Shown: in pieces, positions 1-53,253 of the stretch
Position numbering within the stretch: the first letter of the stretch is position 1
How the letters are laid out: the number at the start of each line of letters is the position of its first letter
Source of the DNA: Candidatus Endomicrobium labiotermitis
Lineage (GTDB): Bacteria; Elusimicrobiota; Endomicrobiia; Endomicrobiales; Endomicrobiaceae
Direction of reading: 5' to 3'
DNA length: 53,253 bases
Assembly: GCA_009778965.1 (NCBI GenBank)
Contig: WRFE01000005.1
Coordinates: 1-53,253 of the forward strand
The notes under the pieces: generated by a model
Told to the model about the DNA's origin: nothing
The model's database searches: none
What the model saw: only the letters and a program-made list of their open reading frames with translations
Position numbers and translations under genes: made by a program

Positions 1-13
1 AAGCTTTTACCTA

Positions 14-83
14 TTGGCGTTGGAGAACCTGATGACGGCGGGCTTTTAGCCCTATTCTGCGTCGTTCTTCCAACGCCCTTATA
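14..83. repeat. imperfect inverted-repeat element GGCGTTGGA...TCCAACGCC
   Basis: Outer arms GGCGTTGGAGAAC / GTTCTTCCAACGCC in an intergenic region. Confidence 0.5.
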
Positions 84-111
84 CGCTTAATTATATATTC
101 TTTTTAAGGAA

Positions 112-178
112 CAATTCTGCGCGTAGTCGCAGAATCTATAAATATTCATAGACCCTGCGACTACGCGCAGGGTGACAA
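112..178. repeat. dispersed palindromic repeat (CTGCGACTACGCGCAGGGTGACAAC family)
   Basis: Nested inverted repeats; related copies at 1612-1686 and, inverted, at 43352-43392. Confidence 0.75.
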
Positions 179-185
179 CTTGAGA

Positions 186-926
186 CTAATTGTTATCTGC
201 CGTTTTCCAAACGCTGTATGCGGACGCTATTTCTTTTTTGTCGGTTTCTCTTACAAGTATATGCCAAAAACCGGAGTCTGTTTTGTAAGTATTAACTTTA
301 ATTTTTTCGCCGGGTTTAACTTCATTTTTAAAATTAATTGTTATATCGGTAAGTCTTGCGGTTTTGCGAATGTCTTCAGGCACTCCTTCAACTGCCCATG
401 CCGTGAAATGAACATTGTTTACATGGTCGTTTAGGTCGGTGTCTTCAATTCTTGCAATGACTTCGTGCTCTTTTACCGGTGTTTGCCCTTCAAAAGACGG
501 CTGCGATACTTCGATATCTTCCATTGCTGTTTCAACATTATCATACGGCAGCAGCAAACTTGCCGGAGTTCTTGTTAGTCTGCGTTTTTCCTGATCAAAA
601 ACAAGCCACCAGCTTACGGCTTTTGCCGCTTCTTTGCCGTTTTCGTCAAAAAAAACAAAATCTCTGCGGCTTTTTAATTTATCGCTTAAAACGTGCCATG
701 TATTTAATTTTATATTGTCCATTGCTTTAATGTCACACAAAATTTTAAAACTCATTTTCATCAAAATCCATGCTATTTTGCTTTTTGAAAGATCTTCCCA
801 GCCCAAATTGAAGCTTTGCGCATCAATACCGGCAGCCTGCTGCCCATAATTTTGCAGGACCCATACAGGAACGAAGTTTTCAGGGGTAACTTCACTGTAT
901 CTTACTTTAAAATTTTCAGTTATCAT
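186..926 (-). CDS. acyl-ACP thioesterase-like (hotdog fold)
   Basis: ORF 246 aa; features such as 'RSRRDFVFFD'-type and 'DLNDHVNNVHFTAWAVEGVPED' segments typical of acyl-ACP thioesterases. Confidence 0.75.
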   Translation of the reverse strand: MITENFKVRYSEVTPENFVPVWVLQNYGQQAAGIDAQSFNLGWEDLSKSKIAWILMKMSFKILCDIKAMDNIKLNTWHVLSDKLKSRRDFVFFDENGKEAAKAVSWWLVFDQEKRRLTRTPASLLLPYDNVETAMEDIEVSQPSFEGQTPVKEHEVIARIEDTDLNDHVNNVHFTAWAVEGVPEDIRKTARLTDITINFKNEVKPGEKIKVNTYKTDSGFWHILVRETDKKEIASAYSVWKTADNN

Positions 927-1024
927 GTTTTTTCTCCATAAAATTATTTTTGGTATTATAACAAATTTTAACAGCGGACATTTGTTTTTGCTTTTGTCTT
1001 CCGTATTTAATAAAATATAGTATT

Positions 1025-1609
1025 ATGAAAAAAACAGGCAGACAGGGTAATATTATAGTTGTTTCCGCTCCTTCCGGGGCAGGGAAAACAAGCGTGTGCA
1101 ATGCGATAATAGAAAACGATAAAAATACCATATACTCCATTTCATATACAACCAGAAAGCCCAGAGAAGGCGAACGGAACGGTTCGGAGTACTTTTTTGC
1201 TGATGAAAAGAAGTTTAAAAAAATGATAAAAAGCGGTGAATTTGTTGAATGGGCTAAAGTTCACGGAAATTATTACGGTACGCCAAAATCTTTTTTAAAT
1301 AAAACCCTTAAAAAAGGCTTAAATGTATTGCTTGATATTGATGTTCAGGGCGGACTTAAGATAAAAAAACAATATCCGCAGGCTTGTATGATTTTTATAA
1401 TGCCGCCCGATTTAAAAACTTTGGAAAAACGCCTTACTTCAAGAAATAAAGACAGCAAAGAAACTATTAAAATACGCCTTGAAAACGCTAAAAAAGAGCT
1501 TAAATCGCTGCCTAAGTATGAGTATTTGGTAATAAATGATACTTTAGACAAAGCAATCGCTGCAGCGCAGACCATAATAAAGTCGTTAGATTATAAGATT
1601 AAAAAATAA
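1025..1609 (+). CDS. gmk: guanylate kinase
   Basis: P-loop 'VVSAPSGAGKTSVC', 'SYTTRKPREGERNGSEYFF', 'DIDVQGGLKIKK'. Confidence 0.95.
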   Translation: MKKTGRQGNIIVVSAPSGAGKTSVCNAIIENDKNTIYSISYTTRKPREGERNGSEYFFADEKKFKKMIKSGEFVEWAKVHGNYYGTPKSFLNKTLKKGLNVLLDIDVQGGLKIKKQYPQACMIFIMPPDLKTLEKRLTSRNKDSKETIKIRLENAKKELKSLPKYEYLVINDTLDKAIAAAQTIIKSLDYKIKK

Positions 1610-1611
1610 TA

Positions 1612-1686
1612 TGTCATTCTGCGGAGGCTCTGCCTCTCGCAGAATCTATAAATTTATAGACCCTGTGACTATGCGCAGAGTGACAA
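1612..1686. repeat. dispersed palindromic repeat
   Basis: GTCATTCTGCGGAGG...GCAGAATCTATAAATTTATAGACCCTG...GTGACAAA; related to 112-178. Confidence 0.7.
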
Positions 1687-1701
1687 ACATAGGAGAAAGA
1701 A

Positions 1702-1968
1702 ATGGCATTAACAGACGCTCAGTTGTCGGAAGCAGTATCGGTATCAAAATTAGGTAAATATGATTTGGTAAAACTCGCGTTGGACTGGATAGAAGTAAAA
1801 AGACATGAAGAAGATTATAGAAGACTTACGCAGGCCGAACTTATAAAAAAATCTTTGGATGATGTTGTTACCGGGGAAGCGACAGCTGAAAAAATTGAAG
1901 AACTGCGCAAAAAAATAAAAGCAAGAGAAAATAAAGCCGAAGCTGAAGAGGCAAAAGCGAAGAAATAA
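1702..1968 (+). CDS. rpoZ: RNA polymerase omega subunit-like
   Basis: Small protein between gmk and coaC (a common rpoZ position) with 'KYDLVKLALDWIEVKRHEED...' followed by a charged tail. Confidence 0.6.
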   Translation: MALTDAQLSEAVSVSKLGKYDLVKLALDWIEVKRHEEDYRRLTQAELIKKSLDDVVTGEATAEKIEELRKKIKARENKAEAEEAKAKK

Positions 1969-2516
1969 TGAAAAGCTTAAAAGGCAAAAACATTGTTTTA
2001 GGCGTTTGCGGAGGCATTGCCGCGTATAAAAGCTGCGACATAATAAGAGCGCTTGTGAAACTTGACGCTAACGTCGAGTGCGTTCTTACAAAAAACGGCG
2101 CGGAGTTTATAACTGCGCTTACTTTGCAAACTTTGTCTAAAAATAAGGTTCATACGAAAATGTTCGGCGAAGCTGAAAATTGGGAAATAGACCATATATC
2201 GCTTGCGAAAAAAGCGGACATTATAGCGGTTGTTCCCGCTACGGCTGATATTATTTCAAGGCTGGCGGCAGGCAGAGCCGACGATTTGCTTACTTGTTCC
2301 GTGCTTGCTTCAAAAGCAAAAATAATGATTTGTCCGTCAATGAACAGCAATATGTTAAGCCATAAAGCTACTCAAAATAATATAAACGTTTTAAAAGGTT
2401 ACGGATATAAATTTGTTAATCCGGAATCCGGCGAACTTGCCTGCGGCGATGTCGGCGACGGCAGGCTTGCGAGCGTTGAAACGATAGTTGCGGAAATAGT
2501 AAAGGAATTATTTTAA
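1968..2516 (+). CDS. coaC: phosphopantothenoylcysteine decarboxylase (flavoprotein)
   Basis: 'KNIVLGVCGGIAAYKSCDIIRAL', 'PATADIISRLAAGRADDLL', 'PSMNSNML'. Confidence 0.9.
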   Translation: MKSLKGKNIVLGVCGGIAAYKSCDIIRALVKLDANVECVLTKNGAEFITALTLQTLSKNKVHTKMFGEAENWEIDHISLAKKADIIAVVPATADIISRLAAGRADDLLTCSVLASKAKIMICPSMNSNMLSHKATQNNINVLKGYGYKFVNPESGELACGDVGDGRLASVETIVAEIVKELF

Positions 2517-2519
2517 AAT

Positions 2520-3218
2520 ATGCCTTTAACTTTTTTGATAACTTCAGGACATACGAAAGAATACATTGATCCCGTGCGTTTTATATCTAACGATTCTTCG
2601 GGAAAAATGGGAGCGGAACTTGCCCGCCGCGCTTTAAAGAAAAATCATAAAGTCATTTTTATAACCGGCGGTTATGAAGTAAAACCTCCCGTGGAAGCAA
2701 AAATAATAAAAGTTACAAGCGCTTTGGATATGTTTAAAGCGGTTAAAGAAAATTTAGACAAAGCGGACATTGTTATAGGCGTCGCCGCAGTGGCGGATTT
2801 CAGGCCTGAAACTTACAAAAATCATAAAATAAAAAAGGAAGCAGCGCTTCCTGTTATAAAACTTATTAAAAATCCTGACATTATTGCCTATTGCGGTAAA
2901 AATAAGAAGAAGCAGGTTGTAGCAGGTTTTGCGCTTGAAACGCATGATTTAATCCCGAATGCCGTAAAAAAATTAAAAAATAAAAATCTGGATTTGGTAG
3001 TAGCAAACGGCAGGCAAAGTTTGGGCTCAAATAAAACGACGGTGCATTTAATTTCAGTTCCATCTGTCATTGCGAGGAATGGTAGCGACGCGGCAATCCA
3101 GGGTGGTTTTGCCGTCAACTCGTTAAATCAAGTTTCAAAAAATACAGCGGCGGGAAAAATTATCGATGAAACAATCAGAATATTTGGACATATTAAAACT
3201 GGCAAAAAGAACGCTTGA
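2520..3218 (+). CDS. coaB: phosphopantothenate-cysteine ligase
   Basis: 'TSGHTKEYIDPVRFISNDSSGKMGAELARRA', 'VVAGFALET', 'LDLVVANG'. Carries a repeat-derived insertion at about 3065-3120. Confidence 0.88.
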   Translation: MPLTFLITSGHTKEYIDPVRFISNDSSGKMGAELARRALKKNHKVIFITGGYEVKPPVEAKIIKVTSALDMFKAVKENLDKADIVIGVAAVADFRPETYKNHKIKKEAALPVIKLIKNPDIIAYCGKNKKKQVVAGFALETHDLIPNAVKKLKNKNLDLVVANGRQSLGSNKTTVHLISVPSVIARNGSDAAIQGGFAVNSLNQVSKNTAAGKIIDETIRIFGHIKTGKKNA

Positions 3219-3948
3219 AGAATATACAAATTGGGATGAGGACGAAATGCGCAAAATTTCTGTTTCCGAAACCGCGAAAAAAGAAGATATTGTAAAGCCC
3301 GCGATTATTTCAGAAAAACAAAAATCTCCTAAAGATGTTTTGCAGTCATTGAGGGAAAAAACTTCGAAATGCAGAAAATGCCCTTTAGGCGCAAGCCGCT
3401 TGAACTGTGTTTTTGGCGAAGGCGCACCTAACGCCGAACTTATGTTTGTCGGAGAAGGTCCCGGTTTTGATGAAGACCACGAAGGGCGGCCGTTTATAGG
3501 CAGGGCAGGGCAGCAGCTGACTAAAATTATAGACGCTATGAGCGATGAGTACGCGAAAATCGGCGGGACGTCATTTAAGCGCGAAGACGTTTATATAGCA
3601 AATATCGTCAAATGCCACCCTATGAAAGATCCGTCAAATCCTGAACAGCGTAAAAACGACAGAAAGCCGACTCCCGAGGAAATGGAAGCCTGTAAACCTT
3701 ATCTTGATAAGCAAATTGAAATTGTACAGCCTAAGATAATTGTAACTTTGGGCGATTCGTCAACAAAAGGACTTTTGAAAACAGAAGAATCCATAAGTTT
3801 AGTAAGAGGAAAATTCAGAGAATATAACGGTATAAAGGTTATGCCTACGTATCATCCTGCAGCACTTTTGCATAATCCCGGTTTAAAAAAAGACGTATGG
3901 GATGATATGAAAAAAGTTTTGAATTATATGAAAACAGGCGTAATATGA
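3166..3948 (+). CDS. uracil-DNA glycosylase, family 4-like
   Basis: 'CRKCPLGASRLNCVFGEGAPNAELMFVGEGPGFDEDHEGRPFIGRAGQQL', 'YIANIVKCHP', 'MPTYHPAALL'. The precise start is uncertain because it overlaps the coaB 3' end. Confidence 0.88.
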   Translation: MKQSEYLDILKLAKRTLEEYTNWDEDEMRKISVSETAKKEDIVKPAIISEKQKSPKDVLQSLREKTSKCRKCPLGASRLNCVFGEGAPNAELMFVGEGPGFDEDHEGRPFIGRAGQQLTKIIDAMSDEYAKIGGTSFKREDVYIANIVKCHPMKDPSNPEQRKNDRKPTPEEMEACKPYLDKQIEIVQPKIIVTLGDSSTKGLLKTEESISLVRGKFREYNGIKVMPTYHPAALLHNPGLKKDVWDDMKKVLNYMKTGVI

Positions 3949-5957
3949 AAGTCTTAGAGGTTGCTGTTCCCGTTCCGCTAAATAAAATATTTTCTTACCT
4001 GCCTCCCGAAAACTCCGGCGCTGAAGATATTGTCGGAAAAAGAGTAAAAGTCCAGTTCGGACAACGTGCTTTAACTGCCTATGCCTTATCTGTTACTGAA
4101 AGTAATGACGAATCTTTTAAATTAAAAAGTATAAATGATGTTATAGATTCTCAGCCCGTAATAAATCAGGAATCTTTGATTCTCGCGAAATATATATCTG
4201 AAAATTATGTATGTTCTTTTGGAGAAGCTCTTTCCGCAGTAATACCTCCTTCAATGAAACAGCCGAAAAGACAGAACAAAAAATTACGAATTACGAATTA
4301 CGAATTACAGAACGAAAATAAGCTGCCTGTTCATAATGAGCGTTTGATATTAAACGCTCGCCAGCAATATGCCGTAAATTCAATAAACCAATCCATAGAA
4401 AATAATATTCCGAAAACATTTCTTATTCACGGCGTTACAGCTTCGGGAAAAACAGAAGTTTATTTAAATTGCATAGAAAAAGCTATAAGCCTTAATAAAA
4501 GCGCGATTTTTCTTATACCTGAAATTTCTTTAACAGCACAGTTTGTGGAGATAGTCGTAAAAAGGTTCGGAGAAGAAAATGTCGGTCTTTGGCACAGCGG
4601 AATAAGCGATATAGAAAAATACAAACTTTTTTTAAAAGCGAAAAGCGGTGAAATAAAAGTTATGCTTGGCGCGCGTTCCGCGATTTTTGCTCCTTTTGAA
4701 AATTTAGGCGTAATAATTATAGATGAAGAGCACGAACACACATATAAGCAGGAACAAAAGCCGTCTTATGACGCAAGAGAAATAGCCTGGCAGAGAGCTT
4801 TATATCATAAAGCGGCGGTTATTATGGGTTCTGCTACCCCGTCTTTGGAAAGTTTTAAAAATGCTTTGGAAAACAATGCGGAACTTATAGAACTTCCGGA
4901 AAGAATTGACGGGAAAAGTTTTCCCGAATTTAAAGTTTTATCTTTAAAAAATAAAATTTTCGGCAGAAGCCTTTTTTTGCCTGAAACAATAGACGCGATT
5001 TCACAAACTCTCGCGAAAAAAGAACAGATAATAATTTTTCTAAACCGCAGGGGGTATTCTCCGTCTATAATGTGCCGTAAATGCGGAAATGTCTATCAAT
5101 GTCCAAATTGTTCTATTTCTATGGTATATCACAGAAATCCCGATATCGTAAAATGCCATTATTGCGGGCACGGCAAAAAGCTGCCTGTGACGTGTTCTAC
5201 TTGCGGAACGAAAGAAATAGCTGTTTTCGGATCGGGAACGCAAAGAGCGGAAGGCGAAATTAAAGGAATGTTTCCGAAAGCAAATCTTTTCAGGCTTGAC
5301 GGCGACACAGCGTCTTTTGCTGAAAATTATAAAAAAGCTTATGACGGAATAAAAAGCGGCGAATATGATATTTTGCTCGGTACGCAAATGATTGCCAAAG
5401 GGTTTGATTTTCCTAAAGTTACTCTTGTATGCGTTATTGACGCAGACACATCTTTATATTTGCCTGATTTTAAATCAGCGGAAAGAACTTTTCAGCTTAT
5501 TACCCAGGTTGCAGGACGCTGCGGCAGAGGCGAAATTTGCGGAAATGTGATTATTCAGACTTCTCATCCGGAACATTACGCCATTATGCACGCGCAAAAA
5601 TACGATTATATGTCTTTTTATAAAGAAGAAGCAGGTTTGAGAAAGCAATTGATGTATCCTCCGTATTGCGATATTGCTAAAATTGCCGTAAGAAACAAAA
5701 ATGAAGAAAAAGCGTCGCAGGATTCCGAGAAATTATTTACTTATCTTGACGGAATTATTAAAAGCTATGAACTGCCGCTTAAGCTTATGGGGCCGGCGTC
5801 CGCTTACATATCAAAAATGCATAATACTTACAGAAAACATATAATAATAAAAGGCGTCAGGGAAAATATTGTGAAATTGTCAGGCTTTGTCAGTGCGTAT
5901 AAATCTTCCGCCGGCACGCAGATAAGTATAGAAATAATGCCCGCGGATTTGATATAA
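3945..5957 (+). CDS. priA: primosomal protein N' (replication restart helicase)
   Basis: 'LIHGVTASGKTEVYLNCI', 'DEEHEHTYKQEQKPSYDAREIAWQRA', zinc-binding CxxC motifs, 'GTQMIAKGFDFPKVTLVCVIDADTSLYLPDFKSAERTFQL'. Confidence 0.96.
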   Translation: MKVLEVAVPVPLNKIFSYLPPENSGAEDIVGKRVKVQFGQRALTAYALSVTESNDESFKLKSINDVIDSQPVINQESLILAKYISENYVCSFGEALSAVIPPSMKQPKRQNKKLRITNYELQNENKLPVHNERLILNARQQYAVNSINQSIENNIPKTFLIHGVTASGKTEVYLNCIEKAISLNKSAIFLIPEISLTAQFVEIVVKRFGEENVGLWHSGISDIEKYKLFLKAKSGEIKVMLGARSAIFAPFENLGVIIIDEEHEHTYKQEQKPSYDAREIAWQRALYHKAAVIMGSATPSLESFKNALENNAELIELPERIDGKSFPEFKVLSLKNKIFGRSLFLPETIDAISQTLAKKEQIIIFLNRRGYSPSIMCRKCGNVYQCPNCSISMVYHRNPDIVKCHYCGHGKKLPVTCSTCGTKEIAVFGSGTQRAEGEIKGMFPKANLFRLDGDTASFAENYKKAYDGIKSGEYDILLGTQMIAKGFDFPKVTLVCVIDADTSLYLPDFKSAERTFQLITQVAGRCGRGEICGNVIIQTSHPEHYAIMHAQKYDYMSFYKEEAGLRKQLMYPPYCDIAKIAVRNKNEEKASQDSEKLFTYLDGIIKSYELPLKLMGPASAYISKMHNTYRKHIIIKGVRENIVKLSGFVSAYKSSAGTQISIEIMPADLI

Positions 5958-5974
5958 CATTAAATAATAAGTCT

Positions 5975-6064
5975 GTCATTGCGATGACCGAAGGGAAGAA
6001 GCAATCCAAGTTGGCGGTAAAATGGATTGCCGCGTCAATGCTTCGCATTTCCTCGCAATGACAA
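5975..6064. repeat. dispersed palindromic repeat (GTCATTGCGA...TCGCAATGAC family)
   Basis: Terminal arms TGTCATTGCGA / TCGCAATGACA with internal GGATTGCCGCG; related to the coaB insertion and 42676-42745. Confidence 0.8.
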
Positions 6065-6074
6065 AAAGGTTAAA

Positions 6075-7598
6075 ATGAAACTTAAAGATATATTACCATT
6101 AGACAACGAAGTCGTTTACGGCAACGATGAAATCGAAATTGCGCAAATAGCCTACGATTCAAGAAAAATCGGCAAAGACTATTTGTTTTTCGCGCTTCCC
6201 GGACATACTGTTGACGGCAAAAAATATATTTCGGACGCGGTAAAAAACGGAGCGATTGCGGTAGTTTCGGACACTTTTGATGCAAAAATTCCTGTAACCC
6301 AGATTGTTGTCAAAGATATTTTTCATTATATGTCTTTGTTTTCTGCGAAGTTTTATAATTATCCCGACAGAGAATTGAAAATTATCGGTATTACCGGCAC
6401 AAACGGTAAAACTACCATAACTTATATGATTGAAAGCATACTTGCGCGAATGAATGAGCCTTGCGGAGTTATAGGCACGGTAAGCTACAGATATGCCGGA
6501 AAAACTATTGAAGCTGAAAATACTACGCCGCAGTCTTTGGATTTGTATAAAATGATGAGAGAGATGCGTGATGGGGGAGTTAAGTATCTTGCCATGGAAG
6601 TTTCATCGCACGCGTTGAGTATTGGCAGGGTTTTCGGAATAGAATTTGATATTGCTGCGTTTACGAATCTTACAAGAGACCATTTGGATTTTCATAAAGA
6701 TTTTGAAAGCTATTTTGAAGCAAAATCAATGCTTTTTAAGGGTTTGAAAAAGGCGTCAAAAAGGTTTGAAAAGTTTGCTATAATTAACGCTGATGATGCT
6801 TACGGCTTGAAATTATCAAAAATTCCTCTTGAAGCCGAAATAAAATTGTATTCTGTAAAAAAAGAGTCGGATTTTAAAGCCGAAAATGTTTCCATAGAAA
6901 GCGGCGGGACAAATTTTGACGTTGTATATAAAAACCAAAAAGAAAAAGTAAGCATAAAGCATATAGGGCTTCACAACGTTTATAACGCGCTTACGGCTTT
7001 GGGCTGCGTTATTTGTCTGGGAAAAGATTTTAAAGACGCGGTTGAAGGATTGAATGCTTCTTCGCAGGCTCCCGGCAGACTTGAAAGAGTTGATTCTAAA
7101 AATTCGGAATTTGAAGTAATAGTCGATTATGCTCACACTGATGACGCTTTGAAAAATGTTCTTTCGGCTTTAAAGGATTTACCGCATAATAGGCTTATAA
7201 CTGTTTTTGGGTGCGGCGGAGACAGGGACCGTACAAAAAGACCTTTGATGGGTAAAACTGCTGCGGAAATGAGCGATTTTGTTTTTATAACTTCCGATAA
7301 TCCGCGAACGGAAGACCCGAAACAGATAATTTTAGACATAGAAGTCGGCATTAAAAGAGCGGAAAAAAGAAATTATAAAGTGGCGGAAGACCGTGATAAC
7401 GCGATAAAAGAAGCCGTGATGATGGCAGAGAAAGGCGATATAATTTTACTTGCCGGAAAAGGTCACGAAACTTACCAGATTATAGGTCATGAGAAATACC
7501 ATTTTAACGATATTGAAGTCGCTCAAAAATATATTTCTTTAAAAGAAAAGCAAAGAGATTGTCCCAAGCAGATTGAACAAAAGGAGTTTGATTTCTGA
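6075..7598 (+). CDS. murE: UDP-N-acetylmuramyl-tripeptide synthetase
   Basis: 'GITGTNGKTTITYMIESIL', 'VDYAHTDDALKNVLSAL', 'TSDNPRTEDP'. Start moved from 6027 to 6075 because the extra N-terminus is read from the upstream repeat. Confidence 0.95.
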   Translation: MKLKDILPLDNEVVYGNDEIEIAQIAYDSRKIGKDYLFFALPGHTVDGKKYISDAVKNGAIAVVSDTFDAKIPVTQIVVKDIFHYMSLFSAKFYNYPDRELKIIGITGTNGKTTITYMIESILARMNEPCGVIGTVSYRYAGKTIEAENTTPQSLDLYKMMREMRDGGVKYLAMEVSSHALSIGRVFGIEFDIAAFTNLTRDHLDFHKDFESYFEAKSMLFKGLKKASKRFEKFAIINADDAYGLKLSKIPLEAEIKLYSVKKESDFKAENVSIESGGTNFDVVYKNQKEKVSIKHIGLHNVYNALTALGCVICLGKDFKDAVEGLNASSQAPGRLERVDSKNSEFEVIVDYAHTDDALKNVLSALKDLPHNRLITVFGCGGDRDRTKRPLMGKTAAEMSDFVFITSDNPRTEDPKQIILDIEVGIKRAEKRNYKVAEDRDNAIKEAVMMAEKGDIILLAGKGHETYQIIGHEKYHFNDIEVAQKYISLKEKQRDCPKQIEQKEFDF

Positions 7599-8998
7599 TG
7601 GAAGCGGTATATCTTAAAGATTTGATCAAGATAGTTAAAGGGAAATTCCTTATAGGCGATCCTAACCTTTTGGTTAAAAACATTACTATCGATTCCAGAA
7701 CTGTCAGAAAAGGACAGGTTTTTTTTGCCATAAAAGGCAGAAATTATGACGGTCACGATTTTATAAAAGAAGCTATTGAGCGCGGCGCCGACGCTATAAT
7801 TTATTCCAGGGAAGAAGTTGATTTTGCAAAGCCTTTTCCGAATTTTTCCTCCATAATTAAAGTCGAAGATACTCTTGTCGCTCTCGGGGAATTCGCAAAA
7901 GCTTACAGAGAAAGATTTAAAGATTTAAAAGTTATCGGCATTACCGGTTCAAACGGAAAAACTACCACTAAAGAAATGCTTGCCTCGATTTTAAGAACCA
8001 AAAACAAAACAGTTTCCAATAAAGGAAATTTTAATAACAGAATAGGTCTTCCTCTTTCGCTTTTTGAGCTTGACTCTGAAACAAAATACGGCGTTTTTGA
8101 AGCAGGGACTTCGCTTTTCGGAGAAATAAAAATTTTGGCCGATATTTTACAGCCCGATGTTGCGATAGTAACAAATATAGGTTTTTCTCATCTTGAAACT
8201 TTCGGGTCTCCGCAAGGGGTGTTCAGAGAAAAGCGCGACTTGTTTGACAGCGTGTCCGAAGACGGTTTTGTAGTCATAAACAATGACGATGAAATATTAA
8301 AAAAAATTCCGCATAAAATGTATCCGAATGTTATGACTTTCGCGCTTTACGGCGGAGCAGACGTTTATGCCAACAATGTAACTCTCTGGTCGGATAAACC
8401 CAGATTTACGCTTAACTACGGAACCGCATCCGTTGAAATTATGCTGCCTGTAAAAGGGAAGTTTAACATATTAAACGCTTTAGCCGCGTCCAGCGCTGCT
8501 TTGGGACTCGGTTATAATATGGACGACGTAAAAGCAGGAATAGAATCTTTTACTCCGCCTGCTATGAGAATGGAAACTTTTGCCACGCAATCCGGCATAA
8601 CTTTAATAAACGACGCTTACAACGCAAACCCGTCGTCGGTAAGAGAAGCAATTCAGGGCGTTTGCGACGCTTATATAGACAGCGATATAAATCTTGTTTT
8701 GGGAGATATGCTTGAGCTTGGTCCAAATTCCGACGAATATCATTTTGAACTCGGCAATTTTATAAATTCGCAGAGAATAAAGTCGGTATATCTTATGGGA
8801 GATATGACTGCCTATACAAAAGAAGCGATAAGCAAAACTCCGGTTTATCACGCCAAAGACGCGAATGCGTTATTCAAAATTCTTGAGCAGACTAATGCGG
8901 GCAAAAAATCAGTATTTTTATTTAAAGCTTCGCGCAGCATGAATTTAGACGAAGTCTGTAAAAACTTTTTTGTCCAGCTTGAGAAAAGGAAAAAATAA
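7598..8998 (+). CDS. murF: UDP-N-acetylmuramoyl-tripeptide-D-Ala-D-Ala ligase
   Basis: 'GITGSNGKTTTKEMLASIL', 'NKGNFNNRIGLPLSLF', 'LINDAYNANPSSVREAI'. Confidence 0.95.
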   Translation: MEAVYLKDLIKIVKGKFLIGDPNLLVKNITIDSRTVRKGQVFFAIKGRNYDGHDFIKEAIERGADAIIYSREEVDFAKPFPNFSSIIKVEDTLVALGEFAKAYRERFKDLKVIGITGSNGKTTTKEMLASILRTKNKTVSNKGNFNNRIGLPLSLFELDSETKYGVFEAGTSLFGEIKILADILQPDVAIVTNIGFSHLETFGSPQGVFREKRDLFDSVSEDGFVVINNDDEILKKIPHKMYPNVMTFALYGGADVYANNVTLWSDKPRFTLNYGTASVEIMLPVKGKFNILNALAASSAALGLGYNMDDVKAGIESFTPPAMRMETFATQSGITLINDAYNANPSSVREAIQGVCDAYIDSDINLVLGDMLELGPNSDEYHFELGNFINSQRIKSVYLMGDMTAYTKEAISKTPVYHAKDANALFKILEQTNAGKKSVFLFKASRSMNLDEVCKNFFVQLEKRKK

Positions 8999-10083
8999 TG
9001 TTATATCATCTGCTTTATCCGTTAAGCGAAATTTTTACGCCTCTTAATGTTTTTCAGTATATAACTTTCAGAGCGGGCGGCGCCGTGCTTACCAGCCTGC
9101 TTATATGCTTTCTTCTTGGTCCCAGGATAATAAGAAAACTTAAAGAATTAAAAATCGGACAGACTGTCAGAACGGACGGGCCTTCATCGCATCAATGCAA
9201 AACCGGCACGCCCACGATGGGCGGTTTGATTATAATGCTGTCGATAGTTGTTTCATGCCTGCTTTGGGCAAGGCTTGACAGCAGGTTTATTATATGGCTT
9301 TTAAGCGGTACTTTGTGGCTCGGATGTTTAGGCTTTTGGGATGATTATCTTAAACTTACAAAAAAGAATTCAAAAGGGCTTTCAGCCGGCGCGAAATTAT
9401 TCGGGCAGACTGTTTTTGCAGCGTCCCTTGCCGCTTATTTAAGCGTGTTTCCGTCAAATCCCGAGTTTGCGACTCTTGTAAATATTCCGTATTTAAAAGG
9501 TTTTTTTATAAATTTATCGTTTTTTTACATAGTGTTTACGATAATTGTGGTTGTCGGCAGTTCTAATGCAGTAAACTTAACGGACGGATTGGACGGGCTT
9601 GCCATAGGAAATATAGTTATAGCGGCTTTTTCTTTGGCTTTGTTTGCGTATTTTGCGGGACATTTCCAAATAGCGAATTATTTAAAGATTGTTCCGGTTC
9701 AGGGCTCCGGAGAAATAGCTGTTTTTCTGTTTGCTGTTGTAGGTTCGGGGTTAGGTTTTCTGTGGTATAACGCGCATCCGGCGGAAGTTTTTATGGGTGA
9801 TACAGGAAGCTTGTTTTTGGGCGGAGTTTTAGGTATGAGCGCGGTTTTTATAAAACAGGAACTGATACTTGTTATTTTGGGCGGAGTTTTTGTAGCCGAA
9901 GCAATGTCGGTGCTGCTTCAGGTTTCTTACTACAAAAAAACGAAAAAAAGAATATTTAAAATGGCGCCGCTTCACCACCATTACGAAATGCTCGGCATTT
10001 CAGAAACTAAAGTAACCATAAGATTTTGGATTATAGGCATAATTCTTGCGATACTGTCTTTCGCATCCCTCAAATTGAGGTGA
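8998..10083 (+). CDS. mraY: phospho-N-acetylmuramoyl-pentapeptide-transferase
   Basis: 'KTGTPTMGGLIIM', 'WDDYLKL', 'NLTDGLDGLA', 'FMGDTGSLFLGG', 'PLHHHYE'. Confidence 0.97.
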   Translation: MLYHLLYPLSEIFTPLNVFQYITFRAGGAVLTSLLICFLLGPRIIRKLKELKIGQTVRTDGPSSHQCKTGTPTMGGLIIMLSIVVSCLLWARLDSRFIIWLLSGTLWLGCLGFWDDYLKLTKKNSKGLSAGAKLFGQTVFAASLAAYLSVFPSNPEFATLVNIPYLKGFFINLSFFYIVFTIIVVVGSSNAVNLTDGLDGLAIGNIVIAAFSLALFAYFAGHFQIANYLKIVPVQGSGEIAVFLFAVVGSGLGFLWYNAHPAEVFMGDTGSLFLGGVLGMSAVFIKQELILVILGGVFVAEAMSVLLQVSYYKKTKKRIFKMAPLHHHYEMLGISETKVTIRFWIIGIILAILSFASLKLR

Positions 10084-10096
10084 TAAGTCCGTATTT

Positions 10097-10286
10097 GTCA
10101 TACTGAGGCGGTATTGTTGCCGAAGTATCCAGCGCAGTTGTTTTTGTCTGTCATTCCCGAAATTTTTTATCGGGAATCCGTTTTATATTTAGTTTTTATT
10201 CTCCTTTAAGATAAAGGAGTGTCGGCGAAGCCGACGAGGTATGTGAGCAACAATGGATCTCCGATTACTACTTTCGGAGATGACAA
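10097..10286. repeat. composite intergenic repeat cluster
   Basis: GTCATACTGAGGCGG, GTCATTCCCGAAA...TCGGGAATCC, GTCGGCGAAGCCGAC and GGATCTCCGATTAC...CGGAGATGACA-type palindromes between mraY and murD. Confidence 0.6.
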
Positions 10287-10325
10287 CTTTGTATAGGTAC
10301 TTTGTTATTTTTTTAAGGATTTTAA

Positions 10326-11639
10326 ATGTCAAAAAAAATAGGCGTTTTGGGTCTCGGTAAAAGTGGTGTTGCGGCGGCAAATCTTGCCGTTAAATTGGGT
10401 TATGACGTTTTCGCAAGCGACAGCGGTAAAAAAAGGGAAATAGCCGGACTTAATAAGAAAGTAAAAACCGAATTTGGCGGACATACGGACAAAATTTTAG
10501 ATTCCGGCATAATAATTAAAAGCCCCGGCATTCATTCGGACATTCCTATTTTAAAAAAAGCAAAAAAAAGAAAAATCAAAGTAATAAGCGAACTTGAGTT
10601 TTCTTTAAATAATTCCAAGTATAAAAAAATAATCGCCATAACCGGAACAAACGGAAAAACAACGGTTACCGATTTAACTTCCAAAATTATAAAAGCCGCT
10701 CATAAAGATTCCATAGTCGCCGGAAATATAGGCTTTCCTCTTGCCGATAAATCTTTAAAAACCACAAAAAACACATATATAACCATGGAGCTTTCAAGTT
10801 ATCAGCTTGAAGATATGCCGGAGTTTAGACCCGATATTTCGGTTCTTTTAAATATTACGCCCGATCATCTCGAACACCACAAAACGATGGCGAAGTACAT
10901 AAAAGCGAAAGAAAATATTTTTATAAACCAGAAATCCAAAGATTATGCCGTAATTAATGCCGATGATAAAATCTGCAGAAAAATAGCTTCAAAAACTTCC
11001 GCTAAGGTTATATTTTTCAGCAAAAACAAACTAAAAAAAGGCGTTTATTATGACAACGGTTCTTTTGTCATCGCTTTAGGAAAAAAGAAAGTTATATTAA
11101 AGCCGAAAGTAAATATAGTCGGTATGCATAATATTGAAAATATTATGGCGGCAATCGCGGCGTCTTATTGCGCCGGAGTCAAACCCGCGGTAATTGAAAA
11201 AGTCATATCGAATTATAAAGGCGTTGAACACCGCATAGAATTTGTTAAAAAGGTCAAAGGAGCGGATTTTTATAATGATTCGAAATCCACTAATGTTGAT
11301 TCCACAAGAGTCGCTTTAGAGTCTTTTGGCAAAAATATTTTGCTTATAATGGGCGGACTTGATAAAGGTTCATCATACAAGCCTTTGAAAAACCTTTTAA
11401 AAGAAAGGGTAAAAGCCGTTTTTCTAATAGGTTCCGCTTCAGAAAAAATAAAAAAAGACTTGGGCGGCTCTGCCGCTTTTTATGATTGCCAAAATATAAA
11501 TAATGCCGTAAATAAAGCCTTAGCCACGGTAAAAAGCGGCGATATAGTTTTGCTTTCTCCTGCCTGCGCTTCTTTTGACCAGTTTGATAATTTTGAACAA
11601 AGAGGCAGAATTTTTAAAGAATTGGTTTGCAAACTATAA
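10326..11639 (+). CDS. murD: UDP-N-acetylmuramoylalanine-D-glutamate ligase
   Basis: 'GVLGLGKSGVAAANLA', 'AITGTNGKTTVTDL', 'NITPDHLEHHKTM', 'DSKSTNVDSTRVAL', 'LSPACASFDQFDNFEQRGRIF'. Confidence 0.96.
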   Translation: MSKKIGVLGLGKSGVAAANLAVKLGYDVFASDSGKKREIAGLNKKVKTEFGGHTDKILDSGIIIKSPGIHSDIPILKKAKKRKIKVISELEFSLNNSKYKKIIAITGTNGKTTVTDLTSKIIKAAHKDSIVAGNIGFPLADKSLKTTKNTYITMELSSYQLEDMPEFRPDISVLLNITPDHLEHHKTMAKYIKAKENIFINQKSKDYAVINADDKICRKIASKTSAKVIFFSKNKLKKGVYYDNGSFVIALGKKKVILKPKVNIVGMHNIENIMAAIAASYCAGVKPAVIEKVISNYKGVEHRIEFVKKVKGADFYNDSKSTNVDSTRVALESFGKNILLIMGGLDKGSSYKPLKNLLKERVKAVFLIGSASEKIKKDLGGSAAFYDCQNINNAVNKALATVKSGDIVLLSPACASFDQFDNFEQRGRIFKELVCKL

Positions 11640-11646
11640 ATCGGTA

Positions 11647-11675
11647 TTGTATTTTTTTTCAAAATCTTGTATAAT
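11647..11675 (+). promoter_or_regulatory. putative sigma70 promoter for the HIT gene
   Basis: TTGTAT, 17-nt spacer, TATAAT. Confidence 0.5.
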
Positions 11676-11704
11676 TTTCAATACGTTTTGTAAAAGGCAG
11701 GGAA

Positions 11705-12052
11705 ATGTCGGATAATTGTCTTTTTTGTAAAATAGCTAAAGGCGCAATCCCTTCTCAGAAAGTTTATGAAGACGAGAAGGTTTTTGCATTTAGAGACATA
11801 AATCCGCAGGCGCCGCTTCATATAATCATTATTCCTAAAAAGCATATTGGCGCTTTGTGTGATGTTTCGTTATCGGATGAAAATGTTTTGGGGCACATTC
11901 AGTTTGTTGCTTCAGAAATTGCCAGGCAGTTTCCCGAAGCAAAAAACGGTTTCAGAATTGTAAATAATTGCGGAGCCGACGCGGGACAGACGGTATTTCA
12001 TATACACTATCATCTGCTTGCCGGAAGAGTTTTCGGCTGGCCTCCGGGATAA
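11705..12052 (+). CDS. HIT family protein (HinT-like)
   Basis: 'CLFCKIAKGAIPSQKVYEDEKVFAFRDINPQAPLHIIIIPKKHI' and 'HIHYHLLAGR' histidine triad. Confidence 0.95.
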   Translation: MSDNCLFCKIAKGAIPSQKVYEDEKVFAFRDINPQAPLHIIIIPKKHIGALCDVSLSDENVLGHIQFVASEIARQFPEAKNGFRIVNNCGADAGQTVFHIHYHLLAGRVFGWPPG

Positions 12053-12099
12053 AATATAGTTGTCGTAAAAATTCTTTTAGAAGAAAGGCGGTGTTTAAA

Positions 12100-12306
12100 T
12101 TGGTTAATGTAAAAGTTCGCGAAGGTGAATCTATTGAAGAAGCGATAAGACGTTTTAAGAGAGAATGCGAAAGAAACGGAATTATGCAGGAAATAAAAAA
12201 ACGCGAGTACTATAAAGCTCCGAGCGTTTTGAAAAAAGAAAAACTTGCCGAAGCTAAGAGAAAAATCCGCCGTAAAATGCTTAAAGACAACAGATGGGGA
12301 AAGTAA
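12100..12306 (+). CDS. rpsU: ribosomal protein S21
   Basis: 'VNVKVREGESIEEAIRRFKRECERNGIMQEIKKREYYKAPSVLKKEK'; likely TTG start after AAGAAAGGCGG. Confidence 0.92.
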   Translation: MVNVKVREGESIEEAIRRFKRECERNGIMQEIKKREYYKAPSVLKKEKLAEAKRKIRRKMLKDNRWGK

Positions 12307-12319
12307 AACATAGATAAAT

Positions 12320-12364
12320 AACGAGGGAGAGTCGCTAATATCAACGACTCTCCGTTGTTTTCTT
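12320..12364 (+). terminator. hairpin/terminator after rpsU
   Basis: GGAGAGTCG-ctaatatcaa-CGACTCTCC followed by a T-rich run. Confidence 0.55.
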
Positions 12365-12381
12365 TTCATTTCGGGGGGATT

Positions 12382-13347
12382 ATGAAACTTAAGCAGATAC
12401 AGGATTTGTTTGTCAGAGAAGGCATAAAAGAAGATCCGAGAGGAATAAACGAAGTTGATCTTGATCTTTTGAAACGCAAACAGGATTACGACGCGCTTTC
12501 TAAAGAGAAAAAAGAAAAATTCGATATTGAAAGCCTTGAAAATCCGTATTATGATTCCAGAATTTTAAACGGCGACAAAGAAACGGAAGTTAAAACAGTT
12601 ATGGTCGGCATAGATATCGAAACTCCCGAAATTCTGCTTGCCAAGCAGCTTATAAATTCCGGAAAAAAAATAGATTTAGTTATAGCCCACCACCCCGAAG
12701 GTTACGCTTACGCTACGTTTCACAATGTTTTAGCTATGCAGTCGGATATTTTGAATAAAATGGGAATTCCGATTAACATAAGCGAAAAACTTCTTTCGCC
12801 GCGCATAAAAGAAGTTCACAGGAGCGTAATGCCCCAGAACAACGAGAGAGTTTTTGACGCGGCAAAACTTTTAGACGTAAATCTTATGACGGCTCATACA
12901 GTCGCGGACAATCACGTCGCATCGTTTTTACAGAGAGAAATAGACGCGTTAAGTCCCAGATATTTAAAGGACATAACCGCGTTTTTAAATAAACAGCCCG
13001 AATATAAACATTCGGCTGACGTCGCGATTCCTCCGGTTATTTTACTGGGAAGCGATGATTCAAGATGCGGAAAAGTTTTTGTGGATATGACAGGCGGAAC
13101 GGAAGGTCCCGTGGAAGTTTTTGAAAAACTTTCTGCCGCAGGAATCGGCACATTGATTTGTATGCATTTAAGCAAGAATGCAGTTAAAGAAGCTGAAAAA
13201 TATAATCTTAATGTTGTTTTAGCGGGGCATATCGCTTCCGACAATTTGGGTTTGAATTTGCTTTTAGACAAACTTGAAAAAGCACACGGCAAACTTGATT
13301 TTATAGAAGCCTCGGGATTTAGAAGATTCCGCAGAACGGCAGAGTGA
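12382..13347 (+). CDS. NIF3-like family protein
   Basis: 'TVMVGIDIETPEILLAKQLINSGKKIDLVIAHHPEG' and 'LNVVLAGHIASDNLGLN'; lies between rpsU and dnaG. Confidence 0.6.
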   Translation: MKLKQIQDLFVREGIKEDPRGINEVDLDLLKRKQDYDALSKEKKEKFDIESLENPYYDSRILNGDKETEVKTVMVGIDIETPEILLAKQLINSGKKIDLVIAHHPEGYAYATFHNVLAMQSDILNKMGIPINISEKLLSPRIKEVHRSVMPQNNERVFDAAKLLDVNLMTAHTVADNHVASFLQREIDALSPRYLKDITAFLNKQPEYKHSADVAIPPVILLGSDDSRCGKVFVDMTGGTEGPVEVFEKLSAAGIGTLICMHLSKNAVKEAEKYNLNVVLAGHIASDNLGLNLLLDKLEKAHGKLDFIEASGFRRFRRTAE

Positions 13348-13496
13348 AGATTGAAGAGTGTAGAGTTGAGATAGTTGTAAAAAACATGAAGTAGAAAATA
13401 GAAGGGCGAGAGTCATATTATCAAGAGAAGGTGAAGTTTTGGTTATTTTTGTTAACTTCACTCTTCACTCTCAACTCTTCAAACTGGTTTTAAACT

Positions 13497-15227
13497 ATGG
13501 CTATTTCTGACGATATAATTGAAAGGGTCAGACTCTCGAATAATATAGAATCCGTTGTCAGAGAGTATTTGCCCAATTTAAAAAGGGCAGGCAGAAATTG
13601 GCAGGCCTGCTGTCCTTTTCATAATGAAAAAACGCCGTCTTTTATGATTAGCCCCGAAAAGGGAATATTCAAATGTTTCGGGTGCAGCGCTGCCGGCGAT
13701 GTTTTTAAGTTTGTTATGATGATGGACAATCTTTCCTGGATCGAGTCCGTAAAAAAACTCGCAAAAAAAGCGGGAATAGAAATTCAGGAAACAAAAGAAG
13801 ACGTTGTAAAAGTTTCCGAAAAAGCAAAGCTGTTTGAAATTTTAGAAAGCGCGGCAAAGTTTTATCACAGGCATCTTTTGGAAAGCGAAAGCGCCAAAAA
13901 TGCTAGAGAATATCTTTCAAAACGCGGTATTACCGCGGAAACAATTAGAAAGTTTCAATTGGGATATGCTCCTAAAAACCAGCTTTTGCAGTCCGCGTTG
14001 AAAAAAGGCTATACGACTGAAATACTTTCTAAAGCGGGTATTATAACCAAAACGGAAAGAGGAACTTTTTACGAATATATGTCGGAAAGGCTTGTGTTTC
14101 CGATTTTTGACGTTCAGGGAAGAGTTGTCGCTTTCGGCGGAAGAACTTTAACGGAGCAGCAGCCGAAATATTTGAATACTCCGGAAACGGCGGTTTATTC
14201 AAAATCTTTCAATCTTTACGGATTGTTTCAGACATTGCCGGAGCTTAGAAAAGAAAGAAAAATTATAGTTCTTGAAGGTTATGTGGATGTTGTTATTCCG
14301 CAGCAATTCGGGATAACCGGCGCGGTAGCGTCTCTTGGAACGGCTTTTACGCATAACCACGCTAAGCTTATAGCAAGATATGCCGATTCGGTAAAACTTC
14401 TTTTTGATTCGGATGAAGCAGGCAGAACGGCAACACAAAGAGCTTTGGAAATTTTGATAGAAGATTCGGTTGAATGCTCGGTGTCGACTTTGCCTGAAGA
14501 TACAGATGCCGATGAATATCTTAACAAACACGGAAAAGATAAATTTCTTAAGCTCTTGGAAGACACATCGGAAACTGCCGAAAGTTTTATGATTAAAAGG
14601 GTTTCATCTTTGGTTAAAGGAAATACTTCCGAAGCGAAAGCGAAAAAAGTTTTTTTGCTTTTAGATTTTGTTTTGAAAAGTTCTAATGCGATAGTGCGCG
14701 GGGAATGGATTAAAAAAATATCGCAGAATTTTAATCTCAATGAAGAAACCGTCTGGAAAGAGTTTAAAAAGAAGCAGGCGTCAAATTTAAAAAGCTACGG
14801 AAGCGACAATAAAACAGCGGCAGCTGACGTTATTAATGAAAGCGGACGAAGTCCGTCGCTTGAAGAAAGCTTGCTGAATTTGATATTGACGGACAGAGAA
14901 TATGTTTCTAAGGTTCCGTCGGATTGTTTTAAAGATTCAAAATGCGCTAAAGTTTACGGGCTTGCGGCTACGGGTTTAAACGACGCTGATATTTTGAATT
15001 CTCTGGCGAAAAACGAAGCGGAGTGGTTTTCGTCGCTGGTATTGAAGCAGATTGAATATAAGAATATTGGTGAAGCGTTTAAGACGGTTCTTAAAGATGT
15101 GGAAAAAAGCAGGCTTGAATCGAGACGCAAAGAATTGACGGAGCTTATAAAAGCGGGCAAAGCCAAGCAGGATGAAATATTAGAATTTAACAGACTAAAT
15201 AAGAAGTTAAAAGGTTCGGAGAAATAA
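13497..15227 (+). CDS. dnaG: DNA primase
   Basis: Zinc finger 'CPFHNEKTPSFMISPEKGIFKCFGCSAAGDVFKFVM', TOPRIM 'IVLEGYVDV', 'LLFDSDEAGRTATQRA'. Confidence 0.96.
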   Translation: MAISDDIIERVRLSNNIESVVREYLPNLKRAGRNWQACCPFHNEKTPSFMISPEKGIFKCFGCSAAGDVFKFVMMMDNLSWIESVKKLAKKAGIEIQETKEDVVKVSEKAKLFEILESAAKFYHRHLLESESAKNAREYLSKRGITAETIRKFQLGYAPKNQLLQSALKKGYTTEILSKAGIITKTERGTFYEYMSERLVFPIFDVQGRVVAFGGRTLTEQQPKYLNTPETAVYSKSFNLYGLFQTLPELRKERKIIVLEGYVDVVIPQQFGITGAVASLGTAFTHNHAKLIARYADSVKLLFDSDEAGRTATQRALEILIEDSVECSVSTLPEDTDADEYLNKHGKDKFLKLLEDTSETAESFMIKRVSSLVKGNTSEAKAKKVFLLLDFVLKSSNAIVRGEWIKKISQNFNLNEETVWKEFKKKQASNLKSYGSDNKTAAADVINESGRSPSLEESLLNLILTDREYVSKVPSDCFKDSKCAKVYGLAATGLNDADILNSLAKNEAEWFSSLVLKQIEYKNIGEAFKTVLKDVEKSRLESRRKELTELIKAGKAKQDEILEFNRLNKKLKGSEK

Positions 15228-15240
15228 AAATACCTCCATC

Positions 15241-15276
15241 CTGTCATTCCCGAAAGTTTTAGTCGGGAATCCACGT
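15241..15276. repeat. dispersed repeat GTCATTCCCGAAAGTTTTAGTCGGGAATCC
   Basis: Same family as the copy at about 10150. Confidence 0.6.
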
Positions 15277-15350
15277 TTAAAATGGATATCAGACAAAGAC
15301 ACTTGAGTGCTTTGCATTAAATAAATTTTTGTAGTTTTCGGAGAAATAAA

Positions 15351-17066
15351 ATGGCAAAAAAAGATTTGTTTCAGGGATTAATCGACATAGGTAAAGAGCA
15401 GGGATATCTGACTTATGACGAGATAAACAAAAGTATTCCCCAGCAGTCTATGGTCGCGGAAAAAATTGACAGTTTTTTTGTGACTTTGGAAGATTTAGGA
15501 ATTAAGGTCGTTGACAATAAAGAAGCAAAATCCAGAAAAAGCGCGGGCGAGGCCGTCGAGCAGTCCGTTAAAATCGCGACAGAAGACGAAGAAATTAATC
15601 CGGTGAGAATGTATTTAAGCGAAATGGCGAAAGTTCCTCTGCTTGAGCGCGCCGTTGAAGTAGAGCTTGCCAAAAATATAAGAGAAAACGAGAAAAAACT
15701 TAAATTTATAGTTTTGGAATCTCCTCTTATAATTAAAGAAATCAGAAATTGGGAAACGCTTATCAGCCAGCAGGAAATGACTCCGAAAGAACTTATGCCA
15801 AGAGGCCGCAAGTCCGACGCGCAGCTTAGAGGTATGGGCGTAAGAATAAAAAAAGCCGTGCAAAAGATTACCCAGGTAGAAAGAAGCATAAATACATATG
15901 AGGCAAAATTAAAGCTTAAATCTATTTCCCAAAAAGACAGGGAAAAATACCAGCAGAAAATTAAAGAACTCCGCACGGAAATAATTGATTTTATAACGAG
16001 CCTCAATCTAAACCAGGATAAAATAAAAAGACTTATAAACAAAATTAAAACGACCGCTCAAAAGTTTAACGAAATTAAAGATGAATTAAGAAGATTTGAA
16101 AGAAAATACAGAAATCCTTTTAATAAAGTCCAGACGCTTTTCAAAAATTACCAGTCCGGAAAAATCAGCGCGGCTGAATTTAAAAAACATACCGGATGCC
16201 CTGTGAAAGAATCGGAAGAGCAAATAGAATACATAAAAAATCTTCTTGTAAAACAAGCTAATTTGAAAGAAGGTTTTGTTATAACGCCTGAAGAAATGAT
16301 AGAAACCGACAGAAAAATAAGAGAACTTGAAGAAGTTATACACAGAGACAAAATGAAACTCATAGAAGCGAATTTCCGTTTAGTTGTTTCAATAGCCAAG
16401 AAACACGTAGGCGTAAGTAATTTGGAACTTTCCGATTTGATACAGGAAGGAAATCTCGGACTTTCAAAAGCCGTCGAAAAATTCGAATGGAAACGCGGAT
16501 TTAAGTTTTCAACTTATGCTACCTGGTGGATAAGACAGTCTATAAACCGCGCGATTGCGGATCAGGCAAGGACAATAAGAATTCCGGTTCACATGAAAGA
16601 GCTGATTTCTAAACTTACTAAAGTTAAAAAGAAATACCAGCAGGATATAGGCAGAGAGCCTACTATAGAAGAATATTCAAAAGGCTTGAAGCTTTCTACG
16701 GACAGAATAAGAAAAATATTGAAAATGATGCAGGAGCCGGTATCTTTGGCTACTCCCGTAGGGGAAGAAGAAGATTCTCATTTAGAGGATTTTATAGAAG
16801 ATCAAAATAGCCCGAGCCCTGTCGCGAAAGCGCAGCAGTACAGGCTTCAGCTTGAACTTGAAAAGGTTTTAAACACTTTAACGCCCAGAGAAGCGGAAAT
16901 TATAAGTTTGCGTTACGGCATAGGCGTAGGTTATCCCAGTACTTTGGAAGAAGTTGGGAAAAAGTTCGGCGTGACAAGAGAAAGAGTCCGTCAGATAGAA
17001 GCCAAAGCCATAAGAAAACTCAGGCATCCTACCAGAAGCAAACCGTTAAGGGAATATTTGGATTAA
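15351..17066 (+). CDS. rpoD: RNA polymerase primary sigma factor
   Basis: '[54 protein letters not shown]' and '[32 protein letters not shown]'. Confidence 0.97.
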
Positions 17067-17082
17067 TTGTTTCTTTTCATAA

Positions 17083-17128
17083 AATAAAAAACCGCCGGAG
17101 TTGATTTACTCTCCGGCGGTTTTTTATT
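17083..17128. terminator. bidirectional intrinsic terminator between convergent rpoD and giant gene
   Basis: AATAAAAAACCGCCGGAG-N10-CTCCGGCGGTTTTTTATT, 18-bp perfect arms. Confidence 0.92.
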
Positions 17129-17143
17129 ACTATTATGTAATTT

Positions 17144-20100
17144 TTACGCTGCGGTGAGTATAGCTCTCATTCCTGACATGGTATATTCTTTAGTAGGATC
17201 TTTCTTGTCTTTTAAATCTTTAATGGCGGCAAAACCGTAAATGTCTATCATCTCTATAACAGTGTTGACATTATCTTTCTTTTCTTTTGCTTTAGCTGCA
17301 TCAATACCTTTTAAATCTTCTTCCGTAAGTCCGGTAAGTTCATTTAATTCCGTAAACCTTATTATATCTTCGGTTTTCAGGCTGTTTTGTCCTAATAAGC
17401 TTTGGAATTTATCAATAGTATCTTCAATTTTACTTATTTCCGTGTCTGAAGCTTTTGCAGCCAGTTTTTCACGCAAAACAAGCATTTTGCCTAATGTGCG
17501 TATCATTTTTTCATCTTTCAATACAAAGCCTTTTTTATTTTTTATAAAACTGGCTGCCAATATCATTTCTATAACGGCGTTTTTATAAGCTTCTCTGGCT
17601 TCATCAGTAATATTTAGATTCAGATTTGTTAATATGGGTAAAGACATTTTCTTTATTGCTTCTTCAGCATCTATTATTCTTGTTGCCTCAGGCAAATTAG
17701 CTAAATTCATATTATACGCTCTTCTTATTGCTTCATTTATTCCAATGCCGTCTAAACTGATATTAAAAAATCCGGACAGCCATTCAAACGCATTTCCCAT
17801 TTTATTTCTTGCGTTATCAAAAATTCCTATAAGAGTATCCAATTCTATCATTGTATATCCGTCAAACCTGATTTTTAAATCTTCCGCGTTTTTTGCCTGC
17901 CTTATTTTTATAAATTCGCCGGTATATCTGTCATATAAAGCGTCGCCTTTTATAATTCCGCTAAAACCTTCTTTAGCGTATTCGGCGTTGCTTCTGCTTC
18001 CGGCGATATAAACCTCTATTCCTAAATTATGTAAATCGGACATGGTTTTATTATTGTTTTTAAGCAAATCTTGTAAAGTATTATACGCGTAACCGTTGTC
18101 TTCCACAACAATCCTTTTTGCGGATATTTCATTTTGATTAACAATGTCTTTAATAACATTTTCAACGCGTTTTTCATCTGAATTTACCAAAGATATCAAT
18201 TGCAGTTCAGCCTGTGCCGCGCGTCCTAGCCTTTTTTCTTCTCTTAAAGACGCTGTATATTCATTAATGTCGCTTTTTACGGCATTTTGGAAGTCTTCGT
18301 AACCTACTTTTATCATATCTCCGTTAAATTCTTTTCCGGTTTTGTTTATTGTATCAACAACTATAGAATCAACGCTTACGTTTTCGCCTTTGAGCTGTGT
18401 AACAGCTTTCACTGCCTTACTTAGTATGGCGCTTGCCTGCAATGTATTTATTATATCTTCTGTTTTAATGCCTTGTGCGGAAAATACAACATGTTTGCCT
18501 GTTTTTTGCATATAAATCTGTTTGCCGTCAACTTTTAATCCGGTAGGAGTGCCTTCGGATTTTTTAGTGTTAATTAAAATTAAAGCAGTATCACCGGCAA
18601 GTTCAATGTTTTTTAGAGTATTTGCTTTTTCAGAATCTTCCATGAAAATTGCCGTTGCCGGAGTAACTGCGTTTATATTGAAATATACATTTATGAATTC
18701 TAAAAATTTTACCGCCTGCTGCTCTGATATTTGTTTTCCGACAACGAGTTTGTTAACTTCATTAATAGCGGCTTTGATTGTGTTTTCTATGGTTTGGTCC
18801 GAAACTGCCGTATCAACCATGTCGCTTTCAGAAAGATCAAGCGCGCCGAATGTATCTGCGTCTGCCATGTAATAACGGCTTCTTCCGTCTTGCACTACTG
18901 TCTGTGTAACTTCATAACCATGTCTTTGATAAAAAGCAACTCTATCCTCATTAGTATGAAAATGCAGATTTTTGTCTTCTTTTTTAAATTCTTCTCTTAC
19001 TTTGTCAAGAAAAATTCCTCCCACCCCTTTTCCTCTATGTTGAGAATCTGTCGCAAAAAATCTAAGTTCGTTGTCTTTAAACAGCATTGCCGATATAACA
19101 ACGCCGTCTTTTTCGGCAACCCAGACGTTGCCTTTATAATTATTGCGCATATTTGTCCCATTTCTTATGCTTTCAAATACATATCCTCCAAATTGATTTC
19201 TAAGTAAAGAGTAAGCGGCATTAAAATCTTTTCTGGTATCAGCTTTTCGTACCGAAATATCATTCATTTCGGAAGTAAGAGCTAAAGTTGCTTTAAACTC
19301 GTTAAGCATTTCGTTAAAGCCTTTTGCTGATTGACTTTCTGCGGACTTATCGCTGGATATAGCGGAGTCATTATAAGAATAATCTATATATTTTTTATAG
19401 TCTTGAAGCAATTCAAATAAAAAACTCATACCCAGACCGTCAAAAACAGATACTAGTGAAGAATCTATATCAAAAAAATCATACGCTCCGACTACAAAAA
19501 TTACATTTTTCATTTTTTCAGGATGTTCTAAAAAATATCTAAATTCTATTCCCGTAAAACTATCGGAGTAGCCATAGGCATTTTTCTCATATTTAAGTTT
19601 TTTTGAAGGCAAGAAAAAAACAAACGGTCTAACGTAACCGTATTTTGCCATATCTCTTTTCTCGATTTTATCAATAACTTTTGGAAATTCTTCCTGATAA
19701 TAAGGCAAAGACCACTTGAGCGGATCGTATCCGAATTCTTCTTCAAAAGCATGCCAATTAAACATATTGAAATATTCCGGCCAAAAATTTCCGGGCGAAT
19801 ACACTAAATTTTTCTCCCTGCCTTCAAATTTTTCAATTCCCAAAAGCATTGATCCGTCAAGAGTTCTTCCGTCAAAAAAATCTTTGTTCATGCGAGAATC
19901 AACAAAAGAATAGAAATCCATTACTGCAAGAGAATTATTACGCACTTTTTTCATAACATTTTCATCAACCCTTCCATTGTCTAATCTGGAAAAATCCATT
20001 AGTTTCTTATCAGTATCAATCGGAAGAAATCTGCCGGATACAAATACGTCTCCTAAAATAGCGTTTATGGGTTTTTCTTTAGATAAACTGTTAAAAATAA

Positions 20101-23100
20101 TAATAGAATCTTTGCTATTAATGGTTCCGTCCGGAGATTTTTCATCAATTGATCTATAGCCCATTTTGGTTATTTGTTCATAATCAAATCCTAAAAGAGC
20201 AAGAGTAAAAACAGTTTGGGTGATTTTAATGTTCTTTTGCTTAAAAGTATAAAGTTTTTCCAAAATATCGTTATCCGCATACTTGCCAAAACCCAAAAAT
20301 ACGTCTGCGTGTTGTTCCAAATCAAGGAAGAGTTCAATATATTTATTATTAATTTTTTTAATATCAATGTTTCCAAAACGCGAAATATATAATAAAACTT
20401 TAGGAGTTTTGCTAAAGACATCCTTAACTTTTATATTTTTTTCTATTGTATCCAATCTGTTAAAAAAGTCTGCGGCATTATCCTTTAACAGCCATTCGCC
20501 TAACCAATTTTTACCGACTGTTTGTTGAAAATTCCATATAAAAGCCAATGTGTCATAATATTTCTCAGATATTTTAGCTTTCGTATCCCTAAAAAACGCT
20601 ATCCTTAGTTGTTCCCTTAAAGCTACTCTTCTTTCTTCATTTTTTTCATTTTCCGCGTCTGAATAATGAGTATACAGAAATCCATAATATACATCCTTTA
20701 TGTTGTCTAATTCTGTCTGCAGATAGTCCGTTGTTTCGGATATAATATCATAGGGAAGCTTAGCTGATTGTTCTTGTTTTTTGTCTGTTGTAAGCGCAAT
20801 ATGTGCATAATCTTTATTCCATTTAGCATGGCTTATTATCAAGGCGATATTTACTGCAATATTTTGTAAAAATTTAATACTGTCAAACCTCATATAAGCC
20901 TTTCCGGCAGACTGCATAATTCTTTTAAAACCTGCCTCATAATGGGCGGCAGTAGATTCATTATATCCTGAATGTTCTTCAAAAAACTTCTGCTTTTCGG
21001 ATAATGCTTTGCTTTCATCAATCTCCCACAAATCAAAAATATTTTTCAGGATACTTCTCTCAACTATGGGTGCGATTGCAACTTGAACGATTCTCAGACC
21101 TTTTTCTCCGAAGAGCTTAATTAACAGCCTGCTGTACCATTTTGTTAAGGTCGTATCTGATGTTAAAGCAGGATGGTTTTTATAATAATTGCTAATAATC
21201 TCTCTGCCTCTTGCTTCCAGCGCAGCATCTTTTTCATTAAAAACTCCTGTTTCTGTCAATCTCTTTTGATATAAATAATCAAGAAGTACCTTAGCATCTA
21301 TTCCAAGTTTGTTTAATTGCTCCATAGTGATAATAGATTTAGCATTAATATTTTTATTCTCAAGATCCTTTTCTAATACGGCTATAAGAGCATTAGTATC
21401 ATAATATCCTTCGAGAGAAACAATAAATTGTGCTATATTTAAGATTGTTTGACCTTGTTTATTGAAATCTTTATATACATCATCAATAACTTGAACTGCC
21501 ATTTCTTGAGCTAACACATGCTGTTCTGCTGGTGTTTTTCCTCTATATAATTCATTTCCATAATTAATACGTTTACCGTCTATATGACTATAAGCATTAT
21601 ACAGCGACTGTAAATCAATTCCCATTTTATCTAATTTTTGTTTTACTTCTTGTAGCAGTGATAGTCTATCATTGAAATCAGTATCTTTTGCTAAATTATG
21701 TTTTACTTCTATCTCATGTTGTTTTCTAAAATTTTCTAGATTAGTCTGATTTTTATTCTCATCATCACTATAATAGCTAAGAATATCTTTTATAATACTC
21801 ACAAAGATCGACATAGCTGGATTATATCCTAAGTTACTATGTCCTTCATTTAGTTTTTCAACAGCATCAAGAAGAGCTTTAGTATTATCCGGTTTAACTG
21901 TTGCTGTTTCAACTTGTTTGTTAGCATTTTTTTCTGTAGTTTTTGATTCTTGTTCTGCAAGTTTTTCAGAAGTTTCTTTTAAAACAGGCAAATCATAAAA
22001 ATTCTCAATGCCGCTTCTTTTTATTAACCAATATTTAGGATGGTTTCCTAAAAAACCTTCACTTCCCGTAATACCGCCAAAAGGATACCAGATACCCTGA
22101 TCTTTACTCCCTGTTCCATAAGCTGATCTATAAAATAAAAATCTTTGACCATTACTATATTTTATTTCAACAATATCTCTATTTATAAAATGAAATCTAT
22201 TAAGAACTTCAAATTGAACATGTTTGTTTCCTATTTCTTCCTGCATTTTTTCAATATCATTAAAAAAACCGAAATATTTTTCTGGACCATTATCATTAGT
22301 GCTTTCTTCTTCCGATATATAATATTTTTTACCTTCGCCGCCTTTTCTGTCTTTTCCCGCAACCCAATCTAAAAATTTCAGACTATCTTGTACTTCTTTA
22401 CTGTTCCTTAATTCTTCTTTTACAAATTTCTCAATTTCATTTTTACTCATATGTGGAAGATAATTCTTATCCATGATATGATCAACAGCTTCAAAATACA
22501 TTTCGTCAACAATAAAAGCAACAACAGATTGATCATTTAAAACTAAATCTATTAAATTACTTTTATTTCCTGATTGCGCAGCTAATTGTTTATTATTTTC
22601 TTTTACATCAGCCTTTACTTCATTTTCTATTACGATTTGTTCATTATTTTTATCAACTTCAATAAATTCTTTTTTTCCTTCAGATAATATTCGTAAAAAT
22701 CCAAATTTTTCTCTTTCGGCTACTACTATGTGATGATTTGGAAATACTTCTTTATGCCAGCCGCCATTGTCTATATTACCAGGACTATGACCTACTATTA
22801 GTGCGGCATTATCAGGATCCATATTAAAAGCCTTTAAAAAAGCATTCACATCTTCACCGGTATATGCCAGCTCTGCATCTCCGGAGTATCTGTTCCAAAT
22901 TAATTGATACACAGGATTTAATTTTTTAATTTTATCTATGATTTTTCGATTTTTTTCATCAGAGAGTTTTTTAACAACATGGACATTTACGTATTCTTTT
23001 ATAAGTTCAGAGCTTTGTAAAGCACCTTCAAAATCTCCTTCCATCTTAATATTTTTTACTATTTGCATAAATATAGGATCATTATGGTCTAATCCTTGTA

Positions 23101-26100
23101 GGAACTCCGCAATTTCATAATCCATCATCTTTTCAGTCTTTTTTTCTTTAACAATAGGACCGGCATGCGCCGCTATAAAATTATCTCCCAGGGCAACCAA
23201 ACCATTTTGATATAATGCATTGAAATAATCATTTATAGTACTTTCATCAAATAGCGCCTTTAAAAACATATCGTAAAACATAGCCTGCGGTACATGTTTT
23301 ACGATATCTTTTTCAATATCGTGATTTCCGAGCATATAATAGACATTTTTAGGAGATTTTATTTTCAAATCCATTATCAAATCCATTATTTCAAAAGAAG
23401 TATGCATTTGAGCAGCTTTTTCTTTGTTTTGATCGTGGACAGCGTCTCCGAGAAAGACTAAAACGGCATCTCCTTTTTCTATTTTTTCTTTATTGCTTAC
23501 TCCGAAACTGTCCTTTGTTTCCAATATATTTTTAAGATTATCAATTTTGGCATGCAGATCCCCTACGACAATAACTTCTTTTCCGTTTTTTCTCAAATCA
23601 ACCAAAGCGCCTTTTTGATAGCCTCCATTTTCACTTCTGCCTTTATCCATCGCTTTTAGATACTCTTTTATTTTATCGGATTTTTCTTTTTTCTGCTGTT
23701 CCCAATACTTTTTGATGTTTTCTACATTTCCCGGTTTTTGTAACGCTTCCTTAATTTCGTTAAGTATTTTTAATGCTTCCATAGCTTTCTCAAAATCCAT
23801 CTCAAAATCTTCTTCACTATTTGGAAGCGAACGATTCAAACCTAAAATTTCTTTTTCGGAATCAGTTAAATTACTTTTTATAATTTCTTCCAAAGATAAT
23901 AAATTGTTATTTCCGATAAGTAAACTTATAACGTCAAGATTTTTACTTAATCTGTCAATTATGTTTTTTTTTGTTTCATTTCTTCTCATCTTTTCATCTG
24001 TATCCGTTGATAACGCTCTGTCTTTGTTTTTTGCATTCCAGGCTGCATGACTTATTATCAATGTGATATTTACTGCAATATTTTGTAAAAATTTAATACT
24101 GTCAAACCGCATATAAGCCTTTCCGGCAGACTGCATAATCTTTTGAAACCCTGCCTCATAACGGGCAGCAGTAGATTCATTATATCCTGAGTGTTCTTCA
24201 AAAAACTTCTGCTTTTCGGATAATGCTTTGCTTTCATTAATCTCCCACAAATCAAAAATATTTTTCAGAATGTTTCTTTCAGCTATGGGCGCGATTGCAA
24301 CTTGAACGATTCTTAAACCTTTTTCTCCAAACAGTTTTATCAAAAGTTTGCTGTACCATTTGTCTAGTGTTGCATCTGATGTTAATGATTTGTAAGGCAA
24401 GGAATCGGGGATTTCAGAAAATACTTCTTGAAAAACTCCAAATGCCGGAGTTTTATTGCCGTTATTATCTAAAAGCCCGTAAGTTCCTTCTGGCTCATCT
24501 TTATGCATTAACGCAAAATAGTAATAGCTTGTCTCGGGATGATTCTTAATAATATCAGCATGACTTTCAGCGAGTCCTGTATTATTCGGGTCTCCGCCGA
24601 TTTCTCCAAAACCAATATGTGGCATCTTACCGCCGATTCTCGCAAAAATATTTTTCGTTTGTTCTATTGCGCTATAATCGCTTCCATGTCTATAAACGTT
24701 CAGCAAAACCGCGTCAAGTTCTAATTCTGCATATTTTTGAGCATCTTCTTCGGAAGGAACTTCCCCGTGAACAGTTCCGACAGGAGTCGATGATAAACTG
24801 CGTACTATACCGACGCCGTCTTCTAAATATGTAAGCCACTCATTTCTGGAAAACCATTTTCCGGGAAGTCCTCCGGCAGTATCTGTAAAGTGGTAATTAA
24901 ATTCATTGCCTATCAAATACATTGCGACAACGCCTAAATTATTTTCAGGGTTTGTTTTGCTGTCAAATTTTTGTATAAATTCCCGCAAGAGTCCGTTATA
25001 ACCAAAATCTCTATCACTCATACCTATTGATATGCTGATTTTTGCGTCTTTAAAAGCTTTTAACATCTCAGTTGTTTTTTCCCAGTCGGGAGTTGTTCCG
25101 TCATAAGCAATAGGAAGACGATATGTCCTTATAGAGTTGATGCCGAGTTCGTTTAAGTTTTCGATAAGTCCTTTTTTGTAATACTCATAAAATTCAAAAA
25201 TATTGCCATTATGGTCGTTAGGAACATTCCAGGCAATGCCTTTTGCGACATATATTACTCTGTTTCCATTTTCGTCGATCGCGGTTAATGCCCCGTTTTC
25301 ATCCACGCTAAAATCTTTAAAAGCCATTTTTTGTTTTTTATAAGTTTGTTCCGTTGAGGTCGGATTTGAAGCCGGATCATTATTATTAGTGATATTACAC
25401 GCTGTAGCAGATAACAGCATTATTAAGATAAGAGTGCCTGTTATAATTGTTTTAACAACTTTTCCAACCGAAGGCGATTTTTTAGACAAGTCAATAGCGG
25501 ATGAGTCGGATAAATATTCTGCCGCATTGACTCCCCATAACCCGGATTCTTTTAAAACAGCCGAAGGCAAATCCGAAGCATGGACAAGGTTCATTATTAT
25601 GCCAGTGTTTTGATCTCTTGTAGCATATTTGCCTCGTATAGTCTTCTTTTCCACATCCTTTGTAAAATCCGTCGGACCAAGCGCTTCCCGTACTGCGTTA
25701 ATCGCATTTGTGCCTTCTAAAATATAAACATGTAAATTTTCGCCTTCTCTTTTGTTAAGTTCTCCCATCATATAAGAGATAAGACCTTCTAAGAAAGGTT
25801 TCCCTTTGTGCTCTTCATAATGTTCTTTAAACAAATCACGAGTCGCGGTAACTTCGTTTTGTTTTACTATTTTAAATCCCTTGCTTTGCAGCTCGGCTAA
25901 AACTTCGTCCTCGTACGCATATCCGTCAGGTTTAATCATTATAAAAGTTCTATGAACGGTTTTTGCCGATACTTCTTTTAATGTTTTTTCCAATATTTCT
26001 TTCGATAAACCTGTTTCGATAAGCAATTTTTCAAATTCCGCCAAAAATATTGTGCCGAAAACTCCGTCGGATTTAGCTTTGTCAAATTGTTTTCCTGTTT

Positions 26101-29100
26101 TTTGTTCAGTAATTGATTTGGCTTGCTGTTGCGCTTTTTCAATAAGTATAGTTTTTAATTGTTTAATATGATTTTCCAAACTGTCAATCTTTGTGTGAAC
26201 GTCATTTTCTGATAATTTAACCGTCATAAGTTCTTCAAAAGCAGGCGCTGACGGCTCTTTATAATATTCTAGAAGTTGTTTTTGAGCATTATTATAAAAC
26301 ATACGGGCTTCATCATATTTTTGCCTAAGATTGCCTTCAAGGCTGTCCGGGTTTATATTTGATATAAGTCCGCTCAGTTCTTCAATTCTGGCTTTTTTTG
26401 ATTCGTAGATTGCTTTTGCATCCGATTCCAGCTGTTCAAAATATTTTTTATCTTCAACCGAAGGGGAGTATTCGCCTTTTTTCCACAGGCGGTACGCGCC
26501 TTCTTTCATCATAACAGCCAATAGGTTTTTAAGATAATCCGAAACTTTATTTGCGTCATCAATAGTCGAAATTCTGTCTCTGTTATCTCCGTATTCTATA
26601 AGTCCGGAATGCGCGATAGCCAGCTTATTTCCCGGATCAGATTTACCTTTGGAAGGTGTAAATATCATTGAAATACTGCCGTCCAGTCCCTTATTTACGG
26701 TAATATTTCCCGGAAGACCGGCATTTGGCGCGGCAATCATAGAGTCAACTGACAAAGAGTTGTAATGAGGAAAAGTAAAATTATGATTTAATATTATTTC
26801 ATTAAGAATTTTATTAGCCGTTTCCGTATCATAACCGAATAAAGTTTTACTTACTTTCTGTTCAATGGTTTCTGCTTCAGGACGTTTGTATTGTACGGGT
26901 CTGAGCTCTCCGTCTTCGGCATTAACGGCATACCAATTGAATTTTTTATCTATGACTATAAAAGCGCCGTTTAAATTAGTCTGGACTCCTGCCGCGGTTT
27001 CACTTTGAATATTAAGTCCTAAATCGCTTGCACGAAGCGCGGTTACGGTAATATTTTTCTTTAACCCGACAATTACCGGCGCCGACATATCTTGAGAATC
27101 TAATATTTTTTTAATATTAAATGCTTTTTGCAATGCGTCTTGCAGAGAAACATTAGCGGCGCTTCTGTTATCGGTATTAACTTCATTAATACTGATATTG
27201 CCGGCGTCTCCGCCGTATGCGGTGTCATAATCGATTTTTCCGATTATATAGAAATCCGGTCTGTCTTTTGCGTCCGTTTGTAACGCAATAACACTTCCGG
27301 AATCTATAAAGAATTGAAAAAGGACTCCTAAATCTATTAATTCTTTATATTGTTTTGCGAATTGGTTTTTGGTTTTTTCGTCATATATATCATTGCTGTT
27401 AATAAATTCCTTAGCTCCGGAAATAGAGTCTCTTAACCATTGTTCGTCTTTGCCTGAAAATACTGCCAATTCTTCATATCCGACGTGTTTTCCGTCTTTT
27501 ATAAATTTATAGTTTTCTATGTCTGTTTTTCCGAAGTCATCATGCAAAAATGACATATATAACGCGTTATCCACGGACCCTATGCTTGAACTTATGCCTT
27601 TAGGGAGAGAATTGAAAAAACTTTCCGCATCTTTTTTAGTGTTTATCGCGGGTATTTTGTATCCGAAGAGAGGGGCTTTTTTTATAAAAGTAAAAACAGG
27701 CAGTTTCATTCCTTTGTTTTTAAATATTTTGTCCGCTCTTAATATTAAACCTGACAGTATTTTTTGCGTTATAGTCGCATGCGGCGGATAACTGTCCAAA
27801 AGTTCGGATTCATCGGCTATATTTTTTTGGTTTCCGGCAACCGTCACAACGTCAACAGGAGTCGCCTCAACCTCTGTATAATTAATAGGTTTCAAGCTTG
27901 AAGGATCACTGTTGACGATATGAAATTTTGTAACATTGCCTTTTTCATCAGTCTTTTTTATAAGCAGGAATGAACCGCTTTTAATGTCCTGGCGGTTTCC
28001 GTTTGAATTGACAACTGTGAGAGAAATGTCTGACAATTTAGATACGGGAATAAGTTTTTCATAAGTCGTTTTTCTTAAAGGAACAATATTGTTGCCGTTG
28101 GAAGTATCTATGCCTAATTTATTTTTTAAAATACCGGATAAGTCTGAGTTATGCTCATCTACATAATCTTTTTTTACTATTTCATAAGGACCGCCGTCTT
28201 CAAGAAGAAAATCTTTTTTCCCGATTATATAAATGTCCAATTCTCCGGATTCCATTGTCTGCAAAGCAATCGCGCTGCCTTTTTGTTCCAAAAGTTCATC
28301 CAAAAGTCTTGCTGTTTTATATTCTTCGGAAGTTTCACCGTAAAATGTTTTTGCGGTTCTTGATTCTTGGCTTTCCGCGCTTGCGAACCATTGCTGATCC
28401 ATTGCGCCGACCATAGACACAAAGTTTTTCGGAAGCTGATTATAATAGAAATCAATAGCTTCTTGTCTGTTCTTAAACTCGGGTATTTTATAGCCGAAAA
28501 TAGGATTTTTTTCCCATTCTTCGGTAATAGTATTGTCTTTTTTTATTGCGGAATTTATGATATCAAGCATTTTGTCGTATGAAACAATACGGCGATTGTA
28601 TAAAATCTTTTGTATAAACGCGGGGTAACGGTCAAATTCATGTCTGGAAATTCCGGAGATATATTCCGCATCTGTTTCAGCTTTATCTATTATTCCGGCT
28701 TCGCCTAATCCCATATTGAAGAAAAGGCTTCCGACCTGCTTTAAAACTTTTACGTCTAAATTGTTAAAAATATCACCCAAGCTTTCTAGAACTTTTATAA
28801 CATCGGAAATATTTTTGACTTCTGTAATGTTATTTTTAGAAATTTGATGATCTTCGCCGTTAATTATTATATTGTTCTCGTTTATTGTTATTTCAAAATT
28901 TGAGTTTTTAATAAGGTCATCTATCTCAGACTGATTAAGTCCTGCGTTTATTGCCGCCTGAATTATCATTGCCGTTTGATTTGCCGACGGAATATTTGAC
29001 GCTAATATAGCCGCCAATGCTTCCGAGGGGAATTTTGCCTGTGCTATTATCATCTCTTTATATCTTGCGTGGGCTTTACTTATATCGGTAGTTACGTTTG

Positions 29101-30604
29101 GAGTTATCACTATAGAAGATATGCCTTTTTCAGATAATAGTTCTTTTAAACCCTCGCTATGGTAGCCGCCGGCGATTATTATTTTTACGTCTTTTGCGTT
29201 AGAGAGAATTTCCGCAGCTGAAGAAGGAGTATCCGTCTTTGCTTCGTTGACGCGCGTTAAAACATTTTTGTCAAATATATGCGATAAAAATATTTCATTT
29301 CTGCGTGTATTGATATCATAGTATTTAGTTAATTCCGCAAAATCGGCTTCTATAGCTTTTAAATTGTTATAAGCTGAGTACTTAGCATATATAGATGTAA
29401 AGAAATGCAAGTTTTCTTTAACATATATCCAGTCATCTTGTGTGAGTGAAGCAGTAAGAAAATCTCCAAAATATTTTTTAAAATCCGTAATAAACGATAT
29501 TTCCGCTTCGGTATTATTGTAAGCCAGCGCAAATTTTATTTTTTCAATCAATATACGCTGTTCGCTTAGTAAATCTACCGGATTTAATACTTTTGTAAAA
29601 TCGTTTATTGCCGAAAGCTTGTTTAGATTTCTGTATCTGGACGCTGCTTCGGGATTTGCTTTTAGAAATGCCGAAACAAATTCTATTAGTTTTTCGCTGT
29701 CCTGAAAATTATTTGTATCGTCTATTATCTGCTTATATTGATTGTAAGATATAGTGTTTTTAAGCGTTCCGATTAAGGCTTGAAGTTCCATCGCCGCTCT
29801 TTTATCGTCGGTTTTTTGCGCCTCTTTTATCATTGTTAAATAGAATTTAATATTCGGATAGTTATCAAGTTTTATTTTGGTAATATTGTTGTATTTTGAC
29901 GGATTTTCGCTTATTGCAGTTACATGTTTTTCAAGGATCTGATACAATTTTGCGTCAGCTATTTTCCCTTCGGAATATTTTTCGAGAGTTCTGTTGAAAC
30001 GTATATTTCTGCCGTTTGTATAAAGTTTGTTTAAAATGTCGATTTCTTTATTTACTTTAGCAATAATTTCTTCGTATTTCGCTTTGTTGTTTTCTATGTC
30101 GGCAAGTCTTTTTATATTTTCCGCATGTGTTTTCTTGTCTTCAATACCTTTTACCGGAAGAGCGTCTTTAACAGTCATGGCATAATATTCGCTTGCCGTT
30201 AAATCTCCGCTGTTTACAAGCTGTTCTATTATTTTTTCTTTGAGCTTTTCGTCTTTAATCTGGTTTATCCAGCTGACGTCTATTTTGCCGAAACCGCCTT
30301 CAGTGTAAATTCCGGAAACATTATATTTCGAAGCCATCGAGTCTATAATTTTTGAAATATTTCTTTGCGTGTCAGAATGAGCGTGAAGATCCTGAATGTT
30401 TATTACAACTATGTCGCTGTGTTTATCGGTCAGGCTTGTTACTTTTCCCTGTGACATCGGAATAATCGAGAAATTGAAATTATTCAGAGTGTTTCCCGCG
30501 GGTGCAGCAGGGATGGCGGCATTGGCATTTGCCGTCAGCGAAGAAAAAAGAAAAACAGCCGCCACTGATAATGAAATGAATTTTTTTAGATTAAATTTTT
30601 TCAT
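17144..30604 (-). CDS. giant exported multidomain protein (4,486 aa)
   Basis: Uninterrupted 13.46-kb ORF; signal peptide 'KKFISLSVAAVFLFSSLTANANA'; GGAGA upstream of the ATG. Confidence 0.93.
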   Translation of the reverse strand: MKKFNLKKFISLSVAAVFLFSSLTANANAAIPAAPAGNTLNNFNFSIIPMSQGKVTSLTDKHSDIVVINIQDLHAHSDTQRNISKIIDSMASKYNVSGIYTEGGFGKIDVSWINQIKDEKLKEKIIEQLVNSGDLTASEYYAMTVKDALPVKGIEDKKTHAENIKRLADIENNKAKYEEIIAKVNKEIDILNKLYTNGRNIRFNRTLEKYSEGKIADAKLYQILEKHVTAISENPSKYNNITKIKLDNYPNIKFYLTMIKEAQKTDDKRAAMELQALIGTLKNTISYNQYKQIIDDTNNFQDSEKLIEFVSAFLKANPEAASRYRNLNKLSAINDFTKVLNPVDLLSEQRILIEKIKFALAYNNTEAEISFITDFKKYFGDFLTASLTQDDWIYVKENLHFFTSIYAKYSAYNNLKAIEADFAELTKYYDINTRRNEIFLSHIFDKNVLTRVNEAKTDTPSSAAEILSNAKDVKIIIAGGYHSEGLKELLSEKGISSIVITPNVTTDISKAHARYKEMIIAQAKFPSEALAAILASNIPSANQTAMIIQAAINAGLNQSEIDDLIKNSNFEITINENNIIINGEDHQISKNNITEVKNISDVIKVLESLGDIFNNLDVKVLKQVGSLFFNMGLGEAGIIDKAETDAEYISGISRHEFDRYPAFIQKILYNRRIVSYDKMLDIINSAIKKDNTITEEWEKNPIFGYKIPEFKNRQEAIDFYYNQLPKNFVSMVGAMDQQWFASAESQESRTAKTFYGETSEEYKTARLLDELLEQKGSAIALQTMESGELDIYIIGKKDFLLEDGGPYEIVKKDYVDEHNSDLSGILKNKLGIDTSNGNNIVPLRKTTYEKLIPVSKLSDISLTVVNSNGNRQDIKSGSFLLIKKTDEKGNVTKFHIVNSDPSSLKPINYTEVEATPVDVVTVAGNQKNIADESELLDSYPPHATITQKILSGLILRADKIFKNKGMKLPVFTFIKKAPLFGYKIPAINTKKDAESFFNSLPKGISSSIGSVDNALYMSFLHDDFGKTDIENYKFIKDGKHVGYEELAVFSGKDEQWLRDSISGAKEFINSNDIYDEKTKNQFAKQYKELIDLGVLFQFFIDSGSVIALQTDAKDRPDFYIIGKIDYDTAYGGDAGNISINEVNTDNRSAANVSLQDALQKAFNIKKILDSQDMSAPVIVGLKKNITVTALRASDLGLNIQSETAAGVQTNLNGAFIVIDKKFNWYAVNAEDGELRPVQYKRPEAETIEQKVSKTLFGYDTETANKILNEIILNHNFTFPHYNSLSVDSMIAAPNAGLPGNITVNKGLDGSISMIFTPSKGKSDPGNKLAIAHSGLIEYGDNRDRISTIDDANKVSDYLKNLLAVMMKEGAYRLWKKGEYSPSVEDKKYFEQLESDAKAIYESKKARIEELSGLISNINPDSLEGNLRQKYDEARMFYNNAQKQLLEYYKEPSAPAFEELMTVKLSENDVHTKIDSLENHIKQLKTILIEKAQQQAKSITEQKTGKQFDKAKSDGVFGTIFLAEFEKLLIETGLSKEILEKTLKEVSAKTVHRTFIMIKPDGYAYEDEVLAELQSKGFKIVKQNEVTATRDLFKEHYEEHKGKPFLEGLISYMMGELNKREGENLHVYILEGTNAINAVREALGPTDFTKDVEKKTIRGKYATRDQNTGIIMNLVHASDLPSAVLKESGLWGVNAAEYLSDSSAIDLSKKSPSVGKVVKTIITGTLILIMLLSATACNITNNNDPASNPTSTEQTYKKQKMAFKDFSVDENGALTAIDENGNRVIYVAKGIAWNVPNDHNGNIFEFYEYYKKGLIENLNELGINSIRTYRLPIAYDGTTPDWEKTTEMLKAFKDAKISISIGMSDRDFGYNGLLREFIQKFDSKTNPENNLGVVAMYLIGNEFNYHFTDTAGGLPGKWFSRNEWLTYLEDGVGIVRSLSSTPVGTVHGEVPSEEDAQKYAELELDAVLLNVYRHGSDYSAIEQTKNIFARIGGKMPHIGFGEIGGDPNNTGLAESHADIIKNHPETSYYYFALMHKDEPEGTYGLLDNNGNKTPAFGVFQEVFSEIPDSLPYKSLTSDATLDKWYSKLLIKLFGEKGLRIVQVAIAPIAERNILKNIFDLWEINESKALSEKQKFFEEHSGYNESTAARYEAGFQKIMQSAGKAYMRFDSIKFLQNIAVNITLIISHAAWNAKNKDRALSTDTDEKMRRNETKKNIIDRLSKNLDVISLLIGNNNLLSLEEIIKSNLTDSEKEILGLNRSLPNSEEDFEMDFEKAMEALKILNEIKEALQKPGNVENIKKYWEQQKKEKSDKIKEYLKAMDKGRSENGGYQKGALVDLRKNGKEVIVVGDLHAKIDNLKNILETKDSFGVSNKEKIEKGDAVLVFLGDAVHDQNKEKAAQMHTSFEIMDLIMDLKIKSPKNVYYMLGNHDIEKDIVKHVPQAMFYDMFLKALFDESTINDYFNALYQNGLVALGDNFIAAHAGPIVKEKKTEKMMDYEIAEFLQGLDHNDPIFMQIVKNIKMEGDFEGALQSSELIKEYVNVHVVKKLSDEKNRKIIDKIKKLNPVYQLIWNRYSGDAELAYTGEDVNAFLKAFNMDPDNAALIVGHSPGNIDNGGWHKEVFPNHHIVVAEREKFGFLRILSEGKKEFIEVDKNNEQIVIENEVKADVKENNKQLAAQSGNKSNLIDLVLNDQSVVAFIVDEMYFEAVDHIMDKNYLPHMSKNEIEKFVKEELRNSKEVQDSLKFLDWVAGKDRKGGEGKKYYISEEESTNDNGPEKYFGFFNDIEKMQEEIGNKHVQFEVLNRFHFINRDIVEIKYSNGQRFLFYRSAYGTGSKDQGIWYPFGGITGSEGFLGNHPKYWLIKRSGIENFYDLPVLKETSEKLAEQESKTTEKNANKQVETATVKPDNTKALLDAVEKLNEGHSNLGYNPAMSIFVSIIKDILSYYSDDENKNQTNLENFRKQHEIEVKHNLAKDTDFNDRLSLLQEVKQKLDKMGIDLQSLYNAYSHIDGKRINYGNELYRGKTPAEQHVLAQEMAVQVIDDVYKDFNKQGQTILNIAQFIVSLEGYYDTNALIAVLEKDLENKNINAKSIITMEQLNKLGIDAKVLLDYLYQKRLTETGVFNEKDAALEARGREIISNYYKNHPALTSDTTLTKWYSRLLIKLFGEKGLRIVQVAIAPIVERSILKNIFDLWEIDESKALSEKQKFFEEHSGYNESTAAHYEAGFKRIMQSAGKAYMRFDSIKFLQNIAVNIALIISHAKWNKDYAHIALTTDKKQEQSAKLPYDIISETTDYLQTELDNIKDVYYGFLYTHYSDAENEKNEERRVALREQLRIAFFRDTKAKISEKYYDTLAFIWNFQQTVGKNWLGEWLLKDNAADFFNRLDTIEKNIKVKDVFSKTPKVLLYISRFGNIDIKKINNKYIELFLDLEQHADVFLGFGKYADNDILEKLYTFKQKNIKITQTVFTLALLGFDYEQITKMGYRSIDEKSPDGTINSKDSIIIFNSLSKEKPINAILGDVFVSGRFLPIDTDKKLMDFSRLDNGRVDENVMKKVRNNSLAVMDFYSFVDSRMNKDFFDGRTLDGSMLLGIEKFEGREKNLVYSPGNFWPEYFNMFNWHAFEEEFGYDPLKWSLPYYQEEFPKVIDKIEKRDMAKYGYVRPFVFFLPSKKLKYEKNAYGYSDSFTGIEFRYFLEHPEKMKNVIFVVGAYDFFDIDSSLVSVFDGLGMSFLFELLQDYKKYIDYSYNDSAISSDKSAESQSAKGFNEMLNEFKATLALTSEMNDISVRKADTRKDFNAAYSLLRNQFGGYVFESIRNGTNMRNNYKGNVWVAEKDGVVISAMLFKDNELRFFATDSQHRGKGVGGIFLDKVREEFKKEDKNLHFHTNEDRVAFYQRHGYEVTQTVVQDGRSRYYMADADTFGALDLSESDMVDTAVSDQTIENTIKAAINEVNKLVVGKQISEQQAVKFLEFINVYFNINAVTPATAIFMEDSEKANTLKNIELAGDTALILINTKKSEGTPTGLKVDGKQIYMQKTGKHVVFSAQGIKTEDIINTLQASAILSKAVKAVTQLKGENVSVDSIVVDTINKTGKEFNGDMIKVGYEDFQNAVKSDINEYTASLREEKRLGRAAQAELQLISLVNSDEKRVENVIKDIVNQNEISAKRIVVEDNGYAYNTLQDLLKNNNKTMSDLHNLGIEVYIAGSRSNAEYAKEGFSGIIKGDALYDRYTGEFIKIRQAKNAEDLKIRFDGYTMIELDTLIGIFDNARNKMGNAFEWLSGFFNISLDGIGINEAIRRAYNMNLANLPEATRIIDAEEAIKKMSLPILTNLNLNITDEAREAYKNAVIEMILAASFIKNKKGFVLKDEKMIRTLGKMLVLREKLAAKASDTEISKIEDTIDKFQSLLGQNSLKTEDIIRFTELNELTGLTEEDLKGIDAAKAKEKKDNVNTVIEMIDIYGFAAIKDLKDKKDPTKEYTMSGMRAILTAA
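18855..19262 (-). other. GNAT acetyltransferase-like domain within the giant protein
   Basis: 'FFATDSQHRGKGVGGIFLDKVREEF' acetyl-CoA motif and 'VAFYQRHGYEV'. Confidence 0.85.
20826..21165 (-). repeat. internal duplication copy 2 in the giant gene
   Basis: Near-identical to 24045-24385. Confidence 0.95.
22690..23590 (-). other. calcineurin-like phosphoesterase (PPP-like) domain within the giant protein
   Basis: 'VVGDLHAKIDNL', 'LGDAVHDQNK', 'LGNHDIE', 'HAGP', 'VGHSP'. Confidence 0.85.
24045..24385 (-). repeat. internal duplication copy 1 in the giant gene
   Basis: Encodes 'WYSKLLIKLFGEKGLRIVQVAIAPIAERNILKNIFDLWEINESKALSEKQKFFEEHSGYNESTAARYEAGFQKIMQSAGKAYMRFDSIKFLQNIAVNI'; near-identical to 20826-21165. 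Confidence 0.95.
24410..25330 (-). other. glycoside hydrolase-like TIM-barrel segment
   Basis: 'YVAKGIAWNVPN...LNELGINSIRTYRLP', 'LIGNEFNYHF', 'GFGEIGGD...'; conserved-looking acidic residues in NE and GE contexts. Confidence 0.6.
25375..25460 (-). other. internal hydrophobic segment with lipobox-like motif
   Basis: 'KTIITGTLILIMLLSATACNITNNNDPASNPTSTEQ'. Confidence 0.6.
25560..25975 (-). other. nucleoside diphosphate kinase-like domain within the giant protein
   Basis: 'RTFIMIKPDGYAYEDEVLAELQSKGFKIV' and 'MNLVHASD' (NxVHxSD active-site motif). Confidence 0.85.
26830..28510 (-). repeat. diverged tandem duplication within the giant protein
   Basis: Two modules, each with 'FGYKIP', an 'S[SM][VI]G[AS][VM]D' segment, 'GSxIALQT', '[DF][IF]YIIGK' and 'LLIKK/IVIDKK'. 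Confidence 0.6.
29090..30500 (-). other. N-terminal ChaN/TraB-like segment of the giant protein
   Basis: 'VVINIQDLHAHSDTQRNISKIID...GIYTEGG' and 'KIIIAGGYHSEGLKELLSEKGISSIVITP'. Confidence 0.35.
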
Positions 30605-30616
30605 AAAGTCTCCAAT

Positions 30617-30659
30617 AAAAAAACATATAATCCCAAACTGCGGGATTATATGTTTTTTT
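30617..30659. terminator. 18-bp perfect hairpin with A7/T7 flanks
   Basis: AAAAAAACATATAATCCC-aaactgc-GGGATTATATGTTTTTTT; overlaps the stop codon of the upstream 179-aa gene. Confidence 0.8.
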
Positions 30660-31185
30660 GGACAAAATATATATTTTTTAATATGTTATTCCATCTTTTT
30701 CTAAAAAGTATGGCAAACCATGCCAGCATCATAAGATAAAAAACAAATAATGCCGAATCGTTATTTAAAAAATCAAAATGCAGATTGTTTAACCGCCATC
30801 GGTGTTTCGCCGCTAAAGTTTCGTATACGGGATTATTAAACTGTTTAATGGTTTGTGTTTGGTAACCGGAAAATGAAGTAATTATAAAATCATTCTTTTT
30901 TTCTTTGCCGGTATTTTTGTCTGTATCTTTTTTATGGCTATTCTGTTTGTCTGAAGTTTTATAGAGAGAATCTACTAAATTGTCTTGCAATCCTTGCGCT
31001 AATTGGATGGGGTTATAAGCATAAGAGAACGTACTTGCGGCGCAGGAAAACATTGCCGATAAATCAAGCTTACTGTTTAATGTTATTGAGTAAAGAGAAA
31101 CATTTAACAATAAACAAATAAAAATAATATAGGAAATGATTTTTATTTTCAATACATTTCTCATAAATTTTCCTTTTAAGGACAC
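30646..31185 (-). CDS. hypothetical membrane protein, immediately upstream of the giant gene
   Basis: N-terminal hydrophobic 'IISYIIFICLLLNVSLYSI' and C-terminal 'ALFVFYLMMLAWFAILF'. The start may be 31164 (MRNVLK). Confidence 0.6.
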   Translation of the reverse strand: MSLKGKFMRNVLKIKIISYIIFICLLLNVSLYSITLNSKLDLSAMFSCAASTFSYAYNPIQLAQGLQDNLVDSLYKTSDKQNSHKKDTDKNTGKEKKNDFIITSFSGYQTQTIKQFNNPVYETLAAKHRWRLNNLHFDFLNNDSALFVFYLMMLAWFAILFRKRWNNILKNIYFVQKNI

Positions 31186-31288
31186 CTATAATATATAATA
31201 AGTATTATGCTTGCGCAAGTGAAATATTTGTGAAAAGAATAAAAGTTTTTTCTTTAATCCTTGCCGGAGAGGAGTTACTGTTGTAAAT

Positions 31289-31480
31289 TGCCGCATACAC
31301 GCGTTTATGAGTGAGTATTTTTTAGGGGAAGTCAGCGAGGACTGTTTGAGCGCACAATGTGCGTGAGTTCCACAGCTGCCTAAAAAATGCGAACGAATGC
31401 GTGTCAGCGGCGGGCATTTTTGATTACTTTTTGCGCTCGTGCAAAAAGTAATTCGGGTTCAGGGCGAAGCGCTTGAAAAC
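31289..31480 (+). repeat. about 190-bp structured dispersed repeat, copy 1
   Basis: GCCGCATACACGCG...TTTTTTAGGGG...CCTAAAAAA...GCGGCGGGC.TTTTTGATTACTTTTTGCGCTCGTGCAAAAAGTAATTCGGGTTCAGGGCGAAGC; matches 41673-41857 in the same orientation. Confidence 0.92.
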
Positions 31481-31481
31481 C

Positions 31482-31510
31482 TTGACAAAAAATCTAATTA
31501 GTGTTAAAAT
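31482..31510 (+). promoter_or_regulatory. sigma70 promoter of hrcA operon
   Basis: TTGACA, 17-nt spacer, TAAAAT. Confidence 0.85.
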
Positions 31511-31535
31511 AGCACTCATTAGATTTAAGTGCTAA
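31509..31535 (+). promoter_or_regulatory. CIRCE operator (HrcA binding site)
   Basis: aTAGCACTC-N9-aAGTGCTAA; one mismatch per arm to TTAGCACTC-N9-GAGTGCTAA; overlaps the -10 region. Confidence 0.92.
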
Positions 31536-31563
31536 GGATTGTAGAGCGCTAAAATAGATTTTT

Positions 31564-31660
31564 CCCTCGCCCCTTGCGGGAGAGGGCGGCAGTCACGAGG
31601 ACGAGTTTGCCGCGGGTGCGAGATGTGAGCACCCCGGTGCCCAAAGGGCAGGGTGAGGGG
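31564..31660. repeat. GC-rich palindromic repeat in the hrcA leader
   Basis: CCCTCGCCCCTTGCGGGAGAGGG...CCCAAAGGGCAGGGTGAGGGG between CIRCE and the hrcA start. Confidence 0.7.
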
Positions 31661-31663
31661 TTA

Positions 31664-32701
31664 ATGCGTCAGGTAGCTGTAGAGGTATTGAAGGAAAGAA
31701 AAGCCAAGATATTAAGCGCTGTAATACATCATTATATTAAAACCGGAAAACCCGTGGGGTCAAACGTTTTAATTGATGAATACGGCATTAAGCTTTCGCC
31801 GGCAACTGTCCGAAACCTTATGGCGGAGCTTGAAGAAGAGGACTTTTTGACCCATCCGCATACTTCCGCGGGCAGAATTCCTACTGATAAAGGCTACAGG
31901 GCTTATGTTGACACCTTGGTCAAACTTCAAAAGTTTGCTGTTGAGGAAGAAGAAAGAATTAAAGCCGAATATGAGCGCAAACACAAGGAAATAGAGTCTG
32001 TTTTGTCCGAAACTTCGCGTATTCTTTCAGGTCTTTCGCAATATACCGGTTTTGTTTTAGCGCCAAAAACAGAATATAACGACATAAATAATATAGAGCT
32101 GCTTCAAATAACGCCCAACCATATATTAGTGGTTCTTTTGACTCATACGGGTATGGTCAAACACAGAAAAATTGAAGCTTCTCTTCGCCCGCAGCAGTTA
32201 ACAAGATTAAGAAACTTTTTAAACGATAAGCTTCGCGGCGTGTCTCTTGCAGAAGCAAACGCCAGAATAGTCAGCGAAATAAGAAATTTTAAAACAAGCG
32301 AAGACGAAATATACAGAATTGCCCAACAGATCGGAGATATGCTTTTTGGTATTCAAGACGATATCTATATAGACGGGACTTCAAATGCAATAACAATTCC
32401 CGATTTTAGCGATTTTGAGCCGGTAAAGTCGCTTATAAAACTTAACGAAGACAAAGAAAAGCTTATACAAATAGTTAATGAAGACTTTTCAAGCAGCGGA
32501 ATTAACGTAAAAATAGGTTCCGAAAACAGCCTTGCGGAACTTAAAGATTTAAGTCTGGTAACAACGGTTTATAAAGACGGCGACAGGGCATTGGGGGTTT
32601 TAGGGATTATAGGTCCGAAACGTATGGAGTACGATAAGATGATGGCGCTTGTAAACGCGGTGTCAAAAATTTTGAACGAGTTTTTTAAGAAGGGAGGCTA
32701 A
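31664..32701 (+). CDS. hrcA: heat-inducible transcription repressor HrcA
   Basis: 'LKERKAKILSAVIHHYIKTGKPVGSNVL', 'LSPATVRNLMAELEEEDFLTHPHTSAGRIPTDKGYRAYVD'. Start moved from 31574. Confidence 0.95.
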   Translation: MRQVAVEVLKERKAKILSAVIHHYIKTGKPVGSNVLIDEYGIKLSPATVRNLMAELEEEDFLTHPHTSAGRIPTDKGYRAYVDTLVKLQKFAVEEEERIKAEYERKHKEIESVLSETSRILSGLSQYTGFVLAPKTEYNDINNIELLQITPNHILVVLLTHTGMVKHRKIEASLRPQQLTRLRNFLNDKLRGVSLAEANARIVSEIRNFKTSEDEIYRIAQQIGDMLFGIQDDIYIDGTSNAITIPDFSDFEPVKSLIKLNEDKEKLIQIVNEDFSSSGINVKIGSENSLAELKDLSLVTTVYKDGDRALGVLGIIGPKRMEYDKMMALVNAVSKILNEFFKKGG

Positions 32702-32702
32702 G

Positions 32703-33239
32703 TTGGAAGAGAATAACGAAAAAGAATGTAATTGCGACGAAGTCGCCAGAGAAACAAAAATTTCGGAACTTGAAATTTTAAAGCAGTCTTTTGACGAAAA
32801 GAAAAAGCAGGCGGACGAATACTATGACCAGCTTTTAAGGCTAAAGGCGGATTTTGAAAATTACCGCAGACGCAGCGAAAAAGAAAAAAGAGATTATTTG
32901 GATTGGGGCAAAGAGAAAATTCTTTTAAAACAAATATCAATGGACGACGTTTTGCAGCAGGCTTTAAAAAGCGCGAAAACCGGCGGCAAAGTTGAAGATA
33001 TAATTATCGGTTTAGATATGATAAGTAAAGAATTTTCAAAAATGCTTAAAGAAGAAGGCGTAGAAGAAATAAAGTGCGACAAATTCGACCCGAATCTATG
33101 CGAAGCGTTAGATTCGGTTGAAACCGATGACGTTGAAGACGGTTCAATTCTTGAGGTATATCAGAAAGGCTACAAAATGAATGGTAAACTGATAAGAGCC
33201 GCGAAAGTGAAAGTTGCAAAGAAGCAAAGCGAGAAATGA
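32703..33239 (+). CDS. grpE: nucleotide exchange factor GrpE
   Basis: 'YYDQLLRLKADFENYRRRSEKEKRD', 'VEDGSILEVYQKGYKMNGKLIRAAKVKV'; TTG start. Confidence 0.95.
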   Translation: MEENNEKECNCDEVARETKISELEILKQSFDEKKKQADEYYDQLLRLKADFENYRRRSEKEKRDYLDWGKEKILLKQISMDDVLQQALKSAKTGGKVEDIIIGLDMISKEFSKMLKEEGVEEIKCDKFDPNLCEALDSVETDDVEDGSILEVYQKGYKMNGKLIRAAKVKVAKKQSEK

Positions 33240-33321
33240 GGCTAAGTATTTCAAGTTTACGCTTACTTACGCGTCGGTTTACATACAGTTTCACAACTAA
33301 GATTGTATGAGGGTATTATAG

Positions 33322-34176
33322 ATGATAACGTTATTAATAAGTATAGGATTGCTTTTAGTGGGTTTTTTCAGTGGTTTTTATATGAATGATAATGTAACAG
33401 CAACTTTGCAGAGTTTACTTTTAAAAAATGCAGTATTGTGGTCTTTTGTATCTCTAATAGCAGGTTGGAGTTTTAGGGTTTATTTTGATAGAAGAAAAAC
33501 ACAAGAAGAGCAAAAAAAGACATTGTCCCTTATAATTTCTTCATTGGATGATTCTTTTTCGTGTATTAAAAAGATATATAACCATATTCTTGATAATTTA
33601 AGAAAAGGACAAGCACCAACTTTTAGCAATGCAGAATTGCCCTTACATATTGAGAAATCAGACTTATTGAAATTTGATGAAGAAAGTCTTAATAAAAAAT
33701 ATTTTTTTCAATATATGTCGCTTATAAAGGACTTAAATAATACAATTAATCAGATGCGTGAGTTGAATATTTCGCCAACTAAATTTGGATGTGATTTTTG
33801 CGATGTTCTCGCGGCCTTTTATAAGGTTAATATAGGTTTTGATAGCAATATAGGTGAATGCTTTAAAAAAGGAATACAATTTAGCGCATCTTATTCGAAA
33901 AATACAACAGAGATTTCCTACCGACAAAATATTGAAAATAGTGTTAAAACATGGCATCATAAGAGCCCCGACTATAAAAATATAAAACTTGGAGAACTAC
34001 ATTTCACTTTGAATAATATTTTTTATAGTCTGCAATTATCATTAAAAGAAATGATTAAGTCTATAGAAAATTCAAAAATAAAAACAGATGCTAAATTGGT
34101 TAATACCTTAAAAGAAAAATATGCAGAATTTATAAAAAATAGCAATTCAGCATTTTTATCTAATATAGCTAGATAG
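33322..34176 (+). CDS. hypothetical membrane-anchored protein
   Basis: 284-aa ORF with two N-terminal hydrophobic segments, inserted between grpE and dnaK. Confidence 0.75.
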   Translation: MITLLISIGLLLVGFFSGFYMNDNVTATLQSLLLKNAVLWSFVSLIAGWSFRVYFDRRKTQEEQKKTLSLIISSLDDSFSCIKKIYNHILDNLRKGQAPTFSNAELPLHIEKSDLLKFDEESLNKKYFFQYMSLIKDLNNTINQMRELNISPTKFGCDFCDVLAAFYKVNIGFDSNIGECFKKGIQFSASYSKNTTEISYRQNIENSVKTWHHKSPDYKNIKLGELHFTLNNIFYSLQLSLKEMIKSIENSKIKTDAKLVNTLKEKYAEFIKNSNSAFLSNIAR

Positions 34177-34406
34177 ATAAGTATTGTTGTTGTTTTCTTT
34201 GCGTCTTGCGAGATATGAAGCGAAATAGTAGTTAAAAAATAAATTAAGTATGCGGTTGCCGTTTAAGGCGAAGTATTTTTGTGGTTAAGCAAGGCGTCGT
34301 TGCGAGGAAGTTTACCGGTTGTTAGCGTAGCGAGTGTAAATGACGAGCGGCGCAACGAAGCATAACCCAAAAAGACAAGCCGCATAGAGAAAAAAGGAGA
34401 AGGACA

Positions 34407-36266
34407 ATGAGTAAAATAATCGGTATAGACTTAGGAACATCAAACTCAGCAGCGGCATTTTTGGAAGGCGGTAAAACAACGTTAATTCCTTCCGCAGAAG
34501 GCACAACACTTGGCGGTAAAGCGTTTCCGTCTTATGTAGCTTTCACAAAAGACGGTCAGCTTTTGGTCGGCGAGCCGGCAAGAAGACAGGCCGTAACAAA
34601 CCCCGAAGGCACGGTTTCGGCTTTCAAAAGAAAAATGGGCACAGACTTCAAATATAGCATCAATGGTAAAGATTTTACGCCTCAGCAGCTTTCCGCTTTT
34701 GTTTTGCAGAAAATTAAAAAAGACGCAGAAGCTTATTTGGGAGTACCAATCAGCAAAGCGGTTATAACCGTTCCCGCGTATTTTAACGATAACCAAAGAC
34801 AAGCCACAAAAGACGCCGGCGCGATTGCGGGTCTTGAAGTTGTCCGCCTTGTAAACGAACCTACGGCGGCATCGCTTGCATACGGTATCGACAAAGTCGG
34901 CAAAGAACAAAAAATTTTGGTATTTGATCTTGGCGGCGGTACGCTTGACGTAACCATAATGGAAATGGGCGCGGAAGGAACTTTTGAAGTTCTCTCAACT
35001 TCCGGCGACACGCAGCTTGGCGGAACCGATATGGACAACGCGTTAATAGATTATATTGCCGATGATTTCAAGAAAACCAACGGTATAGATTTACGTAACG
35101 ATAAAATGGCTGTTCAGCGTTTAAAAGAAGCCGCTGAAAAAGCGAAAATAGAACTTTCAAACGTATTGGAAACCGATATAAATCTTCCGTTTATTACGGC
35201 TGACGCTTCGGGTCCTAAACATTTGACTATGAAATTTACAAGAGCTACTTTGGAAAATCTTGTAAGACCTATAGTAGAAAGATGCAAAACTTCAGTAGAT
35301 AATGCCATGAGAGACGCGAAATTGTCAGTAAACGATATTACAAGAATTATTCTTGTCGGCGGACCTACAAGAATGCCTATAGTTCAGAAATTTGTTGAAG
35401 ATCACGTAGGCAAAAAAGTTGAACGCGGCATAGACCCTATGGAATGCGTAAGCTTTGGAGCCGCGGTGCAGGCAGCAGTATTGACCGGAGACGTAAAAGA
35501 CATATTGTTGCTTGACGTCACACCTCTTACACTCGGTTTAGAAACTATGGGCGGCGTGAGAACCGCTTTGATAGACAGAAACACAACGGTTCCCGCGAAA
35601 CGTTCGCAGATTTTCTCAACAGCTGCTGACAATCAGCCCGCCGTAGAAATCAATGTATTGCAGGGCGAAAGACCTATGGCGAAAGACAATCTGTCGCTTG
35701 GCAGATTTACTCTTGACGGAATACCGCCGGCGCCAAGAGGTATGCCTCAAATAGAAGTTACTTTTGACATAGACGCAAACGGTATTTTACACGTAAGCGC
35801 GAAAGACAAAGGTACCGGCAAAGAACAGTCAATTAAAATAAGTTCATCAACAAAATTGTCAAAAGACGATATAGATAAATACGTAAAAGAAGCGGAACAG
35901 TATGCTTCGGATGATGCAAAGAAGAAAGAAGAAATTGAAGCAAGAAACGAAGCAGATAATTTGGTTTATTCAGTAGAAAAAAGTTTAAAAGACCATGGCG
36001 ATAAAATAAGCGCTGAAGAAAGAGCCGCTGTAGAACAAGAATTGAACGCGACAAAAGAAACTTTGAAAGGAAATGATACCGCAGCCATAAAAGCCGCAAA
36101 AGAAAAACTGACTACAGCCAGCCAAAAACTCGGCGAAGCTGTTTATAAAGCTGCACAGCAACAGCAGCAGGCAGGCGCGCAGGGACAGGCGCAAGGTGAT
36201 GCGGGCGCGCAGCAATCTGGCGGAGATAATGTTGTGGATGCGGAAGTGGTGGACGATAACAAATAA
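34407..36266 (+). CDS. dnaK: chaperone DnaK (Hsp70)
   Basis: '[19 protein letters not shown]', '[11 protein letters not shown]', '[14 protein letters not shown]', 'LVGGPTRMP'. Confidence 0.98.
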
Positions 36267-36394
36267 GGATTTATAACGGATTCAATCTTTGAACTACAGC
36301 TTTGTAATCCGCAAACTTATGTGCCGTTTCACTTAGCGTACTACTAAAGCTAGGTAAGCGTATTCTGGGTTTAGTATATAGGCATTTTAAAACG

Positions 36395-36778
36395 TTGAGA
36401 ATAAAAGAAAAACAATTAGTTTATAAAGATGATTACGGTAAAGAGCATTTTGAAGATTGGAAAAGGGAAATTAAATATTTTACCGAAAATATAATAAGCT
36501 CTGAAATATATTCGTATACAGGTAGACCTTTTAAACTGGAAAAATTCAGATTAGATAAAAGAAGCAACGAAATATTTTCAATAGAGTTTGATTTAGAATA
36601 TTTATCATTAGGTTACTCTTTTAAAGAAAGTATAGGTTATTGTTGTGAGGAAGCGTATGATTTTATAGAATCGATTTTTGATGAAGTTGCAAATATGTCT
36701 TTTGTTGATGAAGACGGAAAATTATATAAAGCAGAAGACAGTGATATTGTAATTAATAAATCAATGAGAAGAAATTGA
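36395..36778 (+). CDS. hypothetical protein (127 aa)
   Basis: ORF downstream of dnaK with a TTG start; no family recognised. Confidence 0.55.
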   Translation: MRIKEKQLVYKDDYGKEHFEDWKREIKYFTENIISSEIYSYTGRPFKLEKFRLDKRSNEIFSIEFDLEYLSLGYSFKESIGYCCEEAYDFIESIFDEVANMSFVDEDGKLYKAEDSDIVINKSMRRN

Positions 36779-36866
36779 TAAGTTGTTAGAATATATCTAA
36801 TTTTTAAACATTTTTGAAAAGATTGTCACGGTGCATTGTTTTTGAAAGCGTCTAAAGGATAAATAA

Positions 36867-37043
36867 GTGGAAATACTATTTTTAGTGCTGGCTGGTATAA
36901 TAGGTTTATGGATTTATTTTCTCCCGACATTTATAGCTAAAAAAGATGTAGGTTTAATTTTCTTCTTGAATTTATTTTTGGGGTGGACATTTATTGGGTG
37001 GATTGCAGTATTAATAATGGCTTTTACTACAAGAAATAAATAA
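36867..37043 (+). CDS. small membrane protein resembling the superinfection-immunity (T4 Imm-like) family
   Basis: Manual translation from GTG: MEILFLVLAGIIGLWIYFLPTFIAKKDVGLIFFLNLFLGWTFIGWIAVLIMAFTTRNK. Family traits 'YFLPTxIA' and 'NLFLGWTFIGWI'. Absent from the supplied ORF track. Confidence 0.75.
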   Translation: MEILFLVLAGIIGLWIYFLPTFIAKKDVGLIFFLNLFLGWTFIGWIAVLIMAFTTRNK

Positions 37044-37045
37044 TG

Positions 37046-37073
37046 TGTCATGGGGACGTTGTTTTTGACACAA
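37046..37073 (+). repeat. 28-bp inverted repeat, left copy
   Basis: TGTCATGGGGACGTTGTTTTTGACACAA. Confidence 0.9.
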
Positions 37074-37090
37074 AAAATAAATGACAAAAC

Positions 37091-37459
37091 ATGAAAAAAC
37101 TATTTGTTTTTATTAGTCTTATTACATTTTTTACTTTAGGAATATCAGCTTGTGCTCCTTCTGTGAAACAAGCGGTGATTTCTTTAGATGGCAATCCGAC
37201 AACAGGTTACTCTTGGACTTACAGGCAGACAAACGAGGGAATTGTACGTGAAGTTTCAAGCAAATATGAATCGGAACAATCTGATCTTATGGGCAGAGGC
37301 GGGACTTTCATTTTTGTTTTTAAAGGAATAAATAAAGGCGAAACAGAACTGATTTTTGAATACTTACGCCCTTGGGAAGAAGGCATTAAGCCGATAGAAA
37401 CCAAAACTTATATTTTTAAAGTTGACGCAAATAAACATATTTCTTTTACGCAAAAGTAA
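37091..37459 (+). CDS. chagasin-like (I42) peptidase inhibitor lipoprotein
   Basis: Lipobox-like 'FTLGISAC'; 'GNPTTGYSW', 'GRGGTFIFVFK', 'YLRPWEEG', the three chagasin loop motifs. Confidence 0.88.
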   Translation: MKKLFVFISLITFFTLGISACAPSVKQAVISLDGNPTTGYSWTYRQTNEGIVREVSSKYESEQSDLMGRGGTFIFVFKGINKGETELIFEYLRPWEEGIKPIETKTYIFKVDANKHISFTQK

Positions 37460-37460
37460 T

Positions 37461-37488
37461 TTGTGTCAAAAACAACGTCCCTGTGACA
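37461..37488 (-). repeat. 28-bp inverted repeat, right copy
   Basis: Reverse complement TGTCACAGGGACGTTGTTTTTGACACAA, 26/28 identical to the left copy. Confidence 0.9.
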
Positions 37489-37516
37489 TAAATTTGTAAA
37501 GGAAAGGTTTGAGTTT

Positions 37517-38812
37517 ATGAAAAAAATTGTGTTATGTGCAGTATTTTCTGTATCAATTAGTTTATTTTTTACTGCTTGTTTTGATAAAGACAAAAAACAA
37601 AATGTACCTCAGCAAACGAAAGAAGAAAAGGTTGAAATTGCAAAAGACGATAATCAAGAAATTTATAGTTTAGTTAAGAGCGGTAATGCTCAAGCGTTGA
37701 TAAAATATGCGAAACCTAAAAATGTAAATCTTATTGACCAAGATGGCAACAATGTATTATTAATTGCGGCTGGTGAAAATAATAGAGCTGAAATAATAAA
37801 TATTTTAATAGAAGCCGGCGCAAATACTGAAATTAAAAACAAAAATGGATACACGCCGTTGATGATGGCAATAAGAAATACAAGAACCGAAAACGTTCTT
37901 GCTTTAATAAAAGCCGGCGCGAATGTCAACACTGCCTATGATAAACCTTATGATGATGAGGACAAAACAACGCCTTTAATGTATGCTGTAAGCGAGTATA
38001 GTGTTAATGAGCCGAGGGTAATACAAGCATTAATAGATGCAGGCGCTAATGTTAATGCTAAAGATGCGCTAGGATATACACCGTTGCTAATTGCCGCAAG
38101 ACATTCTTGGCTTAAGCCTGAAAATTTAGAAATTTTGATTAAATCAGGCGCAAATATTGAGGAAAAGGATAAAGACGGATATACGTCGTTGGTGAGAGCA
38201 ATAAGAAATACAAGAGCCGAAAACGTTCTTGTGTTAATAAAAGCTGGTGCAAATGTCAATGACGCTTATGATAAACCATATGATGACGATGATAAAACAA
38301 CGCCTCTAATGTATGCAGTAAGAGGATATAGTGTTAACGAGCCGAGGGTAATACGAGCATTAATAGATGCAGGCGCTGATGTTAATGCTAAAGATGCGAT
38401 AGGATATACGCCGTTGCTAATTGCCGCAAGGCATTCTTGGACTAAACCTGAAAATGTGGAAATTTTAATTAAATCAGGAGCAAATATTGAAGAAAAGAAT
38501 AAAGACGGATATACGCCGTTGATGAGAGCAATAGGAAGTTCAAGACCTGAAAACGTTATTGTTTTAATAAAGGCTGGTGCGAATGTTAACATAACAATCG
38601 ATGAAAATAAAATAACTCCTTTAATGTATGCAATGAGCAATGCTGTAAGTATAGAACCGATTGTTGTAAAAGCGCTTATTGATTATGGTGCAGATATTGA
38701 TGCGAAAGATGCAAAAGGTCAATCTGTTTTTGATTATTCACGGCAGTCTTATTCAAAAGAAAAAGTAAAAGAATATACTCAAATTTTACTTGATGCAAAA
38801 AATAAAAAATAA
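37517..38812 (+). CDS. ankyrin-repeat lipoprotein
   Basis: 'SISLFFTACFDK' lipobox; many 'LIxAGANVNxxDxxGxTPLMxAxR' repeats. Confidence 0.95.
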   Translation: MKKIVLCAVFSVSISLFFTACFDKDKKQNVPQQTKEEKVEIAKDDNQEIYSLVKSGNAQALIKYAKPKNVNLIDQDGNNVLLIAAGENNRAEIINILIEAGANTEIKNKNGYTPLMMAIRNTRTENVLALIKAGANVNTAYDKPYDDEDKTTPLMYAVSEYSVNEPRVIQALIDAGANVNAKDALGYTPLLIAARHSWLKPENLEILIKSGANIEEKDKDGYTSLVRAIRNTRAENVLVLIKAGANVNDAYDKPYDDDDKTTPLMYAVRGYSVNEPRVIRALIDAGADVNAKDAIGYTPLLIAARHSWTKPENVEILIKSGANIEEKNKDGYTPLMRAIGSSRPENVIVLIKAGANVNITIDENKITPLMYAMSNAVSIEPIVVKALIDYGADIDAKDAKGQSVFDYSRQSYSKEKVKEYTQILLDAKNKK

Positions 38813-38816
38813 TCTT

Positions 38817-39248
38817 ATGAACAAAGCGGAACAGGCTAAAGAAAATTTTTTAAAAGGTTATAATTGTGCGCAGGCTGTTCTTTTGGCTTTTGCGGATGAT
38901 TTGGATTTGGACAAAGAAACCGCTTTAAAAATATCGTCATCGTTTGGCGCGGGAATGGGCGGTCTTCGCGAGGTTTGCGGAGCTGTCAGCGCTATGTTTA
39001 AGGTAATCGGTTTGAAGTACGGATATTCCGATCCGAAAAACCACGAGCATAAAAAGAAATTATACTCTTTAATTCAGGAAGCAGCGCAAAAATTTAAAGA
39101 TGAAAACGGTTCAATAGTTTGCGCGGAGCTGCTTGGACTGAAAGAAAATTGTCAGACCCCTGAAAAAAGAACAAAAGAATACTATAAAAAACGCCCGTGT
39201 CAGGAATTGGTTTATAGTGCGGCAAAGATAGTATCAGAAGAATACTAG
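38817..39248 (+). CDS. C_GCAxxG_C_C family protein
   Basis: 'GYNCAQAVLLAFADD...SSFGAGMGGLREVCGAVSAMF...C'; start moved from 38790. Confidence 0.9.
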   Translation: MNKAEQAKENFLKGYNCAQAVLLAFADDLDLDKETALKISSSFGAGMGGLREVCGAVSAMFKVIGLKYGYSDPKNHEHKKKLYSLIQEAAQKFKDENGSIVCAELLGLKENCQTPEKRTKEYYKKRPCQELVYSAAKIVSEEY

Positions 39249-39306
39249 ATTTTTATATAAATTTTAGTTAATTTGATTCGGAATACATATGTATGCCAAA
39301 ATATAA

Positions 39307-39325
39307 CCTATCGAAATTAGATAGG
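39307..39325 (+). promoter_or_regulatory. 6-bp hairpin sequestering the Bro-N gene RBS
   Basis: CCTATC-gaaatta-GATAGG, adjacent to GGGGG and 9 nt before the ATG at 39334. Confidence 0.55.
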
Positions 39326-39333
39326 GGGATTTT

Positions 39334-40167
39334 ATGAACGAAAAGTCATTAGCGTTATCGGTTTTTGAGGATTTTAACATTCGCAGGCAATATGACGAAA
39401 AGCAGGAAAAGTGGTATTTTTCGATAGTGGATGTCATACAAGCTTTAACTGGTAATCAAAGACCAAGAAAATATTGGGACGACCTTAAACGCAAATTAAA
39501 GGAAGAAGGAAGTGAGTTGTCCGAAAAAATCGGACAACTGAAGTTAAGGTCATCTGATGGCAAGTTTTATGCTACTGATGTTGCTGATCCTGAGCAGCTT
39601 TTTAGGCTTGTTCAATCCATTCCAAGCCCAAAGGTTGAACCATTTAAGCTTTGGCTTGCGAAAGTAGGTTATGAAAGGATTCAGGAGATAGCAGATCCTG
39701 AAAAATCTGTAAACCGTGCGCGTGAAAATTGGCAGAAACACGGAAGAAGCCAAAAATGGATTCAACAACGTATGATGGGACAGGAAACACGCAATAAACT
39801 TACCGACTATTGGAAAGAACATGGTATTAAAGAAAAAGACGAGTTTGCGATATTAACAGACATAATACACAAAGAGTGGACAGATTTAACTGTTAAGCAG
39901 CATAAATATATAAAAGGACTAAAATCGCAAAATCTACGCGACCATATGAGCGAAGCCGAGTTAATTTTTACGGCATTGGCAGAACTTTCTACAAGACAGA
40001 TTGCGGAAACCGAAGAAGCCGACGGTATGAAAGATAATGCCAAAGCAGGCATTGTAGGCGGAAGAATAGCTAAAAAAGCCAGATTGGAATTAGAGCAAAA
40101 AACTGGTAAAAGCGTTGTAAGCGGAAACAATTTTTTACCTAAAGATAAAAACAAGAAATTGAAATGA
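39334..40167 (+). CDS. Bro-N domain / DinD-like antirepressor-family protein
   Basis: 'VFEDFNIRRQYDEKQEKWYFSIVDVIQALTGNQRPRKYWDDLKRKLKEEGSELSEKIGQLKLRSSDGKFYATDVADPEQLFRLVQSIPSPKVEPFKLWLAKVGYERI'. Confidence 0.9.
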   Translation: MNEKSLALSVFEDFNIRRQYDEKQEKWYFSIVDVIQALTGNQRPRKYWDDLKRKLKEEGSELSEKIGQLKLRSSDGKFYATDVADPEQLFRLVQSIPSPKVEPFKLWLAKVGYERIQEIADPEKSVNRARENWQKHGRSQKWIQQRMMGQETRNKLTDYWKEHGIKEKDEFAILTDIIHKEWTDLTVKQHKYIKGLKSQNLRDHMSEAELIFTALAELSTRQIAETEEADGMKDNAKAGIVGGRIAKKARLELEQKTGKSVVSGNNFLPKDKNKKLK

Positions 40168-40175
40168 TAATTTTC

Positions 40176-40362
40176 CAGCTATTTCCATTTTGGAAATAGC
40201 TGAAAGTATGTAAGAAAAACTTACATATTTATTTAATACGAACTATCTTGTTTTTCCGGATAGTTGAATACAAAAAGCAATGTGCAATTTTTGCACATTC
40301 CAATATGTGTAAAATATGCACAAGTTGGAAGGATTTTAACTGTTCGGAATTTCCGAACAGTT
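40176..40362 (+). repeat. array of six consecutive short hairpins downstream of the Bro-N gene
   Basis: Arms/loops: 40176-40202 CAGCTATTTCCA/TTT; 40204-40230 aagTATGTAAG/AAAAA; 40241-40265 AACTATC(TTG)/TTTTT; 40279-40299 AATGTGCAA/TTT; 40300-40328 CCAATATGTGTA/AAATA (one mismatch, G-U pairs); 40338-40362 AACTGTTCGGA/ATT. Confidence 0.95.
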
Positions 40363-40423
40363 GGATTAAACCATAATTAAAATTATTTTAAATATATTGA
40401 AGTCTTAAGGAAAGGAAACAGAA

Positions 40424-41578
40424 ATGGCAAAACGTGATTTTTATGAAGTGCTTGGCGTGCAAAAGTCTGCGGCTACGGACGAAATCAAGTCGGCTTACAG
40501 AAAGCTGGCTTTAAAATATCATCCCGACAAAAACCCGGGAAATAAAGAAGCCGAAGAAAAATTTAAAGAAATTAACGAGGCTTACGAAGTTTTGTCCGAT
40601 ACGCAAAAAAAGCAGCAGTACGATACTTTCGGCCACGATGCTATGGGCGGCGCAGGCGGCGGAAATCCATTCGGGGGCGGAAACCCGTTTGGCGGCGGCG
40701 GTTACGCGCAGTATGGCGACAATATGGGCGACATTTTCGGAGATATTTTTAATAACGTTTTTGGCGGCGGAGCTGAAAGAGGCGGCAGAAAATCCTCTCA
40801 ACGCCGCGGAGATGATTTAAGATACGATATTGAAGTTTCTTACCTTGAAGCAATGAAAGGCGCTGAAATTTCAATTGAAGTGCCAAAAAAAGAAGTTTGC
40901 CAGACTTGTCACGGCAGCGGAGCAAAAGACGGCGCAAAGCCAAAAACTTGTTCGCAATGCAAAGGTTCGGGACAGGTAAAGTATTCGCAGGGGTTCTTTT
41001 CGTTCAGCCAGGAATGTCCGCAATGCCGCGGTAAAGGAAGCATAATAGATAATCCCTGCCAAACATGCAGAGGCGAAGGCGCGGTCAAAACAAGAAAAAC
41101 CATAAAAGTAAGAATTCCCGCGGGTGTTGATGAAGGAACTTCTTTAAAAGTTACCGGTTCGGGAAATGCCGGTTCAAACGGTGCGCCTGCCGGGGATTTA
41201 TATGTAGTTGTTCATATGAAAAGCCAAAGAGGTTTCAACAGAAGCGGAGATGATTTATATACGGAAATAGTAGTATCTTTTTCACAAGCAGCAATGGGTA
41301 TGGAATATGAAGTGCCCGTAGTTGACGGAAATGTAAAAGTAAAAATCCCGCCCGGCACGCAGCCTTCTACAACTTTAAGGGTAAGGGAACAGGGTTTTCC
41401 GAAACTTGGCAGAACAAATACCAGAGGCGATTTATACGTAAAAGTTAATGTAAATATACCGAAATCCATGAATGACGCGCAAAAACGCGCTCTTTTTGAT
41501 TATGCGAAAGCTATGGGCGAAGTCCCGAAAGACCAACAGTATCAAAACGACAGTTTTTTTAAGAAAATCTTTGGATAG
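40424..41578 (+). CDS. dnaJ: chaperone DnaJ
   Basis: '[35 protein letters not shown]', G/F-rich region, four CxxCxGxG zinc motifs. Confidence 0.98.
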
Positions 41579-41672
41579 TTATTACGGCAAATTTCAAAGT
41601 ACAAAGTTCAAATAACAATTAACAGCGGGGGTGATTTGGTTTTGCTTCCGCTGTGTTTTATTGTTTTTGCAG

Positions 41673-41857
41673 TGCCGCATACACGCGTATATGAACGAGA
41701 ATTTTTTAGGGGTAGTCGGCGAGGACTGTCTGAGCAAAGCGAGTTCCACAGCCGCCTAAAAAAAGTGAGTGAATGAGTGTCAGCGGCGGGCGTTTTTGAT
41801 TACTTTTTGCGCTCGTGCAAAAAGTAATTCGGGTTCAGGGCGAAGCACCTGAAAAAC
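41673..41857 (+). repeat. about 190-bp structured dispersed repeat, copy 2
   Basis: Matches 31289-31480 in direct orientation. Confidence 0.92.
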
Positions 41858-41905
41858 TTAATTTAACAAACCGAGATAATTTTTGTAAAATAACAAGATA
41901 TCATT

Positions 41906-42664
41906 ATGAATATAGTTTCATGGAACGTTAACGGAATAAGAGCGGTTTATAAAAAGGATTTTCTTGGCTGGTTTAAGTCAGAAAACGCTGACATTGTTTG
42001 CCTTCAGGAAACCAAAGCGGAAGAAAGCCAGTTTCCGAAAGAACTTAAAGAAATCGCGGGTTATAATTTTTATTGTTCATCGGCAGAACGCAAAGGCTAC
42101 AGCGGCGTTTGCGTTTGGTCTAAACTTGTTCCCGAATCCGTAACCGCAGGGATTGAAAACGAAAAGTTTGACAATGAAGGCAGAATTTTAAGGCTTGATT
42201 TTAAGGATTTTGTTCTTTTTAATATTTATTTCCCGAACGGTGGCGCATCGGACGAAAGATTGCAGTACAAACTGGATTTTTACGATTATTTTATTGAATA
42301 TCTAAAAAAGTTTAAAAATAAAAAAGTTGTAATATGCGGTGATTATAATACAGCCCATTTCCCGATAGATTTGGCCAGACCCAAGGAAAACGAAAAAAAT
42401 ACGGGATTTATGCCTATAGAAAGGGAAAAGCTTGATACTTTGGTAAAGTCTGGGTTTGCCGATACTTTCAGGCATTTTAACAAAGAACCCGACAATTATA
42501 CATGGTGGGATTATAAAACAGCAGCGCGGTCACGAAACGTAGGCTGGAGAATAGATTATTTTTTTGTGTCTGAAAACTTAGTTAAAAATTTAAAAAGCGC
42601 CGGTATATTAAAAGATGTTCAAGGGTCTGACCATTGCCCTGTTAAAATAGAGTTAAGTTTGTAA
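41906..42664 (+). CDS. xth: exodeoxyribonuclease III
   Basis: 'SWNVNGIRAVYKKDFLGWFKSENADIVCLQETKAEE', 'CGDYNTAHFPIDLARPKEN', 'GWRIDYFFVS', 'GSDHCPVKIEL'. Confidence 0.96.
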   Translation: MNIVSWNVNGIRAVYKKDFLGWFKSENADIVCLQETKAEESQFPKELKEIAGYNFYCSSAERKGYSGVCVWSKLVPESVTAGIENEKFDNEGRILRLDFKDFVLFNIYFPNGGASDERLQYKLDFYDYFIEYLKKFKNKKVVICGDYNTAHFPIDLARPKENEKNTGFMPIEREKLDTLVKSGFADTFRHFNKEPDNYTWWDYKTAARSRNVGWRIDYFFVSENLVKNLKSAGILKDVQGSDHCPVKIELSL

Positions 42665-42675
42665 TTTTACTGTGT

Positions 42676-42745
42676 CGTCATTGCGGTCACTGAACCGCAA
42701 TCTCGTTGTAAATCATAGATTGCGGGTCGGAGCCCGCAATGACAA
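42676..42745. repeat. dispersed palindromic repeat (GTCATTGCGG family)
   Basis: CGTCATTGCGGTC...CCGCAATC...GATTGCGGG...CCCGCAATGACA. Confidence 0.75.
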
Positions 42746-42759
42746 AAACCGGAGGAAAT

Positions 42760-43311
42760 ATGTCTGAAACATTGAAGCAGATAGGAATGAGAATTAAAGC
42801 TATGAGGGAAATTTCCGAGCTTTCCGCGGAAAGTTTTGCAAAAAGCATAAATCTTGACGAGGCGACGTATGTGAAATACGAGAAAGGCGAAGCCGATATT
42901 CCTTTGAGTGTTCTTTCGGCGATTTCTTCAAAGTATAAAGTTGAAATTACTGCGTTGATTACCGGAGGAGAGCCGCATTTGTCGCGCATTAATGTCGTGA
43001 AAAAAGGCAAAGGCTTGAGCGTTGAAAGAAGAAAAGAATATAAATATCAGGATTTGGCGTTCAATTTTATAAATAAAAAAGCTGAAGTGTTTTATGTTGT
43101 TGCCGAACCGCCTAAAGATGAGCCGAAACATTTTTATTCGCACACAGGGCAGGAATTTAACTATGTGCTTGAAGGTTCCATTAAACTTTTTTTTGACGGC
43201 AAAGAATATGTTCTTGAACAGGGCGACAGCGTTTATTTTAATTCCGGTTATAATCACTGTGTTGTGGCTGTCGGAGATAAGCCGGCGAGATTTTTAGCAG
43301 TTGTTCTTTAA
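42760..43311 (+). CDS. XRE-family regulator with cupin domain
   Basis: HTH 'IGMRIKAMREISELSAESFAKSINLDEATYVKYEKGEADIP'; cupin 'HTGQEFNYVLEGSIKLFFDGKEYVLEQGDSVYFNSGYNH'. Start moved from 42739. Confidence 0.92.
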   Translation: MSETLKQIGMRIKAMREISELSAESFAKSINLDEATYVKYEKGEADIPLSVLSAISSKYKVEITALITGGEPHLSRINVVKKGKGLSVERRKEYKYQDLAFNFINKKAEVFYVVAEPPKDEPKHFYSHTGQEFNYVLEGSIKLFFDGKEYVLEQGDSVYFNSGYNHCVVAVGDKPARFLAVVL

Positions 43312-43351
43312 AGACAGAGAATAGAGAATAAAAAACGTATAGAAGTAACAA

Positions 43352-43392
43352 GTTGTCACCCTGCGCGAAGTCGCAGGGGCTATAAATTAAAG
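43352..43392. repeat. dispersed repeat half-copy
   Basis: GTTGTCACCCTGCGCGAAGTCGCAGGGGCTATAAAT, close to the reverse complement of 144-178. Confidence 0.7.
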
Positions 43393-43402
43393 AGGTGTTC
43401 CA

Positions 43403-45064
43403 ATGTTAGTTGATAAATATGTTAAATCAAGTTACGAATCTTATGAAGATTTTATCGCGAATTGCAAAATAAACGTTCCGGACGATTTTAATTTCGGTTT
43501 TGATATCGTTGATGCTACTGCCGATGCTGAACCAAATAAAAAAGCGATGATTTGGTGCGATGAAAAAGGCGAAGAAAGGCTTTTTACTTTTGACGATATG
43601 AAAAAACAAAGCGCGCGCGCTGCAAACTTTTTTAAGTCTTTGGGAATAAAAAAGGGCGACGCCGTTATGCTTATGCTTAAAAGGCGTTATGAGTATTGGT
43701 TTGTTTCGGTAGCGCTTCATAAAATGGGCGCAATTCTTATACCCGCGACCCATCTTTTAACCGTAAAAGACCTGAAATACAGAGTCCCGGCGGCTGGCAT
43801 TAAAATGATAGTTTCGGCGGCTGATAAAAGAATAACAGATGTTGTTGATGAGGCAAAAAAAGATTTGCCTGAACTTAAACACCTTGTTTCCGTTGACGGC
43901 AGCGTCGAAGGCTGGCTTGAATATTCAAAAGAAGTTGAAAAACATTCCGATGTTTTTGAAAGACCTAAAGGCGCGGAAGCTACAAATAAAGACGATATAT
44001 TCCTTTTATATTTTACATCCGGAACTACCGGAATGCCAAAAATGGTATATCACAATTTTTCTTATCCGTTAGGGCATATTCTTACCGCAAGGTTTTGGCA
44101 GAATCTTAATGATGACAGCGTTCATATAACAGTTGCCGATACAGGCTGGGCAAAAGCGTCGTGGGGAAAAATATACGGGCAGTGGATAAGCGGCGCGTGT
44201 CTTTTTACTTATGATTTTGAGAGATTTAATCCTAGAGAGTTAATTTCCGTGATATCTAAACATAATGTCACTTCGTTTTGCGCTCCGCCGACAATATACA
44301 GACATTTAATAAAAGAAGATTTGTCTCAATATGATTTATCAAAACTTAAATATGTTGAAACCGCCGGCGAGCCGCTTAATCCGGAAGTATTTCATCAGTT
44401 TAAAAAAATGACAGGTCTTGAAATAAAAGAAGGTTTTGGTCAGACTGAAACCGTAGTTTTTGCCGCGACTTTTCCGTGGATGACTCCAAAACCCGGATCT
44501 ATGGGAAAACCTTCGGCGGGCTGGGATGTTGACATTGTTGATGATGAAAATAATTCGTGCGAACCCGGTCAGGAAGGTCATTTGGTAATAAGAACGGACA
44601 AAGAAAAGCCCGTTGGGCTATTTTGCGGATATTATAAAGATGAAGCGCTTACGAAAAGAGCGTGGAGCGGCGGAATATATGATACCGGCGATATGGCTTA
44701 CAAAGATGAAGACGGCTATTTGTGGTTTGTCGGCAGGTGCGATGACGTTATAAAAAGTTCGGGTTACAGAATCGGGCCTTTTGAAGTGGAAAGCGCGTTG
44801 ATAGAGCATCCCTGCGTTTTGGAATGCGCGATTACCGGCGTTCCCGATGAAGAAAGAGGAGCAATAGTTAAAGCAACCGTAATTCTTGCCAAGGGATATG
44901 TCGCAAGTCCCGAGCTTGTCGCAGAGCTTCAAAATCACGTTAAAAAAACGACAGCCCCTTATAAATATCCGAGAATAATAGAATTTGTAAAAGAATTGCC
45001 TAAAACGATAAGCGGAAAAATAAGACGTGTGGAAATAAGGGAAACCGACAATAAAGGTAAATAA
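43403..45064 (+). CDS. AMP-forming acyl-CoA synthetase
   Basis: '[18 protein letters not shown]', 'GFGQTE', '[41 protein letters not shown]', '[12 protein letters not shown]'. Confidence 0.95.
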
Positions 45065-45098
45065 CAAAGTACAAAGAACAATAATCTAAAACCTTTCA

Positions 45099-45195
45099 TT
45101 TGTCATTCCGGACTTGATCCGGAATCTATGTTGTTTTTAGAATTGCTTGAAGACAGTAACAAAAGTGGATCCCGTTTTTCAACGGGATGACACGG
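45099..45195. repeat. dispersed repeat TGTCATTCCGGACTTGATCCGGAATC...GGATCCCGTTTTTCAACGGGATGACA
   Basis: Intergenic element with inverted TGTCAT/ATGACA ends. Confidence 0.65.
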
Positions 45196-45216
45196 CACTT
45201 AAAGGAGTGTATTATC

Positions 45217-46221
45217 ATGAATGTCAAAGCGCATATTATAGAACTTGCCAAAAAAGTTAAAGGAAAGGTAATACTTCCCGAAAGTTCAGATATAAGGGTG
45301 TTAAAAGCTGCTCAAATGCTTGTTAAAGACGGCGTTTGCGGCGTAATTTTGCCAGCGGAAAATGTTGAGGAAGTTAAGAAAAACGCTGCATCAGCAGGTA
45401 TTGATTTAAGCGGAGTTGAAATTATAAACATTGACAGGGCTCTTCTTGACGATAAAAAAATTGAGGCATTTATTGCCGCCCGTACTAAAAAAGGAATGAA
45501 TCCAGAAGACGCTCTGAACCTTTTAAAAAATCCTATTTATTATGCAATGATGTATTTAAAAAGCGGGAAATGCGACGCTTGTGTGTGCGGCGCGGTTGCG
45601 GATACAGCCGATGTTTTAAGAGCAGGGATACATGTTGTGGGCGCGGCTGAGGGTATAAAACTTGTGTCGTCATATTTTCTTATGATTCCTCCCGAAAACC
45701 ATAAAATAGTAAAAGAAGCGGTATTATTTGCCGATTGCGGAGTTAATCCTAATCCGGATGCGGCAGGCTTGAAAGATATTGCTGTTGCTACTGTAGGAAA
45801 TTTCCAAAAACTTTTTCCCGGCAGGGAAGCAAACGCGGCATTTTTGTCATTTTCGACAAAAGGCAGCGCGAAGAACGAAACATTGGACAAAATTATAGAG
45901 GCTACGGCTTTAACGCAGAAATATTATGAAGGGCAAAAGGGAATAAATGTTGACGGTGAAATGCAGTTTGACGCTGCGGTTTTGCCTGAAATCGGAAAGA
46001 AAAAAGCTCCGGGCTCTAAGGTTGCGGGAAATGCCAATATTTTTATATTTCCTGATTTGAATGCCGGAAATATAGGCTATAAAATGGCGGAAAGATTTGG
46101 CGGTTTTCAGGCAATAGGACCTTTGGTTCAGGGTTTGGCTTTGCCGGTAAGCGATTTAAGCCGCGGCTGCAATGCGGATGATATTTACCTTGCAAGCGCG
46201 ATAATGCTTTTACAAAAATAA
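45217..46221 (+). CDS. pta: phosphate acetyltransferase
   Basis: 'ILPESSDIRVLKAAQMLVKDG', 'CDACVCGAVADTADVLRAGIHVVG', 'PDLNAGNIGYKMAERFGGFQAIGPLVQGLALPVSDLSRGCNADDIY'. Start moved from 45187. Confidence 0.94.
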   Translation: MNVKAHIIELAKKVKGKVILPESSDIRVLKAAQMLVKDGVCGVILPAENVEEVKKNAASAGIDLSGVEIINIDRALLDDKKIEAFIAARTKKGMNPEDALNLLKNPIYYAMMYLKSGKCDACVCGAVADTADVLRAGIHVVGAAEGIKLVSSYFLMIPPENHKIVKEAVLFADCGVNPNPDAAGLKDIAVATVGNFQKLFPGREANAAFLSFSTKGSAKNETLDKIIEATALTQKYYEGQKGINVDGEMQFDAAVLPEIGKKKAPGSKVAGNANIFIFPDLNAGNIGYKMAERFGGFQAIGPLVQGLALPVSDLSRGCNADDIYLASAIMLLQK

Positions 46222-46326
46222 AAGGCAGAAGTTGAGAAGGTGTGATGTTGGGAAGTTGAGTAAAAACAAAGACAAAGTCATTGCTCCGCTTCTCAACCTC
46301 TCATCATCTCATTTTCTGAAGTTAAA

Positions 46327-47112
46327 ATGGAAATAATAGATTCTCATACTCATGTCTATCCGGATAAAGTCGCCGAAAAAGCCAAAGAGCATTTGCAGAA
46401 GGCTTTCAGCCGGACTATGATAGATTTGCCGATTGTCAGCAACCTTTTTAAGCATATGGACAAAGCCGGCATTTCAAAAAGCGTTGTTGCTTCGGTAGCA
46501 TCCCGCCCAGATCAGGTTGTTCCTATAAATAATTGGCTTTTTTCGTTAAAAGATACAAGAATAATTCCGTTTGCGGCTATGCATCCGTATTTTGACGGGT
46601 ACAAAGAAGAGCTGAAGCGAATTAAAGATAATGCCTGCGGAATAAAGCTTCAATCGGAATTCCAGCTGTTTTTTGTTGATGATGAAAAAGCGTTTCCGAT
46701 GTATGAAGAGCTTCAAAAACTTCAAATTCCGGTGCTTTTTCACTGCGGCGTGGAATTAAGTTCCCCGGGAGAAGTCCGTTCGTCTCCGGACAGAATTCTT
46801 AATGTTATGAAAAAATTTCCCGAACTTAAAATAATAGGCGCTCATATGGGCGGTTTTTTAATGTGGGATGAGGTTTTGGAAAAACTTGCAGGCAAAAATA
46901 TATACTTTGACACTTCCGACAGTTTAAAGATGAAAAAAGAGCTTCTTACGCGTCTTTTTGAAAAACACGGCTTTGACAAGATATTTTACGGGTCGGATTT
47001 CCCTTTGGAATACCCTAAAAACGATGTGAATTCTATAAAATCTTTAGATATATCGCAGGAAAACAAGCAGAAAATTCTTTCCGGAAACATTAAGTCATTT
47101 TTAACCCTCTAA
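46327..47112 (+). CDS. amidohydrolase family metal-dependent hydrolase
   Basis: 'IDSHTHVYPDKVAEKA', 'IGAHMGG', 'FYGSDFPLEYP'. Confidence 0.88.
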   Translation: MEIIDSHTHVYPDKVAEKAKEHLQKAFSRTMIDLPIVSNLFKHMDKAGISKSVVASVASRPDQVVPINNWLFSLKDTRIIPFAAMHPYFDGYKEELKRIKDNACGIKLQSEFQLFFVDDEKAFPMYEELQKLQIPVLFHCGVELSSPGEVRSSPDRILNVMKKFPELKIIGAHMGGFLMWDEVLEKLAGKNIYFDTSDSLKMKKELLTRLFEKHGFDKIFYGSDFPLEYPKNDVNSIKSLDISQENKQKILSGNIKSFLTL

Positions 47113-47132
47113 AAAATCGTCTGAAAAATAGG

Positions 47133-47160
47133 TTGACAAAATCCATAGGCGGAGTATAAT
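47133..47160 (+). promoter_or_regulatory. sigma70 promoter
   Basis: TTGACA, 16-nt spacer, TATAAT; ATG begins 8 nt after the -10. Confidence 0.8.
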
Positions 47161-47168
47161 ATAGTATC

Positions 47169-50100
47169 ATGAAGCCCTTAATGAAAAGAATACTATTGCC
47201 AATGTTTGTATTAATATGCTTTGCGGGGATTTCCCTGGCAGTACCGGCAAGTCCGGAGTTTTTTGAAACAGAACAGCCGGACGGCGAAAGAATAACGTTA
47301 AAAATGCAGGGTGACGAGTTTTATAACTGGACGGAAGACAAGCAGGGGTACACCGTAATAAAAGACCGGAATACAAGAGAATGGTTTTACGCAGAGCAGG
47401 ACAAAGACGGAAATTTACAAAAAACAAAACACAGAGTAGGAAATAAGACTTCTCCCCAAACCCTTGGAATTCCAAAACACCTCAAAAAAAGAAATTTCCA
47501 AACAACAGCCGATGAAAGAAGAATGACAATGCATGCGGCAGACGATTTAAGAAAGAATCATCCGCAGTTTTCTGTTTTGTCGGGAAATTCGGGTATTGCC
47601 GCGTCAGGCGCGCAAATCGGTATATCCGGCAGTTCCGGTATTGTCTTAACCGGAGCGCCTTCCGCCGTAACATACAAGCATCTTGTAATACTTGTTGCTT
47701 TTGCGGACAAGCCTTTTGCGATTACTAACCCTAAAAAAGAATTTGAAGATTTATTTAATCAGGAAAAGTATTCAAAACACGAAGCTCATGGTTCTGTTAA
47801 AGACTATTTTGAAGAAGTATCATACGGCACATTGATTCTTGAAACTGTTGTTACGGAAGTTGTTCATTTGAGTAAAACTAACGAATATTACAAAGGCTCG
47901 ACCGGCTATGAAAATGCCAGAGAAATGGTAACGGATGCTCTTACGGCGCTTGATGAAGCCCGTTTTGATTTTTCCGGGTTTGAAGAAAGTTTTATTACTG
48001 TTGTCCATGCCGGAGCAGGGCTGGAAGCCGGCGGGGATTCTATGTGGTCTCATAAATGGTCGGTAAATAATTTCCGCACTTGGGATAACAAGAGATTTTC
48101 GGTATATGCTACTATTCCCGAATTGAGAGGAAACGGTAAAGGTGTTCCGCAGATTACAACAATAGGAGTAGCTTGTCACGAGCTGGGACATGCTATGCTG
48201 GGGCTTCCTGATTTATATGACATAACCGATATGGGTGAAGGAGTAGGTAATTATTGTGTTATGGGAAGCGGAAACTGGAATGGTTTCGGAGCTTTAGGAA
48301 ATGTGCCATCCCATTTTTGCGCATGGAGTAAAAATGAGGCGGGTTTTATAAATGTAACCGAATTGAGTTCAGAAGGGGCTTATGTTATTAATACAGCGGC
48401 ATCTGACAAAAACTCTTTTTATAAATTCAGCGGCGCGACTTTTGCCACAAAAGAGTATTTTTTAATGGAAAACCGCCAAGATACAGGCTTTGACGCGGGT
48501 TTGCCTGGAAGCAACAGAGGAATATTAATATGGCATATTGATGAAAGCGTGTCGAGTAATGCTAACCGCAGACAGTATATGGTCGGTCTTAAAGAAGCTG
48601 ACGGTTCAAATGATTTGGCGATGAAAAGGAACAGAGGCAAAGACAGCCATTATTTCCGCGCGGGTAATAATACCAATTTTACCGATACGACAAATCCTAA
48701 CAGTAAGAGTTATTCCGGTAAAAGCGCCGATTTTCCTATTACACGAATATCCGTTACCGGGAAAACTATGACGTTCATGGTAGGCTACGGTGTGGCAGGC
48801 AGTATAAATTCCATAAGTCCGGCTGTTTCAAAGTTCGGCAAAAGCGTTGAAATATCAATTTACGGGGATAATTTTATTGACAGTTCAGTTGCAAAGCTTA
48901 TTTTTGAAAATCAGTCTATTACGGCAAGTTCGACGGTATATGTATCATCAGGACAGATAAATGCCTTTTTTAATATACCTTCAAACAGCCGGACAGGAAA
49001 CTGGGACATTATTTTAGAAAATTACGGATATGTTTCCGAACGCGTAACAAAAACCGAAGCGTTTTCAATAGAGGAGAATATATTACTTACCGGAATAGAT
49101 AAGACAGTCGCAATAGAAGGAACGCAATTTAGTGCCGGTATTACGGGCAAGCAGTTTGATAATCTGGCAGGTTTAAGGCTTGAAAATCAATCCGAGGTTA
49201 TAAATGCTTCGACTTTTACCGTTCATTCACCGGAGTCAGCAAACATTGTTTTTGATATTCCTAATCTCAGCGTTCAGGAAACATTTAATTTGACTGCGCT
49301 TAATTCTGAGGGGGATTTAGTAACAATTCCTAATGCGGTTATTGTATATCAAGCTCCTGCCATAACATCTTTTTCATACAAAGAATTTGAATTTTCAACT
49401 CTAGTAGAAATGACTGTGAATGGTTCAAATTTTTTACTTGGCGATACCATAATAAAACTTAAAAGAGAAAGCGACGGGGAAGAAATTACTCCTTCAATTT
49501 CTTCTTTTGCGAGCGATAAAATTATTTGTTCTTTTGATATTACTGCCGTGGATACCGGAACTTGGAATGTCTGTGCTGTATCGTTGGCAACCGGATACGA
49601 ATACCTGAGTGCTGTTACTTATAACGCAAATCATTCGCCGTATAATGAGCTTGGAGTAATAATGGCTTTTAACGGTGTTACGAAAAACGCTTCGGTTTTT
49701 GTTTCGGAAGGAACTTTCCCCGGAGGTGTCACTGTAACCATAACTCAGGAAACCAATTTTGTTATGCCCGATAAAAATTCAGGGTTTACTCATACCGGAA
49801 TCGGCGTGAAAGTAGAAGCTCAGGGTAATCAGCCGTCAATACCTTTGTTATTAAAAATACCATATACTATTGAAAGTTTGGGCAGTATAGATGAAAATGC
49901 TCTTGTCATAGCCAGATACGATGATGTAAGCAATAAATGGATTCCGTTAGATTCGGAGATTGATCCTGCTGATAAGTCAGTGAGCGCTAAAACAGACCAT
50001 TTATCGGTATTTGCCATACTTGCCAAAATACCGAGCCCAATGTCTGTTTCGACAGTATTTAAATTTTACCCTAATCCGGTACGGAATAACGGATTTGTGA

Positions 50101-50315
50101 ATTTTGAGAATTTATCGTCAAAAGACGCAACAATAACAATATATACATATTTAGGTAAGAAAGTTAAAACATTAAAAATAGCCGCAGGCGCTCCGCCAGT
50201 ACAATGGGATACAAGAAATGAAAGCGGAGACAGGGTTTCAAGCGGAGTGTATATAGGTTATGTGGAGTACAGCGGCGGCGATAAAAAAACTATAAAGATA
50301 ATGATACAGAGATAA
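47169..50315 (+). CDS. secreted M6-like metalloprotease with IPT/TIG-like repeats and C-terminal sorting-like domain
   Basis: Signal peptide; 'ACHELGHAMLGLPDLYD' zinc motif and 'MGSGNWNG'; C-terminus 'FKFYPNPVRNNGFVNFENLSSKDATITIYTYLGKKVKTL...WDTRNESGDRVSSGVYIGYVEYSGGDKKTIKIMIQR'. Confidence 0.9.
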   Translation: MKPLMKRILLPMFVLICFAGISLAVPASPEFFETEQPDGERITLKMQGDEFYNWTEDKQGYTVIKDRNTREWFYAEQDKDGNLQKTKHRVGNKTSPQTLGIPKHLKKRNFQTTADERRMTMHAADDLRKNHPQFSVLSGNSGIAASGAQIGISGSSGIVLTGAPSAVTYKHLVILVAFADKPFAITNPKKEFEDLFNQEKYSKHEAHGSVKDYFEEVSYGTLILETVVTEVVHLSKTNEYYKGSTGYENAREMVTDALTALDEARFDFSGFEESFITVVHAGAGLEAGGDSMWSHKWSVNNFRTWDNKRFSVYATIPELRGNGKGVPQITTIGVACHELGHAMLGLPDLYDITDMGEGVGNYCVMGSGNWNGFGALGNVPSHFCAWSKNEAGFINVTELSSEGAYVINTAASDKNSFYKFSGATFATKEYFLMENRQDTGFDAGLPGSNRGILIWHIDESVSSNANRRQYMVGLKEADGSNDLAMKRNRGKDSHYFRAGNNTNFTDTTNPNSKSYSGKSADFPITRISVTGKTMTFMVGYGVAGSINSISPAVSKFGKSVEISIYGDNFIDSSVAKLIFENQSITASSTVYVSSGQINAFFNIPSNSRTGNWDIILENYGYVSERVTKTEAFSIEENILLTGIDKTVAIEGTQFSAGITGKQFDNLAGLRLENQSEVINASTFTVHSPESANIVFDIPNLSVQETFNLTALNSEGDLVTIPNAVIVYQAPAITSFSYKEFEFSTLVEMTVNGSNFLLGDTIIKLKRESDGEEITPSISSFASDKIICSFDITAVDTGTWNVCAVSLATGYEYLSAVTYNANHSPYNELGVIMAFNGVTKNASVFVSEGTFPGGVTVTITQETNFVMPDKNSGFTHTGIGVKVEAQGNQPSIPLLLKIPYTIESLGSIDENALVIARYDDVSNKWIPLDSEIDPADKSVSAKTDHLSVFAILAKIPSPMSVSTVFKFYPNPVRNNGFVNFENLSSKDATITIYTYLGKKVKTLKIAAGAPPVQWDTRNESGDRVSSGVYIGYVEYSGGDKKTIKIMIQR

Positions 50316-50365
50316 TAAAACGGCAATTACGAATTATGAAGGAACGTCTTAAACGGGAAAAGAAA

Positions 50366-51283
50366 ATGAAAACGAAGGCAAAGCTTTTATTATTAGTTTT
50401 CATAATGATGTTGCTATCAGTCGCGGTATTATACGCGTCTGAAGGGACAACTGCGTTGCCGTTTTTACAAATGCCCGCGGGTGCAAGATATATAGCAATG
50501 GGTGCGGCGGGAACAGCATTTGCCAATGATTCAACTGCAATGTATTGGAATCCCGGGTTAATGGTCAAAAAAGGAAAGAACAGTTTTGATTTTATGCATT
50601 CGGCGTATCTTGAAGGAAGCAGTTACGATTATGCGTCTTTCGGCTATCAGATAAATGAGAAAAGCGCGTTAGGCGTATCGCTGCAATATTTTTCTTACGG
50701 AAAAGTAGAGATGTTCGATATGTCAGGCAATGATGTCGGCAGCGTAAATCCTTATGACGTTGCTGTGGCTGCCGGATATTCCGTGGATATCAGCGGTTTT
50801 GGCATAGGCATAAGCGGAAAAATAATACGGTCTAAACTTGAAGCTGAAGCGACGGCATTTGCTTTTGATTTAGGTATAAGCGCGCCGAAAATGTTTGACG
50901 GCAAATTTTTGTCAGGTTTGACAATATCAAATATAGGAAGCGGAGTAAAATACGATCAGGAAAGCGAAAAACTGCCGGGAACAATCCGGCTTGGCGGAGC
51001 GTATCAGTTTAACGAACATTTGCTGGCGGCAATGGATATAGGCGTTCCGTTTGCCGGAAAAGCGTATTGCGCTTTAGGGGCTGAATATTCATTGCCTTTG
51101 AGCGAGTATGTTTCTGCAGCATTCCGAGGCGGATATAACACAACGTCAGATGCCGAAGGCGTAACTGGGCTTACTGCGGGATTTGGCTTAGGGTATAGAT
51201 CGTTTATAGTGAATTATGCTTTTGTTCCTTTTGGGAATTTGGGTATTACGCACAGAATTTCTCTTACCTATTTTTGGTTGTAA
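50366..51283 (+). CDS. PorV/PorQ-like outer-membrane protein
   Basis: 'TALPFLQMPAGARYIAMGAAGTAFANDSTAMYWNPG' typical of the PorV/UPF0164 family; beta-rich remainder. Confidence 0.85.
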   Translation: MKTKAKLLLLVFIMMLLSVAVLYASEGTTALPFLQMPAGARYIAMGAAGTAFANDSTAMYWNPGLMVKKGKNSFDFMHSAYLEGSSYDYASFGYQINEKSALGVSLQYFSYGKVEMFDMSGNDVGSVNPYDVAVAAGYSVDISGFGIGISGKIIRSKLEAEATAFAFDLGISAPKMFDGKFLSGLTISNIGSGVKYDQESEKLPGTIRLGGAYQFNEHLLAAMDIGVPFAGKAYCALGAEYSLPLSEYVSAAFRGGYNTTSDAEGVTGLTAGFGLGYRSFIVNYAFVPFGNLGITHRISLTYFWL

Positions 51284-51306
51284 TAATTTACAAAACTTTG
51301 TATAAT
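51278..51306 (+). promoter_or_regulatory. putative sigma70 promoter for rimP-nusA-infB
   Basis: TTGTAA, 17-nt spacer, TATAAT. Confidence 0.55.
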
Positions 51307-51316
51307 CTGAAACAGA

Positions 51317-51350
51317 GAAGGCGGCTGATAATTAGCCGTCTTTTATTTTT
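51317..51350 (+). terminator. hairpin plus T-run upstream of rimP
   Basis: GGCGGCT-gataatt-AGCCGTC followed by TTTTATTTTT; lies downstream of the putative promoter, so it may act as a leader attenuator. Confidence 0.55.
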
Positions 51351-51363
51351 GAGGGAATATAAA

Positions 51364-51831
51364 ATGGCTGATACTCAAAGCAAAATAAAAGAAATAGAAA
51401 ATATTCTAAGTCCTGTTGCGGAAAATGAAAATATGGAACTGGTTGACGTTCAGTATTTAAAAGAAGCCGGCGATTGGGTTTTAAGAATTTTTATAGATAA
51501 AGAAAACGGCGTTAATATGGATGACTGCGCTCAGGCAAGCCGCGCTTTTGAAGCTTCTTTAGATGAAAGCGACATATTGAAGGATTCTTACGTTTTGGAA
51601 GTTTCGTCTCCCGGGATTGACAGGGTTTTAAAAACCGAAAAAGATTTTAAACGGTTTGCCGGAAGTAAAATAAAAGTAAGGACTTTTAATCCTATAAATA
51701 ACCAAAAGAATTTTTTAGGAGAAATTTGCTCCTGTAATGACGGAAAAGTAATAATTAATGACGTGACAAAAGGTGAAGTTGAAATAGAGATAACAGAAAT
51801 AAAAAAAGCAAATTTAGAAGCTGATATATAA
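51364..51831 (+). CDS. rimP: ribosome maturation factor RimP
   Basis: 'MELVDVQYLKEAGDWVLRIFIDKENGVNMDDCAQASRA', 'YVLEVSSPGIDRVL'. Confidence 0.93.
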   Translation: MADTQSKIKEIENILSPVAENENMELVDVQYLKEAGDWVLRIFIDKENGVNMDDCAQASRAFEASLDESDILKDSYVLEVSSPGIDRVLKTEKDFKRFAGSKIKVRTFNPINNQKNFLGEICSCNDGKVIINDVTKGEVEIEITEIKKANLEADI

Positions 51832-51843
51832 GGGGGAAATGCC

Positions 51844-53097
51844 ATGTCGGAAAAGAGTGAACTTTTGATGGCTCTTGAGCAGATAGAGAAAGACAAAAAA
51901 ATCAGAAAAGAGGATATTCTGGCGGTAATAGAAAACGCTTTGGTATCTGCCTATAAAAAACACGTCGGCAAGAATGTTAACGTAGAGGCGAAAGTAGATA
52001 CAGATACGGGCGAGATGGGTGCGAGCGTTATAAAAATTGTTACTAAAGACGTTGTTAATCCTCTTTTGGAAATAAGCGTTCAGGAAGCAAAAAAATTAGG
52101 TCAGTCCAGCGAAGTAGGTGCGGAAGTAAGAATTCCTTTGGATACGCAGGATTTTTCGCGTATTGCCGCGCAGACCGCGAAACAGGTTATCGTGCAAAAA
52201 ATAAGAGAATCCGAAAGAGATTCGTTATATGAAGAAATGAAAGAAAAAGTCGGGCAGATTATAAACGGCGTTATTTACCGCATAGCTAACAAAAATATAA
52301 TCGTTGATTTGGGAAAAACCGAAGCTATTCTTCCGGCAAGCGAGCAGGTGTTTAAAGAAAAATTTAATGTCGGCCAGCATATAAGAGCGGTGATAACAAA
52401 GGTTGAAAAAAATTCAAAAGGACCCGGAACGGTTTTGTCCCGTGCAAGCACGGAACTTGTAAAAAGGCTTTTTGAACTTGAAGTTCCCGAAATATACGAA
52501 AAAGTTGTCGAGATAGTTAATGTTGTCCGCGAACCCGGAATGAGAACAAAAGTCGCTGTGTTGTCGCGTAATCCCAAAGTTGATCCTGTGGGCGCGTGCG
52601 TAGGCATTAAAGGCGCGCGGGTAAAACCTATTATTGATGAGCTTAGGGGTGAAAGAATAGACTTGGTTCCTTTTTCAATAGACCCGGCGAAATATATTGC
52701 TGGAGCGCTTTCTCCGGCTAAAGTTGTATCGGTGATTTTGCTTTCGGAAGAAGATAAAAAAGCGGAAGTTATGGTTGCCGATGATATGCTTTCTCTTGCA
52801 ATTGGCAAGAACGGTCATAATGTAAGACTTGCCGCTAAACTTACCGGGTGGCATATAGATGTTAAATCCGAAGGCCAGAAAAAACTCGAAAGCGAAGAAA
52901 GAGCCGAAAAACAGACGGAAGCTTTGGAACAGCTTGAAGGTATCGGCGAAAAAACTATAGCAATACTTGTACAGGCAGGTTTTTCGGATATAGAAAGACT
53001 TACGCAGCTTACCGTAGATGATTTGACGACGCTTCCGGGAATTGGTCCTAAAACGGCTGAAAAAATTATAGAAGCGGCAAAAAAGAAAAAAGCTTAA
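51844..53097 (+). CDS. nusA: transcription termination/antitermination protein NusA
   Basis: 'VVEIVNVVREPGMRTKVAVLSRNPKVDPVGACVGIKGARVKPIIDELRGERIDLVPF'; C-terminal HhH region. Confidence 0.97.
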   Translation: MSEKSELLMALEQIEKDKKIRKEDILAVIENALVSAYKKHVGKNVNVEAKVDTDTGEMGASVIKIVTKDVVNPLLEISVQEAKKLGQSSEVGAEVRIPLDTQDFSRIAAQTAKQVIVQKIRESERDSLYEEMKEKVGQIINGVIYRIANKNIIVDLGKTEAILPASEQVFKEKFNVGQHIRAVITKVEKNSKGPGTVLSRASTELVKRLFELEVPEIYEKVVEIVNVVREPGMRTKVAVLSRNPKVDPVGACVGIKGARVKPIIDELRGERIDLVPFSIDPAKYIAGALSPAKVVSVILLSEEDKKAEVMVADDMLSLAIGKNGHNVRLAAKLTGWHIDVKSEGQKKLESEERAEKQTEALEQLEGIGEKTIAILVQAGFSDIERLTQLTVDDLTTLPGIGPKTAEKIIEAAKKKKA

Positions 53098-53120
53098 ATG
53101 CAGCTCGGAGGAAGGGACCT

Positions 53121-53253
53121 ATGGCAAATAAAACAACCAAAATAACAAAAGATTCCGATAAGGAAAGCGCCGCAAAGAAAAAGGCGTCTGCTTTGCCGTC
53201 AAAACCGAAAAAAGAAACGGCGGTTAAAAAGAGCGCTGTAAAAGCCGTTAAAG
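53121..53253 (+). CDS. infB: translation initiation factor IF-2, N-terminal fragment (truncated by window end)
   Basis: ATG after GGAGGAAGG; Lys/Ala-rich N-terminus directly after nusA. Confidence 0.7.
   Translation, partial: MANKTTKITKDSDKESAAKKKASALPSKPKKETAVKKSAVKAVK

What the first reader, a model, noticed from the sequence alone, without database searches (positions are those of the whole stretch)
40176..40362. Array of six different but architecturally uniform hairpins directly downstream of a Bro-N/DinD-like gene
Within 190 nt after the Bro-N stop codon (40167) there are six back-to-back inverted repeats. Four have perfect arms of 8-12 bp. Arm sequences differ, so this is neither a tandem repeat nor a CRISPR. 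The hairpins share a plan: a TRT core in the left arm (TAT, TAT, TAT, TGT, TAT/TGT, TGT) with the mirrored AYA in the right arm, about 3-5 variable pairs inside it, then a 3-5 nt loop of only A/T (TTT, AAAAA, TTTTT, TTT, AAATA, ATT). In hairpin 5 the core assignment is ambiguous. Covarying arms with a conserved core and loop type suggest selection for structure, either as a multi-hairpin RNA or as hairpin/cruciform sites for the neighbouring protein. I know of no described element of this form. The functional link to the Bro-N protein is inference.
Basis: partly seen in the sequence, partly recalled or inferred. Interest (0 to 1): 0.93.

Follow-up and report, generated by a model that had tools for sequence, protein, structure and literature searches.

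The report
Operator array for palindrome-carrying gene families
The six hairpins are best read as a row of DNA docking sites for a widespread family of bacterial DNA-binding proteins (RhuM, ORF6N and Bro-N types found in defence loci), whose genes each carry their own docking site inside the coding sequence, following a readable protein-to-DNA code that I found no description of.

Summary
In detail: six palindromes lie at 40176-40363 (fold z about -10). The array is not conserved behind homologues of the neighbouring gene. That gene (Bro-N, PADLOC PDC-S13) does hold a palindrome of the same 27-nt format inside its coding sequence (39514-39540). All 96 scorable homologues, from many phyla, have one at the same codons, with compensated arm changes even at synonymous sites. 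RhuM and ORF6N genes show the same at the equivalent place, in other reading frames. In all three families the palindrome core follows the recognition helix (S13: 73/76 six-mers predicted from relatives below 70% identity, 12 expected). The palindromes are most simply dsDNA operators of the encoded protein. Five of six array sites carry cores of known RhuM specificities (random 0.75%; control palindromes 4/300), though this genome has no intact RhuM gene. Similar multi-specificity arrays recur: at least ten sites in G077, two directly behind a RhuM gene (L333), pairs elsewhere. What arrays do (decoy, cross-regulation, or scars) is inferred; no binding was tested.

The parts
39334..40167 (+). 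Bro-N wHTH protein gene, PADLOC PDC-S13 (277 aa)
   Evidence: Pfam Bro-N 1.4e-8; PADLOC PDC-S13 1.6e-121; AlphaFold wHTH, Foldseek match to DdrC dimer E 5e-5
39463..39504 (+). codons 44-57, predicted recognition helix; residues 46, 49, 50, 53 correlate best with the palindrome core
   Evidence: AlphaFold helix 44-57; adjusted mutual information 0.85, 0.89, 0.81, 0.66
39514..39540 (.). gene-embedded palindrome (putative self-operator), core GTCCGA, encodes ELSEKIGQL
   Evidence: present in 96/96 scorable homologues with compensatory changes
40176..40202 (.). array site H1, core ATTTCC, RhuM PAI[SN]KH type
   Evidence: R1 E 2.2e-7, R2 E 4.4e-7, core in RhuM genes
40204..40230 (.). array site H2, core TGTAAG (no exact RhuM match; resembles TTAAG types)
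   Evidence: R2 E 0.05; 9/11 pairs
40240..40266 (.). array site H3, right half-site ATCCGG, RhuM [KR]TINEH type; left half decayed
   Evidence: R2 E 0.28; core in 4 RhuM genes
40276..40302 (.). array site H4, core TGTGCA, RhuM DRSVITKH type; 19 nt identical to the site in RhuM gene L304
40301..40327 (.). array site H5, right half-site TGTGCA, partly decayed
40337..40363 (.). array site H6, core GTTCGG, RhuM K[AS][NT]I[SN]EH type
   Evidence: R1 E 6.7e-5, R2 E 5.0e-7, core in 3 RhuM genes
40424..41578 (+). dnaJ, next gene; its start is about 60 nt beyond H6
   Evidence: Pfam DnaJ, DnaJ_C

Best explanation
The six hairpins are palindromic double-stranded DNA operators, each about 27 bp with an A/T-rich centre, for the superfamily of winged-helix proteins that includes RhuM, ORF6N and Bro-N/PDC-S13. 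Each gene of this superfamily carries its own operator inside its coding sequence, roughly 10 codons after the recognition helix, so DNA-binding specificity and target travel and change together. A homodimer would bind the palindrome, probably repressing the gene from within (autoregulation). The array behind the S13 gene collects operators of at least four RhuM specificities, not that of S13. The most likely working is a docking region: RhuM-type proteins from resident or incoming elements bind it, which titrates them or switches the neighbouring S13/dnaJ region. Shown by computation: the palindromes, their conservation in three families, the helix-to-core correlation, the match of array cores to RhuM cores, and the recurrence of such arrays. 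Inferred: binding itself, dimer binding, repression, and the function of the array (which I put at about 0.4 on its own).
For: S13: 96/96 palindromes with complementary changes; covariation score 0.568 against 0.191 shuffled and at most 0.113 slid. RhuM 27/28 and ORF6N 28/28 genes with at least 9/11 pairs at a fixed place, controls 4/222 and 8/115; covariation 0.870 and 0.625. Different reading frames in the three families. Helix code: partial Mantel r 0.65 for S13 (0/2000), C-terminus 0.02; RhuM 0.53 (0/2000), C-terminus -0.07; best residues at i, i+3, i+4, i+7 in both families; leave-one-out 73/76 at below 70% identity against 11.7 expected, RhuM 33/54 at below 60% against 3.7; three plasmid-borne genes of named bacteria fetched afterwards fit the code. 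Array: independent models hit it; 5 of 6 sites have a RhuM core in at least one half, controls 4/300. Recurrent arrays. Foreign-specificity sites 27-44 nt upstream of family genes.
Against: No binding data exist. The genome searched has no intact RhuM or ORF6N gene, so readers of the array are absent today; only a RhuM fragment is present. H2 matches no known core exactly, and H3 and H5 are half-decayed. The array is unique to this locus among S13 homologues. The five G.T and no A.C mismatches in the array itself lean slightly towards a + strand RNA. Leave-one-out predictions reuse related genes, so shared ancestry inflates them; the identity limits reduce but do not remove this. The Foldseek match to DdrC has low TM-scores (0.30-0.38 on the query) and the AlphaFold model is of moderate confidence (pLDDT 73).
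Confidence: 0.78

Rival explanations
1. Multi-hairpin RNA: the array is transcribed after the Bro-N gene and works as a structured or processed RNA, or as RNA hairpins for the Bro-N protein.
For: Very stable fold, z about -10; the mismatches in the array are G.T in the + sense; the + strand folds better than the - strand.
Against: Palindrome cores follow recognition-helix residues. Gene-embedded sites show no G.U excess. No Rfam match in the window. Not conserved behind homologues.
Confidence: 0.08
2. Scars of gene turnover: RhuM-type genes repeatedly entered this variable spot (between the GCAxxG gene and dnaJ) and were deleted, leaving only their palindromes; the array has no present function. 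The sites would still be operators in origin.
For: Many isolated sites elsewhere sit in short gene remnants; the own genome has a RhuM fragment ending at a site, with a second site 12 nt on; the spot is variable among relatives; H3 and H5 are decayed.
Against: No coding remnant is detectable around the six sites and the spacers are only about 0-10 nt; H1 has symmetrical outer arms (CAGCT/AGCTG) not seen in the RhuM genes examined; clean isolated sites without detectable remnant are common.
Confidence: 0.3
3. Mobile palindromes: the sites are small repeats copied around by the encoded proteins or another enzyme, as REP sequences are by RAYT transposases.
For: A palindrome with shared flanks is dispersed in several copies in G004 (GAAYTGCCGCAAAATTTGCGGCARTTA); sites form clusters, as BIMEs do.
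Against: Array sites differ in core and share no flanks; the S13 protein matches no transposase model; the helix code implies sequence-specific dsDNA binding.
Confidence: 0.1
4. Ordinary transcription terminators or REP-like extragenic palindromes.
For: The genome is rich in terminator and REP-like palindromes; H1 and H4 look like terminators on the - strand.
Against: No terminator-like site was called on the + strand in the array; two trained models single it out in the window; control palindromes of this genome rarely carry RhuM cores (4/300).
Confidence: 0.04

Closest known systems
Autoregulatory or auxiliary operators inside coding sequence (for example lacO2 in lacZ; from general knowledge)
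   Same: Palindromic dsDNA site inside a gene, for a dimeric regulator (binding inferred here).
   Different: Here the site lies in the DNA-binding domain of the regulator's own gene in nearly every examined member of three families, and changes together with the recognition helix by a readable code.
PADLOC phage defence candidates PDC-S13, PDC-S05, PDC-S23 (S13, RhuM/ORF6N, RhuM-Fic genes)
   Same: The proteins match these models; one S13 gene sits between cas4 and cas1 in Arcobacter cloacae; RhuM was noted earlier in R-M operons and fused to Doc (PMC3710099).
   Different: No paper found in the searched library describes the embedded palindromes or the arrays.
REP/BIME palindromes
   Same: Clusters of short palindromes between genes.
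   Different: Units in the array differ in sequence, follow a protein code and have counterparts inside genes.
DdrC of Deinococcus radiodurans
   Same: Best PDB fold match of S13; solved as a dimer and called a DNA-binding protein in the PDB titles.
   Different: No palindrome link is known to me; the match is weak over the full length.

Membership tests
Bro-N / PDC-S13 protein family (gene 39334-40167) | profile match | tested here: met
   Pfam PF02498 1.4e-8, PADLOC PDC-S13 1.6e-121
Bro-N / PDC-S13 protein family (gene 39334-40167) | gene-embedded 27-nt palindrome after the recognition helix (proposed here) | tested here: met
   39514-39540; 96/96 scorable homologues
E. coli DinD (same nickname) | the same palindrome; NCBIfam model match | tested here: not met
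   K-12 dinD best 7/11 pairs; no NCBIfam match for the window protein
RhuM operator (array sites) | 27-nt odd-centred palindrome with A/T centre | tested here: met
   H1, H4, H6 with 11, 10, 11 of 11 pairs; H2 9, H3 8, H5 7
RhuM operator (array sites) | core equals one found inside a RhuM gene | tested here: met
   5 of 6 sites in at least one half; H2 not
RhuM operator (array sites) | bound by a RhuM protein | not testable with these tools
   needs EMSA or DAP-seq
Structured RNA family (Rfam) | covariance-model match above gathering score | tested here: not met
   no match in the window
CRISPR or tandem repeat | near-identical repeated units | tested here: not met
   only one 78% pair, H4/H5
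Intrinsic terminator | hairpin followed by a T run in the gene direction | tested here: not met
   no + strand call within 40168-40423; H1 and H4 on the - strand only
REP/BIME | repeated similar palindromes linked to a RAYT transposase | tested here: inconclusive
   array units differ in sequence; RAYT genes were not searched for

The most novel reading that the evidence does not exclude
Genomes keep and add to multi-specificity operator arrays as a protective register against RhuM/ORF6N/Bro-N elements: each site matches one specificity of an incoming element, sequesters or senses its protein, and so gives immunity or triggers the neighbouring defence-candidate gene.
Probability: 0.2. Interest if true: 0.95.

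Novelty: new variant of a known kind. Interest (0 to 1): 0.88.

Why it matters
Many bacterial genes annotated only as RhuM, ORF6N or Bro-N proteins, listed as phage-defence candidates, appear to carry their own binding site in their coding sequence. If so, the DNA target of any member can be read from the gene itself, and a recognition code for a widespread uncharacterised winged-helix superfamily follows from sequence alone, which makes its function directly testable. It would also explain amino-acid covariation in these proteins that has no protein-level cause. The arrays would be a new type of regulatory or protective element linking competing mobile or defence genes.

Tried and rejected
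Downstream hairpins as a conserved companion of the gene: rejected, 0.075 per locus within 200 nt, like the background. RNA element: no Rfam match, no G.U excess in gene-embedded sites. CRISPR or tandem repeat: no. tRNA: none. Array as remnants of RhuM genes: no flanking coding similarity by tblastn, though scars are kept as a rival. Array belonging to dnaJ in general: relatives G002 and G003 have no palindrome before dnaJ. A cluster search with fixed outer motifs was too narrow and was replaced. My first RhuM motif search failed from a bad pattern and was redone. Literature searches for embedded palindromes, PDC-S13, RhuM with ORF6N and related terms found no description; most subscription journals and preprints are not covered.

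Full report
1. Observation. The region folds with z about -10 on either strand. In 453 kb of the same genome the first scan showed clusters of terminators and REP-like palindromes, but no other cluster like this. The neighbouring gene is a Bro-N protein, matched by the PADLOC candidate model PDC-S13 at 1.6e-121; dnaJ follows.

2. The array does not travel with the gene. Eighty homologues from many phyla, at 65-73% identity, have no downstream array; hairpins within 200 nt downstream occur at background rate. But the gene itself contains a palindrome at 39514-39540, and 96 of 96 homologues in which the site could be located have one at the same codons. The arms differ and co-vary: the third base of the Glu/Gln codon and the first base of the Leu codon, both synonymous, pair as G-C in 64 and A-T in 32 genes without exception, and codon pairs change together so that amino acids co-vary (V-H, V-N, V-D, S-G, Y-V, S-R, T-S). 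The covariation score is 0.568, against 0.191 for shuffles and at most 0.113 for slid partners.

3. The window array has the same format. A covariance model built only from the Bro-N gene palindromes finds H1, H6 and H4 in the window (E 2e-7, 7e-5, 0.009) and almost nothing in 400 kb of the same genome. In relatives it finds the same element in RhuM and ORF6N genes and between genes.

4. Three families share the embedded palindrome. ORF6N 28/28 and RhuM 27/28 genes have at least 9 of 11 complementary pairs at a fixed place; equal-sized windows elsewhere in the same genes reach this in 8/115 and 4/222. Larger sets give 78/81 RhuM and 45/47 ORF6N, with covariation scores 0.870 and 0.625. The reading frame relative to the palindrome differs between and even within families, so the nucleotides and not the peptide are what is kept. 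E. coli K-12 dinD lacks it.

5. The core follows the recognition helix. In 94 S13 genes, palindrome distance correlates with the 45 residues before it given the C-terminus (partial r 0.65, 0/2000 permutations), and not with the C-terminus given the N-terminal part (0.02). The four most informative residues are 46, 49, 50 and 53 of the window protein, on one face of the predicted helix 44-57 of a winged-helix fold. Residues 49/50 map to cores as KV GGTTAC 35/35, NK GGTGAC 35/35, SD GTACGA 6/6, FK GTCGAC 3/3, DD or ND GTCCGA 4/4. RhuM repeats this independently (partial r 0.53, 0/2000; residues again spaced i, i+3, i+4, i+7): STR GTTGCA 14/14, SVK TGTGCA 3/3, K at the third position gives TTCC, TGCA or CGCA, E gives CGG or AGG. 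ORF6N shows the same logic by inspection. Prediction from relatives below 70% identity is right in 73/76 S13 genes (11.7 expected) and, for RhuM below 60%, in 33/54 (3.7 expected). Three plasmid genes of named bacteria fetched afterwards, for which the code makes a prediction, fit it. This is what a dimeric DNA-binding protein with its operator in its own gene would produce. Among mismatched inner pairs G.U is not in excess, which speaks against an RNA helix.

6. Reading the array. Cores: H1 ATTTCC, H3 (right half) ATCCGG, H4 and H5 (right half) TGTGCA, H6 GTTCGG; all occur in RhuM genes with consistent helices; H2 TGTAAG has no exact counterpart. H4 shares 19 identical nt with the site in RhuM gene L304. 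A RhuM-only model gives H1 4e-7 and H6 5e-7. A random 6-mer of this composition is in the RhuM set with 0.75% chance; 4 of 300 control palindromes of this genome are. The core of the S13 gene itself, GTCCGA, is not in the array. The genome has no RhuM or ORF6N match at the family level, but it has a RhuM fragment whose palindrome is followed 12 nt later by a second site nearly identical to that of RhuM gene L309.

7. Arrays recur. G077 has at least ten ORF6N-type palindromes of several cores in about 760 nt, plus a pair 2.5 kb away. In viral contig L333 a RhuM gene with core TTTCC is followed directly by two sites of other specificities (TGTGCA, GTTGCA), the layout of the window. Pairs occur in L071/L201, L126, L416, L422 and L296. 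In shuffled sequence only one cluster as good appeared in 1.95 Mb. Sites of foreign specificity also sit 27-44 nt before RhuM or ORF6N genes. Many isolated sites are in gene remnants, others have no remnant that tblastn detects.

8. Setting. Relatives keep hrcA-grpE-dnaK-variable genes-GCAxxG gene-J protein-dnaJ; in the window S13 plus array stand where G001 and G003 have a second J-domain gene, so this is a variable spot. S13 is almost absent from viral contigs (1 locus), while RhuM and ORF6N occur there. S13, RhuM and ORF6N all match PADLOC candidates; one S13 gene lies between cas4 and cas1. RhuM in R-M operons and its fusion to Doc were described before (PMC3710099). Foldseek relates S13 to the DdrC dimer.

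9. Judgement. Identity of the palindromes as operators of this superfamily has strong computational support (about 0.85). The use of the array is open: a docking, decoy or cross-regulatory region is my choice (about 0.4), scars of turnover the main rival (about 0.3). Nothing here is experimental.

Noticed in passing
window 31423-31452 and 41799-41828: Two identical 30-nt palindromes ATTACTTTTTGCGCTCGTGCAAAAAGTAAT, an apparent dispersed repeat.
   Followed up: no
window 42680-42740, 45105-45188, and L121-L138: REP-like families ATTGCGG..CCGCAAT, ATTCCG..CGGAAT, ATACCG..CGGTAT scattered through the genome.
   Followed up: no
window 17144-30604: Single ORF of 4486 aa on the - strand.
   Followed up: no
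L126 15132-15387 (own genome C7): RhuM fragment with an internal stop, ending at its palindrome, followed by a second RhuM-type site.
   Followed up: partly
L167 1501-2266 (G077 C220): Array of at least ten ORF6N-type palindromes of different cores, the largest seen.
   Followed up: partly
L405 1821, L406 1631, L407 1689 (G004): Palindrome GAAYTGCCGCAAAATTTGCGGCARTTA with shared flanks in several copies, MITE-like; a similar one lies behind a RhuM gene (L246).
   Followed up: no
L235 (G072) and G069 C4 47104-47223: ORF6N gene with two palindromes 93 nt apart, of different core in L235.
   Followed up: no
L427 2992-3888 (Arcobacter cloacae plasmid): S13 gene between cas4 and cas1 of a type I-B CRISPR locus.
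   Followed up: no
window 40168-40423 against L400, L401: A second J-domain protein gene present in two related genomes at this position is missing in the window.
   Followed up: partly
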